64,000 bases of DNA, from NCBI GenBank assembly GCA_018816945.1, contig JAHIVC010000006.1, forward strand, positions 1 through 64,000, written 5' to 3'. Both the position numbers and the translations under genes were made by a program. The notes below the pieces were generated by a model. The model searched no databases. It had not been told where the DNA came from and saw nothing but the letters and a program-made list of their open reading frames with translations. This DNA comes from Bacteroidota bacterium (GTDB lineage: Bacteria; Bacteroidota; Bacteroidia; Bacteroidales; GCA-2711565). Shown here piece after piece: positions 1 through 64,000 of this stretch. Position 1 is the stretch's first letter. The number at the start of each line of letters is the position of its first letter.

Positions 1-134
1 GTTACGAGGCTTTGCTTACTTACTACGTAAAGATTGCCCCACATCTTAATGAACCGCTGTATACGAGACCCGTACGTACAGTGGTGTGAGAGGTTCTCCC
101 CATCAGCTAACGCTGGTGGGGCAGCCTACTCGAT
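1..134 (+). mobile_element. Group II intron, 3' end only (domains V and VI)
   Basis: Only the tail of the intron is in the window; the reverse-transcriptase gene would lie to the left. Positions 51-96 fold as a domain V hairpin. GAACC at 51-55 pairs with GGTTC at 92-96, the inner stem CCGCTGTA (54-61) pairs with TACAGTGG (77-84), and the strand carries a CGC catalytic triad. Positions 98-120 form a domain VI stem (CCCCATCAGC with GCTGGTGGGG). The following CAGCCTACTCGAT places a possible branch-point A at 128, seven nucleotides from an AT end at 134. Bacterial group II introns commonly end with a GTGGTGTGAGAGG-like stretch followed by such a stem. The intron sits just past the stop codon of the neighbouring minus-strand hydrolase and does not interrupt it. 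The exact 3' boundary (134 or 135) is inferred. Confidence 0.75.
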
Positions 135-148
135 TGTGCGTTCGTGCA

Positions 149-1285
149 TTATTTTTTATCAAGCCAATTAATCATTGTGTCAAGGCTCAGTTTAATATTT
201 CCTATCGAGCAATGATTACTGGCATGGTCTTTTTTAGTAAATACAATATCCGTCACAGATTTAGCATTTGTCAATGATTTAATCAAAGGTGCATGCAGCT
301 TATATGGAATAAAATGGTCATCCTTACCTGTAATTACCATCACGTCTTGAGTAATTTTATCAGCATGCAAATTTTTACTATTCATCTGCCATGCGTATTC
401 AAAGGCATCCATTGGAACGTTAATTTTGGTAATGTACATGATATTGCTATTTCTCCATGCTTCCATTCCTCCCTTTTTAATTCCTTTCAAAGCAACTTTG
501 TTAGAACCCTCTCTCATGTATTTTTTGAAGAAATCCATCATCCAACGGGCTATTGCAGGCGGAATTTTATAATTATCATACGCTCCACCTGTAGAAATTA
601 CCCAATAAATTCGAGGTTCAAAAGCTGCAGCCCTTAAACAAAGCCAGCCGCCAAGAGACATTCCCAGCAAAGCAGCTTCTGTAATTCTAAAATAATCCAA
701 AATTGTCTTAACTGGTTTTTCCCATTCAAAGTCGAATGGAATATTAAATTTCTTAACAGTTTTTCCTTGTCCTGGCCCATCGAATGCTATAACTTCATAG
801 CCTTTTATTGCGAAATACCATGCTACTGAATAAAATTCCTCAATAAATGAGTCAAAACCGAAGTGAATAAGAATGGTTCCTTTTTTTATTTCAGACTTGT
901 TAGGCATTCTCAATACATGAAGGAATGATTCGTTATAAGGCACTTTTTCTACATGCACTCCCTCTAATGGCATATTTGAATAAAACAAATCTATGAACTT
1001 ATCATAAAGCAATTCTTTATCTTCCTGTCCGTATAGAGTGTAAAATTCAGCAGCACGATAAAAGAATGAGGCTTCAATGTTTTTCCCAGAACCCAGTTTG
1101 CTTTCTGCTTGCTCCAACATTACAGATTTCCAGTCACTAAATTTCCGAATTTTTTGAGCTGCTGTTTTTAAGTCGTCGTGCGACAAATACCCTAATGAGT
1201 GCCATCGGTTAAGCTGGAAATTATATAACTGCTTTTTATGAAAATAATGATAACCAATTGGAAATGAAAATAAATCTGAGTCCAT
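149..1285 (-). CDS. alpha/beta-fold hydrolase
   Basis: A 378-residue cytoplasmic protein without a signal peptide. The C-terminal half is an alpha/beta hydrolase: an oxyanion-side HFGFDSF segment near 141, FDGPGQG near 168-174, a nucleophile elbow GMSLGG with Ser210, the acid in GKDDHF (Asp322 or 323) and a likely catalytic His358 in SNHC. The N-terminal 110 residues are helical and resemble the cap or leader seen in hydrolases of the dihydropseudooxynicotine-hydrolase / FrsA-like type. Substrate cannot be told from sequence; ester, peptide or C-C bond cleavage are all possible. It stands alone: 156 bp separate it from the next gene upstream, and a group II intron end lies 14 bp past its stop codon. 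Confidence 0.8.
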   Translation of the reverse strand: MDSDLFSFPIGYHYFHKKQLYNFQLNRWHSLGYLSHDDLKTAAQKIRKFSDWKSVMLEQAESKLGSGKNIEASFFYRAAEFYTLYGQEDKELLYDKFIDLFYSNMPLEGVHVEKVPYNESFLHVLRMPNKSEIKKGTILIHFGFDSFIEEFYSVAWYFAIKGYEVIAFDGPGQGKTVKKFNIPFDFEWEKPVKTILDYFRITEAALLGMSLGGWLCLRAAAFEPRIYWVISTGGAYDNYKIPPAIARWMMDFFKKYMREGSNKVALKGIKKGGMEAWRNSNIMYITKINVPMDAFEYAWQMNSKNLHADKITQDVMVITGKDDHFIPYKLHAPLIKSLTNAKSVTDIVFTKKDHASNHCSIGNIKLSLDTMINWLDKK

Positions 1286-1441
1286 TTATATTATTTTTTC
1301 ATTTTAGTTTCAAGTCTGTCAGTAATGCTGTCTTGCATGACGCACAACTATGTTATTTGTACATGTTTACAGTACAATATATGTCAAATTTGGATATAAT
1401 GTATAGGGTTTATGATTTTATTTTAAGCCCCAAAGTTTTAA

Positions 1442-1846
1442 TTATTCAATCCCAAAAACCTTAACCAACTCATCCGGTAAAAAAGGGCGTCCCTTTTCAT
1501 TAATAGAGGTTCCAATAACCAAAGCATTAACAATCAATTTTTGATCTGGTAATCGGTAAATGCTTTGTCTGAATCCAAATCGAAGTGGCGAGAGTCGTTC
1601 TATTTTTACATCTACCACAAATTTATCGCCGCTTCTTAATGAAAATTGATAATCAATTTCAATTCTTTTTACAACCAAATTAATCCCTCTGGCAGTCAGG
1701 TCGGCAAAATCCAAATTAATTGCTTTGAGGTATTGATGACGGGTATGTTCGAGATAGTTTTGGTAAACCGAATTGTTCACAATTCCCTGCATATCGCATT
1801 CGTAATCGCGTACATCCATTTCCAGTTTGAAGGTATATTCTTCCAT
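1442..1846 (-). CDS. acyl-CoA thioesterase, hot-dog fold (YbgC / 4HBT type)
   Basis: A 134-residue single hot-dog domain. The N-terminal part VRDYECDMQGIVNNSVYQNYLEHTR matches the 4-hydroxybenzoyl-CoA thioesterase pattern, in which an Asp next to a G-[IV]-[VL]-x-[NH] turn begins the catalytic helix; here the Asp is in CDMQGIVNN. It probably hydrolyses acyl-CoA thioesters in the cytoplasm; chain length is not predictable. It lies 7 bp behind priA on the same strand, so it is likely the last gene of the pfkA / aminotransferase / priA transcription unit. Its length is normal for the family. Confidence 0.85.
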   Translation of the reverse strand: MEEYTFKLEMDVRDYECDMQGIVNNSVYQNYLEHTRHQYLKAINLDFADLTARGINLVVKRIEIDYQFSLRSGDKFVVDVKIERLSPLRFGFRQSIYRLPDQKLIVNALVIGTSINEKGRPFLPDELVKVFGIE

Positions 1847-1853
1847 ATTTTAA

Positions 1854-4343
1854 TTATTGTGGGTCAACATCAATGATCATAGAAACCCCAGTAAACTTTC
1901 TGTTTTTATTGAATTGATCAAGTATTTCCTTTAGTTCCAGCTTTGCTTTACCCAGTGCATTGGTTTTTTCTGTTTTCAGCAGAATATGTTTGATGTATAA
2001 ATTTTTAATTCTGGAAACCATTGGATATTCAGGGCCCAAAACCAGCTCACCAAAGTGTGCCCTTAATTTATTTGCAAGTTCGGCAGAAGCAGCGTTTAAA
2101 ATATTATAATCTTTGTGTTTTAAACGAATTTCAATCAGCCGGTAAAAGGGCGGATATTTGAAATTAATCCGTTCCTGAATAATGTCCTTATAGGTTTTTG
2201 CGTAATTATTATCGATCACATCCCTGATCACCGAATGGTAAGGATTATAAGTTTGAATGATCACTTTCCCGCGTTTGTTCTTTCTACCTGCCCTTCCACT
2301 TACCTGGGCCATCATTTGGTAACTTCTTTCCGGAGAACGAAAATCGGGATAGCTTAACATATTGTCCGCGTTCAAAATACCAACTACGCTCACATTGTCG
2401 AAGTCCAAACCTTTGGTCACCATTTGGGTGCCTACCAAAATATCAATGGCGTTATTTTCAAAATCTGTAATAATTTTCTGATATGCATATTTTGATCGGG
2501 TTGTATCGAGATCCATTCGCATGATGCGGATTTTCGGATACAAAAGGGCAAGCTCTTCCTCAACTTTCTCCGTACCAAACCCTTTCATGAGCACTTTAGG
2601 ATTCCCGCAATTGGGGCATTTCTCGGGTATTTTTGTTGAATAACCGCAATAATGACAACGTAAATGATCACTGTGTTTGTGGTAAGTCAATGTCACATCA
2701 CATCGAATACATTCCGGAATCCAATTACAGACATCGCATTCCAGTCGCAATGAAAAACCGCGGCGGTTTTGGAACAAAATAACCTGTTCTTTATTTTCCA
2801 ATGCTTCATCAATATGCTTTAAAAGGAAAGACGAAAAATGAGAATGCATTTGTTTCTTCTTCGTCGCATCCTTAATATCAGCAACCAATATTTCGGGCAT
2901 ACTGATGTTTCCGTATCGATCATTCAATTCGACCAATCCATATTTTTGATGGCTTGCATTATAATAAGTTTCGATACTTGGTGTGGCAGAACCCAACAAG
3001 GTTTTTGCAGAATGCAAACCGCCAAGATAAATGGCTGAGTCGCGGGCATTGTATCTTGGAGCCGGATCAAATTGTTTGTATGAATTATCATGTTCTTCAT
3101 CTACAATGATGAGCCCTAAATTCTCGAAAGGTAAAAAGAGGGCCGAACGTGGGCCGATAATAATTTTGTAAGGCGGCTCTTCAATACCTGATTTTTGGGT
3201 GACTTTATTCCAGATTTCAACCCTTTCGTGTTTATTGTACCGCGAATGATAAACCCCAACCGCTGCCCCAAAATACTTTTGAAGTCGGGTGATTATTTGC
3301 GTTGTTAAAGCAATTTCGGGTAAAAGATAAAGAACCTGTTTTCCTTTTTTTATGGTCTCGTCAATGAGTTTGATGTAAATTTCAGTCTTACCGCTAGAGG
3401 TTACGCCATGAAGCAAAACCACGTCTTTTTCTTCAAAAATTGTATTAATTTGATCGAATGCCGTGCATTGAGATTCGCTAAGTTCAATAGATGAAATCTT
3501 ATTTGTGGCATCAGTAGACAGAAGGCGACTGCTTAATTTCTGATATTTTTGGAGGATCCCTTTTTCAACCAAAGCATTGAGTTGGGCGACCGAGGCATCC
3601 ACACTTTTAAGTAATTCGCTTTGCTTGACTTCTTCCTTACCCTTTCCTCTATTTTGGGAAAGATTGATTAAAGACATGAGTAACTGAACTTGTTTAAAAG
3701 CTCTCTTACTGAGTGTTTCAAATGCTTCCCGAAGCTTCAGTTCATCTTCTGAATATTCCTTTGTAATCCTGATATAGGTGATGAGTTTTGGAAGAAATTC
3801 TTCATTTAATTCCTCCACCACAATGATGAGGTTTTTATCGATCATTGTTTTGAGGAGCGGGATGGTTTTTTGTAAGCCGGTTAATTGGGTAACCTCCGAA
3901 ATCGTAATTTTTTTTCTGGCAAGAAGGGCCTCGGTAATGATGAATTCATTTTCATTTAAAACGATTTGGTCGGGAATAAATGAAGGGTGTAAAATGATCT
4001 GAGATTCGCTGATCAGTTTTAAACCCTGAGGTAAGGCGGCGTTCATCACTTCTCCAACCGTGCACATATAATAGGTTGCTATCCATTCCCAAAAACAAAA
4101 TTGTTTTTCTGTGACAATCGGAAACTCATCTAAAATGGCAGAAATATATTTAGGTGCATAATCAGGCGCGGTTTGGTTAAGCTCGCGTATCAGTGCCGTG
4201 TAAATTTTCTTCCTTCCGAATTGCACGATCACCCTTTGCCCGACTTTCACTGCTTCATTCATCTCGTACGGAACCCGGTAAGTAAAATAACCGGGAACCG
4301 GCAAAGGCAGCAAAACCTGGGCAAAGATCGTGATCCTATCCAT
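1854..4343 (-). CDS. priA: primosomal protein N' (replication restart helicase PriA)
   Basis: An 829-residue 3'-to-5' superfamily 2 DNA helicase that reloads the replisome at stalled or repaired forks. The N-terminal DNA-binding region covers about 1-110. Walker A is GVTSSGKT (313-320), Walker B DEEH (415-418), followed by GSATPS (451-456). Eight cysteines in four pairs between 536 and 579 (CDVC, CIRC, CHYC, CPNC) form the two zinc-binding sites typical of PriA. Length and motif order are normal. The gene starts 6 bp after the stop of the class V aminotransferase gene and is followed 7 bp later by a thioesterase, so all are probably cotranscribed. Identification is secure. Confidence 0.97.
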   Translation of the reverse strand: MDRITIFAQVLLPLPVPGYFTYRVPYEMNEAVKVGQRVIVQFGRKKIYTALIRELNQTAPDYAPKYISAILDEFPIVTEKQFCFWEWIATYYMCTVGEVMNAALPQGLKLISESQIILHPSFIPDQIVLNENEFIITEALLARKKITISEVTQLTGLQKTIPLLKTMIDKNLIIVVEELNEEFLPKLITYIRITKEYSEDELKLREAFETLSKRAFKQVQLLMSLINLSQNRGKGKEEVKQSELLKSVDASVAQLNALVEKGILQKYQKLSSRLLSTDATNKISSIELSESQCTAFDQINTIFEEKDVVLLHGVTSSGKTEIYIKLIDETIKKGKQVLYLLPEIALTTQIITRLQKYFGAAVGVYHSRYNKHERVEIWNKVTQKSGIEEPPYKIIIGPRSALFLPFENLGLIIVDEEHDNSYKQFDPAPRYNARDSAIYLGGLHSAKTLLGSATPSIETYYNASHQKYGLVELNDRYGNISMPEILVADIKDATKKKQMHSHFSSFLLKHIDEALENKEQVILFQNRRGFSLRLECDVCNWIPECIRCDVTLTYHKHSDHLRCHYCGYSTKIPEKCPNCGNPKVLMKGFGTEKVEEELALLYPKIRIMRMDLDTTRSKYAYQKIITDFENNAIDILVGTQMVTKGLDFDNVSVVGILNADNMLSYPDFRSPERSYQMMAQVSGRAGRKNKRGKVIIQTYNPYHSVIRDVIDNNYAKTYKDIIQERINFKYPPFYRLIEIRLKHKDYNILNAASAELANKLRAHFGELVLGPEYPMVSRIKNLYIKHILLKTEKTNALGKAKLELKEILDQFNKNRKFTGVSMIIDVDPQ

Positions 4344-4349
4344 TAATCT

Positions 4350-5582
4350 TTAAAATAATCGATCCAAAACTGCTATCAAGCGATCAACTTCTTCGAGGGT
4401 GTTGTAGTGAACCATACTTACCCTGATTACGCCATCTGTTTTACTGTAATCAAGCGCATCCATTAATCGTCTTGCATAGAAATCACCATGGCGAATTCCA
4501 ATTTTATAATCGTCCACCTTTTTTGTGATGGTGCTACTTACAACACTTTTAATCACGAATGAAACAGTAGAAACCCGTTTATCCGGATTGGCATCTGGGC
4601 GACCAATAATCCTTACATTTTTCTTTTTATTTAAAAAATCCAATAATCGTTGGGTTAATTCTGCTTCGTGAGTGGCAAAAAGGGTATATATTTTTTTGAA
4701 AGATTCCCTTGTATATTGATCTTTAATTTCAGGGAAATGTGCTTTCACCAAAGCACCTAAATAATCCCTGTATCCTAAATAACCATAGCTTAACTCATAA
4801 TTGGCACTTCCGGGTTGCAGTTTATATGGGATGTCATCTTCCTGAATAAAAAAGTGATTGATGTTGGGCAATTTCTCAAGAATTTCTTTTCGTCCGTAGA
4901 GTGCAGAATAATGAGGTCCATAAACTTTGTAAAAAGAAAAAACATAAAAATCCACATCCAAATCCTGAACATCAGGCATACGATGAGGCATATAAGCCAC
5001 TGAATCGACACAAAGGTAACTATTGTTTTGATGAACAATTTTGGCGATTTCTTTGATCGGGTTTATCGTTCCTAAAATATTAGAAGCATGCGTTAAGGAA
5101 ACCAATCGGGTTTTTGGGGTCAAAAGTTTTTTCAGATCATCAAGATCCATTTCTAAACTTGTCTGGTTTATTTCCCAAAACTTGATCACAATGCCTTGTT
5201 TTTGAAGGTTATACCATCCTCCAACATTTGCTTCATGATCGCAATTGGTTACAATAATTTCATCACCCGGGCTGAGGGTTTGAACGAAACCGGAGGTCAG
5301 TTGCCTTAAAAGCATAGTAGTTGAAGAACCGAATATCACTTCTGATACGTCACGTGCATTAATCAAATCTGCAACGAATCGATATCCTTCCCTTACCCGT
5401 TTACCGGCAGTTTCCGAAATTTCATAACTGGCCCCAAGCTGAACATCTGAAGTTAATAGATATTCGCTGATCCGATCGACAACCGATTTAACGGTTTGCG
5501 AACCTCCGGCATTATCAAAATAAGTCCATTCGCCACTTAGAGCAGGAAATTGTTTTCTTACAAAGTTTAAGTTTAATTCCAT
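4350..5582 (-). CDS. PLP-dependent class V aminotransferase, cysteine desulfurase-like
   Basis: A 410-residue fold-type I PLP enzyme. It starts with YFDNAGGSQ (21-29), typical of the group II cysteine desulfurase family. It has the PLP-stacking His116 in CDHEANV, Asp193 in CVDSVAY and the Schiff-base Lys219 in FSFYKVYGPH. The C-terminal active-site segment reads GIRHGDFYARRL, where SufS-type desulfurases have a Cys (GHHCA); no Cys is visible there. It therefore looks like the cysteine-desulfurase-related family without the catalytic Cys, and sulfur transfer should not be assumed. Its true substrate is unknown. It sits between pfkA and priA with 6-bp gaps on both sides. Confidence 0.85.
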   Translation of the reverse strand: MELNLNFVRKQFPALSGEWTYFDNAGGSQTVKSVVDRISEYLLTSDVQLGASYEISETAGKRVREGYRFVADLINARDVSEVIFGSSTTMLLRQLTSGFVQTLSPGDEIIVTNCDHEANVGGWYNLQKQGIVIKFWEINQTSLEMDLDDLKKLLTPKTRLVSLTHASNILGTINPIKEIAKIVHQNNSYLCVDSVAYMPHRMPDVQDLDVDFYVFSFYKVYGPHYSALYGRKEILEKLPNINHFFIQEDDIPYKLQPGSANYELSYGYLGYRDYLGALVKAHFPEIKDQYTRESFKKIYTLFATHEAELTQRLLDFLNKKKNVRIIGRPDANPDKRVSTVSFVIKSVVSSTITKKVDDYKIGIRHGDFYARRLMDALDYSKTDGVIRVSMVHYNTLEEVDRLIAVLDRLF

Positions 5583-5588
5583 AAAAAT

Positions 5589-6569
5589 TTAATTTGAAAG
5601 TACCCGAGCCATTTCGAGTAAGTGTTTATTAATTGTTTGATGATGTTTAATGGCTTTTGAAAATAAGGTAAATGCAGTTTTATTGTTTACGATACCAACC
5701 ATCATTCCACGTTTCCCTTTCAATAAAGCAATAACCGCTTCATAGCCCAGTTTGCTTGCCAGTAAGCGGTCGTTGCAACTTGGCGATCCCCCTCGTTGGA
5801 TATGTCCTAAAATGGTTACCCTTGTTTTAAATTCAGGAAAATTATTTTCAATGTGTTTGGCTACTTCATAGGCGCCTCCGGAGTCGTCACCTTCGGCTAC
5901 GATAATAATGCCTGTTTTTTTGTTTCGGCGCCAATCATGTTTTAATTTCTGAAGCAGTGAATTGTAATAGGTTTTGGTTTCCGGGATCAGGATGTCTTCC
6001 GCCCCGCATGCAATACCGCTATGCAACGCTATAAATCCAGCATCGCGGCCCATTACTTCAATGATGAAAAGTCGGTCATGGGATGTAGCTGTATCCCGGA
6101 TTTTGTCTACCGCTTCAACTACAGTGTTAATGGCTGTATCAAAACCAATGGTAAAATCCGATCCATATAAATCATTGTCAATGGTGCCCGGCAGGCCGAT
6201 CATCGGAAATCCAAATTCTTCTTCAAAGATGCAAGCACCGGTAAAGGTACCATCGCCACCAATAGCAACAACGGCATCAATATTTTCTTTCTTCAGTGCC
6301 AGAAAGGCTTTTTGTCGACCTTCTTTAGTTCTAAATTCTTCACTTCGGGCCGTTTTTAAAATGGTTCCACCACGCTGGATGATATTTGACACATCTGTGG
6401 TTTCAAGTTTTTTAAAATCTCCGTTGATCATTCCGTCATATCCATTGAGAATTCCAACAACTTCCAAATCATTGGAAATGGCGGTCCGAACAATAGCCCG
6501 GATAGCAGCATTCATTCCCGGTGAATCACCACCCGAGGTAAAAACGCCAATTTTTTTGATAGGTAACAT
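5589..6569 (-). CDS. pfkA: ATP-dependent 6-phosphofructokinase
   Basis: A 326-residue glycolytic enzyme converting fructose 6-phosphate and ATP to fructose 1,6-bisphosphate. The N terminus IKKIGVFTSGGDSPGMNAAI holds the ATP-binding GGDSPGMN. GGDGTFTGA is the second phosphate-binding motif; the Gly after the second Asp (GGDGT) suits ATP rather than pyrophosphate use. PGTIDND carries the catalytic Asp, MGRDAG binds the sugar phosphate, and HIQRGGSPS is the C-terminal signature. Length is that of the classic bacterial PfkA. It is the first gene of a tight minus-strand block ending with the thioesterase; a palindromic repeat separates it from the methyltransferase gene upstream. Confidence 0.96.
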   Translation of the reverse strand: MLPIKKIGVFTSGGDSPGMNAAIRAIVRTAISNDLEVVGILNGYDGMINGDFKKLETTDVSNIIQRGGTILKTARSEEFRTKEGRQKAFLALKKENIDAVVAIGGDGTFTGACIFEEEFGFPMIGLPGTIDNDLYGSDFTIGFDTAINTVVEAVDKIRDTATSHDRLFIIEVMGRDAGFIALHSGIACGAEDILIPETKTYYNSLLQKLKHDWRRNKKTGIIIVAEGDDSGGAYEVAKHIENNFPEFKTRVTILGHIQRGGSPSCNDRLLASKLGYEAVIALLKGKRGMMVGIVNNKTAFTLFSKAIKHHQTINKHLLEMARVLSN

Positions 6570-6653
6570 ATTCGCTTTTTGAGTTGAGTCAAATTTAAGG
6601 TTTTTTTAATCGTAATGTTTGATTTAGATAATGGATTTGGTTGAAAATTAAAA

Positions 6654-6735
6654 TGTCATTCCGGTTTTTGCAAAAGCAAAATACCGGAATCTAAAAATGC
6701 TCAAAAGAAAGATTCCTGCATTCGCAGGAATGACA
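6654..6735. repeat. MITE-like element with terminal inverted repeats
   Basis: An 82-bp block bounded by perfect inverted ends TGTCATTCC (6654-6662) and GGAATGACA (6727-6735). Inside are two more hairpins: ATTCCGGT (6658-6665) with ACCGGAAT (6683-6690), extended inward by TTTTGC/GCAAAA, and ATTCCTGC (6712-6719) with GCAGGAAT (6724-6731). The unit lies between the methyltransferase gene and pfkA. This kind of ATTCCTGC...GCAGGAATGAC palindrome occurs as a dispersed repeat in many bacteria; only one copy is visible here, so mobility is inferred. Confidence 0.6.
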
Positions 6736-6782
6736 AAAAACAGAGCCAAGAACATATTAATAGAGTTCTGGAATACTGAAAA

Positions 6783-7970
6783 TTATTTCTTCCGATCTGG
6801 GTTTTGATCCGATTTCGAAAATTTCCGGCTGCCTTCATAAACTTCGAATTTGGCAAAACGGCATTCGATCGGGCCATTGAAAACAATGATTTTTTTTGAA
6901 GGCCGAAGTCCGACAAATTTTAAAGCATCTAAATTCCCACTCAATACCCAGGCTTTAAATCCGGCATATTTTGTTTTAAGCTGGTCTCCAATCATTTTAT
7001 ATAAGCCAATGATATCGCTTTCTTCAAGCCGGTCACCATAAGGTGGATTGGTGATCAAAGTACCATTTTTAAATGGTGTCGGGAGTTCCTCGAAGGAAGT
7101 ATGCCTTAGTTCAATATCTTTATGAAATCGGGCAGATATTAAGTTTTCTTTTGCAATGGAAATTGCTTTAAATGAATGATCGATTCCTATAATTTGATGA
7201 TTAAAATCTTTTTGGTTTAGAAGGGCTTCCTTACAAATCTCTTCCCATAAATCTTTGTCGAAATCATTCCAATACATAAATCCAAAATCTTTGCGATAAA
7301 ATCCGGCAGGAATTCCATAGGCTTGCATGGCTGCTTCTATAAGCAAAGTCCCCGATCCGCACATGGGGTCGATCAAATCGGTTTGGCCGTTCCACTCACT
7401 GAGTTTGACCAAACCGGCAGCAAGCACTTCATTTAAAGGAGCTTTATCCACTTGTCCGCGATACCCTCTTTTGTGTAATGAACTTCCGGAACTATCAAGT
7501 GAAACCGAGCAATTTTCCCTGAAAATGTGAATGTTAATTTGTAAGTCAGGGTTGTCGACATCAACATTGGGTCTGCGGCCATATTTATTTCGGAAAGCAT
7601 CAACTACCGCATCCTTGCTTTTTAATGCCGCGAATTTTGAATGAGTAATAACCGAATTGCTTACAACTGCATGAATAGCCAGTGTTTGGTCAACATCCAT
7701 GTAATTCCACCATTCGATTTTAAGTAATTGATCGTACAATTCATTTTCGTCAGCACAGGTAAACGAAGCAATAGGCTTTAAAATTCTGATGGCGGTATAA
7801 CACAGATAATTGGCTTTGTACATGGTTGATTTGTTGCCTTCAAAGCTCACGGCCCGGTTAATAGGTTCAACTTTAGTGGCACCAATAGCTGTTAACTCAT
7901 CGGCTAAAATCGACTCCAGACCAAAAAAGGTTGTGGCAATCATTGTGTATTTATCGCTTTTATTTTCCAA
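6783..7970 (-). CDS. rlmL: THUMP-domain RNA methyltransferase (RlmL N-domain type, 23S rRNA m2G)
   Basis: A 395-residue S-adenosylmethionine-dependent methyltransferase. A THUMP RNA-binding region occupies about 40-165, with NRAVSFEGN and a ferredoxin-like start that includes FFGLE. It is followed by the RFLG-like SLDSSGSSLHKRGYR segment and a Rossmann methyltransferase domain with motif I DPMCGSGT and motif IV TNPPYG. This matches the stand-alone protein equivalent to the N-terminal half of E. coli RlmL, which makes m2G2445 in 23S rRNA. The C-terminal RlmK half is absent, as is usual outside Gammaproteobacteria. The last 20 residues are basic. Older annotations call such proteins N6-adenine DNA methylases because of the NPPY motif; the THUMP domain argues for RNA. 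Confidence 0.85.
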   Translation of the reverse strand: MENKSDKYTMIATTFFGLESILADELTAIGATKVEPINRAVSFEGNKSTMYKANYLCYTAIRILKPIASFTCADENELYDQLLKIEWWNYMDVDQTLAIHAVVSNSVITHSKFAALKSKDAVVDAFRNKYGRRPNVDVDNPDLQINIHIFRENCSVSLDSSGSSLHKRGYRGQVDKAPLNEVLAAGLVKLSEWNGQTDLIDPMCGSGTLLIEAAMQAYGIPAGFYRKDFGFMYWNDFDKDLWEEICKEALLNQKDFNHQIIGIDHSFKAISIAKENLISARFHKDIELRHTSFEELPTPFKNGTLITNPPYGDRLEESDIIGLYKMIGDQLKTKYAGFKAWVLSGNLDALKFVGLRPSKKIIVFNGPIECRFAKFEVYEGSRKFSKSDQNPDRKK

Positions 7971-8015
7971 GGTGTTAAGATTCTAATGTGGATACCTGAT
8001 TCTTCTTTGCTAGCA

Positions 8016-8100
8016 AGTGCCTAGAGTTTGGAGTGCCTAAAATACTTCAAGTTATTCATTTATATAACTTTAGGCACTTCAAAATTTAGCTCACTTTAAG
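8016..8100. repeat. GTGCCTA palindromic/direct repeat cluster
   Basis: The motif AGTGCCTA occurs at 8016 and again at 8032. AGTGCCTAAA (8032-8041) is the exact inverse of TTTAGGCACT (8069-8078), giving a 10-bp stem with a 27-nt loop. Further degenerate AGTAC/AAGTACTT pieces follow to about 8106. It fills most of the gap between two divergent genes. There is no poly-T run after the stem, so it is listed as a repeat and not as a terminator. Confidence 0.5.
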
Positions 8101-8150
8101 TACTTCTAAATTAAAAACAAAAGTACTAATAATTTAGCGGGACTTTTCCC

Positions 8151-8158
8151 TATTTTTG
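8151..8158 (+). promoter_or_regulatory. Bacteroidota-type -7 box for the MazG-like gene
   Basis: TATTTTTG fits the Bacteroidota -7 consensus TAnnTTTG and lies 22 bp before the ATG at 8181. No clear -33 TTG is found at the right spacing, so this is a weak call. Confidence 0.35.
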
Positions 8159-8180
8159 GTTTAATTAAATCATACAACCA

Positions 8181-8507
8181 ATGACTATTCAAGAAGCACA
8201 ACAAACCGTTGATGATTGGATCAAAGAAAACGGAGTCAGGTATTTTAATGAACTGACCAATATGGCAATCCTTACAGAAGAGGTTGGGGAAGTAGCCCGC
8301 ATTATTGCCCGAAAATACGGAGAACAATCATTCAAAAATGAAGAAGGTGAAATAGATCTGGCAAATGAATTTGCCGATGTATTGTTTGTGTTGATATGTT
8401 TGGCCAATCAAACAGGCGTTGATCTTACCGAAGCCCTGAAAATTAATTTGGATAAAAAAACAAAAAGAGATAAATTTCGCCACGCAAATAATCCGAAATT
8501 AAAATAA
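8181..8507 (+). CDS. MazG-like nucleotide pyrophosphohydrolase
   Basis: A 108-residue all-alpha NTP pyrophosphohydrolase of the MazG/dUTPase-like family. The metal-binding pairs are visible: EEVGE near 33-37 on one helix and EFADVLF near 62-68 on a later helix, giving the EExxE and ExxD pattern. Such single-domain enzymes hydrolyse non-canonical or excess (d)NTPs to monophosphates and pyrophosphate in the cytoplasm. The reading frame opens with ATG just after a TAnnTTTG box. It is divergent from the methyltransferase gene and probably monocistronic, since 81 bp separate it from the next gene. Confidence 0.88.
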   Translation: MTIQEAQQTVDDWIKENGVRYFNELTNMAILTEEVGEVARIIARKYGEQSFKNEEGEIDLANEFADVLFVLICLANQTGVDLTEALKINLDKKTKRDKFRHANNPKLK

Positions 8508-8588
8508 GGTTTTTGTAATAAAATATTCTTTTTTGATTCTAATACTATTTAGAATTCCAAATCATCATATTATAAATAATTCAAATTT

Positions 8589-10070
8589 ATGCTTATAAAA
8601 AGTTTTATTGATCATCAATGGAAACAAGCAACCCGATCCACCATTTTTCAGAAAAATATTGTGGTAAACATTTTTCTAGGATTAATTGTTTTGCTTTTGT
8701 TTCTGGAGTTTCTGGTAGCAGGATTATATTTGGGCGATAAGTGGCATACACTTTTTCCGAATGATGATCCGGTATCAAAATTCAACAGCATTTTGCTTTA
8801 TTATTTTGCATTTGATCTGATCATCCGGTTTTTTATGCAAAATTTGCCTATAATGTCTGTTCAGTCCTACTTGCATTTGCCGGTTAAGAAATCCAGCATT
8901 CTGCATTATCTGTTATCAAAATCCTTACTAAGCATTTTTAATTATTTGCCATTATTGGTATTTATTCCTATCGCAATTTTTCAAGTGGCAGCTAATCATG
9001 ACTCCACCATTGCGTTTGCATGGATTTTGTCAGTATTTTTTCTGATGCTTTCGAATAATTTCCTCTTATTATACATGAAAAGACAATTGGTTGGGAATGC
9101 TAAAGTTGTGGGGTTTTTTGGGCTCTTCATTCTTGCTTTATTGATTGGAGATCGATTTGAGATCATTTCTCTTTCAGGTTTTTCTGCAAATATTTTTGAT
9201 CAAATCATAAATCAGCCGATTGCAGTGGTAGTTCCAATCCTTCTCTTAATTCTTCTTTACCGTCTTAATTATAATTATCTGCGCGGGCGGATGTATCCCG
9301 AAGAGCTAAGGGTTGGCAAGGCAAAGGAGGTTGATGCTGTTTCCGACATTAAATATTTAAAAAAATTAGGCCAAATTGGTGATATAGTCGGGGTTGAGAT
9401 AAAATTGTTTTTAAGACACAAGCGAACAAAATCAATTCTTTATATGACCCCCATATTTCTTTTTTATGGATTGATTTTTTATACCCAACCTGAAATGTAC
9501 GATCAGGATGGTTTTAAAATCTTTCTGGGATGGTTCATAACCGGAGGATTAATGTACAATTATTTGAATTTTGCTTTTACTTACGAAAGCAATTATTTCG
9601 ATGCCATTCTGACTCATGACATTGATATGCGCCGTTATTTCAGAATGAAATTTATGGTTGCACTTTTAATCAGTTCGGCCTGTTTTGTGCTAACCATTCC
9701 CTATGTTTATTTCGGAGCTAAAATTTTATTGTTCCATTTCGTGATGTATTTGTACAACATTGGTACTCTTAGCTTTGCCTTGCTTTATCTGGCTACGTTC
9801 AATTCCAACCGGATGGATCTTAGCAAAGGTGCGGCATTTAATTATCAGGGGATGGGAGCCTCCAATTGGCTATCAATGATTCCGGCCATCTTGGTTCCTG
9901 TATTGATATTCTGGCTTTTCAGTTCTCTCGGATTACCCTATGTCGGACTGGCAATTATAGGATTGGGCGGAATTCTGGGATTGCTCTTTAACAAGACGAT
10001 TATCGATAAACTCGTGAAACAATTTTTAAATAGAAAATATAAAATGGCCGAAGGATTTCGGAAACGTTAG
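8589..10070 (+). CDS. DUF5687 ABC transporter permease
   Basis: A 493-residue integral membrane protein with about a dozen hydrophobic segments, the first near 27-48, then pairs around 120-175, 185-220 and several after 280. The N-terminal FIDHQWKQATRS and the LPVKKSSILHYLLSKSLLS segment match the DUF5687 family found almost only in Bacteroidota. It is followed after 15 bp by an ABC ATPase gene, so the two probably form an exporter of the ABC-2 kind. The substrate is unknown. No substrate-binding protein is nearby, which fits export. Confidence 0.85.
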   Translation: MLIKSFIDHQWKQATRSTIFQKNIVVNIFLGLIVLLLFLEFLVAGLYLGDKWHTLFPNDDPVSKFNSILLYYFAFDLIIRFFMQNLPIMSVQSYLHLPVKKSSILHYLLSKSLLSIFNYLPLLVFIPIAIFQVAANHDSTIAFAWILSVFFLMLSNNFLLLYMKRQLVGNAKVVGFFGLFILALLIGDRFEIISLSGFSANIFDQIINQPIAVVVPILLLILLYRLNYNYLRGRMYPEELRVGKAKEVDAVSDIKYLKKLGQIGDIVGVEIKLFLRHKRTKSILYMTPIFLFYGLIFYTQPEMYDQDGFKIFLGWFITGGLMYNYLNFAFTYESNYFDAILTHDIDMRRYFRMKFMVALLISSACFVLTIPYVYFGAKILLFHFVMYLYNIGTLSFALLYLATFNSNRMDLSKGAAFNYQGMGASNWLSMIPAILVPVLIFWLFSSLGLPYVGLAIIGLGGILGLLFNKTIIDKLVKQFLNRKYKMAEGFRKR

Positions 10071-10085
10071 TAAAAATTATTTATT

Positions 10086-10781
10086 ATGATTGAAATAACT
10101 AAAATAACAAAAGTATATAACGGTGTTACCGTTCTGAATGTACCCGAATTGACCATTAAAAAAGGTGAGAGCTTTGGCTTGGTTGGGAATAACGGAGCAG
10201 GAAAAACAACTCTTTTTCGTTGCCTTTTAGATTTAATCAGACCGAATACAGGAGAGGTGCTTTCAAGTGGTGAGAATGTTGCAAAGTCAGCAAAATGGAA
10301 ATCCCATACCGGTTCTTACCTTGATGAAGGTTTCCTGATCGATTTTCTTACCCCGGACGAATATTTTCAATTCCTGGCCAATATTAATGGCCTTTCGAAA
10401 GGTGATCTGGATGAATTTCATGCATCTTTTAAAGAGTTTTTTAGCGGAGAAATTTTAGGTAAGAAAAAGTATATCCGCGACCTTTCGAGCGGAAACCAAA
10501 AAAAGGTTGGAATTGCTGCTGCTTTAATGGCCAAACCAAGTGTGCTGATACTGGATGAACCTTTCAATAGTCTTGACCCGACCACCCAAATTCGCTTGAA
10601 AAATCTTCTCAAAGAATTACAAAAAGACAAGAATGTAACCATGCTAATTTCAAGCCATGATCTGAACCATGTAACAGAAGTTTGCGAGCGTATCGTTGTA
10701 TTGCATGAAGGTGAAATTGCACACGATATTCAAACCAATAGCGATACGTTGAAAGTGCTTGAAGATTATTTTGCGATTTAG
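10086..10781 (+). CDS. ABC transporter ATP-binding protein
   Basis: A 231-residue ATPase subunit. Walker A GNNGAGKTT is at 34-42, a Q-loop equivalent lies near 78, the signature is LSSGNQKK (133-140, a variant of LSGGQ), Walker B VLILDEP is at 153-159 and the switch His is in ISSHDLNH. It pairs with the DUF5687 permease 15 bp upstream. The simple ABC-2 type arrangement (one ATPase, one permease) points to export of a small molecule or peptide, but nothing in the sequence identifies it. Confidence 0.92.
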   Translation: MIEITKITKVYNGVTVLNVPELTIKKGESFGLVGNNGAGKTTLFRCLLDLIRPNTGEVLSSGENVAKSAKWKSHTGSYLDEGFLIDFLTPDEYFQFLANINGLSKGDLDEFHASFKEFFSGEILGKKKYIRDLSSGNQKKVGIAAALMAKPSVLILDEPFNSLDPTTQIRLKNLLKELQKDKNVTMLISSHDLNHVTEVCERIVVLHEGEIAHDIQTNSDTLKVLEDYFAI

Positions 10782-10816
10782 GGTTTGATGAAGGAAAGTT
10801 AAAAATTCTTAAAACA

Positions 10817-10848
10817 CTTGAAATCGGGAAAATGCCATTTTAATTTTG
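10817..10848 (+). promoter_or_regulatory. Bacteroidota-type promoter for the Asp/Phe-rich secreted protein
   Basis: A -33-like ACTTG (TTG at 10818-10820) lies 20 bp before TAATTTTG (10841-10848), which matches the TAnnTTTG -7 box. The ATG follows 25 bp later at 10874. Spacing and both boxes agree with described Bacteroidota promoters, so the secreted protein gene can be transcribed on its own. Confidence 0.45.
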
Positions 10849-10873
10849 AATTTTAATTCAAAAATTTATTGGT

Positions 10874-11485
10874 ATGCAAACTCACAAAAATTTTAGTTGG
10901 GTTTTTATCCTGATACCTGCTTTGGTCTTTTTATCGGCAAATGCTCTAATGGCACAAGAGAAAAAGGAAAATAACCCAAAAATTGAAATAAAAGTAAATA
11001 AAGAAAAGGATGATAAAGGCAATGTCATTCGTTTCGATTCTACTTACAGCTATTCATGGCATGGTGAAAATATGAGTCAGGAATTAATGGATTCAATTTT
11101 TAATGAATTCAAAATGAATGGTCATTTGAAGGACTTTTTCAAAAATGATATTTTCGGAAATGATTTCTTTGATCATGATTTCTTATCCCATAGGGATTCT
11201 ATTCTTTCCGGTTTTGATTTCGGAGATTTTTTCAATGATGATTTTTTTGAAAATCGCTCAGACTCCTTAAGCCCTAGAATTTATGATCACTTCGGAACAT
11301 TTCCATTTTTGGGGAATTCAGGCTTTGAAAAGATGCAGGAAATGATGAAGCAGCATCAGGAGGAGATGATGGAGTACTTTGAACAATTTAGGAATTCACG
11401 CGACTCAATTATTCTTAAGAAGCCTGAAATCAGGAAGCAAAACAATACAACACCTGTTTCAAAAGGTAATGTAATTAAAACCTGA
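10874..11485 (+). CDS. secreted low-complexity protein, unknown function
   Basis: A 203-residue protein with a Sec signal peptide (hydrophobic 8-27, likely cleavage after ALMAQ). The mature part opens with a charged Lys/Glu/Asn stretch, continues with YSYSWHGENMSQ, and then has a striking region of about 50 residues (near 75-125) very rich in Asp and Phe with His, repeating patterns such as NDFFDHDF and FFNDDFFE. A Met/Gln-rich helical part (MQEMMKQHQEEMMEYFEQF) and a basic tail follow. No family is recognised. The Asp/His-rich part could bind metal, but that is a guess. It follows the ABC transporter genes by 92 bp and has its own promoter match. Confidence 0.7.
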   Translation: MQTHKNFSWVFILIPALVFLSANALMAQEKKENNPKIEIKVNKEKDDKGNVIRFDSTYSYSWHGENMSQELMDSIFNEFKMNGHLKDFFKNDIFGNDFFDHDFLSHRDSILSGFDFGDFFNDDFFENRSDSLSPRIYDHFGTFPFLGNSGFEKMQEMMKQHQEEMMEYFEQFRNSRDSIILKKPEIRKQNNTTPVSKGNVIKT

Positions 11486-11550
11486 AGTTTTAGTAAATTG
11501 GACTTAAAACAATTTAGAATACCCAATACCAAATGATAAATGATTATTGT

Positions 11551-11592
11551 TGAATGCTGAATGTTGAATGTAGAATGTAGAATGCTGAATAA
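11551..11592. repeat. 7-bp tandem array (about 6 copies)
   Basis: Six consecutive 7-mers of the form [TA]GAATG[TC]: TGAATGC, TGAATGT twice, AGAATGT, AGAATGC and TGAATAA. It lies between the convergent ends of the secreted-protein gene and rsmE, and is non-coding. Confidence 0.7.
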
Positions 11593-11649
11593 TGGGATTT
11601 ATACCAGCTTAATCAATCATACCGATTTTACCTTGATTTAATCTGTTAT

Positions 11650-12351
11650 TTATTCGTCATTCAAAAGATTGATGGCATGACAGGCAGCAATGGCAGCCGT
11701 TTCGGTTCGTAAACGGCTGCTGCCTAAGCTTACGGGAATGAATCCTTTTTTAATGGCTTGTTCAACTTCATCCGGACTGAAATCCCCTTCGGGCCCGATT
11801 AAAATTAAAACATCCGTTTTGGGTGTATATAATTTTTTTAATAACTGTGGTTTGCCTTCGCAGTAGGCAATAAACTTTTGTCCTTCAAATGGCTGATTGA
11901 TGAAATGATTGAATTTTACTGTTTCTGAAAGTTTCGGAAGATATGCTTTTAAGGATTGTTTGAGTGCCGAAATTATTACCTTTTCTAATCGGTTTATTTT
12001 CACTTCTTTTCTTTCAGAATGTTCACAAATAATTGGAGTGATACGGTCTATTCCTATTTCCGTAGCTTTTTCTAAAAACCATTCGTAACGGTCAATGCTT
12101 TTAGTAGGCGCAACAGCCATGTGAACCGAAAAGAACCTTTTACCATATTCCTTCTTTGTTTCCAGAATTTTTACGGTACTTCTTTTTGGATGATCATCAA
12201 CCAATTCCGTTTTATGCAAATTCCCATTTCCATCGGTAAGATAAATGATATCCCCAATCTTTAAGCGTAAAACACGGATGCAGTGTTTCGATTCCTCTTC
12301 ATTAAGGGTATAGTTTCCGGTTGTAATATCTGAACAATAAAATAGGTGCAT
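11650..12351 (-). CDS. rsmE: 16S rRNA (uracil1498-N3)-methyltransferase
   Basis: A 233-residue SPOUT-class methyltransferase that makes m3U1498 in 16S rRNA. The N-terminal PUA-like part contains HCIRVLRLKIGD (near 23-34) and YLTDGNG. The C-terminal trefoil-knot domain has ILIGPEGDFSPDE and SLGSSRLRTETAAIAA, the S-adenosylmethionine-binding knot motifs of RsmE. Length is standard. It stands alone on the minus strand next to an accessory patch and has no operon partner within 180 bp. Confidence 0.95.
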   Translation of the reverse strand: MHLFYCSDITTGNYTLNEEESKHCIRVLRLKIGDIIYLTDGNGNLHKTELVDDHPKRSTVKILETKKEYGKRFFSVHMAVAPTKSIDRYEWFLEKATEIGIDRITPIICEHSERKEVKINRLEKVIISALKQSLKAYLPKLSETVKFNHFINQPFEGQKFIAYCEGKPQLLKKLYTPKTDVLILIGPEGDFSPDEVEQAIKKGFIPVSLGSSRLRTETAAIAACHAINLLNDE

Positions 12352-12473
12352 GGGCTTTGTTCTGTTTTCATTTAATTTGTTTACAAGATATAAAATTGTT
12401 CGATTGCTTCATCTGCCTACCGCAGACAAGTTGCTCTATTGTTATTTCGATGATTTAAAATTAGTTTTCCCTG

Positions 12474-12542
12474 TTAGGCTGAGGTTCTAACCTCAGGCGA
12501 ACTTCTTTCTTTTTACTTATAGCCTCAAGCCAACTGGGCTAG
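12474..12542. repeat. REP-like element, left copy
   Basis: The hairpin CTGAGGTT-CT-AACCTCAG (12479-12496) is followed by a conserved tail. The 54 bases 12489-12542 match 14540-14593 with two mismatches (at 12497 and 12539). The hairpin part is repeated at 14364-14386. This copy contains the stop codon of the Mrr-type nuclease gene (12539-12541). The three copies alternate with the two genes of the accessory patch. Confidence 0.7.
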
Positions 12543-14335
12543 GGTTTTGCTTGCTTTTGTTCTTCTTCAGCTTCATTAATATTAATTCTAGCTTTATGAC
12601 CATGTTTCTCAAGTAAATACAATAAATTCCCTCCGTTAATCAAAGTGAGAGGTTTGTTTTTTGCAAATTCATATGAATCAGACCCAAAGTCAGAAGTAGT
12701 AACTAATATACCTTTAGATGCACCTTCATTTAGAACTGTCCCGTACAAATCTCTAACAGCAGAAACTCCCACAATATTTGTATACCTTTTAGCTTGGATA
12801 ACAATTTTACCCCCTTTTATTGGATCTGGGTCAAAAGCAACAGCATCAACTCCTCCATCTCTACTTGTTTGTGTAACCTTAACTTCACCTCCATTATTAC
12901 TAAATTCTCTTTCAAATATTTCTCTAATTAAATGTTCAAAATCTTCCCAATGCATGGCTGCTATATTTGTATATGAATTAATCTCTACTTCTTTTGAGGA
13001 TACAAAACGTTTGTCATGTTTGTCTATACTTAAAAGAGGTTTTATAGGGGTTAAATTACTTATTTTGCTGGCAGAGATTCCTTTTAAATTTTTAAAACAT
13101 ATTTTAGGTTCTACTTCAGATAAGTTTATATTTAAGAATTCATTTTTATTACAATGAACTGAAATAATGCAAGCTTTAATGGTTTTCCCAATAGCTCTAT
13201 TTATTGAATTTGTCCAACCATTGAAAACTATAGATTCAAGTTCATTAATACTATCATTAATAAATAATTTACTTATAGAGTTTAAAATAATTCTATAAAT
13301 AGTTTCATCAAAAAGTTTTTCAAGTTCTTTTTGCGAAAAATCCACTTCCTTATATTCATTTCTGGTTTTAATGAATCTTATTTCTTTTAATGTTGGGAAA
13401 TTCTCAATTGAAGGAAGTAAATAATCAACAATTAAAATTTTATTGGTTTCATTATATTCAATCTCAATTGATTTTTCGAATTCAGAATAATAATTAATGT
13501 TTTGTAAAAGTTTAGAACAAAATATTTCAATGGCTTGTTTTCTTTTTTTCTGGTAGTCTATTTTTAAATTATCAATTTGCGAATTTTTTATTCTCTGATC
13601 ATTATAAAAACTTTCTTTGCTATTTTCCCATTTTTTTTCTTTTTCTCTGATTTTATTTTCTAAGATGTTTTCTATTAGATTTAGTTCTTTTAGGGAAACT
13701 TCATAATATTCTTCTAAATTCTTATTAACTTCATTCTTTTTTTCTTCAATCTCAAATGATAGTGAATTATTTTTTTTATCATTTAATTTTGTCGGAATAT
13801 CAATTTCTACAAAATCTAACTTATTTAGATTATTTACTTTAGAAAGCTCTTCTCCAATCATTATTCTTGGATTAATATCTTTGAAATCCGATTTGTCATA
13901 AAACAAATCCCAAACACTAATATTATCCATATCATTTTCAATAAGTATATTTTCTAATTTATTTATTGCATTTTGAGAGATAGTTGCTCTTTCTGTGATA
14001 CCCAGATATAAATTATGATTATCAATTTTATTGCTATCTAAGTTCTCTATTAGTTCTTCTATTTTTCTTATTCTGGCTTCTTTTGATTTACTTATTAGGC
14101 TCTTTTGCTTTTCATATTGATTAGTAATATCAAGTCGGAGTTGTTCTAGTTTTTCTATATAAGATTCTCGTTTATTTTCTTGGTTTGTGAAATAATTGAA
14201 TAATGAAATTATTATTATTACAATTATTACACTACTGAATATTACAATCCAATTTTCAGCAATAAATTGAAATATTTGTACGATAATAAATATAATTATT
14301 CCAAGAATAATTAATAGTCCTAAACCTTTTTGCAT
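12539..14335 (-). CDS. membrane-anchored Mrr-type restriction endonuclease
   Basis: A 598-residue protein. Two hydrophobic helices (about 5-27 and 31-50) anchor the N terminus. Long coiled-coil stretches follow (about 55-105 and 190-280, rich in Glu, Lys, Asn and Ile), then an unrecognised middle region. The C-terminal Mrr catalytic domain starts near 461 (HWEDFEHLIREIFE). Its PD-(D/E)xK core is visible as DGGVD (493-497) and QAK (514-516), so the nuclease centre looks intact. Mrr-type domains cut DNA, often modified DNA, and occur in phage defence and DNA quality control. The gene looks more AT-rich than its neighbours and is bracketed by REP-like repeats, suggesting acquisition. Target and trigger are unknown; the membrane anchor is the distinctive feature. 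Confidence 0.85.
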   Translation of the reverse strand: MQKGLGLLIILGIIIFIIVQIFQFIAENWIVIFSSVIIVIIIISLFNYFTNQENKRESYIEKLEQLRLDITNQYEKQKSLISKSKEARIRKIEELIENLDSNKIDNHNLYLGITERATISQNAINKLENILIENDMDNISVWDLFYDKSDFKDINPRIMIGEELSKVNNLNKLDFVEIDIPTKLNDKKNNSLSFEIEEKKNEVNKNLEEYYEVSLKELNLIENILENKIREKEKKWENSKESFYNDQRIKNSQIDNLKIDYQKKRKQAIEIFCSKLLQNINYYSEFEKSIEIEYNETNKILIVDYLLPSIENFPTLKEIRFIKTRNEYKEVDFSQKELEKLFDETIYRIILNSISKLFINDSINELESIVFNGWTNSINRAIGKTIKACIISVHCNKNEFLNINLSEVEPKICFKNLKGISASKISNLTPIKPLLSIDKHDKRFVSSKEVEINSYTNIAAMHWEDFEHLIREIFEREFSNNGGEVKVTQTSRDGGVDAVAFDPDPIKGGKIVIQAKRYTNIVGVSAVRDLYGTVLNEGASKGILVTTSDFGSDSYEFAKNKPLTLINGGNLLYLLEKHGHKARININEAEEEQKQAKP

Positions 14336-14363
14336 TTCTAGAGTTATTATTAATATACCCCTA

Positions 14364-14386
14364 TTAGGCTGAGGTTCTAAGCTCAG
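14364..14386. repeat. REP-like element, middle partial copy
   Basis: The 23 bases starting TTAGGCTGAGGTTC match 12474-12496 at 22 positions (one change at 14381). They lie 29-51 bp upstream of the nuclease ATG and lack the 45-bp tail seen in the other two copies. Confidence 0.6.
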
Positions 14387-14528
14387 TCGAAATATTTAAC
14401 ACAGGCTATGCCTGTATGTAACAAATCAAATATGTTTTCCAGCGAAAGTTAAGAAAAATAAATCAACTAATGATTCCAGTCCTGCATAATTTCGGACACC
14501 AGATAGGCAAAGCCTACAAAAATAGAAC

Positions 14529-14593
14529 GACCGAGGTAAAACCTCAGCCGAACTTCTTTCTTTTTACTTATAGCCTCAAGCCAACTGGGTTAG
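14529..14593. repeat. REP-like element, right copy
   Basis: A variant hairpin (GAGGT with ACCTC, 14533-14545) is followed by the same tail as the left copy; 14540-14593 matches 12489-12542 at 52 of 54 bases. It ends 9 bp from the stop codon of the upstream membrane-protein gene, so both genes of the patch carry this element at their 3' ends. Confidence 0.7.
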
Positions 14594-14602
14594 AACACGA
14601 CT

Positions 14603-15256
14603 CTAAACATTCATTTTTGCTTTAATTTTTCTTATATACTCTTCTGTAGGATCATTTATTCCTTGGCTCTTTAAACTAAGCAAACCTTTTAATGCTGGTT
14701 CTTGTAAAACCTCATATGCCAATCCAAGAGACCCTATTGCAGCAATTGCTGCTACTTGAGATCCGGCACCTACTGGTAAAACTCTTGCAGCAATATCTAG
14801 TTTTTTCGTTACATCAGTAAGATTATTTAGATCACCAAAGTCTTTTTTCTCAATTATATCTTTATCAAATAATTTCTCTATAACTTTTTCTGACAAAACA
14901 TTGATTTTTCTGCTATGCGCAATGTCAAATGTTTCTGAAAATAGTTTAAGAAGTTTCACATCATTTTCAGCTTGAGCACTTTTTGAAAGTCTGATTTCCT
15001 CTTGGACTTTTAATCGGTATTGACATATCGCGATAATAATCCCAACTGATACAGATAGCATAGTAATAATTTGCGAAATCGGGATTAACCATAATTCAAA
15101 GAATCCAATTTTCCCGTTGTCCTTACTCAAATTCTCAGTTATTGCTTTTGTTTGTGTAGGAACTTTTGAATGGATTGAATCTTGAGCATTAGAGATAGTA
15201 AATGTGAATAGAACTATTATCAAAGCAGCAAACACTATTTTAGTTTTCATATTCAT
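14603..15256 (-). CDS. membrane protein of unknown function beside the Mrr nuclease
   Basis: A 217-residue protein that I do not recognise. It has a signal-peptide-like start (hydrophobic 6-23, possible cleavage after ISNAQ), a short polar stretch, a second hydrophobic helix about 54-79 (LWLIPISQIITMLSVSVGIIIAI), then a charged and helical C-terminal part of about 135 residues. Near 155-190 is an Ala/Gly-rich segment (VGAGSQVAAIAAIGSLGLA) that could be an amphipathic or membrane-associating helix. It lies 267 bp upstream of the Mrr-type nuclease on the same strand, with a REP-like copy in between. The proximity may mean a shared function or only a shared insertion hot spot. Confidence 0.6.
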   Translation of the reverse strand: MNMKTKIVFAALIIVLFTFTISNAQDSIHSKVPTQTKAITENLSKDNGKIGFFELWLIPISQIITMLSVSVGIIIAICQYRLKVQEEIRLSKSAQAENDVKLLKLFSETFDIAHSRKINVLSEKVIEKLFDKDIIEKKDFGDLNNLTDVTKKLDIAARVLPVGAGSQVAAIAAIGSLGLAYEVLQEPALKGLLSLKSQGINDPTEEYIRKIKAKMNV

Positions 15257-15509
15257 ACTTTTTTATGATTGAATTATTGTCTAATGACGATCTCAATATT
15301 TTGTGTGTTCTAACTACTAAATAAGCAGCAATTTTGCAGCCTATCACTCGTTAAACTTTTGTTTAAGAACTGATTTTCAAATTATTATATAAAATATGCT
15401 TTACGAACACTGCCAAACATGTATTTCTGTAAATTTACGTTGTATAAATTTATACTATTAAAGTAAGTAAAAAATTAAAATAGTAATACGACAGCCAAAA
15501 AAATTATTT

Positions 15510-15544
15510 AAATCGAAAATCGAAAATCAAAAATCAAAAATTGA
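15510..15544. repeat. 7-bp tandem array (5 copies)
   Basis: Five 7-mers: AAATCGA twice, AAATCAA twice and AAATTGA. They end 6 bp downstream of the CydX-like gene's stop codon. The rest of the stretch 15257-15509, between this array and the unknown membrane-protein gene, is AT-rich and shows no other feature I can support. Confidence 0.65.
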
Positions 15545-15550
15545 CCATCA

Positions 15551-15661
15551 TCAATCCTCAATCTTCTTTTCAAATTTTTTCAAAGCATATAATACCAAAC
15601 GATAGCTAAGGTAAATAAATACCGGCCAGATGATTAACCAAATGATTTGTGCAGTATACAT
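15551..15661 (-). CDS. cydX: CydX-like small subunit of cytochrome bd oxidase
   Basis: A 36-codon reading frame read by eye: ATG at 15661-15659, TGA at 15553-15551. The product begins MYTAQIIWLIIWPVFIYLSY, one hydrophobic helix of about 20 residues, and ends in a Lys-rich amphipathic tail (LKKFEKKIED). CydX-type subunits are single-helix peptides of 30-50 residues encoded right after cydB, with this hydrophobic-then-basic layout. It lies 157 bp downstream of cydB on the same strand, behind low-complexity repeats, which is farther than in most cyd operons. It has no obvious Shine-Dalgarno sequence, as is normal in this phylum. Length, position and topology support the call; family membership needs a profile search. 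Confidence 0.65.
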   Translation of the reverse strand: MYTAQIIWLIIWPVFIYLSYRLVLYALKKFEKKIED

Positions 15662-15753
15662 TTTAAATGATTATTTGTTATTGATTATTTATTAATGATT
15701 AATGTCTAATGATTATTTTTTAATGTTAAAATGTTTATTGAATTTGTAAAAAA

Positions 15754-15795
15754 TTTTTCATTTATCCTTTTTCATTTATCCTTTTTCATTTATCA
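15754..15795. repeat. 14-bp tandem array (3 copies) between cydB and the CydX-like gene
   Basis: Three copies of TTTTTCATTTATC plus one base, followed to 15818 by TTCATCA-like 7-mers that run up to the cydB stop codon (15819-15821). The unit is twice seven bases, matching the 7-bp periodicity of other arrays in this window. Confidence 0.7.
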
Positions 15796-15818
15796 TTCAT
15801 CATTCATCATTATTCATT

Positions 15819-16976
15819 CTAATAAGAGTGTCCTCCTTCATTCATCTCATCTTCAGTGATCTTTTTATTGTTAATGGCTTTCCATGCCCACCAAATATAG
15901 GCAATTACAAAGGGAACCAATAAAGAAACATAACTCATGGCTGTTAAAGTGTATTGGCTTGATGAAGAATTTTCAATGGTCAGCGAACTTTGCAAATCGA
16001 AAGTGGAAGGATAAAAAGCGGTATGATTAAAACCGGCCATCAAAAATAAGGAAAAGACCGTAAAAATAATACCAAACCCGGTAGCCCAAATCCCTTTATC
16101 ATGGCATACTTCAAAACAAGTGATGGTTCGGTAAATCCCCAACAAAACCAAAATCACACCGATAGCGAAAAGTGCAAATAACCAGGGCATTTCAAGCAGG
16201 TTGTGCAGGTATTTGTATGATTCCATACTAACAATTTTAGTTTCCGGGTCAACCGCAAATCCTTTCATTAATAACAGATTAGCCACAAAGAACAAAAAGA
16301 AAACTACGAATGGAATCGCCTCTCTTACCAGTTGTTTACGGGCACGTTCAATGATATTTCCATGGGCAACCGTATTGATAAAATACAAGAGTGCCATGGT
16401 GCGAGACAGAAAAAACACGGCCAATCCCAATGAAAGATTAATGAAGGTGTTATAATTTGTAAAATCAAAAGCCAATTCAAGCCCCCGAAATGAATTTCTC
16501 CAGGTTGATTGATTCATGTCGTTTATTGAAAATTCGGAACCTGTAAAAAAAGTCGCAACAGCGGTTCCGATCAGGATCGTTCCAAGTAGTCCATTGACAA
16601 ACAGAAAGGTTTCATAGGTTCTTGATCCCAGAAAATTATTGGGTTTCGACCTGAACTCATAGGCAATTGCCTGAATGATAAAGCAGAACAAAATCAGCAT
16701 CCAAACCCAATAGGCACCGCCAAAACTGGTGGCATAAAATAAGGGGAAAGAAGCAAAAAATGCACCTCCGAAAGTAACCAGCGTCGTAAAAGTAAATTCC
16801 CATTTTCTCCCGAGCGCGTTGATAATTATTTTGCGTTCCATCTCCGTTTTGCCCAAGGTGTAAATCAGGGTTTGCCCTCCCTGAACAAACATCAGAAAAA
16901 CCAAAATGGCAGCCAACAGTGATATAATAATCCACCAGTATTGCTGTAATGCTAAGTATGATAAATTTTCAAACAT
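15819..16976 (-). CDS. cydB: cytochrome bd ubiquinol oxidase subunit II
   Basis: A 385-residue inner-membrane protein with about eight to nine transmembrane helices, starting with YWWIIISLLAAILVFLMFVQGGQTLIY (the conserved CydB N terminus with GGQ). It partners CydA in the quinol oxidase that reduces oxygen to water without pumping protons and has high oxygen affinity. Only 1 bp separates its start codon from the cydA stop codon, so the two are translationally coupled. The C terminus (EDEMNEGGHSY) is a short polar tail. A CydX-like gene follows after repeats. Confidence 0.95.
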   Translation of the reverse strand: MFENLSYLALQQYWWIIISLLAAILVFLMFVQGGQTLIYTLGKTEMERKIIINALGRKWEFTFTTLVTFGGAFFASFPLFYATSFGGAYWVWMLILFCFIIQAIAYEFRSKPNNFLGSRTYETFLFVNGLLGTILIGTAVATFFTGSEFSINDMNQSTWRNSFRGLELAFDFTNYNTFINLSLGLAVFFLSRTMALLYFINTVAHGNIIERARKQLVREAIPFVVFFLFFVANLLLMKGFAVDPETKIVSMESYKYLHNLLEMPWLFALFAIGVILVLLGIYRTITCFEVCHDKGIWATGFGIIFTVFSLFLMAGFNHTAFYPSTFDLQSSLTIENSSSSQYTLTAMSYVSLLVPFVIAYIWWAWKAINNKKITEDEMNEGGHSY

Positions 16977-16977
16977 T

Positions 16978-18519
16978 TTAATGTCCTCCTTCGTTAGGTC
17001 CTTTTTTTATTTGTGTAAGCATGATCTTAATTTCTGCAATCAACAAGGTAGTAAAGATGACTGCAAAGAGCCAAAAAGTAATTTGGACGGATGATTTATC
17101 AATTTGTGTTACGGCCGACAAAGTAGGCATCAAATCTTGAATAACCCAAGGTTGACGACCAACTTCTGCTAAAACCCAACCAGCTTCACTTGCAATATAG
17201 GCAAGTGGTATCGTAAGGATGGTCACCCAGAGTAACCACTTCATTTTCTCCAGTTTTCGCTTATAAAGGAAAAACAAAACCAAGGTGAACAGAATTCCGA
17301 AATGTGCACCAAGGATAACCATGATATGAAAAGCATAAAATGAAATCGGAACGCTTGGAATAAGATCTTCAGGATTATCGTAATATCCATACCCAAAATA
17401 AGGATAATTGGCTTCGAAAACTGCAAGGCTCTCTTCTTCTAATGAAATATCACCTGATTTCTGGGCACTCTTGTAATTTTTTAATGCTTGAATGGCCAGT
17501 TTTCCCCGTCGTATTTTTTCGTAATACGACATGATCCCTTCTTCAGGGTTTCCCATCACCAGATCATTGATCCCTGGAACGAAAGCACGTGGGGATAAAA
17601 ATGCCAGATAGGACAGCATGTTTGGGATTTCAATTTTATAGGCAAACTCCCTGGGATGCGGATTCTTTGGGTCCTGCGGAAGTTCCAAAATCCCAATCGC
17701 AACTAGTGGAGCGTTAGTTTGACCATCGTATAAAGCTTCCATCGCTGCAAATTTCATAGGTTGGATTTTTGCGATATGCCTTGCTGACTCATCCCCGGTT
17801 AATACAAGAAAGAAGGTTGAACATAAACCAAAAGTGGCCGCAACTACCATGCTTTTTTTTGCAAAAACTTGCTCCCTTTTTTTGAGCAAAAACCAGGCAC
17901 TTACACCCAATACGAACAAAGCAGCCAACACATAACCAGAGGTTACGGTATGCAGGAATTTATTTACGGCCGTTGGAGAAAGCAATACTTCCCAAAAGTT
18001 TTCCATTTCGTTTCGGGCAGTATCCGGATTAAACCGCATCCCTACAGGGTTTTGCATCCAGGCATTGGCAACCAATATCCAAAGCGCACTTAAGTTAGCT
18101 CCAATGGCTACCAGCCAGGACGACAGCAAGTGGAATTTTTTACTCACTTTGTTCCATCCAAAAAACATTACTGCAATAAAGGTCGACTCCAGAAAAAAGG
18201 CCATGATGCCTTCAATGGCGAGGGGTGCGCCAAAAATGTCACCAACAAACCAGGAGTAATTTGACCAGTTGGTCCCAAATTCGAATTCAAGGATGATCCC
18301 GGTGGCAACGCCAATAGCAAAATTGATCCCGAATAATTTCATCCAAAATTGGGTGATTTTTTTCCATTCCTCTTTGCCGGTCCTCACATAAATCGTTTCC
18401 ATGATGGCAATAATGAAGGCAAGACCTAGCGTTAATGGTACAAAAATCCAATGATACATTGCGGTTAGCGCAAACTGTGCCCTCGACCAATCGACCAAAC
18501 CCAAATCAATGTTTTCCAT
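16978..18519 (-). CDS. cydA: cytochrome bd ubiquinol oxidase subunit I
   Basis: A 513-residue haem-carrying subunit. The N terminus LVDWSRAQFALTAMYHWIFVPLTLGL includes the conserved His that ligates haem b595/d in the first helix. GRQPW (in AEVGRQPWVIQDL) is the family signature before the late helices. Helices such as FGINFAIGVATGIILEFEFGTNW and FFLESTFIAVMFFGWNKVS carry the usual Glu and Arg residues. The periplasmic quinol-binding Q loop contains a long insert of about 100 residues between the sixth and seventh helices (DPKNPHPREFAYKIEIP onward). The gene follows the DUF4492 gene by 6 bp and overlaps nothing; cydB follows after 1 bp. Confidence 0.97.
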   Translation of the reverse strand: MENIDLGLVDWSRAQFALTAMYHWIFVPLTLGLAFIIAIMETIYVRTGKEEWKKITQFWMKLFGINFAIGVATGIILEFEFGTNWSNYSWFVGDIFGAPLAIEGIMAFFLESTFIAVMFFGWNKVSKKFHLLSSWLVAIGANLSALWILVANAWMQNPVGMRFNPDTARNEMENFWEVLLSPTAVNKFLHTVTSGYVLAALFVLGVSAWFLLKKREQVFAKKSMVVAATFGLCSTFFLVLTGDESARHIAKIQPMKFAAMEALYDGQTNAPLVAIGILELPQDPKNPHPREFAYKIEIPNMLSYLAFLSPRAFVPGINDLVMGNPEEGIMSYYEKIRRGKLAIQALKNYKSAQKSGDISLEEESLAVFEANYPYFGYGYYDNPEDLIPSVPISFYAFHIMVILGAHFGILFTLVLFFLYKRKLEKMKWLLWVTILTIPLAYIASEAGWVLAEVGRQPWVIQDLMPTLSAVTQIDKSSVQITFWLFAVIFTTLLIAEIKIMLTQIKKGPNEGGH

Positions 18520-18525
18520 GATAAA

Positions 18526-18747
18526 TTATTTTGTTAGTTGTTCAATTACATAATTACTTTTCTCTTGATCAGTATCAAACTTTGAATCTAAAAAATCTTT
18601 AAAAAAAAACAATTTGAGGATAAAGAATAGCACAAATAGCTTAATCAGTATAATGATCCATAATTTTTTACCATAGGTCATTCCCCTGAAACCATCATAG
18701 TAAAATCGAAAGACCTTATTCAGGTTGGTTAGAATTATCCGATGCAT
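18526..18747 (-). CDS. DUF4492 protein, cytochrome bd-associated
   Basis: A 73-residue protein with one transmembrane helix (about 30-50, WIIILIKLFVLFFILKLFFF) preceded by a basic, aromatic segment with FYYDGFRGMTYGKKLW. This matches DUF4492, a small family encoded directly upstream of cydA in Bacteroidota and Campylobacterota. It is the first gene of the cyd operon here and lies 6 bp before cydA. A role in assembly or stability of the bd oxidase is inferred from gene position only. Confidence 0.85.
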   Translation of the reverse strand: MHRIILTNLNKVFRFYYDGFRGMTYGKKLWIIILIKLFVLFFILKLFFFKDFLDSKFDTDQEKSNYVIEQLTK

Positions 18748-18786
18748 GATTTGACTCTATTTTATACTGATAAATTTTTACTCATT

Positions 18787-18794
18787 CAAAGTTA
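18787..18794 (-). promoter_or_regulatory. Bacteroidota-type -7 box for the cyd operon
   Basis: On the minus strand the sequence reads TAACTTTG, an exact TAnnTTTG match, 39 bp upstream of the DUF4492 ATG. Only a weak TTTTTC is found at about -33. I found no clear oxygen-regulator (Fnr/Crp-like) palindrome. Confidence 0.4.
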
Positions 18795-18863
18795 ATGAAT
18801 AAAAATGAGTTGTCGAAAAACTGAATTAATTTGTAACTTGTCTGATTGAATTTAGTTAGTGAT

Positions 18864-19637
18864 ATGAATAACCTTAAACCGGCACAACTTCGACTAAAAA
18901 TCCGAAATAGTGATTTTACGGGCAATACCAGTGGATATTGCAAGGGATATGTTCAGGGGAATTTGGTAATCCTGCCTGAGAAATATGCCAACGATTTTCA
19001 TCAGTTCTGCCTGTATAATCCTCAACCATGTCCGCTTCTCAGCGTTTCAAAAGCAGGTGCTTATCAAATAAATGATTTGGGTGAAGATATCGATATCCGA
19101 ACAGATGTACCCGAATATCATATTTTCATCAATGGGAAATTAAATGAAACTGTAAGTGATATCAAGCATTATTGGCGAGATGATTTTGTTACTTTTATTT
19201 TGGGTTGCTCTTTTTCATTTGAAGATGCTTTAATCGAAAGTGGGATCAATATTAGAAATATTGAAATGAATAAAAATGTTTCGATGTATCAAAGCAATAT
19301 TAAGGCAAAGCCAAGCAAATATTTCGCTTCAAATTATGTGGTTTCCATGCGTCCGATAAAACTTGAAAATGTTGATCGGGCGATTCAAATAACCTCAAAA
19401 TTTCAAAAAGCGCATGGGGCACCTTTGCATTGCGGAGATCCGAAAGCAATAGGAATAAGTGATTTATCCAAACCTGATTATGGAGATTCAGTTGAAGTTC
19501 GCGAAGGTGAAATTCCTGTTTTTTGGGCTTGTGGGGTAACGCCTCAATTGGCCATTAAAAATGCAAAATTGCCTTTTGCCATTACGCATGTGCCGGGTAA
19601 GATGTTAATTACAGATAAGCGGTATGAAGAACTTTAA
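18864..19637 (+). CDS. putative hydro-lyase, DUF1445 / D-glutamate cyclase-like family
   Basis: A 257-residue cytoplasmic protein using the ATG at 18864; a TTG six codons earlier (18846) is also in frame and cannot be excluded. Family motifs are visible: FTGNTSGYCKGYVQGNLVILP near the N terminus, PCPLLSVSKAG, FVTFILGCSFSFEDAL, MYQSNI, VVSMRP, HGAPLHCGDPKAIGI and EIPVFWACGVTPQ near the C terminus. The family includes proteins annotated as hydro-lyases and mammalian D-glutamate cyclase. The reaction in bacteria is not established, and nothing nearby explains its substrate. It is divergent from the cyd operon and appears monocistronic. Confidence 0.88.
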   Translation: MNNLKPAQLRLKIRNSDFTGNTSGYCKGYVQGNLVILPEKYANDFHQFCLYNPQPCPLLSVSKAGAYQINDLGEDIDIRTDVPEYHIFINGKLNETVSDIKHYWRDDFVTFILGCSFSFEDALIESGINIRNIEMNKNVSMYQSNIKAKPSKYFASNYVVSMRPIKLENVDRAIQITSKFQKAHGAPLHCGDPKAIGISDLSKPDYGDSVEVREGEIPVFWACGVTPQLAIKNAKLPFAITHVPGKMLITDKRYEEL

Positions 19638-19640
19638 GTT

Positions 19641-19704
19641 ATGTGTTCGCGTGTTTATGTGTTTAAGTGTTAATGTGTTTACGTGTTAATGTATTTGGGT
19701 GTTA
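19641..19704. repeat. 8-bp tandem array (8 copies)
   Basis: Eight degenerate 8-mers with the consensus ATGTGTTT begin 4 bp after the hydro-lyase stop codon (ATGTGTTC, GCGTGTTT, ATGTGTTT, AAGTGTTA, and so on). The array is non-coding and degenerate. Confidence 0.7.
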
Positions 19705-19794
19705 TTGCAATGATGTGTTCTAGAATGATCGATAGTATTTAACATGAACTAATACAATTGAATGACTATTGTTTGTCCACTGAATGACTAAAAA

Positions 19795-20205
19795 ATGAAT
19801 TATCTTGAAAATAGGGATTTCAGCAATGAATTTGTGTTCAGCACTTCAAGAAGCAGTGGTGCCGGAGGACAAAATGTTAATAAAGTAAATACCAAAGTTG
19901 AACTCAGGTTTTCAATTCCCAAATCAATTATCCTTACTGAATCGGAAAAGCAAATCTTGCTTGATAAACTTGCACATAAACTTACTCTTGAATTTGAGCT
20001 GATTATTGTTTCGCAAGTTGAAAGAACCCAATTAGGTAATAAGAAACTTTGTATTGAAAAATTCTATAAAACCATTTCACGGGCACTCAAACCTACTAAT
20101 AAAAGAATTCCATCAAAACCCACCCGGGCTTCAAAAGAAAAACGAATAGAAGGGAAAAAGATGCTGGCAAAGAAGAAGGAAATGCGAAAACCCCCTCTGG
20201 GATAA
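19795..20205 (+). CDS. arfB: alternative ribosome-rescue factor, peptidyl-tRNA hydrolase ArfB
   Basis: A 136-residue release-factor-like protein with the catalytic GGQ at 24-26 (SSGAGGQNVNKVNTKVEL), the signature of class I release factors. There are no codon-recognition domains, and the C-terminal tail is highly basic (KEKRIEGKKMLAKKKEMRKPP), which in ArfB/YaeJ inserts into the empty mRNA channel. It frees ribosomes stalled at the ends of broken mRNAs. Length is typical. It is monocistronic, with 157 bp before and 194 bp after it. Confidence 0.95.
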   Translation: MNYLENRDFSNEFVFSTSRSSGAGGQNVNKVNTKVELRFSIPKSIILTESEKQILLDKLAHKLTLEFELIIVSQVERTQLGNKKLCIEKFYKTISRALKPTNKRIPSKPTRASKEKRIEGKKMLAKKKEMRKPPLG

Positions 20206-20399
20206 TGAATATAGGTTCATATCGAAGTGTTTTCAGTCATATTTAAGGATGTTTTCATGATATCCGGAAATGGAGATGATCACTATATTCATTTCTATTC
20301 ACAATGATTATGAGGCAAGATAATAAAGCTAATATAACCCTTAACGAGAATATTTGATCAATGCAGCCTATTGTATTTATGACTTAAAAGATTAATTTT

Positions 20400-22163
20400 A
20401 TGATCAAAAAACATATGGTGATGAGAAAATGCTTAAAGATTTTGGCTTGTTTTTTAATTGGGCTCATTGATGAGAGTCCTTTGCAGGCTCAAACAGAAGC
20501 TTTTGACTCCTTGAATCGTGATTTGTATCAAACTATGGATGTTGATCAAAGAATCAGGATAATCAACCAGATGGCCTATGAATTGAGGTTGCAAGATCCC
20601 CAAAAATCATTTGAATTGTCGGACGAAGCTTTAACCTTGGCAAGGGAAAAAAATAGTAAAGAGGATATTGCCCACGCATTAAACACAAAGGGTTATTTTC
20701 TGTATAATAATTTTGAATATACTCAAGCTTTGAATTGTTATCTGGAGGCAATCAAACTTTATAATGAATTAGAAAAGGAAGAAGATATTGCCATGCTTCA
20801 TTATCGTATCGGGAGCATTTATAAGACAATTGGGAATTACGAAAAAGCAACCGAGAGTTGTCTGGCAGGGCTCAAAGCTTTTGAGGCTTTGGATGACAAA
20901 GCAGGAATTGCCTTAATTTACAGAGTGATGGGCAGTATTTATAAATACAAAGGTGAATATGAAAAATCACTTTTCTACTATTTTAACGGACTAAAAATCA
21001 ATGAAGAATTAGAGAATACATCAAGTATAGCTGCCTCATACAATAATATTGGCATTGTATATGCAAGGATGAAGGACAATGAATTGGCTTTAAAACATTA
21101 TCAGAAAAGCCTAGCAATAAACTTGTCCTTAAAACTTGATTCAGAAGTAGCTACAAATTATGGTAATATTGGTAAGGTGTATCTTGATATGAATCAATTA
21201 GATTCTGCATTTATTTACAATGAAAAGCGATATGAAACCGCATTGCTATTAAATGATAAAAAAGGGATTGCAATAGCAATGCAGGCCTATGGAGATTTTT
21301 ATTTTAAAAAAGGAGATTATCCCCTGGCAATTGAATATTATGAAAAAGCGCTTAAGCTTTCAAAAATTCTTGGAATACTTGAGACTGTAAAGAATGTTTT
21401 AAAAAGTTTAAGTGATTTATATGAAGAGAATTCCGACTATCAAAAAGCTATCTCATTCCATAAATCGTATGATAATATAAGGGATAGTATATTAAACAAC
21501 GAAACTTTACTTAGGATTGAACAAATGGAAATGGAGTATGTTTTTGAAAAAGAAAGAAACACGCTTTTATTATTGGAGCAAAAAAAGAAGCTTTATAGAA
21601 GTGTCGGCTTTGCCATTCTGTTGTTCTCTATTCTTTTTCTCATATTAATTTACAAGAACCAAAGTATAAAGCTTAAGCGAAAAAATCTGGAACAGAAAAA
21701 CCTCGAGTTGGATAAAAAACAATTGCAGTCAGAAGTTGATTTCAAAAATAAAGAATTAGTAAGTAAAGCCATTCACCTTGCTGAAAAAAATGAACTTATA
21801 AATGATATTAGTAATCGTTTAAGAAAGGTAATCGTGAACCCGACAGAGAGCGCAAAAGAATTAAAAGAAACCTTGAAAGATCTGAGGTTCCATTCCGATA
21901 CCCATTTATGGGAAGAATTTGAGTACACCTTTTTACAAGTTCATCCGGACTATTTCAACTCATTGGGAAGGCAATTCCCTGATCTGACATCAAATGAGAA
22001 GCGTTTAAGTGCTTTTCTCAGACTAAACCTCTCAACAAAAGAAATCTCAAATATTACCCATCAATCCTTACATTCGCTCACGGTTGCCAGAACACGGCTT
22101 AGAAAAAAGCTTGGAATTGCAAATACTTCCGAAAATCTGGCCTCATTTTTAAGTAAATTCTAA
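20400..22163 (+). CDS. membrane TPR protein with C-terminal helix-turn-helix (regulator)
   Basis: A 587-residue protein. An N-terminal signal-like segment (about 11-25, LKILACFLIGLI) is followed by seven or so tetratricopeptide repeats between about 40 and 380, with patterns such as YEKATESCLAGLKAFEAL and NELALKHYQKSLAINLSL. A transmembrane helix lies near 402-421 (SVGFAILLFSILFLILIYKN), then a coiled coil. The C-terminal 65 residues (LTSNEKRLSAFLRLNLSTKEISNI through SLTVARTRLRKKLGI) are a LuxR/GerE-like helix-turn-helix. The layout puts TPRs outside and a DNA-binding domain inside, as in Bacteroidota one-component regulators. It lies 469 bp upstream of the SusC gene on the same strand and may regulate it; that is inference. 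Confidence 0.82.
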   Translation: MIKKHMVMRKCLKILACFLIGLIDESPLQAQTEAFDSLNRDLYQTMDVDQRIRIINQMAYELRLQDPQKSFELSDEALTLAREKNSKEDIAHALNTKGYFLYNNFEYTQALNCYLEAIKLYNELEKEEDIAMLHYRIGSIYKTIGNYEKATESCLAGLKAFEALDDKAGIALIYRVMGSIYKYKGEYEKSLFYYFNGLKINEELENTSSIAASYNNIGIVYARMKDNELALKHYQKSLAINLSLKLDSEVATNYGNIGKVYLDMNQLDSAFIYNEKRYETALLLNDKKGIAIAMQAYGDFYFKKGDYPLAIEYYEKALKLSKILGILETVKNVLKSLSDLYEENSDYQKAISFHKSYDNIRDSILNNETLLRIEQMEMEYVFEKERNTLLLLEQKKKLYRSVGFAILLFSILFLILIYKNQSIKLKRKNLEQKNLELDKKQLQSEVDFKNKELVSKAIHLAEKNELINDISNRLRKVIVNPTESAKELKETLKDLRFHSDTHLWEEFEYTFLQVHPDYFNSLGRQFPDLTSNEKRLSAFLRLNLSTKEISNITHQSLHSLTVARTRLRKKLGIANTSENLASFLSKF

Positions 22164-22632
22164 AGATTATTTAAATCAGTAGGACAATAATTTTGAAAAG
22201 CAAAATTATTTGCTAAACTAATAGTATGTCGAAGGATTATTTGGATAATAACTTGCCTGACGGCAGTCAGGTTCCTCGCCACCTGCCGGCCGCAGGCGGG
22301 CTTGTGGCGAGGAAGAAATTTAGTCCCGTTAGGATACCTCATCCGCTTGTGGCGTGGAGTTTTTATTTTATTACACTTATATTGCTGTATGACAGCATGA
22401 TGAAAAATGATGTATCTAAATTGTAGCTATGTGATTTTGATCAGTTATTGTTTTTGTATCTAAGCATTTCTGTACATCCTATCATTACTTTACGAAATTG
22501 GTCATAATTTGTTTAACAGGCTGTTTAATGCATTAATGCAGCACTGCTTATGAAGATCTATACCTAAACCCAAAAAGATGAAGAAAATATTACTCATCAA
22601 TTTTTAATCACTAACCTAAAAAATCAAAAAGT
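22164..22632. other. long intergenic region with GC-rich palindromes upstream of susC
   Basis: A 469-bp gap. Two palindromes stand out in AT-rich DNA: CCTGACGGCAGTCAGG (about 22257-22272), and CCTCGCCAC (22274-22282) pairing with GTGGCGAGG (22304-22312) around an inner CCTGC/GCAGG hairpin (22282-22296). The second could act as a terminator-like barrier after the TPR regulator gene, although no T-run follows. The remaining 300 bp presumably hold the susC promoter and leader; I see no convincing TAnnTTTG there. Confidence 0.6.
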
Positions 22633-25600
22633 ATGAAGAAAAGATTGACTTATCAAAGCTTTTCGTTTAGAAAAGGGGCGATAAAATTATGCCATTCAGC
22701 ATGGCTATTGACTTTGGCAGTCTTTCTACTGTCAATTCAGGTCTCTGCCTCATCTACAACGTATGGAGAATCTTCATTTATGGAAGATGAAAGCCTAAAT
22801 CCGATGACCTCTCAACAAAAGATTGTTGTAACCGGGACCATTATTTCTGCTTTCGACAAATTAGCACTACCTGGTGCCACTATTATAGAGAAGGGTGTTC
22901 CGTTAAATGGAACGACTTCGAATATTGACGGGAAGTTTACCCTGGCAGTTTCAGGTGAAAATGCTATTCTCCGAATAACATTTATTGGGATGAAATCCTT
23001 GGAGGTACCGATAAATGCCAATGGAACTCCATTGGAAATTATGATGGAGGAAGACAATTTTAGTTTGGAAGAAGTAATCGTAACAGGCTATGGGATTATT
23101 AAAAAGGAGGCTTATGCAGGTTCAGCAAGCATCATTAAAATGGATAAACTTTCAGATGTACCTGTTTCAAGTATCGGAACCCTTCTGCAAGGATCTGCAT
23201 CAGGAGTTCAGGTAACCAATTCTTCCGGCCAGCCGGGTGCGTCAACCCAAATTAGAATTCGTGGGATTGGATCATTCAATGCATCTAATGATCCATTGTA
23301 TGTTATTGATGGAGTTCCTGTTATATCAGGGAATTTGTCATCCTTAGGTACACATTCTGGTTTAGATATCCTTTCAACGATTAGCTCTTCAAGCATCGAG
23401 AGTATTTCGGTAATTAAAGATGCAGCAGCAGCGTCTCTTTATGGATCAAGGGCAGCAAATGGTGTCATCATCATTACTACAAAGAAAGGTATTTCGGGAG
23501 CTGCAAAAGTCAATTTTAAATCCGAGATCGGTTTTTCTGATTTTGCAACCGATTACAGACCTTTCATGGGTGGGCAAGAACGAAGGGAAACAATTTATGA
23601 AGGCTTGGTTAATGAGGGAATTTATTATAAAGCAATGGATCAAACTGCAGCCCAGGCATATGCCGATGCCAATATTGATAGATATGCCAAGCTACCCTGG
23701 ACCGGAGAATGGACCGATTGGAAAAGCATCCTTTTCAGAAAGGGCCAGTATACCAATAATGAGGTTTCGGTTAGTGGAGGTACAGATAAAATAAAATACT
23801 TCTCATCTCTGGGATATACCGATCAGGAGGGTATTTCAGTGATGGGTTATATGAAGCGAATCTCAGGTCGTTTGAATCTTAGTTTTGAAGCTTCTAAAAG
23901 GCTAAGCATTGGTACAAATTTATTGTTCTCAAGTGTTGAGCAAAGTACTAATACAGAAGGAACCACTTACATAGGGCCATTTTATTCAACATTCAATTCC
24001 GTAACTTCAAGAGATGTTCCGTTTTTAGAAGATGGGAGTTATGCTTATGAATTCCCCCGAAATGGAACAGGGCGAAATCCTAAAGCCTATGCCGATTTAA
24101 ATTACCAGATTGAAAATGTAATGCGCGCATTCAATACTGTATATGCAAATTACAATATCATGCAGGGCTTGGATTTTAAATCATCACTTAGCTATGATTT
24201 TAATATGATTAAAGGAAAATACTTTACACACCCCTTATCATCGTATCCTGCTAATCTTGGTACCCTGAGTAAATCAGTTTACGACCGAAGAAGTACGGTT
24301 TGGTCCAATAGCATGCAATATGTTAAAACCATCAATAAAGATCACAATTTAGATGCTTTGGTAGCATATGAAATTACTGATTTTACCAGAGACTTTCTTT
24401 ACGGATCAAAAGAAAATCTGGCAAACTGGAATATGGTAGAACTGGACAATTTCTCTGTTGTTCGAAGTGTTGACGGTTCAGCTAATGGGTATAGAATGTT
24501 ATCTTATGTTTCAAGGGTCAATTATGACTATAAAGGAAGGTATTATGCCGGAGCCAGTTTCAGGCGTGATGGTAGTTCCCGTTTAGCTCCCGAAAGCCGT
24601 TGGGGTAACTTCTGGTCATTATCAGGTGCATGGAGGGTTTCCGACGAATCCTTTATGGAAGGATTAACGGATATCTTTCCGGAAGTTAAATTAAGGGCAT
24701 CTTATGGTGTGAATGGTACCTTGCCATCAGGTTATTATGATTATATGGGTTTATCATCTTATGGTGCCGAATATAATGCATTACCCGGTATTGTTGAAAC
24801 ACAATTTTTAAACAGTAACCTTAAATGGGAAACTAATTATAATACTAATATTGGTCTCGATTTTAGCATCTATGATAAAGTAAGGGTTTCTTTTGAATAC
24901 TATAACCGATTAACGAAGGACCTGTTGATGAACGAACCTGTTTCTCTTTCAACAGGATTCAGTTCCATCCTAAGCAATATTGGGGAAATGCGAAACAGAG
25001 GTTTCGAATTGGAGTTGGTTTCCACCATTATCAATAAGAAGGACCTTAACTGGACCTCTAGTTTCAATATTTCGCATAACAAAAATGAAATTTTGGTTTT
25101 AGATGGTGTACAGCAATCAATCATAAGTGGAACTCAGATCAGAATGGTTGGTAAGCCATATTATACCTTTTATTTAAGAGAATTTGCAGGGATTGACCCA
25201 ACTGATGGAAGAACCATGTTTTATACCAATACCATCGATGCAAACGGAAACTATGTAAAAGAAACAACAAAAGAGTTGAATACCGTAAATGCGATTCCGC
25301 TGGAAAGTGCTGAACCAAAATTAATAGGTGGTTTCACAAATAACTTTAAATACAAATTTATTGACTTCGGGTTTACTTTTACCTATTCTCTTGGGGGGCA
25401 TTCGTATGATGCAGCAGCAGGCAAATTGGATAAAGAAGGAACCACCAATGGTTTGCATGCAAATATCCCAACTTATTACAGCGACCGATGGAGAAAACCG
25501 GGTGATGAGTCTATCTATGGAATTTACATCGCAAATAATAAATGGGACATGGCAGATGGATATTCCAACTCACGTAGGATTCATAGCACCGATCATATCC

Positions 25601-25812
25601 GATTGAAAAATATCAGTTTGGGAATTACACTTCCAAGCAAAGTAACTGATTATTTGAAATTGGAAAAGATAAGGATTTTTGCTTCCGCATCTAATATTTG
25701 GACCTTGGCAAAATGGAAAATGTACGATCCTGAGGTTGGTAGTGACGGTGTAATGGCCTGGCAAACACCCCAGTTGAAAACTGTGACTTTTGGAATAGAC
25801 GTAAACTTTTAA
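22633..25812 (+). CDS. SusC/RagA-family TonB-linked outer membrane protein
   Basis: A 1059-residue outer-membrane transporter. A signal peptide (hydrophobic about 22-38) is followed by a carboxypeptidase-regulatory-like beta domain (about 63-130, VVTGTIISAFDKLALPGATI). Next is the EEVIVTGYG linker typical of SusC proteins, then a plug domain with IRIRGIGSFNASNDPLYVIDGVP and SIESISVIKDAAAASLYGSRAANGVIII. The rest is a 22-strand barrel ending in aromatic Phe (FGIDVNF). Such proteins import glycans, peptides or other large nutrients with a SusD lipoprotein, which follows 12 bp later. There is no glycosidase, peptidase or sulfatase gene alongside, so the substrate cannot be inferred. Confidence 0.95.
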   Translation: MKKRLTYQSFSFRKGAIKLCHSAWLLTLAVFLLSIQVSASSTTYGESSFMEDESLNPMTSQQKIVVTGTIISAFDKLALPGATIIEKGVPLNGTTSNIDGKFTLAVSGENAILRITFIGMKSLEVPINANGTPLEIMMEEDNFSLEEVIVTGYGIIKKEAYAGSASIIKMDKLSDVPVSSIGTLLQGSASGVQVTNSSGQPGASTQIRIRGIGSFNASNDPLYVIDGVPVISGNLSSLGTHSGLDILSTISSSSIESISVIKDAAAASLYGSRAANGVIIITTKKGISGAAKVNFKSEIGFSDFATDYRPFMGGQERRETIYEGLVNEGIYYKAMDQTAAQAYADANIDRYAKLPWTGEWTDWKSILFRKGQYTNNEVSVSGGTDKIKYFSSLGYTDQEGISVMGYMKRISGRLNLSFEASKRLSIGTNLLFSSVEQSTNTEGTTYIGPFYSTFNSVTSRDVPFLEDGSYAYEFPRNGTGRNPKAYADLNYQIENVMRAFNTVYANYNIMQGLDFKSSLSYDFNMIKGKYFTHPLSSYPANLGTLSKSVYDRRSTVWSNSMQYVKTINKDHNLDALVAYEITDFTRDFLYGSKENLANWNMVELDNFSVVRSVDGSANGYRMLSYVSRVNYDYKGRYYAGASFRRDGSSRLAPESRWGNFWSLSGAWRVSDESFMEGLTDIFPEVKLRASYGVNGTLPSGYYDYMGLSSYGAEYNALPGIVETQFLNSNLKWETNYNTNIGLDFSIYDKVRVSFEYYNRLTKDLLMNEPVSLSTGFSSILSNIGEMRNRGFELELVSTIINKKDLNWTSSFNISHNKNEILVLDGVQQSIISGTQIRMVGKPYYTFYLREFAGIDPTDGRTMFYTNTIDANGNYVKETTKELNTVNAIPLESAEPKLIGGFTNNFKYKFIDFGFTFTYSLGGHSYDAAAGKLDKEGTTNGLHANIPTYYSDRWRKPGDESIYGIYIANNKWDMADGYSNSRRIHSTDHIRLKNISLGITLPSKVTDYLKLEKIRIFASASNIWTLAKWKMYDPEVGSDGVMAWQTPQLKTVTFGIDVNF

Positions 25813-25824
25813 CACCTATAAACT

Positions 25825-27273
25825 ATGAAAAAAATATTATATATATTAATTACAGTACCTTTAATCTTCATCTCTTGTAGTAAAGATTGGGTTGATTTAA
25901 AACCAACCACACAGGTACTTTCGAACGAAGCGATAAAAAACATTCTGGATGCCGATTATGCCATCAATGGCATTTATTCAACATTTCAGAGTAATGAATA
26001 TTATGGAGCCCGAATGCAATATTATGCCGATGTAACAGGTGATGATATGCAGGCAACAGGTACCAATAAAAGATCATCTGCCTATTATATGATGTATACT
26101 ACTCCCGATAATGTGTATACTTCTTTATGGGCACTACCGTACCGGATAATGAGAAATGCGAATAACATACTGTCGCAAATTGATGGCTTGTCGGTAACCC
26201 CAACAGAAGCGGCCCAAAGAGATGATCTTAAAGGACAGGCTCTGGCTGTTAGGGCACTTGCTTTGTTCGATGTTACCAGGGTTTATGGTGCTACATATAC
26301 AAAAGATAATGGAGCTTCTTTGGGCGCATGTATTGTTACACAACCAGTTACACCTGATTACCAACCGACCAGAAACACCGTTGCCGAATGTTATACTCAA
26401 ATTATCAGTGATTTAACTACGGCTATCCCTTTATTGAAAGCGACCAAAAATGATGGGAAGATTAACAGATGGGCAGCCAAAACATTATTAAGCAGGGTTT
26501 ATTTATACAAGGGAGATAATGCCAATGCGCTGACCCAGGCCGAAGAAGCAATTACAGGGGCGCAGGCGAACGGATACAGACTATGGACCAATGCTGAATA
26601 TGGTTCATCTAGTGCAGCATGGAAAAGCAGGTTTACACCCGAAGTATTGTTCGAGGTAATAAACACAATAAGTGATAGAACCGGAAATGAAGGTATCGCT
26701 TATTTAATGTTTAGAGGAGGGTATAATGATATCGTTTTAACCAGTGATTTTCTGACTTTGCTTGAAGAAGATTCTCAGGATGTCAGACATTCAATTACCA
26801 AGCTGGAAACTTCAAGCAGTTCATTCAACAAAACCAGAAAAATTTATTTGCTTAAATACACGGGGCCAGATACGGATGTAAGAAACGCTAATATTCCTGT
26901 TTTACGTCTTTCTGAAGCTTATTTAAATGCTGCCGAGGCTGCTGTTAAAACCGGCAATAATGCTAAAGCAGTCACTTATCTGGATGCCATTGTAAAAAGG
27001 GCAAATCCGGCTAAAACTGTTGTCGGGACTACGGTTACACTGGAAAGGGTAATCAAGGAAAGAAGAAAAGAATTGGTTGGAGAAGGTCACCGACAATTTG
27101 ATGCTTTAAGGAACAACGAAACCATTGTCAGACTTGGTGGCTGGCAAATTTCTAACCTTCCGGCTGAAGTAACTACTTATAACAGGGATTATTTTCATGC
27201 TATATTGCCAATTCCAAGATACGAGATTGACGCTAATCCCAACATTAAAAACCAACAAAATCCCGGATATTAA
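25825..27273 (+). CDS. RagB/SusD-family nutrient-binding lipoprotein
   Basis: A 482-residue surface lipoprotein. The signal peptide ends in a lipobox (LIFISC, Cys19). The mature protein opens with the SusD start KDWVDLKPTTQV, contains the TPR-like helical scaffold (LKGQALAVRALALFDVTRVYG near 134-154; INRWAAKTLLSRVYLYKGD near 213-231) and ends with the conserved VIKERRKELVGEGHRQFDALRN and ILPIPRYEIDANPNIKNQQNPGY. It forms the lid of the SusC transporter encoded 12 bp upstream; together they make a complete but isolated pair. Confidence 0.95.
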   Translation: MKKILYILITVPLIFISCSKDWVDLKPTTQVLSNEAIKNILDADYAINGIYSTFQSNEYYGARMQYYADVTGDDMQATGTNKRSSAYYMMYTTPDNVYTSLWALPYRIMRNANNILSQIDGLSVTPTEAAQRDDLKGQALAVRALALFDVTRVYGATYTKDNGASLGACIVTQPVTPDYQPTRNTVAECYTQIISDLTTAIPLLKATKNDGKINRWAAKTLLSRVYLYKGDNANALTQAEEAITGAQANGYRLWTNAEYGSSSAAWKSRFTPEVLFEVINTISDRTGNEGIAYLMFRGGYNDIVLTSDFLTLLEEDSQDVRHSITKLETSSSSFNKTRKIYLLKYTGPDTDVRNANIPVLRLSEAYLNAAEAAVKTGNNAKAVTYLDAIVKRANPAKTVVGTTVTLERVIKERRKELVGEGHRQFDALRNNETIVRLGGWQISNLPAEVTTYNRDYFHAILPIPRYEIDANPNIKNQQNPGY

Positions 27274-27308
27274 AATGTAAATTATTTGGAGGAAAATTAG
27301 ATATAAAG

Positions 27309-27352
27309 AGACTGTCACCCTAAGAATAAAATTAATTCTTATGTGTCAGTCT
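27309..27352 (+). terminator. hairpin after the SusD-like gene
   Basis: AGACTGTCAC (27309-27318) pairs with GTGTCAGTCT (27343-27352) with one T-T mismatch, and TAAGAAT pairs with ATTCTTA inside. It begins 36 bp after the SusD stop codon. The T-run is poor (CATATATCC), so it may act as a weak terminator or as an mRNA 3'-end stabiliser. Confidence 0.5.
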
Positions 27353-27564
27353 CATATATCCTCAATTAATAGTCAAAGTTTTGGTGCTTCTAATTAGATG
27401 ATTCCCAGAACGTAATTTGAAGTTTTTGGATTCTAATTTCAATAAGTTCTTATCATCTGAAATCTTACTAAATAGTAAATCTGAGATTCTGATATATTGC
27501 TCTTAGAAAGTAATGTAAAGCGCTCTTTTTGTTTAAAAATAGTTAAATAATAAATTTTGGTGAA

Positions 27565-28977
27565 ATGATTCTTTTAATTTTTGTCAATAAAATTTCTTCA
27601 AATCTGAGGATGCTGATAGTATATTTTTGTTTGTTTATTGCAAACGTTACATTATATGGCAATATCGAAGGAATCCTTGATATGGATTTACTTTTAGAGA
27701 AAACTGAAGTTTTCAGTAGGGACACCTTACATAAAGCAGTAAAATTTGGGGATATTATGGTCGTAAAATCTTTGATTATACAGGGAATCGATCCTAATCA
27801 TCCCGACAGTAATGGGTGGACTCCTTTAGATTATGCTAAAAAAAGGAACAAGGCAGATATAGAAAAATTTCTGATCGAGAATGGGGCCAAAACATTTGTA
27901 AAAGAACTTCCGGATATGTATGAAGGTCCACATGTTAGAATTATTAATTCCGGAAATATTGAAGTACTTTATCTGAAACACGATAGTTTGAATCGCAAAT
28001 CTACCTTAATTCAGGAAAAACATTCATTCAGTGAATTTCCAATGAAAATTAATGGCTATTTAATTGAGCCTAAAGATTTTGATTTGCAAAATAAAACCAT
28101 GATTCCAAAAAGCAGCTATTTGGATGCAAGAAAAATATTTGTCGTTGGCGATATCCATGGCGAATTCGATAGGGCTTTTAATCTTTTAAAAAACAATAAG
28201 ATCATTGATAAAAATGGAAATTGGAACTGGGGCAAAGGTCATCTCGTTTTTGTGGGCGACATTTTTGATCGTGGTAATAAAGTGACAGAAACTTTATGGT
28301 TGATTTTTTCGCTCGAGAAACAAGCCGAAAAATCGGGTGGTAAAGTTCATCTACTCCTGGGTAACCATGAGCCAATGATATTTAATGATGACTTAAGATA
28401 TATTACCGATGAATATTACTCGTTATGTGAAAATCTGGGACTTGACTATTCCGATCTCTTTAATAAAAACTCAGTTCTTGGACATTGGCTTCGACAAAAA
28501 CCTGTTATGATAAAAATTAATCAATTTACTTTTATGCATGCAGGTGTTTCTCCCGAATTATTAGCAATGCAGTTAATCGCTGATTCAATAAATAAGTTTG
28601 TTTGGCAGTACCATAATGATATTGAAAATGAAAAAAACATAAAAACCCGACAATATTTACTTGGTAATGGAGGGGTGCTATGGTATCGGGGATTAATTCA
28701 AGATGACTCACGAAAAGACGTAATCAGTCATTTTACATTAAATCAAATATTAGCATTTTATAATACTAAGGCCTTAATTGTTGGACATACGGAAGTGGAT
28801 TCGATTTCAGCGTTTTTTGATAAGAGGGTGATCGATGTAAATATCCCGAAGCGAAAGAAAGACATCAGAGAGCAAGGCCTCCTCATCAAAGGAGATAAAT
28901 TATGGGTAGTTTATGATTCCCAAAAGAAGGAAAAATTTATAAATTATAAGTTATCATGTCCAAGATTTAAGTGGTAG
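27565..28977 (+). CDS. exported ankyrin-repeat metallophosphatase (PPP-like)
   Basis: A 470-residue protein; an ATG at 27610 (MLIVYFCLFIANVTLYG) gives a cleaner signal peptide and is a possible true start. Residues about 50-110 form ankyrin repeats (TLHKAVKFGDIMVVKSLIIQG and NGWTPLDYAKKRNKADIEKF). From about 190 a calcineurin-like phosphoesterase domain of the PPP type follows, with GDIHGEFD, FVGDIFDRGN, LLLGNHEPM and the later metal ligands in FMHAGVS and VGHTEVD. This is the full set of metal-binding motifs for a two-metal phosphatase. It resembles Shewanella-like protein phosphatases. An exported phosphatase with ankyrins may act on proteins or small phosphate esters in the periplasm; the target is unknown. 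It is monocistronic. Confidence 0.85.
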   Translation: MILLIFVNKISSNLRMLIVYFCLFIANVTLYGNIEGILDMDLLLEKTEVFSRDTLHKAVKFGDIMVVKSLIIQGIDPNHPDSNGWTPLDYAKKRNKADIEKFLIENGAKTFVKELPDMYEGPHVRIINSGNIEVLYLKHDSLNRKSTLIQEKHSFSEFPMKINGYLIEPKDFDLQNKTMIPKSSYLDARKIFVVGDIHGEFDRAFNLLKNNKIIDKNGNWNWGKGHLVFVGDIFDRGNKVTETLWLIFSLEKQAEKSGGKVHLLLGNHEPMIFNDDLRYITDEYYSLCENLGLDYSDLFNKNSVLGHWLRQKPVMIKINQFTFMHAGVSPELLAMQLIADSINKFVWQYHNDIENEKNIKTRQYLLGNGGVLWYRGLIQDDSRKDVISHFTLNQILAFYNTKALIVGHTEVDSISAFFDKRVIDVNIPKRKKDIREQGLLIKGDKLWVVYDSQKKEKFINYKLSCPRFKW

Positions 28978-29078
28978 TATTTTAAAATATTCAAAGCATA
29001 TCAACATATCTATTGAAGAAATAGATAGGTTGTTATACATCCAACAATTGGTTAATAGGTTTGTAGTTCGTTTCCATG

Positions 29079-29139
29079 AGAGGTGATGACATTGTTCCGG
29101 TAAGCGAAACAGGGATGAATCATTGCCTCTCTATTTTTT
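29079..29139 (+). terminator. stem-loop with T-run, terminator or structured leader
   Basis: AGAGGTGATGA (29079-29089) pairs over 11 positions, two of them G-T, with TCATTGCCTCT (29120-29130). A further GTT/AAC-type inner stem is possible, and six T residues follow at 29133-29138. It lies 101 bp after the phosphatase gene and about 120 bp before the thioesterase gene. It is most simply the phosphatase terminator; a 5' regulatory RNA of the next gene is the alternative. Confidence 0.5.
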
Positions 29140-29257
29140 GACTGAAGATTGCTTTTAAATCGATTTTCTAATTCAAAATTGGAATCGTTTTACGACCTTT
29201 GATTTATAATAACTGAATTATTTTGGTGTTAAAACATATAGAAATTCTTAGGATAGT

Positions 29258-30004
29258 ATGAATAAATCGAATCTTGTTACAAAGCTAACCCATACTGTAA
29301 AATCGTTTGAATGTGGGCCCAATAGCGAATTGAGAATCAATAACCTGCTTTTGTTGTTTCAGGAAGCTGCTTATGTTAGTGCAGAAAATCTGGGTTTTGG
29401 TTATCATAGTTTACAAGAAAAGAATATGACCTGGGTTTTGGCCAGTGTAAAAATTAAGAGGATGCAATTCCCTAAATGGACAGAACCTATAAATATATCA
29501 ACCTGGCCAAGCGGCCATAACAGATTGATTGGATTTCGGGAATTTTTGGTTACTGATAAGGATGATCAACATTTGATCTCTGCAACCAGCGAATGGCTAG
29601 CTATTGACTTAAATTCAAGAAAACCAATAAATATTAATGACTTTAAAATTGAGCTACCCGATCATGGTGTAAAAGCACTCGATGAAAAGTTGAGCAGATT
29701 AAACCCAAAACGATTTGGCGAGGGCCTGGAAATATTTGATGTGAATGTCCCTTTCAGTGCTATCGACGAAAACGGGCATGTAAACAATGCTGAATATGTA
29801 AAATGGTCGCTTGATGGATTAAGAATGGCAAATATAGAAATTGCAGGTATTTCCACTTTACAAATTTCTTTTATTTCTGAAGTGTTTGAAAAAGAAACCT
29901 GTAAAATCTTTTTTAAGCCAGATGAAGATGGCTCAAAACTGGTATGGGGAGTGAATGCAAAAAATAATGAGTATGTTTTTGCAATGAAAATTGAAAAAAA
30001 ATAA
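29258..30004 (+). CDS. acyl-ACP thioesterase (FatA/FatB-like)
   Basis: A 248-residue double hot-dog protein that releases fatty acids from acyl-carrier protein. The N-terminal half contains LLLLFQEAAYVSAENLGFGY and MTWVLASVKIKRMQFPKWTE, strong matches to bacterial acyl-ACP thioesterases. The second hot-dog repeats the layout with AIDENGHVNNAEYVKWSLDGL, where Asp, Asn and His are the conserved active-site positions of the family. It is cytoplasmic. No fatty-acid synthesis genes are adjacent; it ends 27 bp from the convergent ctaB gene. Confidence 0.92.
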   Translation: MNKSNLVTKLTHTVKSFECGPNSELRINNLLLLFQEAAYVSAENLGFGYHSLQEKNMTWVLASVKIKRMQFPKWTEPINISTWPSGHNRLIGFREFLVTDKDDQHLISATSEWLAIDLNSRKPININDFKIELPDHGVKALDEKLSRLNPKRFGEGLEIFDVNVPFSAIDENGHVNNAEYVKWSLDGLRMANIEIAGISTLQISFISEVFEKETCKIFFKPDEDGSKLVWGVNAKNNEYVFAMKIEKK

Positions 30005-30031
30005 TATATAGCTTATTGGTAGGTATGACCT

Positions 30032-30895
30032 TTACTTTATCAAGTGATCAATCGTTAAAAAGATCATTACTGCCAACACAAAATAATTGATCCGCATAAA
30101 ATAATAAAAGGGATTGAATTTTTTCTCTTTTCCCAATAATAATTTCATGAAAATTACAATCAACCAAATGCTTGCAATTAATAAACCGATGGTTACAGGC
30201 AATGATTTACTGATCCCGAAAAATGGAATCATCAAAGCTGAAATGGCTGTGGCAAATGTCCAAACAAAGGTGGTGTTTTTTAATTGTTGAGGGCTATAAA
30301 TACTTGTGATTGAAGGATAACCTGCTTTTTTGTATTCTTCTCCGTATTTGAGCATGAGCAACCAAAAGTGTGGTACCTGCCATATAAAAAAGAAAAAGGC
30401 GATCATCAATGCTCTTGGATCGGTCAAACTTCCGCCACCGGCAACCCAACCAACAAGGGGGGGTAAGGAGCCAATCACAGAACCCGGAATAACGGCAAAA
30501 GCAGTTTTGCGCTTTAGAGGCGTATAAATGGCGTTGTACCAAATCATCGCTAATAATCCAAGTTGAAGGCCTAAAAAATTCGACCCGTAATAAATTAAAT
30601 ATGATCCGATAAATGTCATTACAAATGCAAACAAAAGTGCATGGGTTGAACTGATCCGCCCGGATGGAATGGGCCTGTTTCGCGTTCGGATCATCTTTTT
30701 ATCCGCGTCAAATTCCTGATAATGATTTAGCGCTGAAGAGGCGCATGCAAGAATAAAAATCCCGATGGTCGGAACAATAAAACCAGCATCGAATTTTCCT
30801 CTGGCCAACACATAACCTGTGATGGTTGTAAGTGCAACGGCAAAGGTGATTTTAACTTTGCTGAGTTCGAGATAGATTCCTAATAATCGTTTCAC
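30032..30895 (-). CDS. ctaB: protohaem IX farnesyltransferase (haem O synthase)
   Basis: A 287-residue UbiA-family prenyltransferase with about eight or nine membrane helices. The first prenyl-diphosphate-binding motif is NHYQEFDADKKMIRTRNRP; the second lies in the KYGEEYKKAGYPS loop. It attaches a farnesyl group to haem b, giving haem O for the caa3 oxidase encoded upstream. It overlaps the end of ctaC by 4 bp and is the last gene of the caa3 operon. No haem A synthase (ctaA) is present in this window. Confidence 0.95.
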   Translation of the reverse strand: MKRLLGIYLELSKVKITFAVALTTITGYVLARGKFDAGFIVPTIGIFILACASSALNHYQEFDADKKMIRTRNRPIPSGRISSTHALLFAFVMTFIGSYLIYYGSNFLGLQLGLLAMIWYNAIYTPLKRKTAFAVIPGSVIGSLPPLVGWVAGGGSLTDPRALMIAFFFFIWQVPHFWLLMLKYGEEYKKAGYPSITSIYSPQQLKNTTFVWTFATAISALMIPFFGISKSLPVTIGLLIASIWLIVIFMKLLLGKEKKFNPFYYFMRINYFVLAVMIFLTIDHLIK

Positions 30896-31803
30896 TTTAG
30901 TGTTTTTAGGTATTCAATAATCTGATCCATATCTTCATCGCTTATGTTAGCTGAATAAGAAATCATCAAACCTGGGTTAAAACCTTTGGTAATATCTGCA
31001 TTAGGTTCATTCAATGATCTGCGGATATAGTCACGATCAACCGTAATTTCCCGTTCAACACCATCGGTCATCACTATTTCAGTGCGTTCCCAAAGTCCCT
31101 TGAAGGTTGGGCCAATAATGGCTGAACCATCAGTTGAATGACAGCTTATGCAGGCATTTTGCTTTAAGAGTGCTAATCCGGGATGGTCGCGGCTCACGCC
31201 GAGTTCGTTGGCGTACCAATCATCATATTTATCCTGAGAATAGACTTCTAATTTTGAGAGCATGTAGGAATGACGTTCGCCACAATATTCGGCACAAAGA
31301 ATGTCATAACTTCCTTCGGTTTGAGGAATGAACCACATATAGTTCTCTTTTCCGGGAACCACATCTTCTTTGATCCTAAATGCAGGAATATATAAACTGT
31401 GCAACACATCTTTTGAAATGAGTTCAAGTTTTACCGGTTTGTTTAGTGGGACAATTAAATTTTCTGAACGAGAACCATTCTCATATTCGAACGACCATGC
31501 CCACATTTGACCATGAGCCTTTACTACCATTGCATCTTTTGGTACGTTACGCATGGGTGTAAATCCGGCCCAACCATAATAAAACATAACAACGACCAGT
31601 ATGGTGGGGATTACGGTCCATAAGATTTCAAGTTTACTGTTATCCTCAATATTGGTAGCTATCGGATTTCTTTTGCGACTGTAGCGAATCACAAAATAAA
31701 TCATCACCACAGTAATACCAACCAGAAAAAAGATTGAAATTCCAAGTATAACTACTAGCGAGTCGTCAACTCCTTTTACAAAATTTGATGCTTCTGAAAA
31801 CAT
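30892..31803 (-). CDS. ctaC: cytochrome c oxidase subunit II with fused cytochrome c domain (caa3 type)
   Basis: A 303-residue protein. Two N-terminal transmembrane helices (about 14-40 and 64-84) precede the periplasmic cupredoxin domain. CuA ligands are visible in the CAEYCGERHSYM segment with its upstream His (LHSLYIPAF). The C-terminal part carries one haem c site (CISCH, near 214-218) and a distal Met region, making a caa3-type subunit that can accept electrons directly from another cytochrome c or from complex III. It ends in KTLK and overlaps ctaB by 4 bp. In many operons subunit II is encoded first; here it comes after subunit IV. Confidence 0.94.
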   Translation of the reverse strand: MFSEASNFVKGVDDSLVVILGISIFFLVGITVVMIYFVIRYSRKRNPIATNIEDNSKLEILWTVIPTILVVVMFYYGWAGFTPMRNVPKDAMVVKAHGQMWAWSFEYENGSRSENLIVPLNKPVKLELISKDVLHSLYIPAFRIKEDVVPGKENYMWFIPQTEGSYDILCAEYCGERHSYMLSKLEVYSQDKYDDWYANELGVSRDHPGLALLKQNACISCHSTDGSAIIGPTFKGLWERTEIVMTDGVEREITVDRDYIRRSLNEPNADITKGFNPGLMISYSANISDEDMDQIIEYLKTLK

Positions 31804-31845
31804 ATATTTCTATACTTTAATTCTTTAAATTGCTTATTAGGTTCT

Positions 31846-32145
31846 TTATCTCGATAAATAATCAAGTACGGTTAAAAGCATAAAACTGCTGAATAATAGT
31901 GTAATAATTAATAGCATTATCCGGTATATTTTAGGCTCAAATTTTAAGTGCATGTAATAGTAGGCTACCAGAATTGCCTTGGTAGTCGCAATAACCAGAG
32001 CTGTAACAACCGTCAATGTTATCAAGCTTGCATTAACTACGGAAACGGCAACGGTAAGTGCAGTAAGTAACATCAATCCCAACCAGGTGCCAAAATTTTC
32101 CTTATAACTTACAATATGCTGTTTTTCTTTTGTATGATCTTCCAT
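31846..32145 (-). CDS. ctaF: cytochrome c oxidase subunit IV-family protein
   Basis: A 99-residue membrane protein with three hydrophobic helices (about 18-37, 39-61 and 72-96). The segment ATTKAILVAYYYMHLKFEPK contains the YYYMHL motif typical of prokaryotic subunit IV (COX4 / CtaF-like) proteins. It stabilises the oxidase core. It lies 4 bp after ctaE and 42 bp before ctaC. Confidence 0.88.
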   Translation of the reverse strand: MEDHTKEKQHIVSYKENFGTWLGLMLLTALTVAVSVVNASLITLTVVTALVIATTKAILVAYYYMHLKFEPKIYRIMLLIITLLFSSFMLLTVLDYLSR

Positions 32146-32149
32146 AACG

Positions 32150-32770
32150 TTAATTTATCAGATAAAATAAGGGGAATAAATAAATCCAGATTAAATCAAC
32201 CAGATGCCAGTACAATCCACTGTTTTCAAGCAAGGATATACGGTTGGCAGTGACTTTTTCTTCCTGGATGCCTTTAATAACAAAACCGATAAAAATGGCA
32301 CCAACGATGATATGCAAGGCATGTAGTCCTGTCATAAAATAGTATAGGAAAAAGTATAATTTTTGACCAGTTTCCAATCCATTGTAATGTTCCATGCCTG
32401 GAAAAATGCCATGTTCGATTTTTATACTCCATTCAAAATATTTGTTAATTAAAAACGCAATTGCAAAGAGCAGGGTGATCCACAGAAGGTTAATGGCAAA
32501 TTTTTCTTTCCCTTTTTGTAGGGCAGTTATGGCCATTGCTACCGTCATACTGGAAGTGATCAATATGATGGTATTGATGGTTCCCATAGTGATGTTCAAC
32601 TCATAGGAAGCACGTAAGAAGGCATCAGCATTTATGGTTCGATAAACGAAGTAAACGATGAAGAGTCCACCGAAGAGCAGAATTTCTGTAAAAAGGAATA
32701 ACCACATTCCAAGCTTGGAAGATTCGGGGTCGTAATTATGTCCTGAGTTTGGAAGAACAAAATGCGCCAT
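32150..32770 (-). CDS. ctaE: cytochrome c oxidase subunit III
   Basis: A 206-residue membrane protein with five helices. It has the COX3 markers KLGMWLFLFTEILLFGGLFIVY near the N terminus, the MTGLHALHIIVGAIFIGF helix with conserved His residues, and the C-terminal ENSGLYWHLVDLIWIYLFPLFYLI. It belongs to the short bacterial form lacking the first two helices. It contributes to proton uptake and stability of the caa3 complex. It lies 8 bp after ctaD. Confidence 0.95.
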   Translation of the reverse strand: MAHFVLPNSGHNYDPESSKLGMWLFLFTEILLFGGLFIVYFVYRTINADAFLRASYELNITMGTINTIILITSSMTVAMAITALQKGKEKFAINLLWITLLFAIAFLINKYFEWSIKIEHGIFPGMEHYNGLETGQKLYFFLYYFMTGLHALHIIVGAIFIGFVIKGIQEEKVTANRISLLENSGLYWHLVDLIWIYLFPLFYLIN

Positions 32771-32778
32771 AAGTATTT

Positions 32779-34380
32779 TTAGTTTTTGTAGTTATAAGGA
32801 CCGCCTTCATTCAATTCTGGCTGTTTGTCAAAATTCTCGAGTGGGGGAGGTGACTTTGTTTGCCACTCCAAACTAATCGATCCCCAAGGATTGCGCCCTG
32901 CAGGAGCCCCATTTCTCATCCCATTTACTAAATTCAGAAGCATGGTGATCAACCCTATGGCCAAAATCCATGAGCCAACCGTAGATATGACGTTTAAATC
33001 TGTAAACTGAGGTAAGTAGTCGTAATATCTTCTGGGCATTCCCATCAAACCAAGGATTAACATTGGGAAATACAGCATGTTAAAACCTAAAACCAATAGG
33101 GCAAATGCAATTTTGGCAATTTTAATATTGTACATTCTTCCCCAAATTTTAGGAAACCAATAATGCATACCCCCAAACATGGCAAAACCTGTTCCACCAA
33201 ACATGACGTAATGGAAATGTCCGACTACAAAATACGTATCGTGTAAATGAATATCAGCGGCAAGAGCGGCAAGTACAAGTCCTGTTAAGCCACCTATCAT
33301 AAATTGAAAGATAAATGCCATGGCATAAAGCATGGGTGGTTGTAAGTCGATAGAACCTTTATACATGGTAGCTACCCAGTTGAATACTTTTATGGCAGTT
33401 GGAATTGCGACCATGAATGTGAGCACTGAAAATATGATTCTTGCCGGTCCGCTCATCCCGGAAGTAAACATGTGATGCCCCCACACAAAATAACCCACAA
33501 AAGCTATGGCCATACTTGAATAGGCAATGGCTTTATAACCAAAAATGGTTCGTCTGGCAAAAGTGGGTATGATTTCAGAAATAATCCCCATGGCAGGTAG
33601 TGCCATGATGTATACTGCCGGATGTGAGTAAATCCAGAATAAATGCTGATAAAGGATGGGATCACCACCGATAGCAGGATCAAATAAACCAACACCGAAT
33701 GTCCTCTCTGCAACAATCATGAGTAAGGTAATCCCAATGATTGGGGTTGCAAGTAATTGTATCCATGATGTAGCATAAAGCGACCAGGCAAAAAGTGGCA
33801 TTTGAAGCCAACCCATACCGGGTGCTCTAAGGCGGTGTATCGTGACAATGAAGTTTAGGCCCGTTAAAATTGAGGAGAACCCCAAAATAAACGCGGCCAT
33901 TACCGACATGGTGACATTGGTACTTGTTTGAACACTATAAGGGGCATAAAAAGTCCAACCTGTATCAGCAGGACCATCTCCAAATACAAGTGTTGAGAGT
34001 GCGAAAAGTGCTCCTATCACATAAAGCCACCATGACATTAAATTTAGTTTTGGAAGTGCAACATCATCGGTACCCAACATAATAGGCAGGAAAAAATTCC
34101 CAAAAATAGCAGGGATGCTGGGGATGATAAATAAAAAGATCATGATGACCCCATGCAATGTAAAGGTTTGATTGTAGGTTTTTGCCTTCATGATGGTTTC
34201 ACCGGGTGCGATGAGTTCTAATCGCATTAAAAGTCCGAGTACAACTCCAACAAGAAAGAACAAAATGACAGCATACAGATACATTAATCCAATTCGTTTA
34301 TGGTCAAGCGAGAATAGCCAAGAAGTAAGTCCTTTTTTTACCTGAAAAAAATTCAGATCGGTTGATAGTGTTTCTGACAT
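32779..34380 (-). CDS. ctaD: cytochrome c oxidase subunit I
   Basis: A 533-residue haem-copper oxidase core subunit with twelve helices. Haem and CuB histidine motifs are seen: the first-haem His in [30 protein letters not shown] with the His-Tyr pair of type A oxidases, WGHHMFTSG (the CuB HH pair), and [19 protein letters not shown] carrying the remaining haem ligands. The YSHPAVYIM pattern places it in the A family with a full proton channel. It reduces oxygen to water and pumps protons. It lies 5 bp after the Sco gene and opens the structural part of the operon. Confidence 0.97.
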
Positions 34381-34385
34381 TTAAA

Positions 34386-35159
34386 TTAAGCGTTTAGGGT
34401 TCTGTTTTTTTTATTTCGAATAACCAAAGTTCCAAATAGAGCCATGGCAAGAAGAAGAATAATACTCCCGGAAATTTTAGTTACGTTAAAAACATATTTT
34501 TTGCCTTCTGCATCATAACTAAAACAAAACTGTAGGACTTTGTTTATTGTAGGTCCGGATTTTCCTTGCTGTGCCTCAACTATCGCCATTTTTAAATCAA
34601 AGGGCAGAAAGTAAGTCCCGTGCAAGTATCGGGTGATTTTTCCTGCAGGACTCACTACCATGATTGCTGCCGGATGAATATATTCTTCACCTTCCTTTTT
34701 TACCTTGTAACCAAAGCTGTTTAAAAGCTGATCTATATTTTCATGATCGGCAGTAAAATACTTCCATCCGTTTTTTACATCTTTATTCGGCACGAGTTCT
34801 GAATATGAAGCTTTTTTCCCGACTGCTAATTCAGTTCCTTCGCTTGGGTCGAAACTGATGGTCAATACCTGATATTCGCTTCCTAAATCCAGGCTCGTTC
34901 GGCTAATCACCTGTGATATCCCTTCTAATAAAGGACTGCATAAGCCCGGACATTCATAATAAACAAATGATATAACTGTAGGTTTATCAATGATATTTTG
35001 CAAAAGAACGGTATTTCCGCTTTCGTCAATTATTGAGATATTGGGTGGTAAAAAATCGTTTAGTTTTTCATATAATCCCAGTTCCTCGCCATATAACTTT
35101 GAAAACGATAGGAAAAGTAGGATAAAAGTCAATATTCTTAATGATTTTTTGATTTTCAT
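34386..35159 (-). CDS. Sco1/SenC-family copper chaperone
   Basis: I place the start at the ATG at 35159 (MKIKKSLRILTFILLFLSF), which gives a proper signal peptide; an in-frame ATG at 35237 would add 26 residues that do not resemble the family. The product is 257 residues: a signal peptide or anchor, a thioredoxin-like Sco domain with copper ligands CPGLC in VYYECPGLCSPLLEG and the distal His in EEYIHPAAIMVVSP, and a C-terminal transmembrane helix (SIILLLAMALFGTLVI). It delivers copper to the CuA site of CtaC, and its gene is the first of the caa3 operon. Confidence 0.92.
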   Translation of the reverse strand: MKIKKSLRILTFILLFLSFSKLYGEELGLYEKLNDFLPPNISIIDESGNTVLLQNIIDKPTVISFVYYECPGLCSPLLEGISQVISRTSLDLGSEYQVLTISFDPSEGTELAVGKKASYSELVPNKDVKNGWKYFTADHENIDQLLNSFGYKVKKEGEEYIHPAAIMVVSPAGKITRYLHGTYFLPFDLKMAIVEAQQGKSGPTINKVLQFCFSYDAEGKKYVFNVTKISGSIILLLAMALFGTLVIRNKKNRTLNA

Positions 35160-35447
35160 AAATGAAGTAATTAGGATAAGTAACTGTTTGTCAAAAAATA
35201 ATGCTGCTAATTTAGAATAATTATAAATAAAAAACAAAAAATGTTCATTATTAATGATAAAATTTATGATTGCCGAGCACGCAATAATGAATTATGAAAT
35301 AGAAGACAATTTGTTAAAATGTACGGGATTTAAAGATATTAATAAGTATTTATACTGCAGATTTGCAGAATTATAGGTATTGTATTGCCATCGGATGTTG
35401 GTTGAGTTCAATAATGAAATTTCATATAACCAGTGACAATTTATTTG

Positions 35448-35852
35448 TCATTTCCTTTTTACTAGAATAATACCGTATTCTTTCTCAATAAATTGAAAGT
35501 ATTGATAGAGTTTAAAATTTAAATCGATCCCATAATCAATATTGGGTTGGTAATCGATCTGGGTCTCATAAAAATCCCCATATTTTAGTGGATTGAGTGC
35601 TCGTGCATTCCACTCTGAAACATAAAGCACATTCCAGTTTTTATAATATTCGTTCCCATAAAATTCTTTCGAATAGGGTAACGTTGCCAGAAATGTTTCA
35701 AATCCGGGTTCAAATACAAGTAAATCGTATTCAACACTATCAATCTCCTGTTTGGTTTCCAACTGCAGCTTTTTATGTTTTTCTTTGTTTTGCGGATCGG
35801 GATTCATCATGAATATGATTGAAAAGCCCAATATGTATGTAATTGTTTTCAT
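35448..35852 (-). CDS. DUF6146-family protein
   Basis: A 134-residue protein with a short N-terminal hydrophobic segment (about 4-16) that may be a signal peptide. The body has the pattern VEYDLLVFEPGFETFLAT, then YVSEWNARALNPLKYGDFYETQIDYQPNIDYGIDLNFKLYQYFQFIEKEYGI, which I associate with DUF6146, a Bacteroidota family of unknown function. It is monocistronic; the 288-bp gap between it and the Sco gene shows no clear signal. Confidence 0.75.
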   Translation of the reverse strand: MKTITYILGFSIIFMMNPDPQNKEKHKKLQLETKQEIDSVEYDLLVFEPGFETFLATLPYSKEFYGNEYYKNWNVLYVSEWNARALNPLKYGDFYETQIDYQPNIDYGIDLNFKLYQYFQFIEKEYGIILVKRK

Positions 35853-35872
35853 CTGTTAATAATTTAAATTAA

Positions 35873-35923
35873 ACTTGCCTGCTGCAAGCAAGTTGGTCGG
35901 ATGCCTGCCTGTCGGCAGACAGG
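35873..35923. repeat. GC-rich palindrome pair
   Basis: ACTTGC (35873-35878) pairs with GCAAGT (35888-35893), and CCTGCCTG (35904-35911) pairs with CAGACAGG (35916-35923) at seven of eight positions around a TCGG loop. They lie in the 319-bp gap between the LruC and DUF6146 genes. Similar CTGCC/GGCAG hairpins occur near 12412, 22261, 42103 and 48301. Between 35924 and the terminator near 36121 I see nothing else. Confidence 0.55.
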
Positions 35924-36117
35924 GAACTCACAGCTGAGATTTTCATCCTTGTTTGTGCTAATCGAACATGCTCGTTTCATAGCCAAATAATTATAATTAT
36001 ACTCTTATATACAAATAACATTCTCTTTTTCAAGGTATAAAGTTACGAATTAGGTGTGGCATATGTCAATGATTAAAAAGAGATAAATTAAATGATAGAA
36101 GATTTTGACTTAATGAC

Positions 36118-36152
36118 AAAAAAAAGCCCCTCCACATGTAGCGAAAGGGCTT
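36118..36152 (-). terminator. rho-independent terminator of the LruC gene
   Basis: Read on the minus strand, AAGCCC (36152-36147) pairs with GGGCTT (36129-36124), extended by one or two bases, and is followed by eight T residues (36125-36118). It lies 20 bp past the LruC gene stop codon. Confidence 0.8.
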
Positions 36153-36171
36153 TCTAAAACTTAACTTATTA

Positions 36172-38109
36172 TTAATTAGGATTGTAAATATAATTGCTAT
36201 TCCTGTATCCTGAGTTATTTAAGTACCAATCATCATACAAGGCTCCACTACTTTCTGCCCATTCGGCAAATTTCAAGTAGGCTAGTACGATTTCACGCTT
36301 TTCATAAGGATATTCGAACACTTCGGGGATATTTATTGCCCAAGGTAAATTATTTTCTGATTTGTAATAGCGATTTGTTGCAACATCGCTATCATCATTA
36401 AAGGTACTAAAAAATGCATTGTTAGCAAGTGAAGTAGGAGGATAGTCGGGTAAATGAACTTCTCTTCCACGAACTTTATTAACTACAATAAACGGATTGA
36501 AATTACCAATATTTAAATTATTATAACTTACGGCACCTCCACTTGCAAATGAACCATTTGCAAAGAAAACCATATTAACAACAATGGTATCCGGAGTCAC
36601 ATATGGTGCATTTTCAACCGTGTTCACTCCAATTCCTGAACCGGGGTGAGTCATTATTCTATATGAATCGTCATAAACTATAACCGTAGCCTTACTTTGA
36701 TTCTGTTCAAGCCCATTTGACGCTAAAGAGAAGATTCCACCTGAAGCGATGTCTTGACCTGTTACACTTATTATTTGATTGTTGTTAACATTAGGTAGTT
36801 GAAATCCAAAAGCATTATGAAAGGATGCTCCGAATGCATGAACAATGAATGTTGAAGCAATATTTAATACCCGATCCTGATTATCTTTTGTTACCACAAA
36901 ATTATAGGAGATAACGAGGTCGTTAAAATCATAATCACCTTTTGATGGCCAAAGATCTTCATATGCAAGTGTCCCTTTAGAGGTTGTAGTTGTATTATTG
37001 TTTCCCGGATCATCACCCGGATCATCACCCGGATCAACCGGCTCTATTTCTCCACAAAGCGATAAGTTGTTTTTGTTGTATCCTTTAACAATTTTGAAAG
37101 ATCCATAAGTATCTCCAATTGCAATATCAACAGAGCAACTGGTATGGATTGATGTATTTTCACTTTCATTTACATAAATGAAAAGTGAATTATTTAACCT
37201 ACCATCATTGCCGTCCCCGGTAAAGGTAAATTCTTCGTTTGGATCAACTATACCACTAAATGAGGTGACCCATTGTGAACCTTGTTTTGATATTACTTTT
37301 ATATTTGCTGTTGTGCTGCCGGTGTATCTTAAAGTTAATGATACCAATCCACCCTCGCATCCACATTCGTTTGGTGCATCACATAATGGAATTTGATTAT
37401 CGCTGGTTCCTGAAATAATGCTAAAAACATCAAAATTATCACCTACATAAAGATTATACTTACAATCTACCTGCATGGACGATTTCTTAGTTCCATTTAC
37501 ATAAAAATAGATTATCTTATCCATTTTACCGGTACTCTTTGATCCTGTAAAACTAAATGTTCCGCCAGGTTGCACAGTATTTTCGAATATAACAACACTG
37601 TTTTTATTTTCTACAACTTTAATCGTGGCTGAAGAACTGCCGTTATATTTCATGGTTAAGGTTTGTAAGCCCCCTTCGCATCCACAATTAACCGCATTTG
37701 TGCTTTTTAAATCAAGATTGTAATCATATGATAAAACATTGCTGAACCCAAGTAATATAGGTACATATCTGTTGTTGTACCCATAATAAATGACAGCAGT
37801 ACTTAAATATGAAGGAGTTGTAATAGTAGTACTAACCGTATTTGTTGTAGCGTTACCATAGCCAATATATAATAGTTGCTCCAAATTTTCGGTGTATATT
37901 CTTACTACTTCTGATGGGTTATTCACAGGAAGCGTAAGAGAAATGGTAACTGTTTTTGTAGTCTTCCAATCAAAGTTTTTGGCTACCACTAGGTTTTCCA
38001 TTAATTTTGAATCAGTTTGACTTTCATCCGAATCAGGCCACTTTCTGCAAGACCCAAGTGTGAACATGATGATGATCACAATTCCCAGTAAATACCTTAA
38101 ACTTTTCAT
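36172..38109 (-). CDS. LruC-domain surface lipoprotein with a duplicated middle domain
   Basis: A 645-residue lipoprotein: signal peptide with lipobox (MFTLGSC, Cys21). Residues about 45-140 form a beta-rich N-terminal part. Two tandem repeats of roughly 95 residues follow, each opening with CGCEGG (CGCEGGLQTLTMKYNGSSSA and CGCEGGLVSLTLRYTGSTTA) and closing with GD-x(1-2)-[YF]-[DG]-x-F-x-I. A low-complexity linker PGDDPGDDPGNN separates them from the C-terminal LruC domain (DLWPSKGDYDFNDLVISYNF near 386, a conserved calcium-like Asp cluster). LruC proteins are leptospiral and bacteroidetal surface proteins of unclear role. It has its own terminator. Confidence 0.82.
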   Translation of the reverse strand: MKSLRYLLGIVIIIMFTLGSCRKWPDSDESQTDSKLMENLVVAKNFDWKTTKTVTISLTLPVNNPSEVVRIYTENLEQLLYIGYGNATTNTVSTTITTPSYLSTAVIYYGYNNRYVPILLGFSNVLSYDYNLDLKSTNAVNCGCEGGLQTLTMKYNGSSSATIKVVENKNSVVIFENTVQPGGTFSFTGSKSTGKMDKIIYFYVNGTKKSSMQVDCKYNLYVGDNFDVFSIISGTSDNQIPLCDAPNECGCEGGLVSLTLRYTGSTTANIKVISKQGSQWVTSFSGIVDPNEEFTFTGDGNDGRLNNSLFIYVNESENTSIHTSCSVDIAIGDTYGSFKIVKGYNKNNLSLCGEIEPVDPGDDPGDDPGNNNTTTTSKGTLAYEDLWPSKGDYDFNDLVISYNFVVTKDNQDRVLNIASTFIVHAFGASFHNAFGFQLPNVNNNQIISVTGQDIASGGIFSLASNGLEQNQSKATVIVYDDSYRIMTHPGSGIGVNTVENAPYVTPDTIVVNMVFFANGSFASGGAVSYNNLNIGNFNPFIVVNKVRGREVHLPDYPPTSLANNAFFSTFNDDSDVATNRYYKSENNLPWAINIPEVFEYPYEKREIVLAYLKFAEWAESSGALYDDWYLNNSGYRNSNYIYNPN

Positions 38110-38364
38110 AGCAATAATTTTATAGTTTCAGTAATATAGTCAATCAGTATGCCAATAATTAAATATGTTTATAACTGATACATATTTAAGTGATTATGAT
38201 TTTTTTATTGAGATAATACAGAATGGTTTATATCCAAATATGATTTTTTATTCTCAAAATGGGAATTACATAATCATATCACCCAAAAGCAAAATTAATG
38301 AATTAAAAACCTAATGCTATAGGTATTTCGCCTAAGATATCAGAAGTGGAATGTTAATTAGTTA

Positions 38365-38835
38365 TTAGCGGGGATTGATTACAATATTTTTTACATCATC
38401 AAGAGTAACTGTGCCACCTTTATTTCCCCATGCATTGAGCACGTAGTTTATTACTGCAACAGCATCTTCTTTGGTATTAACCTGAGGTGTCATGGGAGCA
38501 TTGTAGGTTACACCATTTACAACCATCGGGATATGAGAGCCATTCAGTGTTTGAGTAACAGCACGTACTTTGTCTTTAAAAAGATAATCTGAATTTTTTA
38601 AAGGAGGAAAAGCTCCGGTTATGCCTTCGCCATTGGCCATATGGCAAATGATACATTTTTCTTTATAAATTTTTGCCCCTTTTGGGTATTTTGCATCGGC
38701 CGGATCAGCAGCCTGTTGAGGGCCCATTGTCATTTCTGAGTCTGAATTCAATGTGTTTGAAATCCTCCCGAATGAATTTAGTGTGATAAATCCAATTGCT
38801 ATTAATATTATGATTATGATATTTTTAGTTTTCAT
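38365..38835 (-). CDS. small exported monohaem cytochrome c
   Basis: A 156-residue protein with an N-terminal hydrophobic segment (about 6-22) that acts as a signal or anchor. One haem site KCIICHMANGEGI (CxxCH near 61-65) is followed by a distal-Met region (HIPMVVNGVTYNAPMTPQ). It is a class I cytochrome c of the cbb3/CcoP-like domain size. It lies 54 bp after the SafE-like gene at the end of the cbb3 cluster and may shuttle electrons to CcoNO or to the caa3 enzyme. I cannot assign a specific partner. Confidence 0.85.
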   Translation of the reverse strand: MKTKNIIIIILIAIGFITLNSFGRISNTLNSDSEMTMGPQQAADPADAKYPKGAKIYKEKCIICHMANGEGITGAFPPLKNSDYLFKDKVRAVTQTLNGSHIPMVVNGVTYNAPMTPQVNTKEDAVAVINYVLNAWGNKGGTVTLDDVKNIVINPR

Positions 38836-38889
38836 CTGTTTATGTTTTATGTTTGAATTATAATGTAAAATTAATATAAAGTATTTTGA

Positions 38890-39594
38890 CTAATGCATCA
38901 TTTTCATTTCGGTATTATTTGTCTTGTTAAGTTTTGGGCTGATGTATTTTATGCCCAGGTTCATTCCCCTAAGAATAAATAATATTCCAATGATCACAAT
39001 AAATACCGGGATAAATTTTCTTATTCTGTTTCTGAAGCGTGTACTGATTATATTCCCAATTAATGAAACACTTAACATCACCGGAAGGGTTCCTAACCCG
39101 AAGATAACCATGTACATAGCCCCATTTAATACCTCGCCGGTCGCAACTGCACCTGCTATGGCCATATAAACCAGACCACAAGGAAGAAATCCGTTCAATA
39201 ATCCTATTAAAAAGAGCGAATTATAAGAATGGTTTTTAAAAAGATCACTGAATGCCTTTTTCAATCCGCTCACTAATTTGTTTATCAGTCCATCCAATTG
39301 TGCCCTGTTTCTGAGAACTACTGGGAATAGGACCGAGATGATCATGATGGCTCCCATTACGATTGATACCCATTGCTGTAATCCTGCCAATTTAAATCCT
39401 TTGCCAAGTAAACCAAAGAAAACCCCCATCAAGCCATAGGTAAATGCCCGGCCGATATTATAAATAAATGCACCTAAAATTTTAGATATCCAATTTGAAT
39501 GTGTCAAGGGAAGGGCAATGGCTATGGGGCCGCACATTCCGATACAATGAAAACTCCCTATCAAACCTAAAGTTAATGCTGCTAATAATTCCAT
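38890..39594 (-). CDS. TauE/SafE-family membrane protein of the cbb3 cluster (copper handling)
   Basis: A 234-residue protein with six or seven membrane helices. The N terminus LGLIGSFHCIGMCGPIAIAL contains the HCIGMCGP motif, a likely copper-binding CxxxC with a neighbouring His, and a second helix has LLNGFLPCGLVYMAIAGA. This subtype of the sulfite-exporter TauE/SafE family sits next to ccoG, fixH and ccoI genes in many Bacteroidota and is thought to serve copper delivery to cbb3 oxidase. It lies 1 bp after the FixH gene. The term sulfite exporter is a family label and probably misleading. Confidence 0.85.
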   Translation of the reverse strand: MELLAALTLGLIGSFHCIGMCGPIAIALPLTHSNWISKILGAFIYNIGRAFTYGLMGVFFGLLGKGFKLAGLQQWVSIVMGAIMIISVLFPVVLRNRAQLDGLINKLVSGLKKAFSDLFKNHSYNSLFLIGLLNGFLPCGLVYMAIAGAVATGEVLNGAMYMVIFGLGTLPVMLSVSLIGNIISTRFRNRIRKFIPVFIVIIGILFILRGMNLGIKYISPKLNKTNNTEMKMMH

Positions 39595-39595
39595 A

Positions 39596-40042
39596 TCATA
39601 AGATTATTGTTAATTCCTGATAAAATGATTCGCTTTGATAGGTCCAGTCAACTTTTACAATATACTTGCCCTTAAGTAATTTGTCAGCTTTAATGGTTTG
39701 TGAGTTAAGTGAGTCGAGAATTATTTTGAATGTCATGTCCGAACGCGCATCAGATGGCCGGTAAATATATATTTCTCCTTCAATATCATTCTGTTTTTGA
39801 CTTGAAGGAAAACTAAACCATAATTCTTTGTTGTTTTGAATCAAGCGAATTTCCTCGCCCAGTTTTTGTAAATTTTTGCGCTTTTCAATTTGTTTTTCGT
39901 AAGTCAGTTCTTTTGGATAATAATCATCTTCAACCAGATCATTATTTTGCATGAATGCAAAATATACAAACGAAAAAATGGCAATAAAAAATAGTACTAA
40001 AAATATAAAAATCCCTGTTCCCCAATTAAACCTTTTTTGCAT
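39596..40042 (-). CDS. ccoH: FixH-family cbb3 assembly protein (CcoH)
   Basis: A 148-residue protein with one N-terminal transmembrane helix (about 7-30, WGTGIFIFLVLFFIAIFSFVYF) and a periplasmic beta domain with the FixH start NDLVEDDYYPKELTYEKQI and a C-terminal LKGKYIVKVDWTYQSESFYQE. CcoH aids stable assembly of cbb3 oxidase. It sits between ccoG (4 bp upstream) and the SafE-like gene (1 bp downstream), so the three are translationally close. Confidence 0.92.
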   Translation of the reverse strand: MQKRFNWGTGIFIFLVLFFIAIFSFVYFAFMQNNDLVEDDYYPKELTYEKQIEKRKNLQKLGEEIRLIQNNKELWFSFPSSQKQNDIEGEIYIYRPSDARSDMTFKIILDSLNSQTIKADKLLKGKYIVKVDWTYQSESFYQELTIIL

Positions 40043-40046
40043 GTTT

Positions 40047-41468
40047 TTATTTGTTTGGTCCGATAAAGGTTGTTTTTATTTGCTCGATCATTTGGCCATT
40101 GCCAAATATTCCAATCTCAATATCTGTTTCCTGATTATCAATTTCATTGCTTTTGAAATTGATGAAAAAAACAGATTCTCCAATAGTTTGCGCTTTTACT
40201 TTTGTAAAATCCCCAATCATTGTAATTTCTCCGTTGTGCGACAATAACCTAATTTCGATGGGCACATCAACATTGGTTTTGTTGACCATTTTAATATTAT
40301 AAAGATTACTGATCCTGCCATCGGGTTGTTCCTGATACAGCATACCCGGGGCACGTAAAATAATCGTTTCAACACTTGTACGTGTATTGAACAAATATAC
40401 AATCAGTGCCAAAAGGATCACCAAGACTGCAGAATATGCGATTGAACGCGCATTTGGCTTCCATTTCTGTGATTCGGCAATCATTTTTTCCGAAGCATAT
40501 CGGATCAAGCCACGTGGTTGTTCTACTGCATCCATCATGCTATTGCATGCATCAATGCAGGCCGTGCAGTTGATACACTCCAATTGGGTCCCATTTCTGA
40601 TGTCGATTCCGGTTGGGCAAACCTGAACACATTGCTTACAATTAATGCAATCGCCCTTGTCATTCTTCTTGCGATCTTCTCCTTTGAAAAAGGTACCTTT
40701 GGGTTCGCCCCGCTTATAATCATAGGCTACTACAATTGAATTTTTATCGAGCAATACACCTTGAAGTCTGCCGTAAGGACAAACAACTGTACAGACTTGT
40801 TCGCGGAAATGCGCAAAAATGAAATAAAAAACCCCTGAGAATATTAGCATAGCTGCCAGTCCATTCAGGTGCTCCAAAGGATTTCCGAGTATGATTAATT
40901 TTAAATTCTCGATGCCAATAATATAGGCCAAAAAAGTATTTCCAATTATAAATGAAATCAGGTAAAAAATTAAATGTTTTGTAGTTTTCCTCCAAATTCT
41001 ATTAAAACCCCAAGCCTGTTCACTTAATATTTTCTGATTTCTTGTATTCCCTTCAATCAGGTATTCTATTTTTCGAAACACAAATTCCATAAAAATAGTT
41101 TGCGGACAGGTCCATCCGCACCAAACCCTACCATAAGTGGTTGTAAATAATATAATGAAAACAAAAAGAGAAAGCATAGCCAGAAAAAAGAGATGAAAGT
41201 CCTGGGGCCAAAATTGCATCCCTAAAATGATAATTTTCCGTTCAATAAAATTTAGTAAGAGAACAGGATTTCCATTAATCTTTAAAAATGGTCCTGCAAA
41301 TAAGAATATTAATAAAACCACCTCAACAATCGTACGGTAACTGGTAAGTTTTCCCTTTGGGTTTTTTGCATAAACCCACAGCCGTTTTCCTTTATTGTCG
41401 ATGGTTGCGAGGTGGTCCCTAAAGGAGGGTTCATCTGGTTTATCGCGTTTAAATTGTACCATGACCAA
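40047..41468 (-). CDS. ccoG: cbb3 oxidase accessory ferredoxin-type protein CcoG (FixG/RdxA)
   Basis: A 473-residue membrane iron-sulfur protein. About five helices occur between 40 and 350, with a FixG-type segment TYGRVWCGWTCPQTIFMEFVFRKIE. Two [4Fe-4S] motifs follow: CINCKQCVQVCP (near 274-285) and CINCTACIDACN (near 299-310). A periplasmic C-terminal domain from about 360 (FNTRTSVETIILRAPGM) resembles the Ig-like tail of FixG. It has been linked to copper reduction for cbb3 assembly. It starts 5 bp after the ccoP stop codon. Confidence 0.95.
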   Translation of the reverse strand: MVMVQFKRDKPDEPSFRDHLATIDNKGKRLWVYAKNPKGKLTSYRTIVEVVLLIFLFAGPFLKINGNPVLLLNFIERKIIILGMQFWPQDFHLFFLAMLSLFVFIILFTTTYGRVWCGWTCPQTIFMEFVFRKIEYLIEGNTRNQKILSEQAWGFNRIWRKTTKHLIFYLISFIIGNTFLAYIIGIENLKLIILGNPLEHLNGLAAMLIFSGVFYFIFAHFREQVCTVVCPYGRLQGVLLDKNSIVVAYDYKRGEPKGTFFKGEDRKKNDKGDCINCKQCVQVCPTGIDIRNGTQLECINCTACIDACNSMMDAVEQPRGLIRYASEKMIAESQKWKPNARSIAYSAVLVILLALIVYLFNTRTSVETIILRAPGMLYQEQPDGRISNLYNIKMVNKTNVDVPIEIRLLSHNGEITMIGDFTKVKAQTIGESVFFINFKSNEIDNQETDIEIGIFGNGQMIEQIKTTFIGPNK

Positions 41469-41473
41469 TTTGA

Positions 41474-42067
41474 TTAACGTACATATTTTTCGCCTTGTGC
41501 TGCTTTTTGATTTGGAGGATTTGTTCCTTCAAGATTATAGATAAAACTAGCAACTTGCTGGATTTGAACCGGTGTTAATTGATCTTTCCATGAAATCATT
41601 CCCATAGATGGGTTTCCAATTTTAATGATTTTAAAAATATCCCCAATGCTCCCACCATGTATCCAATATTCGTCTGTTAGATTTGGGCCAACCAAACCTT
41701 CACCATTTGAGAGATGGCACACCAAACATAGTTTGTCGTAAATAACTTTCCCTTCTGCTAAACCGGCTTCATCGGTCAGCACTTCTACGTTGGTTTCATC
41801 GAGTACCTTAGTTCTTCGGCTATCCATGATTCTTGCTGCTTCACTCATTTCGTTTTCATATTCTTCCGCCTGCGAAATACCGGTGTACATCACCTCGTAA
41901 CGAACATAGTAAATGGCCGCAAATACAATGGTTAGATAAAAAAGCCAAAGCCACCATTTTGGCATTGGGTTGTTCAACTCTTGGATGCCATCATAATCGT
42001 GACCTGATAAAAGTTCATCACCGGTTAGTTCATCTTTTTCGAGTTCGTGTTCATTATTGGTTGTCAT
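41474..42067 (-). CDS. ccoP: cbb3 oxidase subunit III, monohaem CcoP
   Basis: A 197-residue subunit. A transmembrane helix lies near 41-58 (LWLFYLTIVFAAIYYVRY) after the canonical NPMPKWW motif of CcoP. Only one haem site is seen, CLVCHLSNGEGLVGPNL (near 117-121), with distal Met in NPSMGMISW; the classic proteobacterial CcoP has two CxxCH sites. The short monohaem form is usual in this phylum. It precedes ccoG by 5 bp and is separated from ccoQ by 134 bp that contain a small GC-rich palindrome. Confidence 0.92.
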   Translation of the reverse strand: MTTNNEHELEKDELTGDELLSGHDYDGIQELNNPMPKWWLWLFYLTIVFAAIYYVRYEVMYTGISQAEEYENEMSEAARIMDSRRTKVLDETNVEVLTDEAGLAEGKVIYDKLCLVCHLSNGEGLVGPNLTDEYWIHGGSIGDIFKIIKIGNPSMGMISWKDQLTPVQIQQVASFIYNLEGTNPPNQKAAQGEKYVR

Positions 42068-42102
42068 CTGTTAAAATTTTAGATAAAAAATTCAAGTATC
42101 AA

Positions 42103-42120
42103 CCTGCATGCAGCAGGCAG
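42103..42120. repeat. small GC-rich palindrome between ccoQ and ccoP
   Basis: CCTGC (42103-42107) pairs with GCAGG (42113-42117) around ATGCA, inside a 134-bp gap. It belongs to the CTGC/GCAG hairpins scattered through this window. Confidence 0.4.
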
Positions 42121-42201
42121 GGACACAAGAAAGGTTTTATTCGTTGTTTTTCTTCTTATTCATTCAATACAATAGTCAAATATGTATCCTTAGCAAATTT
42201 T

Positions 42202-42399
42202 CTAATGAGCATCTTCATTCCCATCCCTAATCATGCCATCATCAAAAGGAATTTGATTCATATCCTGAATATCTTCTTTGCTGATTTTTAATGCCCAAAT
42301 AGTAATAGTAATAAACATACTTAAGAAAATGATCAAGGTGATAATCGGATAAATTGCGATTCCATCAATTGATTGTAAATAATGACTTACGATTTTCAT
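42202..42399 (-). CDS. ccoQ: cbb3 oxidase subunit IV (CcoQ-like)
   Basis: A 65-residue protein with one transmembrane helix (about 16-36, YPIITLIIFLSMFITITIWAL) followed by an acidic tail (KEDIQDMNQIPFDDG). It sits between ccoNO (5 bp upstream) and ccoP, as CcoQ does. Size and layout fit; sequence identity in this family is low, so position carries much of the call. Confidence 0.8.
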   Translation of the reverse strand: MKIVSHYLQSIDGIAIYPIITLIIFLSMFITITIWALKISKEDIQDMNQIPFDDGMIRDGNEDAH

Positions 42400-42404
42400 A
42401 ATTC

Positions 42405-44534
42405 TTATTTTTTACTGATATCTGTTCCTAAACGATGAAGGTAAGCTATCAAAGCAATGATTTCTTTGTTGTTTTGAGTTTCAACTCCACCGTTTCTTAG
42501 ATTTTCGACAATCGCATCGGCCTGTTTTAAAAGTTCGTCTTTTGCAATGTCGGCATACCCTTCAGTATAAGGTACCCCAAGTTTTTGCATTACTCTTATC
42601 TTTTTATCGATGACCGATAAATCCAAATCATTTGTCAGGAGCCATGGATATGCGGGCATGATCGATTGTGGACTCACAAGCTGTGGATCTTTCATGTGGT
42701 TATAATGCCATGATGCAGGTTTATACATTTTACCGGTAACCACACCTTCGCGAGCCAAATCAGGTCCTGTTCGTTTCGAGCCCCATTGAAATGGGCGATC
42801 ATAAACAAATTCACCAGCCTTGGAGTATTCGCCATAACGCTCTGTTTCCGACCTAAACGGTCGAACCATTTGTGAATGGCAGGTATAACAACCCTCGCGA
42901 ACATAAATATCACGTCCTTCTAATTCAAGCGGAGTATAAGGCTGTACACTTGAAATGGTTGGGATATTGGACTTAATTAAATAAGTTGGTACCACTTCAA
43001 TAACGCCACCAATCAGAATTGCCAATAAAGCCAGAAGCATAAATTGAATTGGTCTTCTTTCCAACCATCGATGAAAACCTTCACCTTGCTGGCGTCTGAG
43101 GCCTATCTTTTCACGAGCGGGAGCTTCAGCAGCTTCCTCTTTAACAAAATTCCCCGAATTTACAGTCCTAAATATGTTATATACAAAGAGAAAAGCTCCT
43201 GAAATATATAGGGTACCTCCCAAAATTCGGGCATGGTACATTGGTATAATTTGGGTTACCGTTTCAAGGAAATTAGGATATTTCAGGAACCCATCAGCTG
43301 TAAATTCTTTCCACATTAAAGCTTGTGTTACTGCACCCCAATATAGTGGAATGGCATAAAATAAAATCCCTAATGTGCCAAGCCAGAAGTGAGTATTGGC
43401 CAATTTTTTCGAGTAGAGTTTCGTGTCGAAAATGCGTGGGATCAGCCAGTAAATAATCCCGAAAGTCATAAATCCATTCCAGCCTAAGGCAGCAATATGA
43501 ACATGTGCGATGGTCCAGTCGGTAAAGTGTGTAATAGCGTTTACGGATTTTAACGACATCATAGGACCTTCAAAAGTTGATAAACCGTAAGCTGTTACGG
43601 CAACTACCAAAAATTTCAATATTGGGTCTTCACGAACACGATCCCAGGCACCGCGCAATGTAAGTAAGCCATTGAGCATTCCGCCCCACGATGGTGCGAT
43701 CAGCATAATTGAAAAAACAACCCCAAGTGCTTGCGTCCAATCTGGCAAGGATGAATATAAAAGGTGATGTGGGCCGGCCCAGATATATAAGAAAATCAAG
43801 GCCCAGAAATGGATAATTGAAAGTTTATAAGAATAAATGGGGCGATTGGCAGCCTTTGGTAAAAAATAATACATCAACCCCAAATATGGGGTTGTCAGGA
43901 AAAACGCAACTGCATTATGTCCGTACCACCATTGTACGAGCGCATCCTGAACCCCGGCATACAATGAATAGCTTTTCCAAAAAGTAACAGGAATTGCAAA
44001 AGAGTTAACAATATGCAGGACCGCCACTGTAACAAAAGTGGCAATGTAAAACCAAATGGCAACATAAATATGTCCCGTTCTTCTCTTGATAATGGTACCC
44101 ATCATGTTCCAACCAAAAACAACCCAGATAATTGCGATGGCTATATCCAAGGGCCATTCCAATTCAGCATATTCCTTACTTGTTGTGAACCCTAAAACCA
44201 GTGTAGTTGCTGCTGCTAGTATAATAAGTTGCCATCCCCAGAAGTGAATGTAACTAAGCATATCACTATACATCCGCGCTTTGGTAAGGCGCTGAAGGGA
44301 ATAATAAATCCCCATAAAAATTCCATTGCCTACAAATGCAAATATTACCGCGTTGGTATGCACGGGTCTGATCCTTCCGAAAGTGGTGTAAGCAAGATCA
44401 AATGAGAGGGCCGGCCATACCATTTGCAATGCTGCCAATAATCCTACAAGCATTCCGATAATACCCCACAAGATGGTGGCATAAGCAAAATACTTTACAA
44501 TCCGGTTGTCGTAATAGAATTTTTCAATTTCCAT
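42405..44534 (-). CDS. ccoN: fused cbb3 oxidase subunits I and II (CcoNO)
   Basis: Start placed at the ATG at 44534 (MEIEKFYYDNRIVKYFAYA); a more upstream ATG would add 42 polar residues overlapping ccoS. The 709-residue product joins CcoN (about 1-490) to CcoO (about 510-709). CcoN shows the conserved His motifs GRIRPVHTNAVIF (near 53), VQWWYGHNAVAFFLT (near 195) and DWTIAHVHIAALGWNG (near 345). CcoO carries one membrane helix (MLLALLAILIGGVIEVV) and a haem c site CYTCHSQMVRPF. It is the catalytic core of the high-affinity oxygen reductase. The fusion is known in Bacteroidota. It overlaps ccoS by 11 bp. Confidence 0.95.
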   Translation of the reverse strand: MEIEKFYYDNRIVKYFAYATILWGIIGMLVGLLAALQMVWPALSFDLAYTTFGRIRPVHTNAVIFAFVGNGIFMGIYYSLQRLTKARMYSDMLSYIHFWGWQLIILAAATTLVLGFTTSKEYAELEWPLDIAIAIIWVVFGWNMMGTIIKRRTGHIYVAIWFYIATFVTVAVLHIVNSFAIPVTFWKSYSLYAGVQDALVQWWYGHNAVAFFLTTPYLGLMYYFLPKAANRPIYSYKLSIIHFWALIFLYIWAGPHHLLYSSLPDWTQALGVVFSIMLIAPSWGGMLNGLLTLRGAWDRVREDPILKFLVVAVTAYGLSTFEGPMMSLKSVNAITHFTDWTIAHVHIAALGWNGFMTFGIIYWLIPRIFDTKLYSKKLANTHFWLGTLGILFYAIPLYWGAVTQALMWKEFTADGFLKYPNFLETVTQIIPMYHARILGGTLYISGAFLFVYNIFRTVNSGNFVKEEAAEAPAREKIGLRRQQGEGFHRWLERRPIQFMLLALLAILIGGVIEVVPTYLIKSNIPTISSVQPYTPLELEGRDIYVREGCYTCHSQMVRPFRSETERYGEYSKAGEFVYDRPFQWGSKRTGPDLAREGVVTGKMYKPASWHYNHMKDPQLVSPQSIMPAYPWLLTNDLDLSVIDKKIRVMQKLGVPYTEGYADIAKDELLKQADAIVENLRNGGVETQNNKEIIALIAYLHRLGTDISKK

Positions 44535-44742
44535 GTTCTGTATTTTTAGTTTTATGATCGGGTGTTTCTTTTGTTTCTTCCACTGGCTCTTCTTGTTTTT
44601 TAGGCTTGTCGTCAAATAAAATTCGAATGGATGGGGTATAATCATCTTCGTATTGGCCACTTTTAACCGACCATATAAACGCGATTAAAAATCCTGCGGC
44701 TACCAACAGACTGAAACCAATTAATACAAATAATGCACTCAT
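44524..44742 (-). CDS. ccoS: cbb3 oxidase assembly protein CcoS
   Basis: A 72-residue protein when started at the ATG at 44742 (MSALFVLIGFSLLVAAGFLIAFIW); an ATG 22 codons upstream is possible but adds a second hydrophobic stretch not typical of CcoS. One transmembrane helix is followed by SVKSGQYEDDYTPSIRILFDD, the hallmark of CcoS, which is needed to insert cofactors into CcoN. Its end overlaps the ccoN start by 11 bp, suggesting translational coupling. The 226-bp gap upstream likely holds the cco promoter. Confidence 0.9.
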   Translation of the reverse strand: MSALFVLIGFSLLVAAGFLIAFIWSVKSGQYEDDYTPSIRILFDDKPKKQEEPVEETKETPDHKTKNTEHGN

Positions 44743-44968
44743 CTTATTAAACAAAAATATCAAGCTTTTTAACGATATCAAAAAAGTAATCAAGTAAATG
44801 TTTACCAAAATAATAATTTAGAGTTATTCCAGATAAGAATTGTTTGGAAGTGATTGGAATAGTGCACTTAATTGCTTTTTTACATCTCACAATCATAAAG
44901 ATAATCAATAATTAAATCAAGCCATAAATTTGATTAGATAATTCAGCGTTATTGAGGTGTGCGAAATT

Positions 44969-47377
44969 TTAGTCGAATATAATTTTTCTTGATCCGGCGA
45001 GGGTTCTTATTCTCAGTGTTATGAAAGCAACTACGGTCACAGAGCTAAGAGGCATTAAGATGGCAGAAAGAATAGGAGTTAATAAACCCTCAGCTGCAAA
45101 GGAAATCCCAAAAATATTGTAGAGAAAGGAAATTAAAAAACTCCATTTGATTATATTCATGGCGGTTTTTGAAAATGCAATAAATTTGAATAATTCAGAA
45201 AATTTATTTGCTTCCAAAATGGCATCACAGGCAGGGGAGAAGTGATAAATATTATCGGCAATAGAAATGCCCACATGACTTTCATTCAATGCACCGGCAT
45301 CATTTAATCCATCCCCGATCATCAAAATATGTTTTCCTTTGGATTTGAGAAGTTTTACATAGTTGAGCTTGTCAGTTGGGGATTGGTTAAAATGCATACT
45401 GTTTTCGTCTTCAAAAAGATGCAGCAATTTTTCTCTTTCTGCATCGTTATCGCCCGAAAGCAGGTGCAATTGATGATTGGGTTTTAGTTGCCGGATCACT
45501 TCTTCAAGGCCATTCCTGTATTTATTGTTTATTTGAAAGAATCCTTTCTGGATTCCATCAATCGATACATAAACCCTGCTAGAATAAGTCGATTGATTTT
45601 TGGTTTTTCCCGTTACAAATTTTTCTGAACCAATCTTAATTTCCTGGTGATTAATTATGGCACTGATTCCTTCGGAAGGAATTTCATCAAAACTTATAAT
45701 TTCTTCTAAAAGCGGATGGCTTAGACTTTTGTAAATAGCCAAACTCATTGGATGCGAGGATTGACGAACGGCAGATTTAACAAGTGAATATTCGTTATCT
45801 TTAAGCTCTAACTGATCAGCATTAACCATAAATTCATCATTCCGGGTTAAGGTCCCGGTCTTATCAAAAACGATGGTGTCAATACGCGTAAGTTGTTCAA
45901 CAATATCCGTTTTTTTGAGATAAAAACCTGCACGACCGAAGATGCGCATGGTACTTCCGAAGGCAAAAGGCAACGTGAGCGCCAATGCACAGGGACATGC
46001 CACAATCAATACAGAAGTAAAAGCGTTCATTGCAATATTTTGATCAATAATGAGCCAGTAAATCCCACTCATGAGGGCGATCAAAATGATGGCCAGAGTG
46101 AAGTAACGACTGACATTATCTATGATAGAATTTAGTTTCGATCCTTCCTTTTCAAGGCCGATTTCCTGATTCCATAATTCAGTCAGGTAGCTTTGCGATA
46201 TTTCTTTTTCGACCATTAATTCAATGGCTTCTCCGACCTGTCGTCCACCTGCATAAATCAAACTTTTTAAACTTTTCGAAACGGGATTTGATTCTCCGCT
46301 TACAAAGCTGTAATCGATATTGGCTTTGCCTTTTAGTAAAATGGAATCGGCCGGAATGATTTCACGGTTTCGGACGATCAATCGTTGACCGATTTTGAGT
46401 TCTTTTAACGGAACGGCTCTCTCCTGTTCATTCTTATCAATAACTGTAACAGCGACAGGGAAATATGATTTATAATTTCTCTCAAAAGATAAGGCCTGAT
46501 AAGTTTTATTCTGATACCATTTTCCGATAAGCAGAAAAAACACCAGACCCGAAAGAGAGTCAAGATATCCGACATCAAGTTGAAAAATTATTTCATAAGC
46601 ACTGCGCAGAAATAAAACAGAAATTCCCAAAGCGATTGGAATATCAATATTGATAATCTTCTTTTTAAGACTTTTAAAAGAGGATACATAATAATCGGTG
46701 GCAGCGTAAAATACCACCGGCAAAGAAAGAATGAGCATTAACCAGGCGAATGAATTACGATATGATTGCTCAAGCGTATCGTTAAAATTTACGTACTCCG
46801 GAAAACTGAGCAACATAATATTCCCAAAGGCAAAACCGGCGACACCAAGTTTGTAGTATATTTTCCTGTCCGCTGTTTTTTCGTTTTTTTTCTGAAGATC
46901 ATTCAGTGTAATTCTGGGCTCATAATTTATCGAGGCCATTAATTCGACAAGTTGACGAAGGCTAATTACCGTATCACGGAATGTGATTCGAGCTTCTTTC
47001 TTAACAAAATTGACCGAAGATAATATCACTCCGGCATTCAAGCGATTCAGATTTTCGAGTAACCAGATACAGGAACTGCAATGAATTGAGGGGATGAAAA
47101 AAGTGACTTTACTTACTCCCGAATCTGAAAAATCGAGTAATTCTTTTTTGATATCATCCAAGTCGAGGTAAGCAAATTTATTGCCCAATTCAGGATTTAT
47201 ATTTTTGGTCCCTGGTTTATCTTCGATAGCATAATACTCACAGGCATCGCTATCCTTCAAGATTTCATATACTGATTTACACCCATTACAACAGAAGGGT
47301 TTATCCTCGTATATGATGGGATGCGATCCGCAATCATCTCCGCAATGGAAACATGTGAAATTCTCTGATTTAGCCAA
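44969..47377 (-). CDS. ccoI: copper-translocating P-type ATPase of the cbb3 cluster (CcoI/FixI)
   Basis: An 802-residue P1B ATPase. The N terminus has a Cys-rich segment (CFHCGDDC near 9-16 and CCNGC near 29-33) and a heavy-metal-associated domain with CSSC (100-103). About eight membrane helices are present, with CPC at 461-463 in the metal-transport helix. The phosphorylation motif DKTGTLT is at 505-511, the phosphatase loop is FVSGES near 358, and the hinge GDGLNDAGAL is near 690. It exports copper for the CuB site of cbb3 oxidase. Its place upstream of ccoS supports the CcoI assignment over a general CopA. Confidence 0.94.
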   Translation of the reverse strand: MAKSENFTCFHCGDDCGSHPIIYEDKPFCCNGCKSVYEILKDSDACEYYAIEDKPGTKNINPELGNKFAYLDLDDIKKELLDFSDSGVSKVTFFIPSIHCSSCIWLLENLNRLNAGVILSSVNFVKKEARITFRDTVISLRQLVELMASINYEPRITLNDLQKKNEKTADRKIYYKLGVAGFAFGNIMLLSFPEYVNFNDTLEQSYRNSFAWLMLILSLPVVFYAATDYYVSSFKSLKKKIINIDIPIALGISVLFLRSAYEIIFQLDVGYLDSLSGLVFFLLIGKWYQNKTYQALSFERNYKSYFPVAVTVIDKNEQERAVPLKELKIGQRLIVRNREIIPADSILLKGKANIDYSFVSGESNPVSKSLKSLIYAGGRQVGEAIELMVEKEISQSYLTELWNQEIGLEKEGSKLNSIIDNVSRYFTLAIILIALMSGIYWLIIDQNIAMNAFTSVLIVACPCALALTLPFAFGSTMRIFGRAGFYLKKTDIVEQLTRIDTIVFDKTGTLTRNDEFMVNADQLELKDNEYSLVKSAVRQSSHPMSLAIYKSLSHPLLEEIISFDEIPSEGISAIINHQEIKIGSEKFVTGKTKNQSTYSSRVYVSIDGIQKGFFQINNKYRNGLEEVIRQLKPNHQLHLLSGDNDAEREKLLHLFEDENSMHFNQSPTDKLNYVKLLKSKGKHILMIGDGLNDAGALNESHVGISIADNIYHFSPACDAILEANKFSELFKFIAFSKTAMNIIKWSFLISFLYNIFGISFAAEGLLTPILSAILMPLSSVTVVAFITLRIRTLAGSRKIIFD

Positions 47378-47449
47378 TTTACTGCCTGATTTGAATTAGA
47401 TTCAAAGTTAGCTATAAATTTCGGTTTGAGTTTTTGAAAAAAGGTTGCA

Positions 47450-48109
47450 TTAACTACAACGGCAACTTCCAATCCCTTTTCCCTGATCTTCCGGAGCGTT
47501 TCCACAAGTAGGACAACTATTGTCTTCGGCATGTGCGTGTTCATGTTCGTGAGTTCCACAACCACATCCACCTCCTGAATTATTCTTCTTTTCACCGCTT
47601 CCACATCCACAACTGCTTCCGCAGCCACAGCTATGATTTAATGAATCAAGTTCCTCCTGATTAGCTTCCCTGACTTCAATTACTTCACCTTTAAAATGGA
47701 GTATTTTACCTGCTAAAGGATGATTAAAATCCATGATAATATTTTCTGCATTGGTATCGACAACAACTCCAACATGCCTGTTACCGTGATTGTCGGCCAT
47801 TGGAATTTCGTTTCCAATCACGAGCACACTTTCGTCAATTACACCATTCACTTCAAAAGTATCTTTTGGAATGTCGATTACCGCATAAACGTCACGTGGT
47901 CCATATGCCTGCTCAGGCTCCAGTTTAAAGTCAAATGATTCGCCGGCTATTAGCCCCATCATTGCATTTTCGAAACCTTCGAGCAATACACCCGCTCCAA
48001 AAATAAAAGCGCGTGGATGTTCACTTCTGATGAGTTCAATAATTTTTCGACCACCGTCAGTGGTCATGGTATATGCTAGTACAGCTACTTTATTTTCAGC
48101 TATTTTCAT
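47450..48109 (-). CDS. slyD: FKBP-type peptidyl-prolyl isomerase with Cys/His metal-binding tail (SlyD)
   Basis: Start placed at the ATG at 48109 (MKIAENKVAVLAYTM); an ATG ten codons upstream is less likely. The 219-residue product has the SlyD layout: an FKBP fold interrupted by an insert-in-flap chaperone domain (GPRDVYAVIDIPKDTFEVN...), ending in DFNHPLAGKILHFKGEVIEVREA. The C-terminal 55 residues are extremely rich in Cys, Gly and His (CGCGSSCGCGSG, CGCGTHEHEHAHAED, CPTCG), a metal-binding tail. SlyD delivers nickel or assists protein folding. It lies 72 bp upstream of ccoI on the same strand, so a role in copper handling is possible but unproven. Confidence 0.92.
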   Translation of the reverse strand: MKIAENKVAVLAYTMTTDGGRKIIELIRSEHPRAFIFGAGVLLEGFENAMMGLIAGESFDFKLEPEQAYGPRDVYAVIDIPKDTFEVNGVIDESVLVIGNEIPMADNHGNRHVGVVVDTNAENIIMDFNHPLAGKILHFKGEVIEVREANQEELDSLNHSCGCGSSCGCGSGEKKNNSGGGCGCGTHEHEHAHAEDNSCPTCGNAPEDQGKGIGSCRCS

Positions 48110-48223
48110 TATTTCAGGTTTAGTATTCTTTATTTTCAAGTAGATAAATCCGTTACAAAAATAGTATAAAAATTACACTATTATAATTTAGACCTAATAA
48201 AAATAAAATTAATCAACATAAAA

Positions 48224-48252
48224 AAACCGAAGTCTGAATTAGGCTTCGGTTT
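48224..48252 (-). terminator. rho-independent terminator of the act-ccsBA transcript
   Basis: AAACCGAAG (48224-48232) pairs with CTTCGGTTT (48244-48252). On the minus strand the stem is followed by a T-rich run (48223-48220 and on). It lies 112 bp after the ccsBA stop codon, upstream of slyD, and separates the Act/Ccs unit from the slyD/cco unit. Confidence 0.75.
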
Positions 48253-48282
48253 TAAATGAGATTTTTATTATTTTACCCCTCT

Positions 48283-48329
48283 GTCAGTCATTCGACTGAC
48301 ATCCCTGTCAGCGGCAAGGCAGGTCCCTT
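48283..48329. repeat. GC-rich palindromes after ccsBA
   Basis: GTCAGTC (48283-48289) pairs with GACTGAC (48294-48300) around ATTC, and CCCTGTCAGCGGCAAGGCAGG follows as a weaker hairpin. They lie between ccsBA and the terminator at 48224-48252. Confidence 0.5.
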
Positions 48330-48363
48330 ATTCAGGGGAGACTACAAGGAATTTGATTTAAAA

Positions 48364-51300
48364 TTATTCAGATTTTATTTTAACGTTTTGTTTATTTTCC
48401 TTGATATAGGCCCAGATTGAAACAGCAAATATGACTGCAATGGTATAATAAACAAATACAGGAACCGGAACAGGATCGCCTTTAGCATAAGAGTGCATAC
48501 CGGACAGGTAATAATTTACACCAAAATAAGTCATAAGTACAGAACTAAAACTAATCAATGCTCCAAAATTAAAAGCATAAGTTCCTTTTAAACCCGGAGT
48601 TAAACGCATATGAACTATAAATGCATAAACCACTACAGTCACCAAGGCCCAGGTTTCTTTTGGATCCCAGCCCCAATATCTTCCCCACGATTCGTTTGCC
48701 CATACGGCACCAAGAAAAGTTCCAATGGTAAGTAAGAATCCTCCGATGATCAGGTTCATTTCATTGATATTGGTCAGTTCTTTTATTGTGGCATTGATCC
48801 GATCTTTGTTTTTTGGATTTTTAAGAATCATCATCACAAGATTTAAAAACCCAAGTAAAGCACCTATGGCCAGGAAACTATAACTTGCTGTTATAATAGC
48901 AACGTGAATTAAAAGCCAGTATGATTTCAAAACAGGAACCAGATTTGTAATTTCCGGATCCATCCAACTCATATTGGCAACCATTAAAGTTAAGGAAGCC
49001 AGAATAGCGGTCGTTGCGACCGTAATTTTAGATTTTTTAATAAAAAATAATCCGGCAAAAACGGTGGCCCATGAAATATAAATCATGGATTCGTAACCGT
49101 TGCTCATCGGAGCATGACCTGAGATATACCATCTGGCCACTAATCCAATGGTTTGAAAAGCGAAGAAAAGAATGATCAAAACGATTCCAATCTTAATAAT
49201 TTTTTCAAATTTATATCTGGGATTTAAAACACCCGCAAATAATAGAATCAGCATGACAAATCCAACCAAGCTGTATAATGGGAACAGGCGTTTGAAAATA
49301 TTCAATTTATTATAAGTAATTTCTATGTTGGTTTTGGTTTTTGAAGGCAAAATCTGACTTCCAAATGTTTCCTGAAAAGTTTTTATATAAGTTAAACTTT
49401 GCGAAGCTTCATTCCAGTTTCCCGATTGAATACCTTTTAGCACCGCTCCATAATACATTGGAAGCACATTTTTCACAAAAGCCCTATCTTCCGGTGCAAA
49501 TTTTAGCGAATCGCTGACAGCATACCATCCGTTATTTTTGTCATCTTTAAGTGGGAAAATATTCATAAAATCTCCTAAATAAACCATATAACAGATGTTC
49601 ACCCTTTCATCAACCTTGATAATTTCCTTATCAAAACCTGTTCTGCCTGCCGGTTTCTTTTTATAGGCTGCATCAACATAGCCCGAAAGTTTATAAGATC
49701 CCCCTTTATTAAAATCGATGAAATCATTAAATGACGCAAGACTTCCTCTTACACCTAACATTCTTTTCAATTCACTGTCAGTAACTTTGATCATTGGTAC
49801 TGATTGCCAACTGCCAGGATCGGCAAGCATTCCTAAAAATACCTGATCTGAACTCAATCCGAGGAACGTTCCTTTTTTAGTTACTTTCCTGACTATTTCT
49901 GAAGAAAGGGTGTTGATTGGTTCAATCCTCCCTTTTTGATCCAGAACCATGAGTTGCCCGAAGCTTTTTGCATGAGATGCATTGATGTAGTTAGTCGGAT
50001 CAATGTTCGTGTATTGAGCCTGAACATTATTAGTATTCAGAATACCAACAGTAATCAGCAGTAAAACAATGCCGGCCTTTTTAGTATTTGCTGATAACCT
50101 CATCAGGTGCCTAAATCTGCTGTCTTTATGGAAAAAATTCAAAATCATCCCTAATGCCATGATGAAGTAACCAATATAAGTTACAAATGTTCCCCAACGA
50201 TCATGGTTCACCGATAGAATTGTACCCTTCTCATCCTGATCATAAGACGATTGGAAAAAGCGATAACCATCATAATTCAGTACATTATTCATAAAAATCC
50301 TTCGTGGTTCTTCGATATTATTTCTCTTATCAATCAAAGTCACTTCGCTGGCAAATGAAGATGGACTCATAGAGCCTGGATAACGATCCAACTGAAAATC
50401 ACGCAGGTACAGTGAAAACGGAACATCAATAATTTTTGAACCATAACTCATCGTGAATTCAATCCCGTCAATTTTAACAGAGCTTGTTTCTCCCATTGCT
50501 CCCTGACCACCAAAAACAGTGACTTGTTCATTTTTATCATGATACGAAATATTAAAAATAACCGCATCATTATAATTCGCATCCTTACTGGCCGGTCCGG
50601 CAACCAATCTTGCACTGGCGCGTTCATATATTTTTTGAATGACTAAACTTGTTCCACCAAACGAATACAATTTCATCGGTTCAAACTGCTGCATAGCATT
50701 TGCTTCCAAAACGATTTTTGATTGATTGGTCATTTCCGTATAACTTGCCTCAAACGGTGAAATGAAAAAATATCCATCAGCATTCTGAATGATTTGTACA
50801 TGAGTTGGATTAATATTTCCGGTTTCGAAAGAGAAATAAACATTTCCTATGAGAACAGACTCCCCTTTTCTGATAAATCTTGCTTCTTGGCCATTTCTAC
50901 CCATAGTAACAACCGAAATAATTGGTTTCCCGGTTGGATCATCAATAATGGTTTCTGCGGCATTCGGAACAAACCTTACCATTGAGATATGGCTGCTTTC
51001 ATTATTAAAATGAAGTGTTTTATCATAACTACTGTTTTTGTAAGGATTAAATAATTTCTTGTCGCTGTAGTTATATCGATTTACTCCATTATTTACGGAT
51101 ACTTGAATATAGGATTGTTGCGAAATAATTTGATTTGAAGCTTCACCTTCACGAATTCTCATATTCCCTTCTTCTCCAACATACCGTGTAATGGCCGATC
51201 CGATGAGTATAATGATAAACGAAATATGAAAAATTAAAACGGTATGTTTTTTTCGTTGATAGAGCTTGTATTTATAGATACTGCCAAACATACTGATTGA

Positions 51301-51471
51301 CATAAGTAGCAATAAACCCTCAAACCAGAGCGAATCGTACACAATAATTTTTGCGGCAAGTGTTCCTAAATCGTTTTCCACAAATGTTGCTGCTCCGATA
51401 ACTCCAGCAAAAACCAACATTAGGGTGCCTGCAAATTGCATCGAAAATAGAAAGTCAAAAAATTTTCTCAT
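48364..51471 (-). CDS. ccsBA: fused cytochrome c synthase CcsBA (system II)
   Basis: A 1035-residue membrane protein joining the ResB/CcsB part (about 1-480) to a CcsA part (about 720-1035). ResB helices lie near 7-27, 48-62 and 76-93 and again near 425-445, enclosing a periplasmic domain. A hydrophobic stretch near 465-480 (AGIVLLLITVGILNTNNVQAQ) looks like an internal signal before a second periplasmic domain. The CcsA part has about eight helices with the haem-handling WWD motif WGRYWGWDPKETWA and conserved His residues (HAPMSNGYES, the His before ITASYSFLAIG). It ligates haem to the CxxCH motifs of the Act, Cta and Cco cytochromes. It follows actF after 110 bp. Confidence 0.95.
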   Translation of the reverse strand: MRKFFDFLFSMQFAGTLMLVFAGVIGAATFVENDLGTLAAKIIVYDSLWFEGLLLLMSISMFGSIYKYKLYQRKKHTVLIFHISFIIILIGSAITRYVGEEGNMRIREGEASNQIISQQSYIQVSVNNGVNRYNYSDKKLFNPYKNSSYDKTLHFNNESSHISMVRFVPNAAETIIDDPTGKPIISVVTMGRNGQEARFIRKGESVLIGNVYFSFETGNINPTHVQIIQNADGYFFISPFEASYTEMTNQSKIVLEANAMQQFEPMKLYSFGGTSLVIQKIYERASARLVAGPASKDANYNDAVIFNISYHDKNEQVTVFGGQGAMGETSSVKIDGIEFTMSYGSKIIDVPFSLYLRDFQLDRYPGSMSPSSFASEVTLIDKRNNIEEPRRIFMNNVLNYDGYRFFQSSYDQDEKGTILSVNHDRWGTFVTYIGYFIMALGMILNFFHKDSRFRHLMRLSANTKKAGIVLLLITVGILNTNNVQAQYTNIDPTNYINASHAKSFGQLMVLDQKGRIEPINTLSSEIVRKVTKKGTFLGLSSDQVFLGMLADPGSWQSVPMIKVTDSELKRMLGVRGSLASFNDFIDFNKGGSYKLSGYVDAAYKKKPAGRTGFDKEIIKVDERVNICYMVYLGDFMNIFPLKDDKNNGWYAVSDSLKFAPEDRAFVKNVLPMYYGAVLKGIQSGNWNEASQSLTYIKTFQETFGSQILPSKTKTNIEITYNKLNIFKRLFPLYSLVGFVMLILLFAGVLNPRYKFEKIIKIGIVLIILFFAFQTIGLVARWYISGHAPMSNGYESMIYISWATVFAGLFFIKKSKITVATTAILASLTLMVANMSWMDPEITNLVPVLKSYWLLIHVAIITASYSFLAIGALLGFLNLVMMILKNPKNKDRINATIKELTNINEMNLIIGGFLLTIGTFLGAVWANESWGRYWGWDPKETWALVTVVVYAFIVHMRLTPGLKGTYAFNFGALISFSSVLMTYFGVNYYLSGMHSYAKGDPVPVPVFVYYTIAVIFAVSIWAYIKENKQNVKIKSE

Positions 51472-51581
51472 GAGTATAGATAGTTTAATAAGTAGCTTTT
51501 AGTAAATGGCAAAATTAATAAAAAATAGATCAAGCTTCGGATGATAAAAATCATCTTTTAGATGAAGATTTAACAGTCTTT

Positions 51582-52742
51582 TCAATTATGATGTTCAAGT
51601 GATTCTTCCAAATATGGATGATTCTTTGCTACCAATGGATGTTTTTTAAGAGAATAAGCTAAAACCAATCCAAATATTCCAATGAAACCTAAGAAACTGC
51701 CAATTTCGATAAACCCAATATTTAAGTGGTGAAGGGTACCTACGGTAACCTGCATATACACATCCACCCATTGACCAAGCATTAAAACAATTGCAACAAC
51801 CAAAACCGCATTTTTATTGGCCGTAACTTTGTTCGACATTAAAGCTAAAAATGGGAATAACCAGTTTACGATCAGTTCAGTATAAAATAAAGGTTTGAAT
51901 TCACCCATTGTTCGCGGCACATAATATACTGTTTCTTCAGGAATATTGGCATACCATATTAAAATATATTGACAGAACCAGGTATAAGCCCAAATAATGC
52001 TCAGGATAAATATATACTTTGTTAAATCCTGTAGGTGATATTTATTGAAGAAAGGAAAGTGACCCAATTTATTTAATAAAATGACGATAATTGTAATCAA
52101 AACTACTGCATGATAAAAGCCCATTGCAAAATTTCGGATAGCGAAAATAGTACTGAACCAATGGGCATCTATCGACATGATCCAATCAAAGGAAGCCAGA
52201 GAAAATGTTAACGCCAAAGAAAAAATGTAAACCTTTGAATAAAATTCGCTTTTCTCAAAATATTTAAGCCCACCCTCAATATCTTCTTTATGTGAAAGTC
52301 TTCGCAGCAATTGGGTCAAACCAATCCAAACTGCGAAATAAATAAAAAACCTGATGATGAAAAAGGGAACATTCAGATATGGTGATTTGTGCTGTAGGAT
52401 CGCATCCTGAGCAACTTCTTCTGCATGGCTCCAATGATAAAGGTGATGTAACCCAAATAACAAGGGGATCATTAATAAAAGCAGTACCGGGAAAAAATTG
52501 GCAATGGCTTGAGGAATTCTAACAAAACCCGAGGACCAACCGCTTTGTGTAATGTATTGCAGGACCATAAAAAAAGTAGCACCAATCGTCAAGGCTAAAA
52601 AATAATAATTGTTGATCAATAAATTTGCCCAGGCCCTTTCAGGATGTTTGATAAATCCATAGATGAACGCGATGATGCCAATTCCAATCAATGCAAAAGC
52701 AGCATTTTTAAATTTTGATGAGATTGTTAATTCTTTATCCAT
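51582..52742 (-). CDS. actF: alternative complex III membrane subunit ActF
   Basis: A 386-residue membrane protein with about ten helices of the NrfD/PsrC family. It is the second, C-terminal quinone-site-type subunit of alternative complex III; the family marker LASFDWIMSIDAHWFSTIFAIRNF is present near 180-205. It lies 23 bp after actE and ends the act genes. ActC and ActF are similar in the family; position after actE makes this ActF. Confidence 0.92.
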   Translation of the reverse strand: MDKELTISSKFKNAAFALIGIGIIAFIYGFIKHPERAWANLLINNYYFLALTIGATFFMVLQYITQSGWSSGFVRIPQAIANFFPVLLLLMIPLLFGLHHLYHWSHAEEVAQDAILQHKSPYLNVPFFIIRFFIYFAVWIGLTQLLRRLSHKEDIEGGLKYFEKSEFYSKVYIFSLALTFSLASFDWIMSIDAHWFSTIFAIRNFAMGFYHAVVLITIIVILLNKLGHFPFFNKYHLQDLTKYIFILSIIWAYTWFCQYILIWYANIPEETVYYVPRTMGEFKPLFYTELIVNWLFPFLALMSNKVTANKNAVLVVAIVLMLGQWVDVYMQVTVGTLHHLNIGFIEIGSFLGFIGIFGLVLAYSLKKHPLVAKNHPYLEESLEHHN

Positions 52743-52765
52743 TGGGTTAAGATTATCTTGTTCAA

Positions 52766-53350
52766 TTATTTTTTAGCCAGATCGTTTCGTATGTAATTGA
52801 TGATTTTCCATCTGTCTTCGGCATTAATTTGACTCGCATGCGCTCCCATTAGACCAGATAGGGAACCTACTGTGATGACGTGGAAAATTTCACCGTCCTT
52901 TTTACTTTGGACATATGATTCGATAAGAGAGGTAGGTTTCATAGGGTATAATTTGCTGGTATATAAATAACCATTTCCGTCACCTTGTTCACCATGGCAG
53001 CTCATGCAGTAAATATCAAATTGCACTTTACCTTCCGCCAAAGTCTGTAAATTTATTTCAACAGGGTTCATGAGTTCATTGCCCGCAGCAATTTGATCAA
53101 AATAATTTTTTGCCTGATAGGGGTAAGGCATTTGTCCACGAGCAATAGTTCCGAGTGCAGGTAATTGGTTCGTCATATTGTTTTTAAATACGGGATTGGG
53201 AGAATTCGCATTGTAAGCCTCAGAATAGTACATATCCGGCATATAAGCATATCCCGGTTTTGTTTTATCATGGTTACATGAACTCAATCCAACCATTAAA
53301 AGGAGGATGAAAAATGTGCTTTTAAGTATTTGATATTTCACTTTGTTCAT
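52766..53350 (-). CDS. actE: alternative complex III monohaem cytochrome ActE
   Basis: A 194-residue lipoprotein-type cytochrome. The signal peptide ends in a lipobox (VGLSSC near Cys25). The mature part includes KPGYAYMPDMYYSEAYNAN, a common ActE start, and one haem site CMSCHGEQGDGNG (CxxCH near 116-120), with distal Met in the LSGLMGAH region. It carries electrons from the complex to periplasmic acceptors such as the caa3 oxidase. It lies between actD (17 bp) and actF (23 bp). Confidence 0.94.
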   Translation of the reverse strand: MNKVKYQILKSTFFILLLMVGLSSCNHDKTKPGYAYMPDMYYSEAYNANSPNPVFKNNMTNQLPALGTIARGQMPYPYQAKNYFDQIAAGNELMNPVEINLQTLAEGKVQFDIYCMSCHGEQGDGNGYLYTSKLYPMKPTSLIESYVQSKKDGEIFHVITVGSLSGLMGAHASQINAEDRWKIINYIRNDLAKK

Positions 53351-53367
53351 TATGTGAATATTTCAGA

Positions 53368-53904
53368 TTATTTTTTTTCTTTGATTTCCTTTATTGATTC
53401 ATTGATTTCCGATGCTCCACTTTCTTTTAATGATTTTCTTATCAAATCAATTTCTTCTGCGGTCATGTTTATTTCTTTCTCAATCACGATGAGAAATTTA
53501 TCATCGGTCGATCGTGGATCTATCACATCCACGGTTTTGCCCGGTCCAAGTTTTTCACGAATGAAAAAAGTCATAAAAGTTAAGAATGAGGCTACAAATA
53601 TGGTAGCTACAAAAATGATGATGATGAATGAAAGCGAATTCAATGGTTTGCCCCCAAATTTCAAAGGGTAACTTACAACTGAAGTCCAATAAAGGAAACC
53701 AAAGATGATTATGGTTCCGAAAACCCCATAAATAAAAGTGGCCAATGGCATTCTTGTCTTGAGTTTTAAAGCTTCAAATACTCCGTGAATCGGGAAAGGG
53801 GAGTAAACGTCCTTTATTTTTATTCCTTTATCCTGAATTTGATGAATGGCTTTGAGCAAAACATCCTCATCTTCATAAACTCCAATAATATTTGTTTCTA
53901 ACAT
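53368..53904 (-). CDS. actD: alternative complex III subunit ActD (DUF3341)
   Basis: A 178-residue protein with a cytoplasmic ferredoxin-like N-terminal part (GVYEDEDVLLKAIHQIQDKGIKIKDVYSPFPIHG) and two transmembrane helices (about 60-82 and 94-121). The N-terminal pattern is DUF3341, the ActD signature. It lies 6 bp after actC and stabilises the complex near ActC. Confidence 0.93.
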   Translation of the reverse strand: MLETNIIGVYEDEDVLLKAIHQIQDKGIKIKDVYSPFPIHGVFEALKLKTRMPLATFIYGVFGTIIIFGFLYWTSVVSYPLKFGGKPLNSLSFIIIIFVATIFVASFLTFMTFFIREKLGPGKTVDVIDPRSTDDKFLIVIEKEINMTAEEIDLIRKSLKESGASEINESIKEIKEKK

Positions 53905-53910
53905 AGCTGT

Positions 53911-55263
53911 TTAATTACTGGTTTTTTTCAAAATTCCTTTTACTTCACTTATTGCAATCATGGGTATATATCTGAAGAATAATAATACTCCTGTAATGAA
54001 AATTCCAAGCGTACCAATAAAAATTCCAATCTCAACATAAGTTGGTGAATAAGTTGCCCAGCTTGATGGGAGAAAATCTTTTGATAAGGAGGTCACCACA
54101 ATTACGTATCGTTCGAACCACATTCCGATATTGATAAAAATCGACATGATGAAAACAATGGTAATATTTTTTCGGATTTTTTTGAACCAAAAAAGTTGTG
54201 GAATAATTGCATTACAAGTAATCATGGTCCAAAAGGCTATGGTGTATTCACCCGTAACCCTGTTTTTCATGAATGTGAACATTTCATATTCGTTGCCACC
54301 GTACCAGGCTATAAAAAGTTCAGTAGTGTAGGCCGTAGCCATGATCAAGCTGATGAATGTCAGGATCCGGGCAATGGCATCGAAATGTGATTGGGTGATA
54401 TAATCCTGGAATTTAAAAACTTTTCTGACAATAATCATCAATGTTAAAACCATTCCGAATCCTGAGAAGATAGCCCCAACAACAAAGTAAGGCGGGAAAA
54501 TGGTGGTATGCCAACCCGGCATTACTGATGTTGCAAAGTCCATTGAAACTACCGAATGAACAGCTATTACTAATGGCGCAGCTAATCCTCCCAATAAAAG
54601 TGAGGCTGTTTCAAAACGCAACCATCCCCTTGCATTGCCGATCCAACCAAAACTTAAAAATCCATAAACCCTTTTTTTAATTTTTGAGGTCGTATTATCA
54701 CGGATGGTCGCAAAATCCGGGATCATTCCAATAAACCAGAACACAGCCGATGCCATGAAATAAGTACTAATGGCGACAACATCCCAAAATAGGGGAGAAT
54801 TAAAATTATCCCACAGCGGACCTCTTGTGTTCCAATAAGGAAATATGAAAAAAGCATTCCAAATCCTACCCATGTGCAACATCGGGAAAAGACCAGCACA
54901 GATTACAGCTACAACAGTCATTGCTTCAGCAGCGCGATTGATTGATGTACGCCACTTTTGGCGTAAAATAAGAAGGAAAATTGAAAAAGCGGTTCCGGCA
55001 TGACCAATCCCTACCCACCATACAAAGTTGATGATGGCCCATCCCCATGCAACATTATTATTTACACCCCAGGTGCCAATTCCTGTTGAAATGGTCCTGT
55101 AAATTGCCAAGGCCCCAATCAAAATGGCGATGCTTGAAATTGAAATGGCAATATACCACCATAGTGGGGTTTGTGCATAAAGGGGTCCAGTAATATCACG
55201 GGTGATTTGCCCATAATTTTTATTCCCCTCAATTAATATTCCTCTGACTTCTTTTTTATACAT
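53911..55263 (-). CDS. actC: alternative complex III quinol-oxidising subunit ActC (NrfD family)
   Basis: A 450-residue membrane protein with about ten helices. The start RDITGPLYAQTPLWWYIAISIS and the segment NFVWWVGIGHAGTAFSIFLLILRQKWRTSINRAAEAM belong to the NrfD/PsrC family, with the conserved His and Asp/Glu residues used for quinol oxidation. It is the main quinol-binding membrane subunit. It lies 15 bp after actB and 6 bp before actD. Confidence 0.94.
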   Translation of the reverse strand: MYKKEVRGILIEGNKNYGQITRDITGPLYAQTPLWWYIAISISSIAILIGALAIYRTISTGIGTWGVNNNVAWGWAIINFVWWVGIGHAGTAFSIFLLILRQKWRTSINRAAEAMTVVAVICAGLFPMLHMGRIWNAFFIFPYWNTRGPLWDNFNSPLFWDVVAISTYFMASAVFWFIGMIPDFATIRDNTTSKIKKRVYGFLSFGWIGNARGWLRFETASLLLGGLAAPLVIAVHSVVSMDFATSVMPGWHTTIFPPYFVVGAIFSGFGMVLTLMIIVRKVFKFQDYITQSHFDAIARILTFISLIMATAYTTELFIAWYGGNEYEMFTFMKNRVTGEYTIAFWTMITCNAIIPQLFWFKKIRKNITIVFIMSIFINIGMWFERYVIVVTSLSKDFLPSSWATYSPTYVEIGIFIGTLGIFITGVLLFFRYIPMIAISEVKGILKKTSN

Positions 55264-55278
55264 TTCTAAAGGCTTGGT

Positions 55279-58227
55279 TTAGCTTTTTTTATTTCTGATT
55301 TTTGTCAAATAACTGGTTGAAGGTAAAGTATGGATTTCTTCCAATAAATGATAATTTCTTGGATTTTCATATATCTTTGAAATCTCACTGTTCGGGTCCA
55401 ATAAATTACCAAAAGTAATTGCGTCTGCAGGGCAACTCGACTGACAAGCAGTTTTTATTTCACCATCCAGTAATTGCCTGTTTTCGCTTTTTGCCAGTAA
55501 TTTTTTTTCCTGAATTCGCTGAACACATAAGGAGCACTTTTCTACAACTCCGCGTGAGCGAACAACCACATCAGGGTTCAAAACCAATTTGCCAACGTCA
55601 TTGTTCATGTTGTAATCAAAATCTTTATTGTTGGCATATTCGAACCAGTTAAATCTACGCACCCTATATGGACAATTATTCATACAATAACGTGTTCCAA
55701 TACATCGGTTATAGGCCATTTGGTTTAATCCTTCACTGCTGTGTGGAGTGGCCGCGACAGGACAAACGTTTTCGCAAGGTGCATTATCGCAATGCTGGCA
55801 CATTACGGGCTGGTGGAATACTTCCGGATTTTCCGATTCTTCCGAATAGTAACGGTCAATCCTGATCCAATGCATGATCCGGCGATTACGAACTTCTTGT
55901 TTACCGATTACCGCCACGTTATTTTCAGCCTGACAACTGATCACGCAATTCCCGCAACCAATACATGAACTCTGGTCAATTGCCATGCCCCAATGGAATC
56001 CGGTAAATTCCGGTTTGGTGTAAAGAGTCGTGTTTTTCTTTGCATCCTCGGCATGTCTTTCATTTCCTGATGCAGGATCTTTCAAATATTTTTCCAGGGT
56101 CGTTTCGCGCACTAAACTACGTCCTTCCATGGTGTGATGCGTTTGCGTCAGTGCCAAGGGATAAGTTTTACCATCAACCTTTTCAATACTTACAGATGAA
56201 CCGCTTAATTTCTTTAACCCATTTGTAAGGGTCATAAATGGATAAATATTGGTGCCTAAATTATCTCCAACTTTACCAGCGTTGGTTCTTCCGTAACCTA
56301 GAGCAATGGCAACACTGTTTTTCTCAAGTCCCGGTTGTACGAGCACAGGCATTTCAAAATTGCCATTAATAAGTGCAACATCTTCAGTTTTAAAACCAAA
56401 TTCTTCTGCCAAAGGGGTAGAAACACATAAGTAATTATCCCAGGTTGACATGTTAATAGGATCGGGTAGCTCTTGAAGCCATGGATTGTTGGCAAAATTT
56501 CCGCTTCCTATTCCTGCTTTTTCATAAAGGAATAATTCATATTTTGAGTTATCCTTCTCAGGCTCAGTAATTTTAAGTTCAGCTTCCTGATATGCAAAGT
56601 TTGAATTTTGTTTTTCTTCGGAAATAAAAACTCCGTCATGTACCGATTGGTTCCAGAATGCTTTGAAAGTTCCGAACTTAGATTGTTTTGCAAATAAATG
56701 CTCTTCCCAAAATTTTTCAATATAGCTTTGATAGTTTTGATCATTGCCAATCCACTTTAGTAAACTGTCCTGCGCCTGACGGGTTTCAAAAATATTGCGA
56801 ATTGAGGGTTGCGTCATGCTGTAAAAGCCCAGTTTGGGTTCTGCATCGTTCCACGATTCAAGGTAATTATGATCGGGAGCTAAATAATCGCAAACAGTGC
56901 TGGTTTCATCGGGAGATTCGGCAAATGAAATCTTTAAATCTACTTTATTTAACCCATCCACGTATTTTTGGGCATTAGGGTAATTGTAAACCGGATTTGC
57001 GTTGTAATGAATGATGGCACCTACATTCCCGTCGTTCATCCTTTCGATTAATTCAGCAAATTCAATATCATTTCCCTGTTTGAATTGAATGTTATGAACA
57101 AGATCGATGGTTTTTCCATAATTGCCAAGTAAATAATTGATGGCATTTACAATCAATTGAGATTCTTCATCATTGCTTCCACACAAAACCATAGAATCAC
57201 CTATCTTTTCTATGAGCTCCACTGCCAGCTTGTGAACCTCAACAACTGGTTTTGAAATTGAAAATTGAGTCTTTCCAAGCAATCTTGCAATCTCATTATA
57301 AAGATTCAATAAGGTTGCTTTTTCATCACTGGCTTTCATCGGGGTTCGATGATCAGCCATGCCACCGGTAATGGTCATGGTAGTTTCGTATTGGATGTGA
57401 CGAAGCATGCTTGTTTCGCCATTCAATAATTTACGGGCAGCTGAATATTGTTTGGTAAACTCAACAGGTGAAATCCATGTGCCAAGAAAATCAGCATTAA
57501 ACCCAACCACTAGTTTTGCTTTTGAAAAATCATACGATGGGATAATTGCAGCACCAAACTGTTTCTGATGCGCAAGTCGAATTGCCTGATATGAAATTGC
57601 ATCATAAGTGATCCATTTTGTGCCCGGATAAACTAATTTGAAATCTTCAATTAATTTACGGGTTGAAGGACTGATGATAGTTCCGGTTAATAAAACAATT
57701 TCTCTTCCCTGTTTACTGATAAATTTTAGTTGTGATGAAACTTCAGAATCTAAAGTTCCCCAATCGATTTCCTGATTATCTTTTAGTGGGTTTTTAAAAC
57801 GTGCGTTATCGTATAAATTTAAGATTGAAGCCTGAACCCTTGCGCTGGTTCCTCCTTTTGAAATGGGTGATAAATCATTCCCCTCGATTTTGATTGGGCG
57901 ACCTTCCCTCGTTTTTACTAAAACGCTACAATAATCGTTGCCATCATAAAATGTAGAAGCATAATAATTTGCAATACCAGGGGTAATTTCTTCCGGTTGG
58001 TTCAAAAATGGGATGGCTTTACGAACAGGAGTTTCGCAACTTGCAGCAATTACTGCTCCACCAACGGTAAACCCAAGCATTTTTAAAAAATCACGACGGG
58101 TTGCTTTTCCTTTTTTTTCCTCTTCGGTCATTCCTTCAATGGAAAATTCAGGTTCCGGTTTTTCAACGTATTCCTGATTTGTTTTAATCCTTTGATAATC
58201 TTCCAGGCTTTGCCAGTATTTCTTCAT
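55279..58227 (-). CDS. actB: alternative complex III iron-sulfur subunit ActB (molybdopterin-type fold)
   Basis: A 982-residue periplasmic protein. The N terminus KATRRDFLKMLGFTVGGAVIAASCE is a twin-arginine signal with a lipobox-like Cys. Residues about 60-740 are a molybdopterin-oxidoreductase-like domain; ActB keeps the fold but holds no molybdenum cofactor. The C-terminal part binds iron-sulfur clusters through CIGCGNCVISCQ, CQHCDNAPCENVCP, CIGTRYCMNNCP and the CSLC ... CQSSCP pair, the usual sets for four clusters. It links the quinol site to ActA. It lies between actA (35 bp) and actC (15 bp). Confidence 0.94.
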   Translation of the reverse strand: MKKYWQSLEDYQRIKTNQEYVEKPEPEFSIEGMTEEEKKGKATRRDFLKMLGFTVGGAVIAASCETPVRKAIPFLNQPEEITPGIANYYASTFYDGNDYCSVLVKTREGRPIKIEGNDLSPISKGGTSARVQASILNLYDNARFKNPLKDNQEIDWGTLDSEVSSQLKFISKQGREIVLLTGTIISPSTRKLIEDFKLVYPGTKWITYDAISYQAIRLAHQKQFGAAIIPSYDFSKAKLVVGFNADFLGTWISPVEFTKQYSAARKLLNGETSMLRHIQYETTMTITGGMADHRTPMKASDEKATLLNLYNEIARLLGKTQFSISKPVVEVHKLAVELIEKIGDSMVLCGSNDEESQLIVNAINYLLGNYGKTIDLVHNIQFKQGNDIEFAELIERMNDGNVGAIIHYNANPVYNYPNAQKYVDGLNKVDLKISFAESPDETSTVCDYLAPDHNYLESWNDAEPKLGFYSMTQPSIRNIFETRQAQDSLLKWIGNDQNYQSYIEKFWEEHLFAKQSKFGTFKAFWNQSVHDGVFISEEKQNSNFAYQEAELKITEPEKDNSKYELFLYEKAGIGSGNFANNPWLQELPDPINMSTWDNYLCVSTPLAEEFGFKTEDVALINGNFEMPVLVQPGLEKNSVAIALGYGRTNAGKVGDNLGTNIYPFMTLTNGLKKLSGSSVSIEKVDGKTYPLALTQTHHTMEGRSLVRETTLEKYLKDPASGNERHAEDAKKNTTLYTKPEFTGFHWGMAIDQSSCIGCGNCVISCQAENNVAVIGKQEVRNRRIMHWIRIDRYYSEESENPEVFHQPVMCQHCDNAPCENVCPVAATPHSSEGLNQMAYNRCIGTRYCMNNCPYRVRRFNWFEYANNKDFDYNMNNDVGKLVLNPDVVVRSRGVVEKCSLCVQRIQEKKLLAKSENRQLLDGEIKTACQSSCPADAITFGNLLDPNSEISKIYENPRNYHLLEEIHTLPSTSYLTKIRNKKS

Positions 58228-58262
58228 CTGATAATTATTTTATGATGATAGATTTGTAATTT

Positions 58263-59408
58263 TTAATAATGACATTTTTGGCAATCTTCACCACCAACTA
58301 AATCAACGGTTACCCGGCTTCGTTTACCCGAGTTTATCTCTTCATGCAGTTTCTTATAATCTTTATAAAAATTATTTGTAAACTGAACTTCCCTTGTCCT
58401 GTGGCATTCGATGCACCAACCCATGCTTAAATCGCTTACCTGCATCACCCTGTCCATAGTTTCGACGGGTCCATGACATTCGTTACAACTGATTTTGCCG
58501 ACTTCAACATGTTGTGCATGACTAAAGAAAACATGATCAGGAACATTATGAACTTTGATCCATTCAATGGGTGTTTGTGTTTCTAATGATTTGTAAATTT
58601 TTGCGATTTCTTCTGTTCCGGTGATTTTGCCTGATTTGACCACATTATGGCAATTCATGCATAATTGTGTTGATGGAATTCCTGCATGCATGCTCTTTGT
58701 GGCGGTTGAATGGCAATATAAACAATCAATTTTATTTTGACCTGCATGTATTTTATGTGAAAATGCAATAGGCTGAATGGGTTCGTAATATTGTTGTCGG
58801 CCAATTCCTTGTGCTTCAATCACAATAATTTCACCCATGATAAAAATCGAAATTAAAATCACGATCAGATGTACAAATTTGGCTTTTATAAATCTTGTGA
58901 TAAACAGGTCAGCCAAGGCTAATACAAAGAGGACAAGCACAATAATGAATATGGTACCAAATTTTCTTGCGTCTGCTTTTTTTAAATAGGAAGGTTCAAT
59001 GATATTTTCCGAAACTGTTTCTGCTGGTTTTTCTTGCATGGCCGAAGAAACTACCTTCGTAGCATCAAATTCTTCTATATATTTAAGTAATGTTCTTACC
59101 TGATCATCAGTTAAATCATTTGGAGGCATGGGAATATTATTGTACTCAGCAAATAATTTTACGGCTGCTTCGTCTCCTGCCTGCACAAGTGCCTGTGAAT
59201 TCTGAATAAATTTAATGAGCCAGGCTTCATCACGGCGATCATTCACACCTTTTAAATCAGGGCCAATTAATGTACCCCCTCCGATGGTATGGCAAGCAGC
59301 ACAGACCGTAAATAAATCCTTGCCTTCCTGGGCATGAATCTTCGTTATTGGAGTTGTAATGAATAGGAGAAGTGTGTTTATAAAAACGAAATGTTTTATC
59401 AATTTCAT
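58263..59408 (-). CDS. actA: alternative complex III multihaem cytochrome ActA with extra cytochrome c domain
   Basis: Start placed at the ATG at 59408 (MKLIKHFVFINTLLLFITT), which gives a signal peptide; an upstream ATG would add 24 unsuitable residues. The 381-residue product has six CxxCH motifs. One lies in an N-terminal cytochrome c domain (CAACH at 36-40, distal Met in IPMPPNDL). Two membrane helices follow (about 150-172 and 179-198). A pentahaem domain then carries CxxCH at about 229, 250, 308, 332 and 376. The pentahaem part is the classic ActA; the monohaem domain is a fused extra. It is the first act gene, 35 bp before actB. The minus-strand TATATTTG at 59546-59539 could be its -7 box. 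Confidence 0.93.
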   Translation of the reverse strand: MKLIKHFVFINTLLLFITTPITKIHAQEGKDLFTVCAACHTIGGGTLIGPDLKGVNDRRDEAWLIKFIQNSQALVQAGDEAAVKLFAEYNNIPMPPNDLTDDQVRTLLKYIEEFDATKVVSSAMQEKPAETVSENIIEPSYLKKADARKFGTIFIIVLVLFVLALADLFITRFIKAKFVHLIVILISIFIMGEIIVIEAQGIGRQQYYEPIQPIAFSHKIHAGQNKIDCLYCHSTATKSMHAGIPSTQLCMNCHNVVKSGKITGTEEIAKIYKSLETQTPIEWIKVHNVPDHVFFSHAQHVEVGKISCNECHGPVETMDRVMQVSDLSMGWCIECHRTREVQFTNNFYKDYKKLHEEINSGKRSRVTVDLVGGEDCQKCHY

Positions 59409-59774
59409 CTTAATCTTGTGGTAGGTGCACATCTGATAAAAATAAGTTATGAGTTCAATATTTGGCCAAATATCAGTCAATTAATCTATTAAATATAGAC
59501 AGTATTTTATTGAAATTCAAATTAAATTTGAATAAGCGCAAATATAAAAAAGAATTTATTTAAAAACCTATTCCGGTAAGCAAATACCGTAAATATTTTC
59601 CAGGTGACACTGTAAGACGCAAAAAGGCCAAGGGGTGACACCCTTCAGGGTGTCACCCCAAAAACCACGCTCCTTTATTAAAATCTACACTAATTTTTAG
59701 CCTTAAGCGGAACATTTTCAAACTTTTGGTATAAAGTCGAAAAGGGAGCATCACCCCGTGATCTTAGAAAAATT
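59409..59774. other. intergenic region between actA and the REP-associated transposase
   Basis: A 366-bp gap between divergent genes. The part next to actA is AT-rich and would hold the act promoter (a TATATTTG on the minus strand at 59546-59539). The part next to the transposase holds the REP hairpin at 59632-59659. A second, partial GTGACAC is seen near 59604. I see nothing else here. Confidence 0.5.
59632..59659 (+). repeat. REP palindrome, left of the transposase
   Basis: A perfect 13-bp stem: GGGGTGACACCCT (59632-59644) pairs with AGGGTGTCACCCC (59647-59659) with TC in the loop. It lies 115 bp before the transposase ATG. The loop side (ACACCC-TTCA-GGGTGT) is the reverse complement, apart from one base, of the right-hand copy at 60363-60398. 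Confidence 0.8.
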
Positions 59775-60350
59775 ATGCCATCAAAAAATAAAACAACACC
59801 AATTGAGCCCGGAAAATATTATCATATTTTCAACCGGGGGAATAATTACGAAAATGTATTTTACCTGCACGATGATTATATCTACTTTCTGCAACGATAT
59901 AAATATCATTTAAAGTTATGCTGCGAAAGTTTTGCCTATACATTAATGCCCAACCATTTTCATTTTTTGATAAGGGTAAATGAAAATGTTGAATACAATT
60001 TTTTTTCAAATCAAATGAAGCTTTTAATGCAAGAATATACTTATAGAATAAACAACAGGTTTGGCAGAAGCGGCAATTTGTTCCTAAAACCATTTCGCAG
60101 GCTGGAAATTACCAGTGATGAATATTTTAAGCAATTGGTGTTTTATATTCATTACAACTCCTTAAAACATAAAACAAGTGAAAATTTCAGAGAATATAGT
60201 TATAGTTCTTATAAAGCAATTCTTGCCAGTTCACCAACATATATTAACAGGGAAGAAGTATTGGAGTGGTTTAAAGGCAAAACAGAATTCGTGGAATTCC
60301 ATAACTTTTTGCACAATGAAAAGCAACTTGAAAAGTTGATATTTGAGTAA
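59775..60350 (+). CDS. REP-associated tyrosine transposase (RAYT, Y1_Tnp)
   Basis: A 191-residue protein of the Y1 transposase / IS200-like superfamily. It opens with PGKYYHIFNRGNNYENVF, carries the HUH metal motif in LMPNHFHFLIRV (near 56-68) and has a helix FKQLVFYIHYNS near 117-128. The end of the family is present (YSYSSYKAILASSPTYINREEVLEWF). Single-copy members flanked by palindromes are REP-associated transposases, believed to spread REP elements by cutting single-stranded DNA at their feet. Here such palindromes flank the gene in opposite orientation (59632-59659 and 60363-60398). Confidence 0.9.
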   Translation: MPSKNKTTPIEPGKYYHIFNRGNNYENVFYLHDDYIYFLQRYKYHLKLCCESFAYTLMPNHFHFLIRVNENVEYNFFSNQMKLLMQEYTYRINNRFGRSGNLFLKPFRRLEITSDEYFKQLVFYIHYNSLKHKTSENFREYSYSSYKAILASSPTYINREEVLEWFKGKTEFVEFHNFLHNEKQLEKLIFE

Positions 60351-60362
60351 TTTTAAAAAACC

Positions 60363-60398
60363 ATCAGGGGTGACACGCTGAAGGGTGTCACCCCTGAT
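60363..60398 (-). repeat. REP palindrome, right of the transposase
   Basis: A perfect 14-bp stem: ATCAGGGGTGACAC (60363-60376) pairs with GTGTCACCCCTGAT (60385-60398). It ends 1 bp before the stop codon of the response regulator gene and starts 13 bp after the transposase stop codon. It is the inverted partner of the copy at 59632-59659. Confidence 0.8.
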
Positions 60399-60399
60399 G

Positions 60400-60834
60400 T
60401 TACATGCGCTCCATGTACCAATTCACCGCTTTTTCCATTTTATTGTAACTGAAAATGGTTGTCATCGTTTTTTGCAAACGCAAGAAAGCTGTTTCGCTTT
60501 TCACTACGTAATCAGAGGCTTTGTGATGCATGCAATCTATTGCTACCTCAATTTTATCCTGAGATGACAGCATCACAACAGGAATCTCCGGATTGAAAGA
60601 TTTTATTTTATCCAATGTTTCTATTCCGTTCATCGCTTTTTTATTGATGCCGTTCAAATGATAGTCTAATATGATTATATCAGGATTGTATAATAAATGA
60701 TCTATACATTGTTCGCCGGTTGCAAAAGTTTTAATATCGAAATCAGCTTGCTGTAGAAAATCAATTTCCAATGATTTTAGATACAGTTCATCGTCATCGA
60801 CCAGAAAAAGTTTGATTTTGTGATTGTTACCCAT
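60400..60834 (-). CDS. single-domain response regulator
   Basis: A 144-residue receiver domain: LFLVDDDELYLKSLE provides the acidic pocket, the phospho-acceptor Asp is in IIILDYHLNGI (near 56), the conserved Thr/Ser position is in VVMLSSQD and the Lys in SDYVVKSE. There is no output domain, only a helical C-terminal extension (LQKTMTTIFSYNKMEKAVNWYMERM). Its start overlaps the end of the hybrid histidine kinase gene by 8 bp, so it is probably translated with it and receives phosphate from the kinase's HPt domain. CheY-like or scaffold roles are both possible. Confidence 0.9.
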   Translation of the reverse strand: MGNNHKIKLFLVDDDELYLKSLEIDFLQQADFDIKTFATGEQCIDHLLYNPDIIILDYHLNGINKKAMNGIETLDKIKSFNPEIPVVMLSSQDKIEVAIDCMHHKASDYVVKSETAFLRLQKTMTTIFSYNKMEKAVNWYMERM

Positions 60835-63622
60835 TAGTGTGTGTTTTTAAAATAATATTAAATTCTTTTTCTAATTCTTCACATGCCTGCACACAAACTT
60901 TTTCAAGTTGCTTTACCATTTCCGGGATTCCCTCCGATTGTTGTTGCGTACTTGCATATTCCTGAACTTTTTTTGCCATGTTTTCGAAATCGGCGCTAAT
61001 GCCCATGATTGAAAATGATGGAATCATTTTATGTACCGCTGAGTATAATGAATTCCAATCTTTATCCTTCAAAGCTTTTTTCATTTCAAAAATCAGAGGT
61101 GGGGTTTGTTTCAGATAGAGCGAAATCATTTCCATCATCAATACCGGATTGGCTTTCGTTCTTCGGATCAAATAATCCAGATCAGTACATTTTATATTTA
61201 AACTATCGTTTATTATTATCTCATCAGGTTCTATTATGGAGGTTCTTTTCACCAATCCTACCATTTTGCTGTATAATAATCTTTCATCAACAGGTTTTGC
61301 AATATAATCATTCATACCAACAGCTTTGCATTTAGCCAAATCAACAGTTGTTACATCGGCTGTTAGTGCGATGATGGGGATTTTGGAATTCATTTTGTTC
61401 CGAATGTATTCGGTAGCTTCAAATCCGTTCAATATGGGCATCTGCAGGTCCATTAAAATAACATCGTAGGAATTGGTTTGCATTTTTTCGATCGCTATTT
61501 TTCCATTGTCGGCAATGTCACAATCGAACCCGAAATCATCTAAAAGTGTTCTCATCAGTAATTGATTAAGTGCAATATCTTCAACTACCAATACTTTCAT
61601 GTTCGTTATTTCCGCATCCCATTCTACCAGTTCTGTTTCTGCTTCAGCTTCGGCTTTTGTTTTCAAAAAACTTAAAGTAAAGCTAAATGTAGAGCCTTCA
61701 TTGATTTTGCTTATTACATGAATGCTTCCACCCTGCGGTTCAACTAATTGTTTAACGATGGCTAGTCCCAATCCGGTTCCTCCATACAAACGTGATGTTC
61801 CACTGGATGCCTGCTGAAAGTTTTCAAAAATCTTTTCTATTTTGGCTTCAGGAATTCCAATTCCTGTATCTGTAACGGCAAATTCAATGTTTACTTTTTC
61901 TTCATCTTCTCCCAGCAATTTGACACTCACGGTAATTTTCCCTTTCGATGTAAACTTGACGGCATTACTGACCAGGTTTAAAATGATTTGGTGCAAACGT
62001 ACAGGGTCACCAACCAGTACATCAGGAATATTTTTGTCGTATTCTTTAACAAGTTTTAAATTTTTTTCCTGAATTTTGGTTTCAAACAAATGAAGCATGG
62101 CAGATATGGACAGGGCCATTCGGAAAGGTATTTGCTCAAATACCATTTTCCCGGAATCGACTTTTGCCAAATCGAGAATGTCGTTGATGAGCACGATCAA
62201 TGCATCGCCACTCAATTTTATGGCTTTTAAATATTCTTTTTGTTTTGCGGTTAGATCGGTTTTCAAAACCACTTTTGTAAATCCGATGATAGCATTCATT
62301 GGTGTTCGGATTTCATGACTCATATTTGACAAAAATAGCTGTTTTGCTTTCACGGCATCTTCAGCAATCAGGGTGGCTCTTTCTGCCTTATTCTTAGCTT
62401 CCTCAGAAATCATTGTTGCCTTCTTAGCAAAAACAATTGCCTCTTTGAGTTCTGTTGCAATTCTTTTTTGTTCAGTGACATCCCTGGCAACTATCACTAC
62501 TCCGTCAACATTTCCATCTTCATCTTTATAGACCGATCCGTTGAATAGTACATCAGTCAGCTTACCATTTTTATGGCAAATCGTAAGTGGCGAATCGGCA
62601 ACTGATCCTTTTGCGAATACTTCCTGATAAACTTCACGTGCTTTTTGTGGTTCTGTAAAATAATCCAGAAAGTCAGTGTCTGTTATTTCTTCACGTGTCA
62701 GTCCTGTAATATTTGTCAAAGCATCGTTCATATCGGTTATCTTTCCTTCAGAATTGATGGTAACCAAAGGATCAAGACTGGCTTCTATAAGACTCAGTGT
62801 GTATAAAGAAGCTGATTTCATCATATTGTTGAACGCTTCAAGTTCTTTATTTACAATTTTCTGTTTTTCTTTTTCTTTATTTTGAAAAGCAAGTTCTTTA
62901 TTGGCAATAACCAATTCAGCTGCGCGTTTTTCTTTCTCATTATTTTGAAAAGCAAGTTCTTTATTGGCAATTACCAATTCAGCCGCACGTTTTTCTTTGA
63001 CTTCATTTTGAAAAGAAAGTTCATTGTTCGCGATAACCAATTCAGCTGCGCGTTTTTCTTTCTCATTATTTTGAAAAGCAAGTTCTTTATTGGCGATAAC
63101 CAATTCAGCCGCACGTTTTTCTTTCACTTCATTTTGAAAAGAAAGTTCATTGTTCGCAATAACCAATTCAGCTGCGCGTTTTTCTTTCTCATCGTTTTGA
63201 AAGGCGAGTTCTTTATTTGCATTTCTTAACTCAATTGCCCATTTTTGATCGGTGACATCGCGGGCTGCTGCAAAAACGCCGAGGACCTTTCCTTGACTAT
63301 CTTTATAAATGGAAGCATTGTATGATACATCCGTTAAATTGCCGTTTTTATGTTTTAAGGTTAATGGATAATCTGCAATAAAACCTTTTTCAAAAACCTG
63401 AAGGTAACCTTCCTGTGCTTTTTTTGGATCCGTAAAATAATTTGAAAAGTCAGTATTTATAAGTTCTTCCCTTGAAATACCTGTAACTTTTATCGAGGCT
63501 TCGTTAACATCAGTTATTTTTCCTTTGATACTAATAGTAACCAGAGGGTCCAAACTGGCTTCTATCAAACTTCTGGCGTATTGTTCCTGAGAAATATTGT
63601 TATGGTGTTTTGTTGTTTTCAT
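60827..63622 (-). CDS. hybrid histidine kinase: PAS, coiled-coil repeats, PAS, HisKA, HATPase, REC, HPt
   Basis: A 931-residue soluble kinase with no signal or membrane helix. Domain order: PAS (about 12-124), a repeat-built coiled coil (129-254), PAS (about 273-384), HisKA with His436 in NMSHEIRTP, HATPase (N box IILNLVSNAVKFT, G1 DTGIGIP at 585-591, G2 GTGLGLAIVK), receiver with Asp725 in VILMDLQMP, and HPt with His864 in AVHKMIPSF. The two PAS domains share LIEASLDPLVTI and similar context, so one probably arose by duplication. The repeat is six 21-residue units of the form ANKELAFQNNEKEKR. The response regulator gene overlaps its end by 8 bp. Confidence 0.95.
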   Translation of the reverse strand: MKTTKHHNNISQEQYARSLIEASLDPLVTISIKGKITDVNEASIKVTGISREELINTDFSNYFTDPKKAQEGYLQVFEKGFIADYPLTLKHKNGNLTDVSYNASIYKDSQGKVLGVFAAARDVTDQKWAIELRNANKELAFQNDEKEKRAAELVIANNELSFQNEVKEKRAAELVIANKELAFQNNEKEKRAAELVIANNELSFQNEVKEKRAAELVIANKELAFQNNEKEKRAAELVIANKELAFQNKEKEKQKIVNKELEAFNNMMKSASLYTLSLIEASLDPLVTINSEGKITDMNDALTNITGLTREEITDTDFLDYFTEPQKAREVYQEVFAKGSVADSPLTICHKNGKLTDVLFNGSVYKDEDGNVDGVVIVARDVTEQKRIATELKEAIVFAKKATMISEEAKNKAERATLIAEDAVKAKQLFLSNMSHEIRTPMNAIIGFTKVVLKTDLTAKQKEYLKAIKLSGDALIVLINDILDLAKVDSGKMVFEQIPFRMALSISAMLHLFETKIQEKNLKLVKEYDKNIPDVLVGDPVRLHQIILNLVSNAVKFTSKGKITVSVKLLGEDEEKVNIEFAVTDTGIGIPEAKIEKIFENFQQASSGTSRLYGGTGLGLAIVKQLVEPQGGSIHVISKINEGSTFSFTLSFLKTKAEAEAETELVEWDAEITNMKVLVVEDIALNQLLMRTLLDDFGFDCDIADNGKIAIEKMQTNSYDVILMDLQMPILNGFEATEYIRNKMNSKIPIIALTADVTTVDLAKCKAVGMNDYIAKPVDERLLYSKMVGLVKRTSIIEPDEIIINDSLNIKCTDLDYLIRRTKANPVLMMEMISLYLKQTPPLIFEMKKALKDKDWNSLYSAVHKMIPSFSIMGISADFENMAKKVQEYASTQQQSEGIPEMVKQLEKVCVQACEELEKEFNIILKTHTNG
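62861..63238 (-). repeat. 63-bp tandem repeat (6 units) inside the hybrid kinase gene
   Basis: Residues 129-254 consist of six in-frame 21-residue units alternating between a form with KELAFQNNEKEKR and a form with NELSFQNEVKEKR. At the DNA level the units are 63 bp and nearly identical, so the alternation gives a 126-bp higher-order repeat. Three heptads per unit make this a continuous coiled coil of fixed phase between the two PAS domains. Confidence 0.85.
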
Positions 63623-63668
63623 TTTATAATTTTATTACACCCATTAATCCGGCTCGCAACTTGGATGA

Positions 63669-64000
63669 TTAATTTAACTTTTCAATTTCCTCCACCGGGG
63701 TCTGTTTTTTTGCTTTCATTTGTTTAAAATAAGTCGGTGTGAGCCCCGTCATTTTTTTAAATTGATTGGATAAATGGGCCACACTGCTATAATTCATCTT
63801 CCATGCGATTTCCGTCAAGTTCAGTTCGCCATAAATTATCAATTCTTTAATCCTTGCAATTTTATTCGAGATGATGAATTGTGCGATGGTGGTTCCTTGT
63901 ACTTCGGAAAACAAATTTGCGAGTTGGGTATAATCCTGATTTAATTTCTCACTCAAAAAATCAGAAAAGTTTGTTCTGATCATTTCATCCGAATGATGGA
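63669..64000 (-). CDS. AraC-family transcriptional regulator, C-terminal part (5' end outside window)
   Basis: The frame stays open beyond the ATG at 63983 to the window edge (upstream codons read H-H-S-D-E), so the gene is cut at its 5' end. The visible 110 residues are an AraC helix-turn-helix domain: NFSDFLSEKLNQDYTQLANLFSEVQGTTIAQFIISNKI for the first helix-turn-helix and NLTEIAWKMNYSSVAHLSNQFKKMTGLTPTYFKQ for the second. This tail with the preceding HHSDE matches a short Bacteroidota AraC-type protein with a small N-terminal domain. It lies 46 bp upstream of the kinase gene on the same strand and may be cotranscribed with it. Confidence 0.85.
   Translation of the reverse strand, partial: HHSDEMIRTNFSDFLSEKLNQDYTQLANLFSEVQGTTIAQFIISNKIARIKELIIYGELNLTEIAWKMNYSSVAHLSNQFKKMTGLTPTYFKQMKAKKQTPVEEIEKLN

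Follow-up and report, generated by a model that had tools for sequence, protein, structure and literature searches.

A putative membrane-anchored Mrr-type nuclease in an apparently variable cydB–rsmE interval of a Bacteroidota genome

Two adjacent genes in a Bacteroidota genome raise the question of whether they form one defense system or are separate acquaintances of the same site. They lie in a 64,000-nt stretch of DNA (the window, to which positions refer unless another locus is named) from a genome assembled as 108 contigs with 4.14 Mb in total, between ORFs at 15819–16976 and 11650–12351 (both minus strand) that we take to be cydB and rsmE. The interval holds two co-oriented ORFs: a 598-aa Mrr-type nuclease gene (12539–14335, minus; from the ORF list, Pfam, and PADLOC) and a 217-aa membrane protein gene (14603–15256, minus; from the ORF list). 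The initial annotation read the pair as a candidate two-part defense module of an undescribed kind. Its description of the genes themselves, with their positions, shared minus strand, and AT-richness, was borne out: the nuclease gene has 25.7% GC, the lowest among the 41 window ORFs listed, and the 217-aa gene 31.8%, vs. 36.1% for the whole window.

The interval, its repeats, and a sister genome

In the sister genome G002, where the name cydB is backed by Pfam, a single contig has cydB and, 4.1 kb away, the beginning of rsmE, and the flanking DNA is 89.7% identical to that of the window over 1,691 columns. The flanks that the two genomes share stop at 12486 and 15310, and the stretch between them (12487–15309, no strand assigned) differs. 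The G002 interval (L029:7502–10820) has a 66-aa ORF, a 342-aa ORF, and an S41 peptidase gene; neither of the first two matches a PADLOC model, and the 342-aa one, which has a hydrophobic N-terminus, also has no match in Pfam, NCBIfam, or PHROGs. Since the sister genome has other genes in the same interval, the best reading is that of a variable site with, in the window, two independent accessory genes, and the earlier description of the patch as accessory holds. Gene turnover has presumably taken place here. Fragments related to the window repeats occur within the G002 replacement stretch, and recombination at such repeats is perhaps the route. In genomes G001, G003, and G004, cydB is absent from the 13.6–19.9 kb around rsmE. 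The patch DNA has no match among plasmids.

Each of the two genes had been described as ending at a copy of the same 54-bp repeat. Both copies are indeed there, one (12489–12542, plus) overlapping the nuclease stop codon and the other (14540–14593, plus) ending 9 bases from the stop of the 217-aa gene, and they are 96% identical, far above chance. They are not specific to the patch, however, since a different contig, C55, has a third copy that differs at 2 of 40 bases. A genome search with 40 bases and up to 3 mismatches gave three copies in total, and none with a reversed-pattern control. The C55 copy is ~130 bases 3' of an ORF unrelated to the patch, presumably peptidase-like, and all three copies are 3' of a gene and on the opposite strand to it. 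The repeat is a dispersed element and no mark of a module. A 33-bp repeat with a palindromic core (12469–12501, plus) has a second copy at 14359–14391 (91%), and short tandem repeats with a 14-base period are found at 11532–11589 and 15754–15809.

Other origins of the patch were considered and rejected. A repeat-bounded transposon would not fit direct copies that are each 3' of a gene, with a third elsewhere, and no integrase-, transposase-, or relaxase-like ORF was seen on reading the ORFs from cydB to rsmE. An RNA element is set aside because the window has no Rfam match at gathering score and the folding of the repeats is ordinary (z −1.37, −0.05, and 0.06), and a tRNA-linked insertion because the window has no tRNA.

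Distribution of the two genes

The 267-bp gap between the genes (14336–14602) was taken from the start to speak against a single operon, and it does contain a terminator-like hairpin (14528–14550, minus), which is weak alone (one found, 1.2 expected in shuffles). Sequence related to this hairpin lies 3' of the S41 peptidase gene in the sister genome.

Among 395 sampled genomes of the class, both genes are found together in one only, the genome that holds the window (G000). The nuclease search, which scored no more than three first-look candidates in each genome and may therefore undercount relatives, gave G000, G017, and G247 at E 1e-20 or better; the search with the 217-aa protein gave G000, G150, and G375, and a 395-genome draw from the phylum returned the same two relatives. 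In the six genomes of the genus, each gene is in G000 alone. Seen from the nuclease side, a partner-like ORF is present at none of the loci of the 80 most similar among at least 347 confirmed genome relatives, of which 47 have 5 kb or more to each side, so that a more distant partner could be missed; nor is there one at 14 further loci, eight of them with a nuclease relative. From the other side, no nuclease relative lies in the 19.9 kb surrounding either relative of the 217-aa protein. As a control, the partner profile recovers its three source sequences, and the window 217-aa protein alone recovers the other two. The two-part module was rejected on this co-occurrence, and the 217-aa gene looks like an independent neighbor, unrelated to the nuclease.

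The 217-aa protein has no recognized family, as was first noted: it falls below every Pfam cut-off, and NCBIfam gives no match either. Hydropathy gives hydrophobic segments from residues 7 and 60, of which the first looks like a signal peptide on reading the sequence; the G150 and G375 relatives are without one. The structural model has a mean pLDDT of 44.7, with the remainder predicted helical at low confidence. Weak matches are to PADLOC 2TM_IV (E 2.7e-4, residues 8–126) and to Kiwa-like (E 0.016) and holin-like (E 0.057) entries. No relatives were found in plasmids, phages, viral contigs, or the genome_contigs set, and no defense gene was recognized on reading the ORFs in the 12 kb around each of the two relatives.

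The nuclease and its anchored branch

The larger protein had been described as an intact Mrr catalytic domain joined to two N-terminal membrane helices and long coiled coils, and each of these elements was recovered. Pfam places Mrr_cat at residues 459–574 (12614–12961, minus; E 2.5e-30, 105.4 bits vs. a cut-off of 21), and Glu467, Asp497, Gln514, and Lys516 are unchanged in all 51 aligned sequences. The PADLOC type IV restriction model mREase_IV (PDLC03663) matches residues 246–582 (E 1.8e-51). The nuclease and middle domain are thus common to the window protein and that family, while residues 1–245 lie outside the match, and the window protein has two membrane helices in place of the family N-terminus. 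By this match, the nuclease itself is of a known kind.

Membrane helices were assigned by hydropathy alone, from two strongly hydrophobic segments, one beginning at residue 7 (Kyte-Doolittle 3.01 over 19 residues) and the other at residue 29 (2.69). An AlphaFold2 model from the 51 aligned sequences (mean pLDDT 81.5, lower in the membrane part, at 53–69 per block) gives the order helix 4–27, helix 29–128, helix 190–262, an alpha/beta domain to about residue 416, and the nuclease. The first membrane helix (residues 5–21; 14273–14323, minus) corresponds to model helix 4–27 and the second (residues 30–46; 14198–14248, minus) to the start of model helix 29–128. Long coiled-coil-like helices follow in the model (residues 47–128 and 190–262, with low confidence at 173–189; 13550–14197, minus), and then the middle alpha/beta domain (about residues 266–416; 13088–13540, minus), which has no Pfam match though it is conserved across the family. 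A fold search, which covered mainly residues 445–580 and gave a match confined to residues 457–583, put the nuclease domain closest to AspBHI (Z 11.9) and MspJI (Z 11.2) over 121–124 residues. To our knowledge, neither of these enzymes has a membrane anchor or coiled coils. An SRA-like modified-base domain is typical of the MspJI/AspBHI family; a whole-protein Pfam scan named no modified-base reader domain, SRA-like ones included, in the window nuclease. Comparisons with sequences of solved structures gave one chance-level match in one search and none in another.

Among the 80 most similar of at least 347 genome relatives, hydropathy gives N-terminal hydrophobic segments in four, and 76 are without them. 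Three Flavobacteriaceae proteins, from Croceivirga (L032), Allomuricauda (L033), and Mangrovimonas (L036), can be aligned with the entire window protein at 51, 51, and 43% identity, and in an 86-row tree of C-terminal pieces the four form one branch with support of 100/95, the order inside it being less certain (99/53). L062 was rejected as a member; it has a hydrophobic N-terminus, but a soluble-type stretch behind it and another position in the tree. The branch appears small and well supported, with four members among the best 80 of at least 347 relatives, and since these are united on one branch, the anchored form looks like a single inherited variant within a broad nuclease family, which, among the matches listed, spans many phyla and extends to a Methanosarcina genome. 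The original idea of a membrane-tethered Mrr nuclease is thereby supported by hydropathy, as a trait of a small conserved branch. A search of 384 genomes from the order with the branch profile gave two more matches, both cut by contig ends on the N-terminus side. Across the four members of the branch, 1–3 positive charges lie in the short N-terminus before the hairpin and none in the loop; the stretch of 25 residues that follows the second helix has 4–8, mixed with 3–5 negative ones. This pattern suggests that N- and C-terminus are both cytoplasmic.

Many of the non-anchored relatives (L034–L111) start with a IRHDGLNKYRVIKG-like stretch; in L041, L043, and L046 it has no Pfam name. A count of an N-terminal motif, 61 of the best 80 of at least 347, comes from a loose regular expression and carries no weight here. 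In G017 (L023:73–2020), the middle domain is apparently fused to a presumably exonuclease-like N-terminus, in a frame that stops short of any Mrr domain.

An integrase gene adjoins the nuclease gene in two of the three anchored relatives, 195 bases before it in Croceivirga, with a relaxase gene farther on, and immediately after it in Mangrovimonas. Mobile defense genes often adjoin integrases, and these positions fit that habit. An ORF similar to either integrase is present in 7 of the 80 nuclease loci (best 80 of at least 347). The expected enrichment near defense genes turned out weak: of ten neighbors scanned around the three anchored relatives, one has a PADLOC match, an exonuclease with a BRCT domain in Croceivirga. 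A defense association, as judged from neighbors, is suggestive, not strong.

Possible roles at the membrane

The reading that we favor, tentatively, is a one-gene defense nuclease at the inner membrane, SNIPE-like in its action and with an independent neighbor. What the computation shows is the domain content, a complete set of catalytic residues, a hydrophobic N-terminal hairpin, one branch that unites the anchored proteins, and no fixed partner. From the family label, the intact active site, and the lack of a fixed partner we infer that this protein cleaves DNA and restricts foreign DNA by itself. The N-terminal helix hairpin would anchor the nuclease in the inner membrane with both ends cytoplasmic, and the coiled coils, probably oligomerizing, would hold the middle domain and the Mrr nuclease, of PD-(D/E)XK type, just under the membrane. 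There it would cut foreign DNA on entry, while the tether would keep it off most of the chromosome and might in this way discriminate own from foreign DNA.

According to PMC13190303, SNIPE (PD-lambda-1) is an anchored nuclease that cleaves phage DNA during injection, requires its DUF4041, and becomes toxic once the anchor is lost; its homologs vary at the N-terminus, with an anchor in most, not all. SNIPE as described there and the window protein are alike in being one chain with an N-terminal anchor (by hydropathy in the window nuclease), an elongated middle, and a C-terminal, cytoplasmic nuclease (PMC13190303). SNIPE has one membrane helix, DUF4041, and GIY-YIG, whereas the window protein has a two-helix hairpin, another middle domain, and Mrr. 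With Pfam at E up to 1, neither GIY-YIG nor DUF4041 is found in the window nuclease, Mrr_cat being found instead, and DUF4041 is absent from six relatives at E up to 0.1. The likeness is one of layout, not homology, and the window protein, though it is not SNIPE, may work like it. A more specific form of this, an Mrr-type SNIPE counterpart in which the hairpin replaces a soluble N-terminus, phage DNA is cut at injection, and the arrangement was invented independently in Bacteroidota, is conceivable but on balance doubtful. PMC13190303 does not mention Mrr, and searches of open-licence PMC papers gave none whose title or abstract describes a membrane-anchored Mrr nuclease. PMC9519451 describes a DUF4041 protein and also a beta propeller joined to an Mrr-family domain. 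Zorya and Kiwa are likewise membrane defenses that target DNA (PMC12904381), but they use separate membrane proteins, and ZorD, which by its PADLOC label bears an Mrr-like nuclease, uses a helicase; in the window, anchor and nuclease are in one chain.

Several points count against the favored one-gene reading: the family can do without the anchor, which is absent in 76 of the best 80 of at least 347 relatives; the fold is nearest to modification-dependent enzymes, which pick their targets by base modification; one of the ten scanned neighbors of the anchored relatives has a PADLOC match, and the same-site ORFs of G002 (66 and 342 aa) have none; the branch with the anchor is small, at four members; and DUF4041 is absent. 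It is possible, if less likely, that this is an ordinary type IV-like restriction enzyme, with modified DNA recognized by the middle or nuclease domain and the membrane location adding little. The mREase_IV label agrees with this, as do the titles of the nearest fold matches, AspBHI and MspJI, as modification-dependent or restriction enzymes, and the presence of nuclease and middle domain without membrane helices in most of the best 80 of at least 347 relatives; however, Pfam names no reader domain, and a hairpin kept across the branch at 43–51% identity suggests selection on the hairpin. The integrases beside two of the three anchored relatives, the relaxase near one, and the scarcity of defense-like neighbors would suit a role other than antiphage defense, either in the service of mobile elements (entry exclusion of rivals, DNA processing) or in host repair at the membrane. 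This seems unlikely, as the interval around the window copy, read from cydB to rsmE, contains neither an integrase- nor a relaxase-like ORF, and the family label and relatives point to restriction. Joint action of the nuclease and the 217-aa protein is very improbable: adjacency, a common strand, a shared repeat at the 3' end of each gene, AT-richness, and the weak 2TM_IV match speak for it, but it is opposed by the gap with its hairpin, the empty 80 (best of at least 347) and 14 further loci, the nuclease-free surroundings of both partner relatives, and co-occurrence in one of 395 genomes.

If the anchor matters as the favored reading has it, the targeting of incoming DNA by location would have had more than one origin, on nuclease folds that are not related. 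The non-anchored relatives provide a natural control, since nuclease and middle domain are the same in tethered and untethered proteins.

Matches to the nuclease occur in 201 plasmid records, where its relatives carry the annotation "restriction endonuclease." In two of four plasmid loci that were opened (L018:1936–7035 and L019:1748–7017), a helicase of 1137–1188 aa (PADLOC MkoC, E 1.6e-57 and 3.2e-57) lies directly before the nuclease relative, and the two may form a two-gene system; no MkoC-like helicase was found near the 80 genome relatives (best 80 of at least 347). At another locus (L116:294–2652), a SIR2-like gene (Pfam SIR2_2, E 1.2e-5) begins 16 bases after the nuclease relative.
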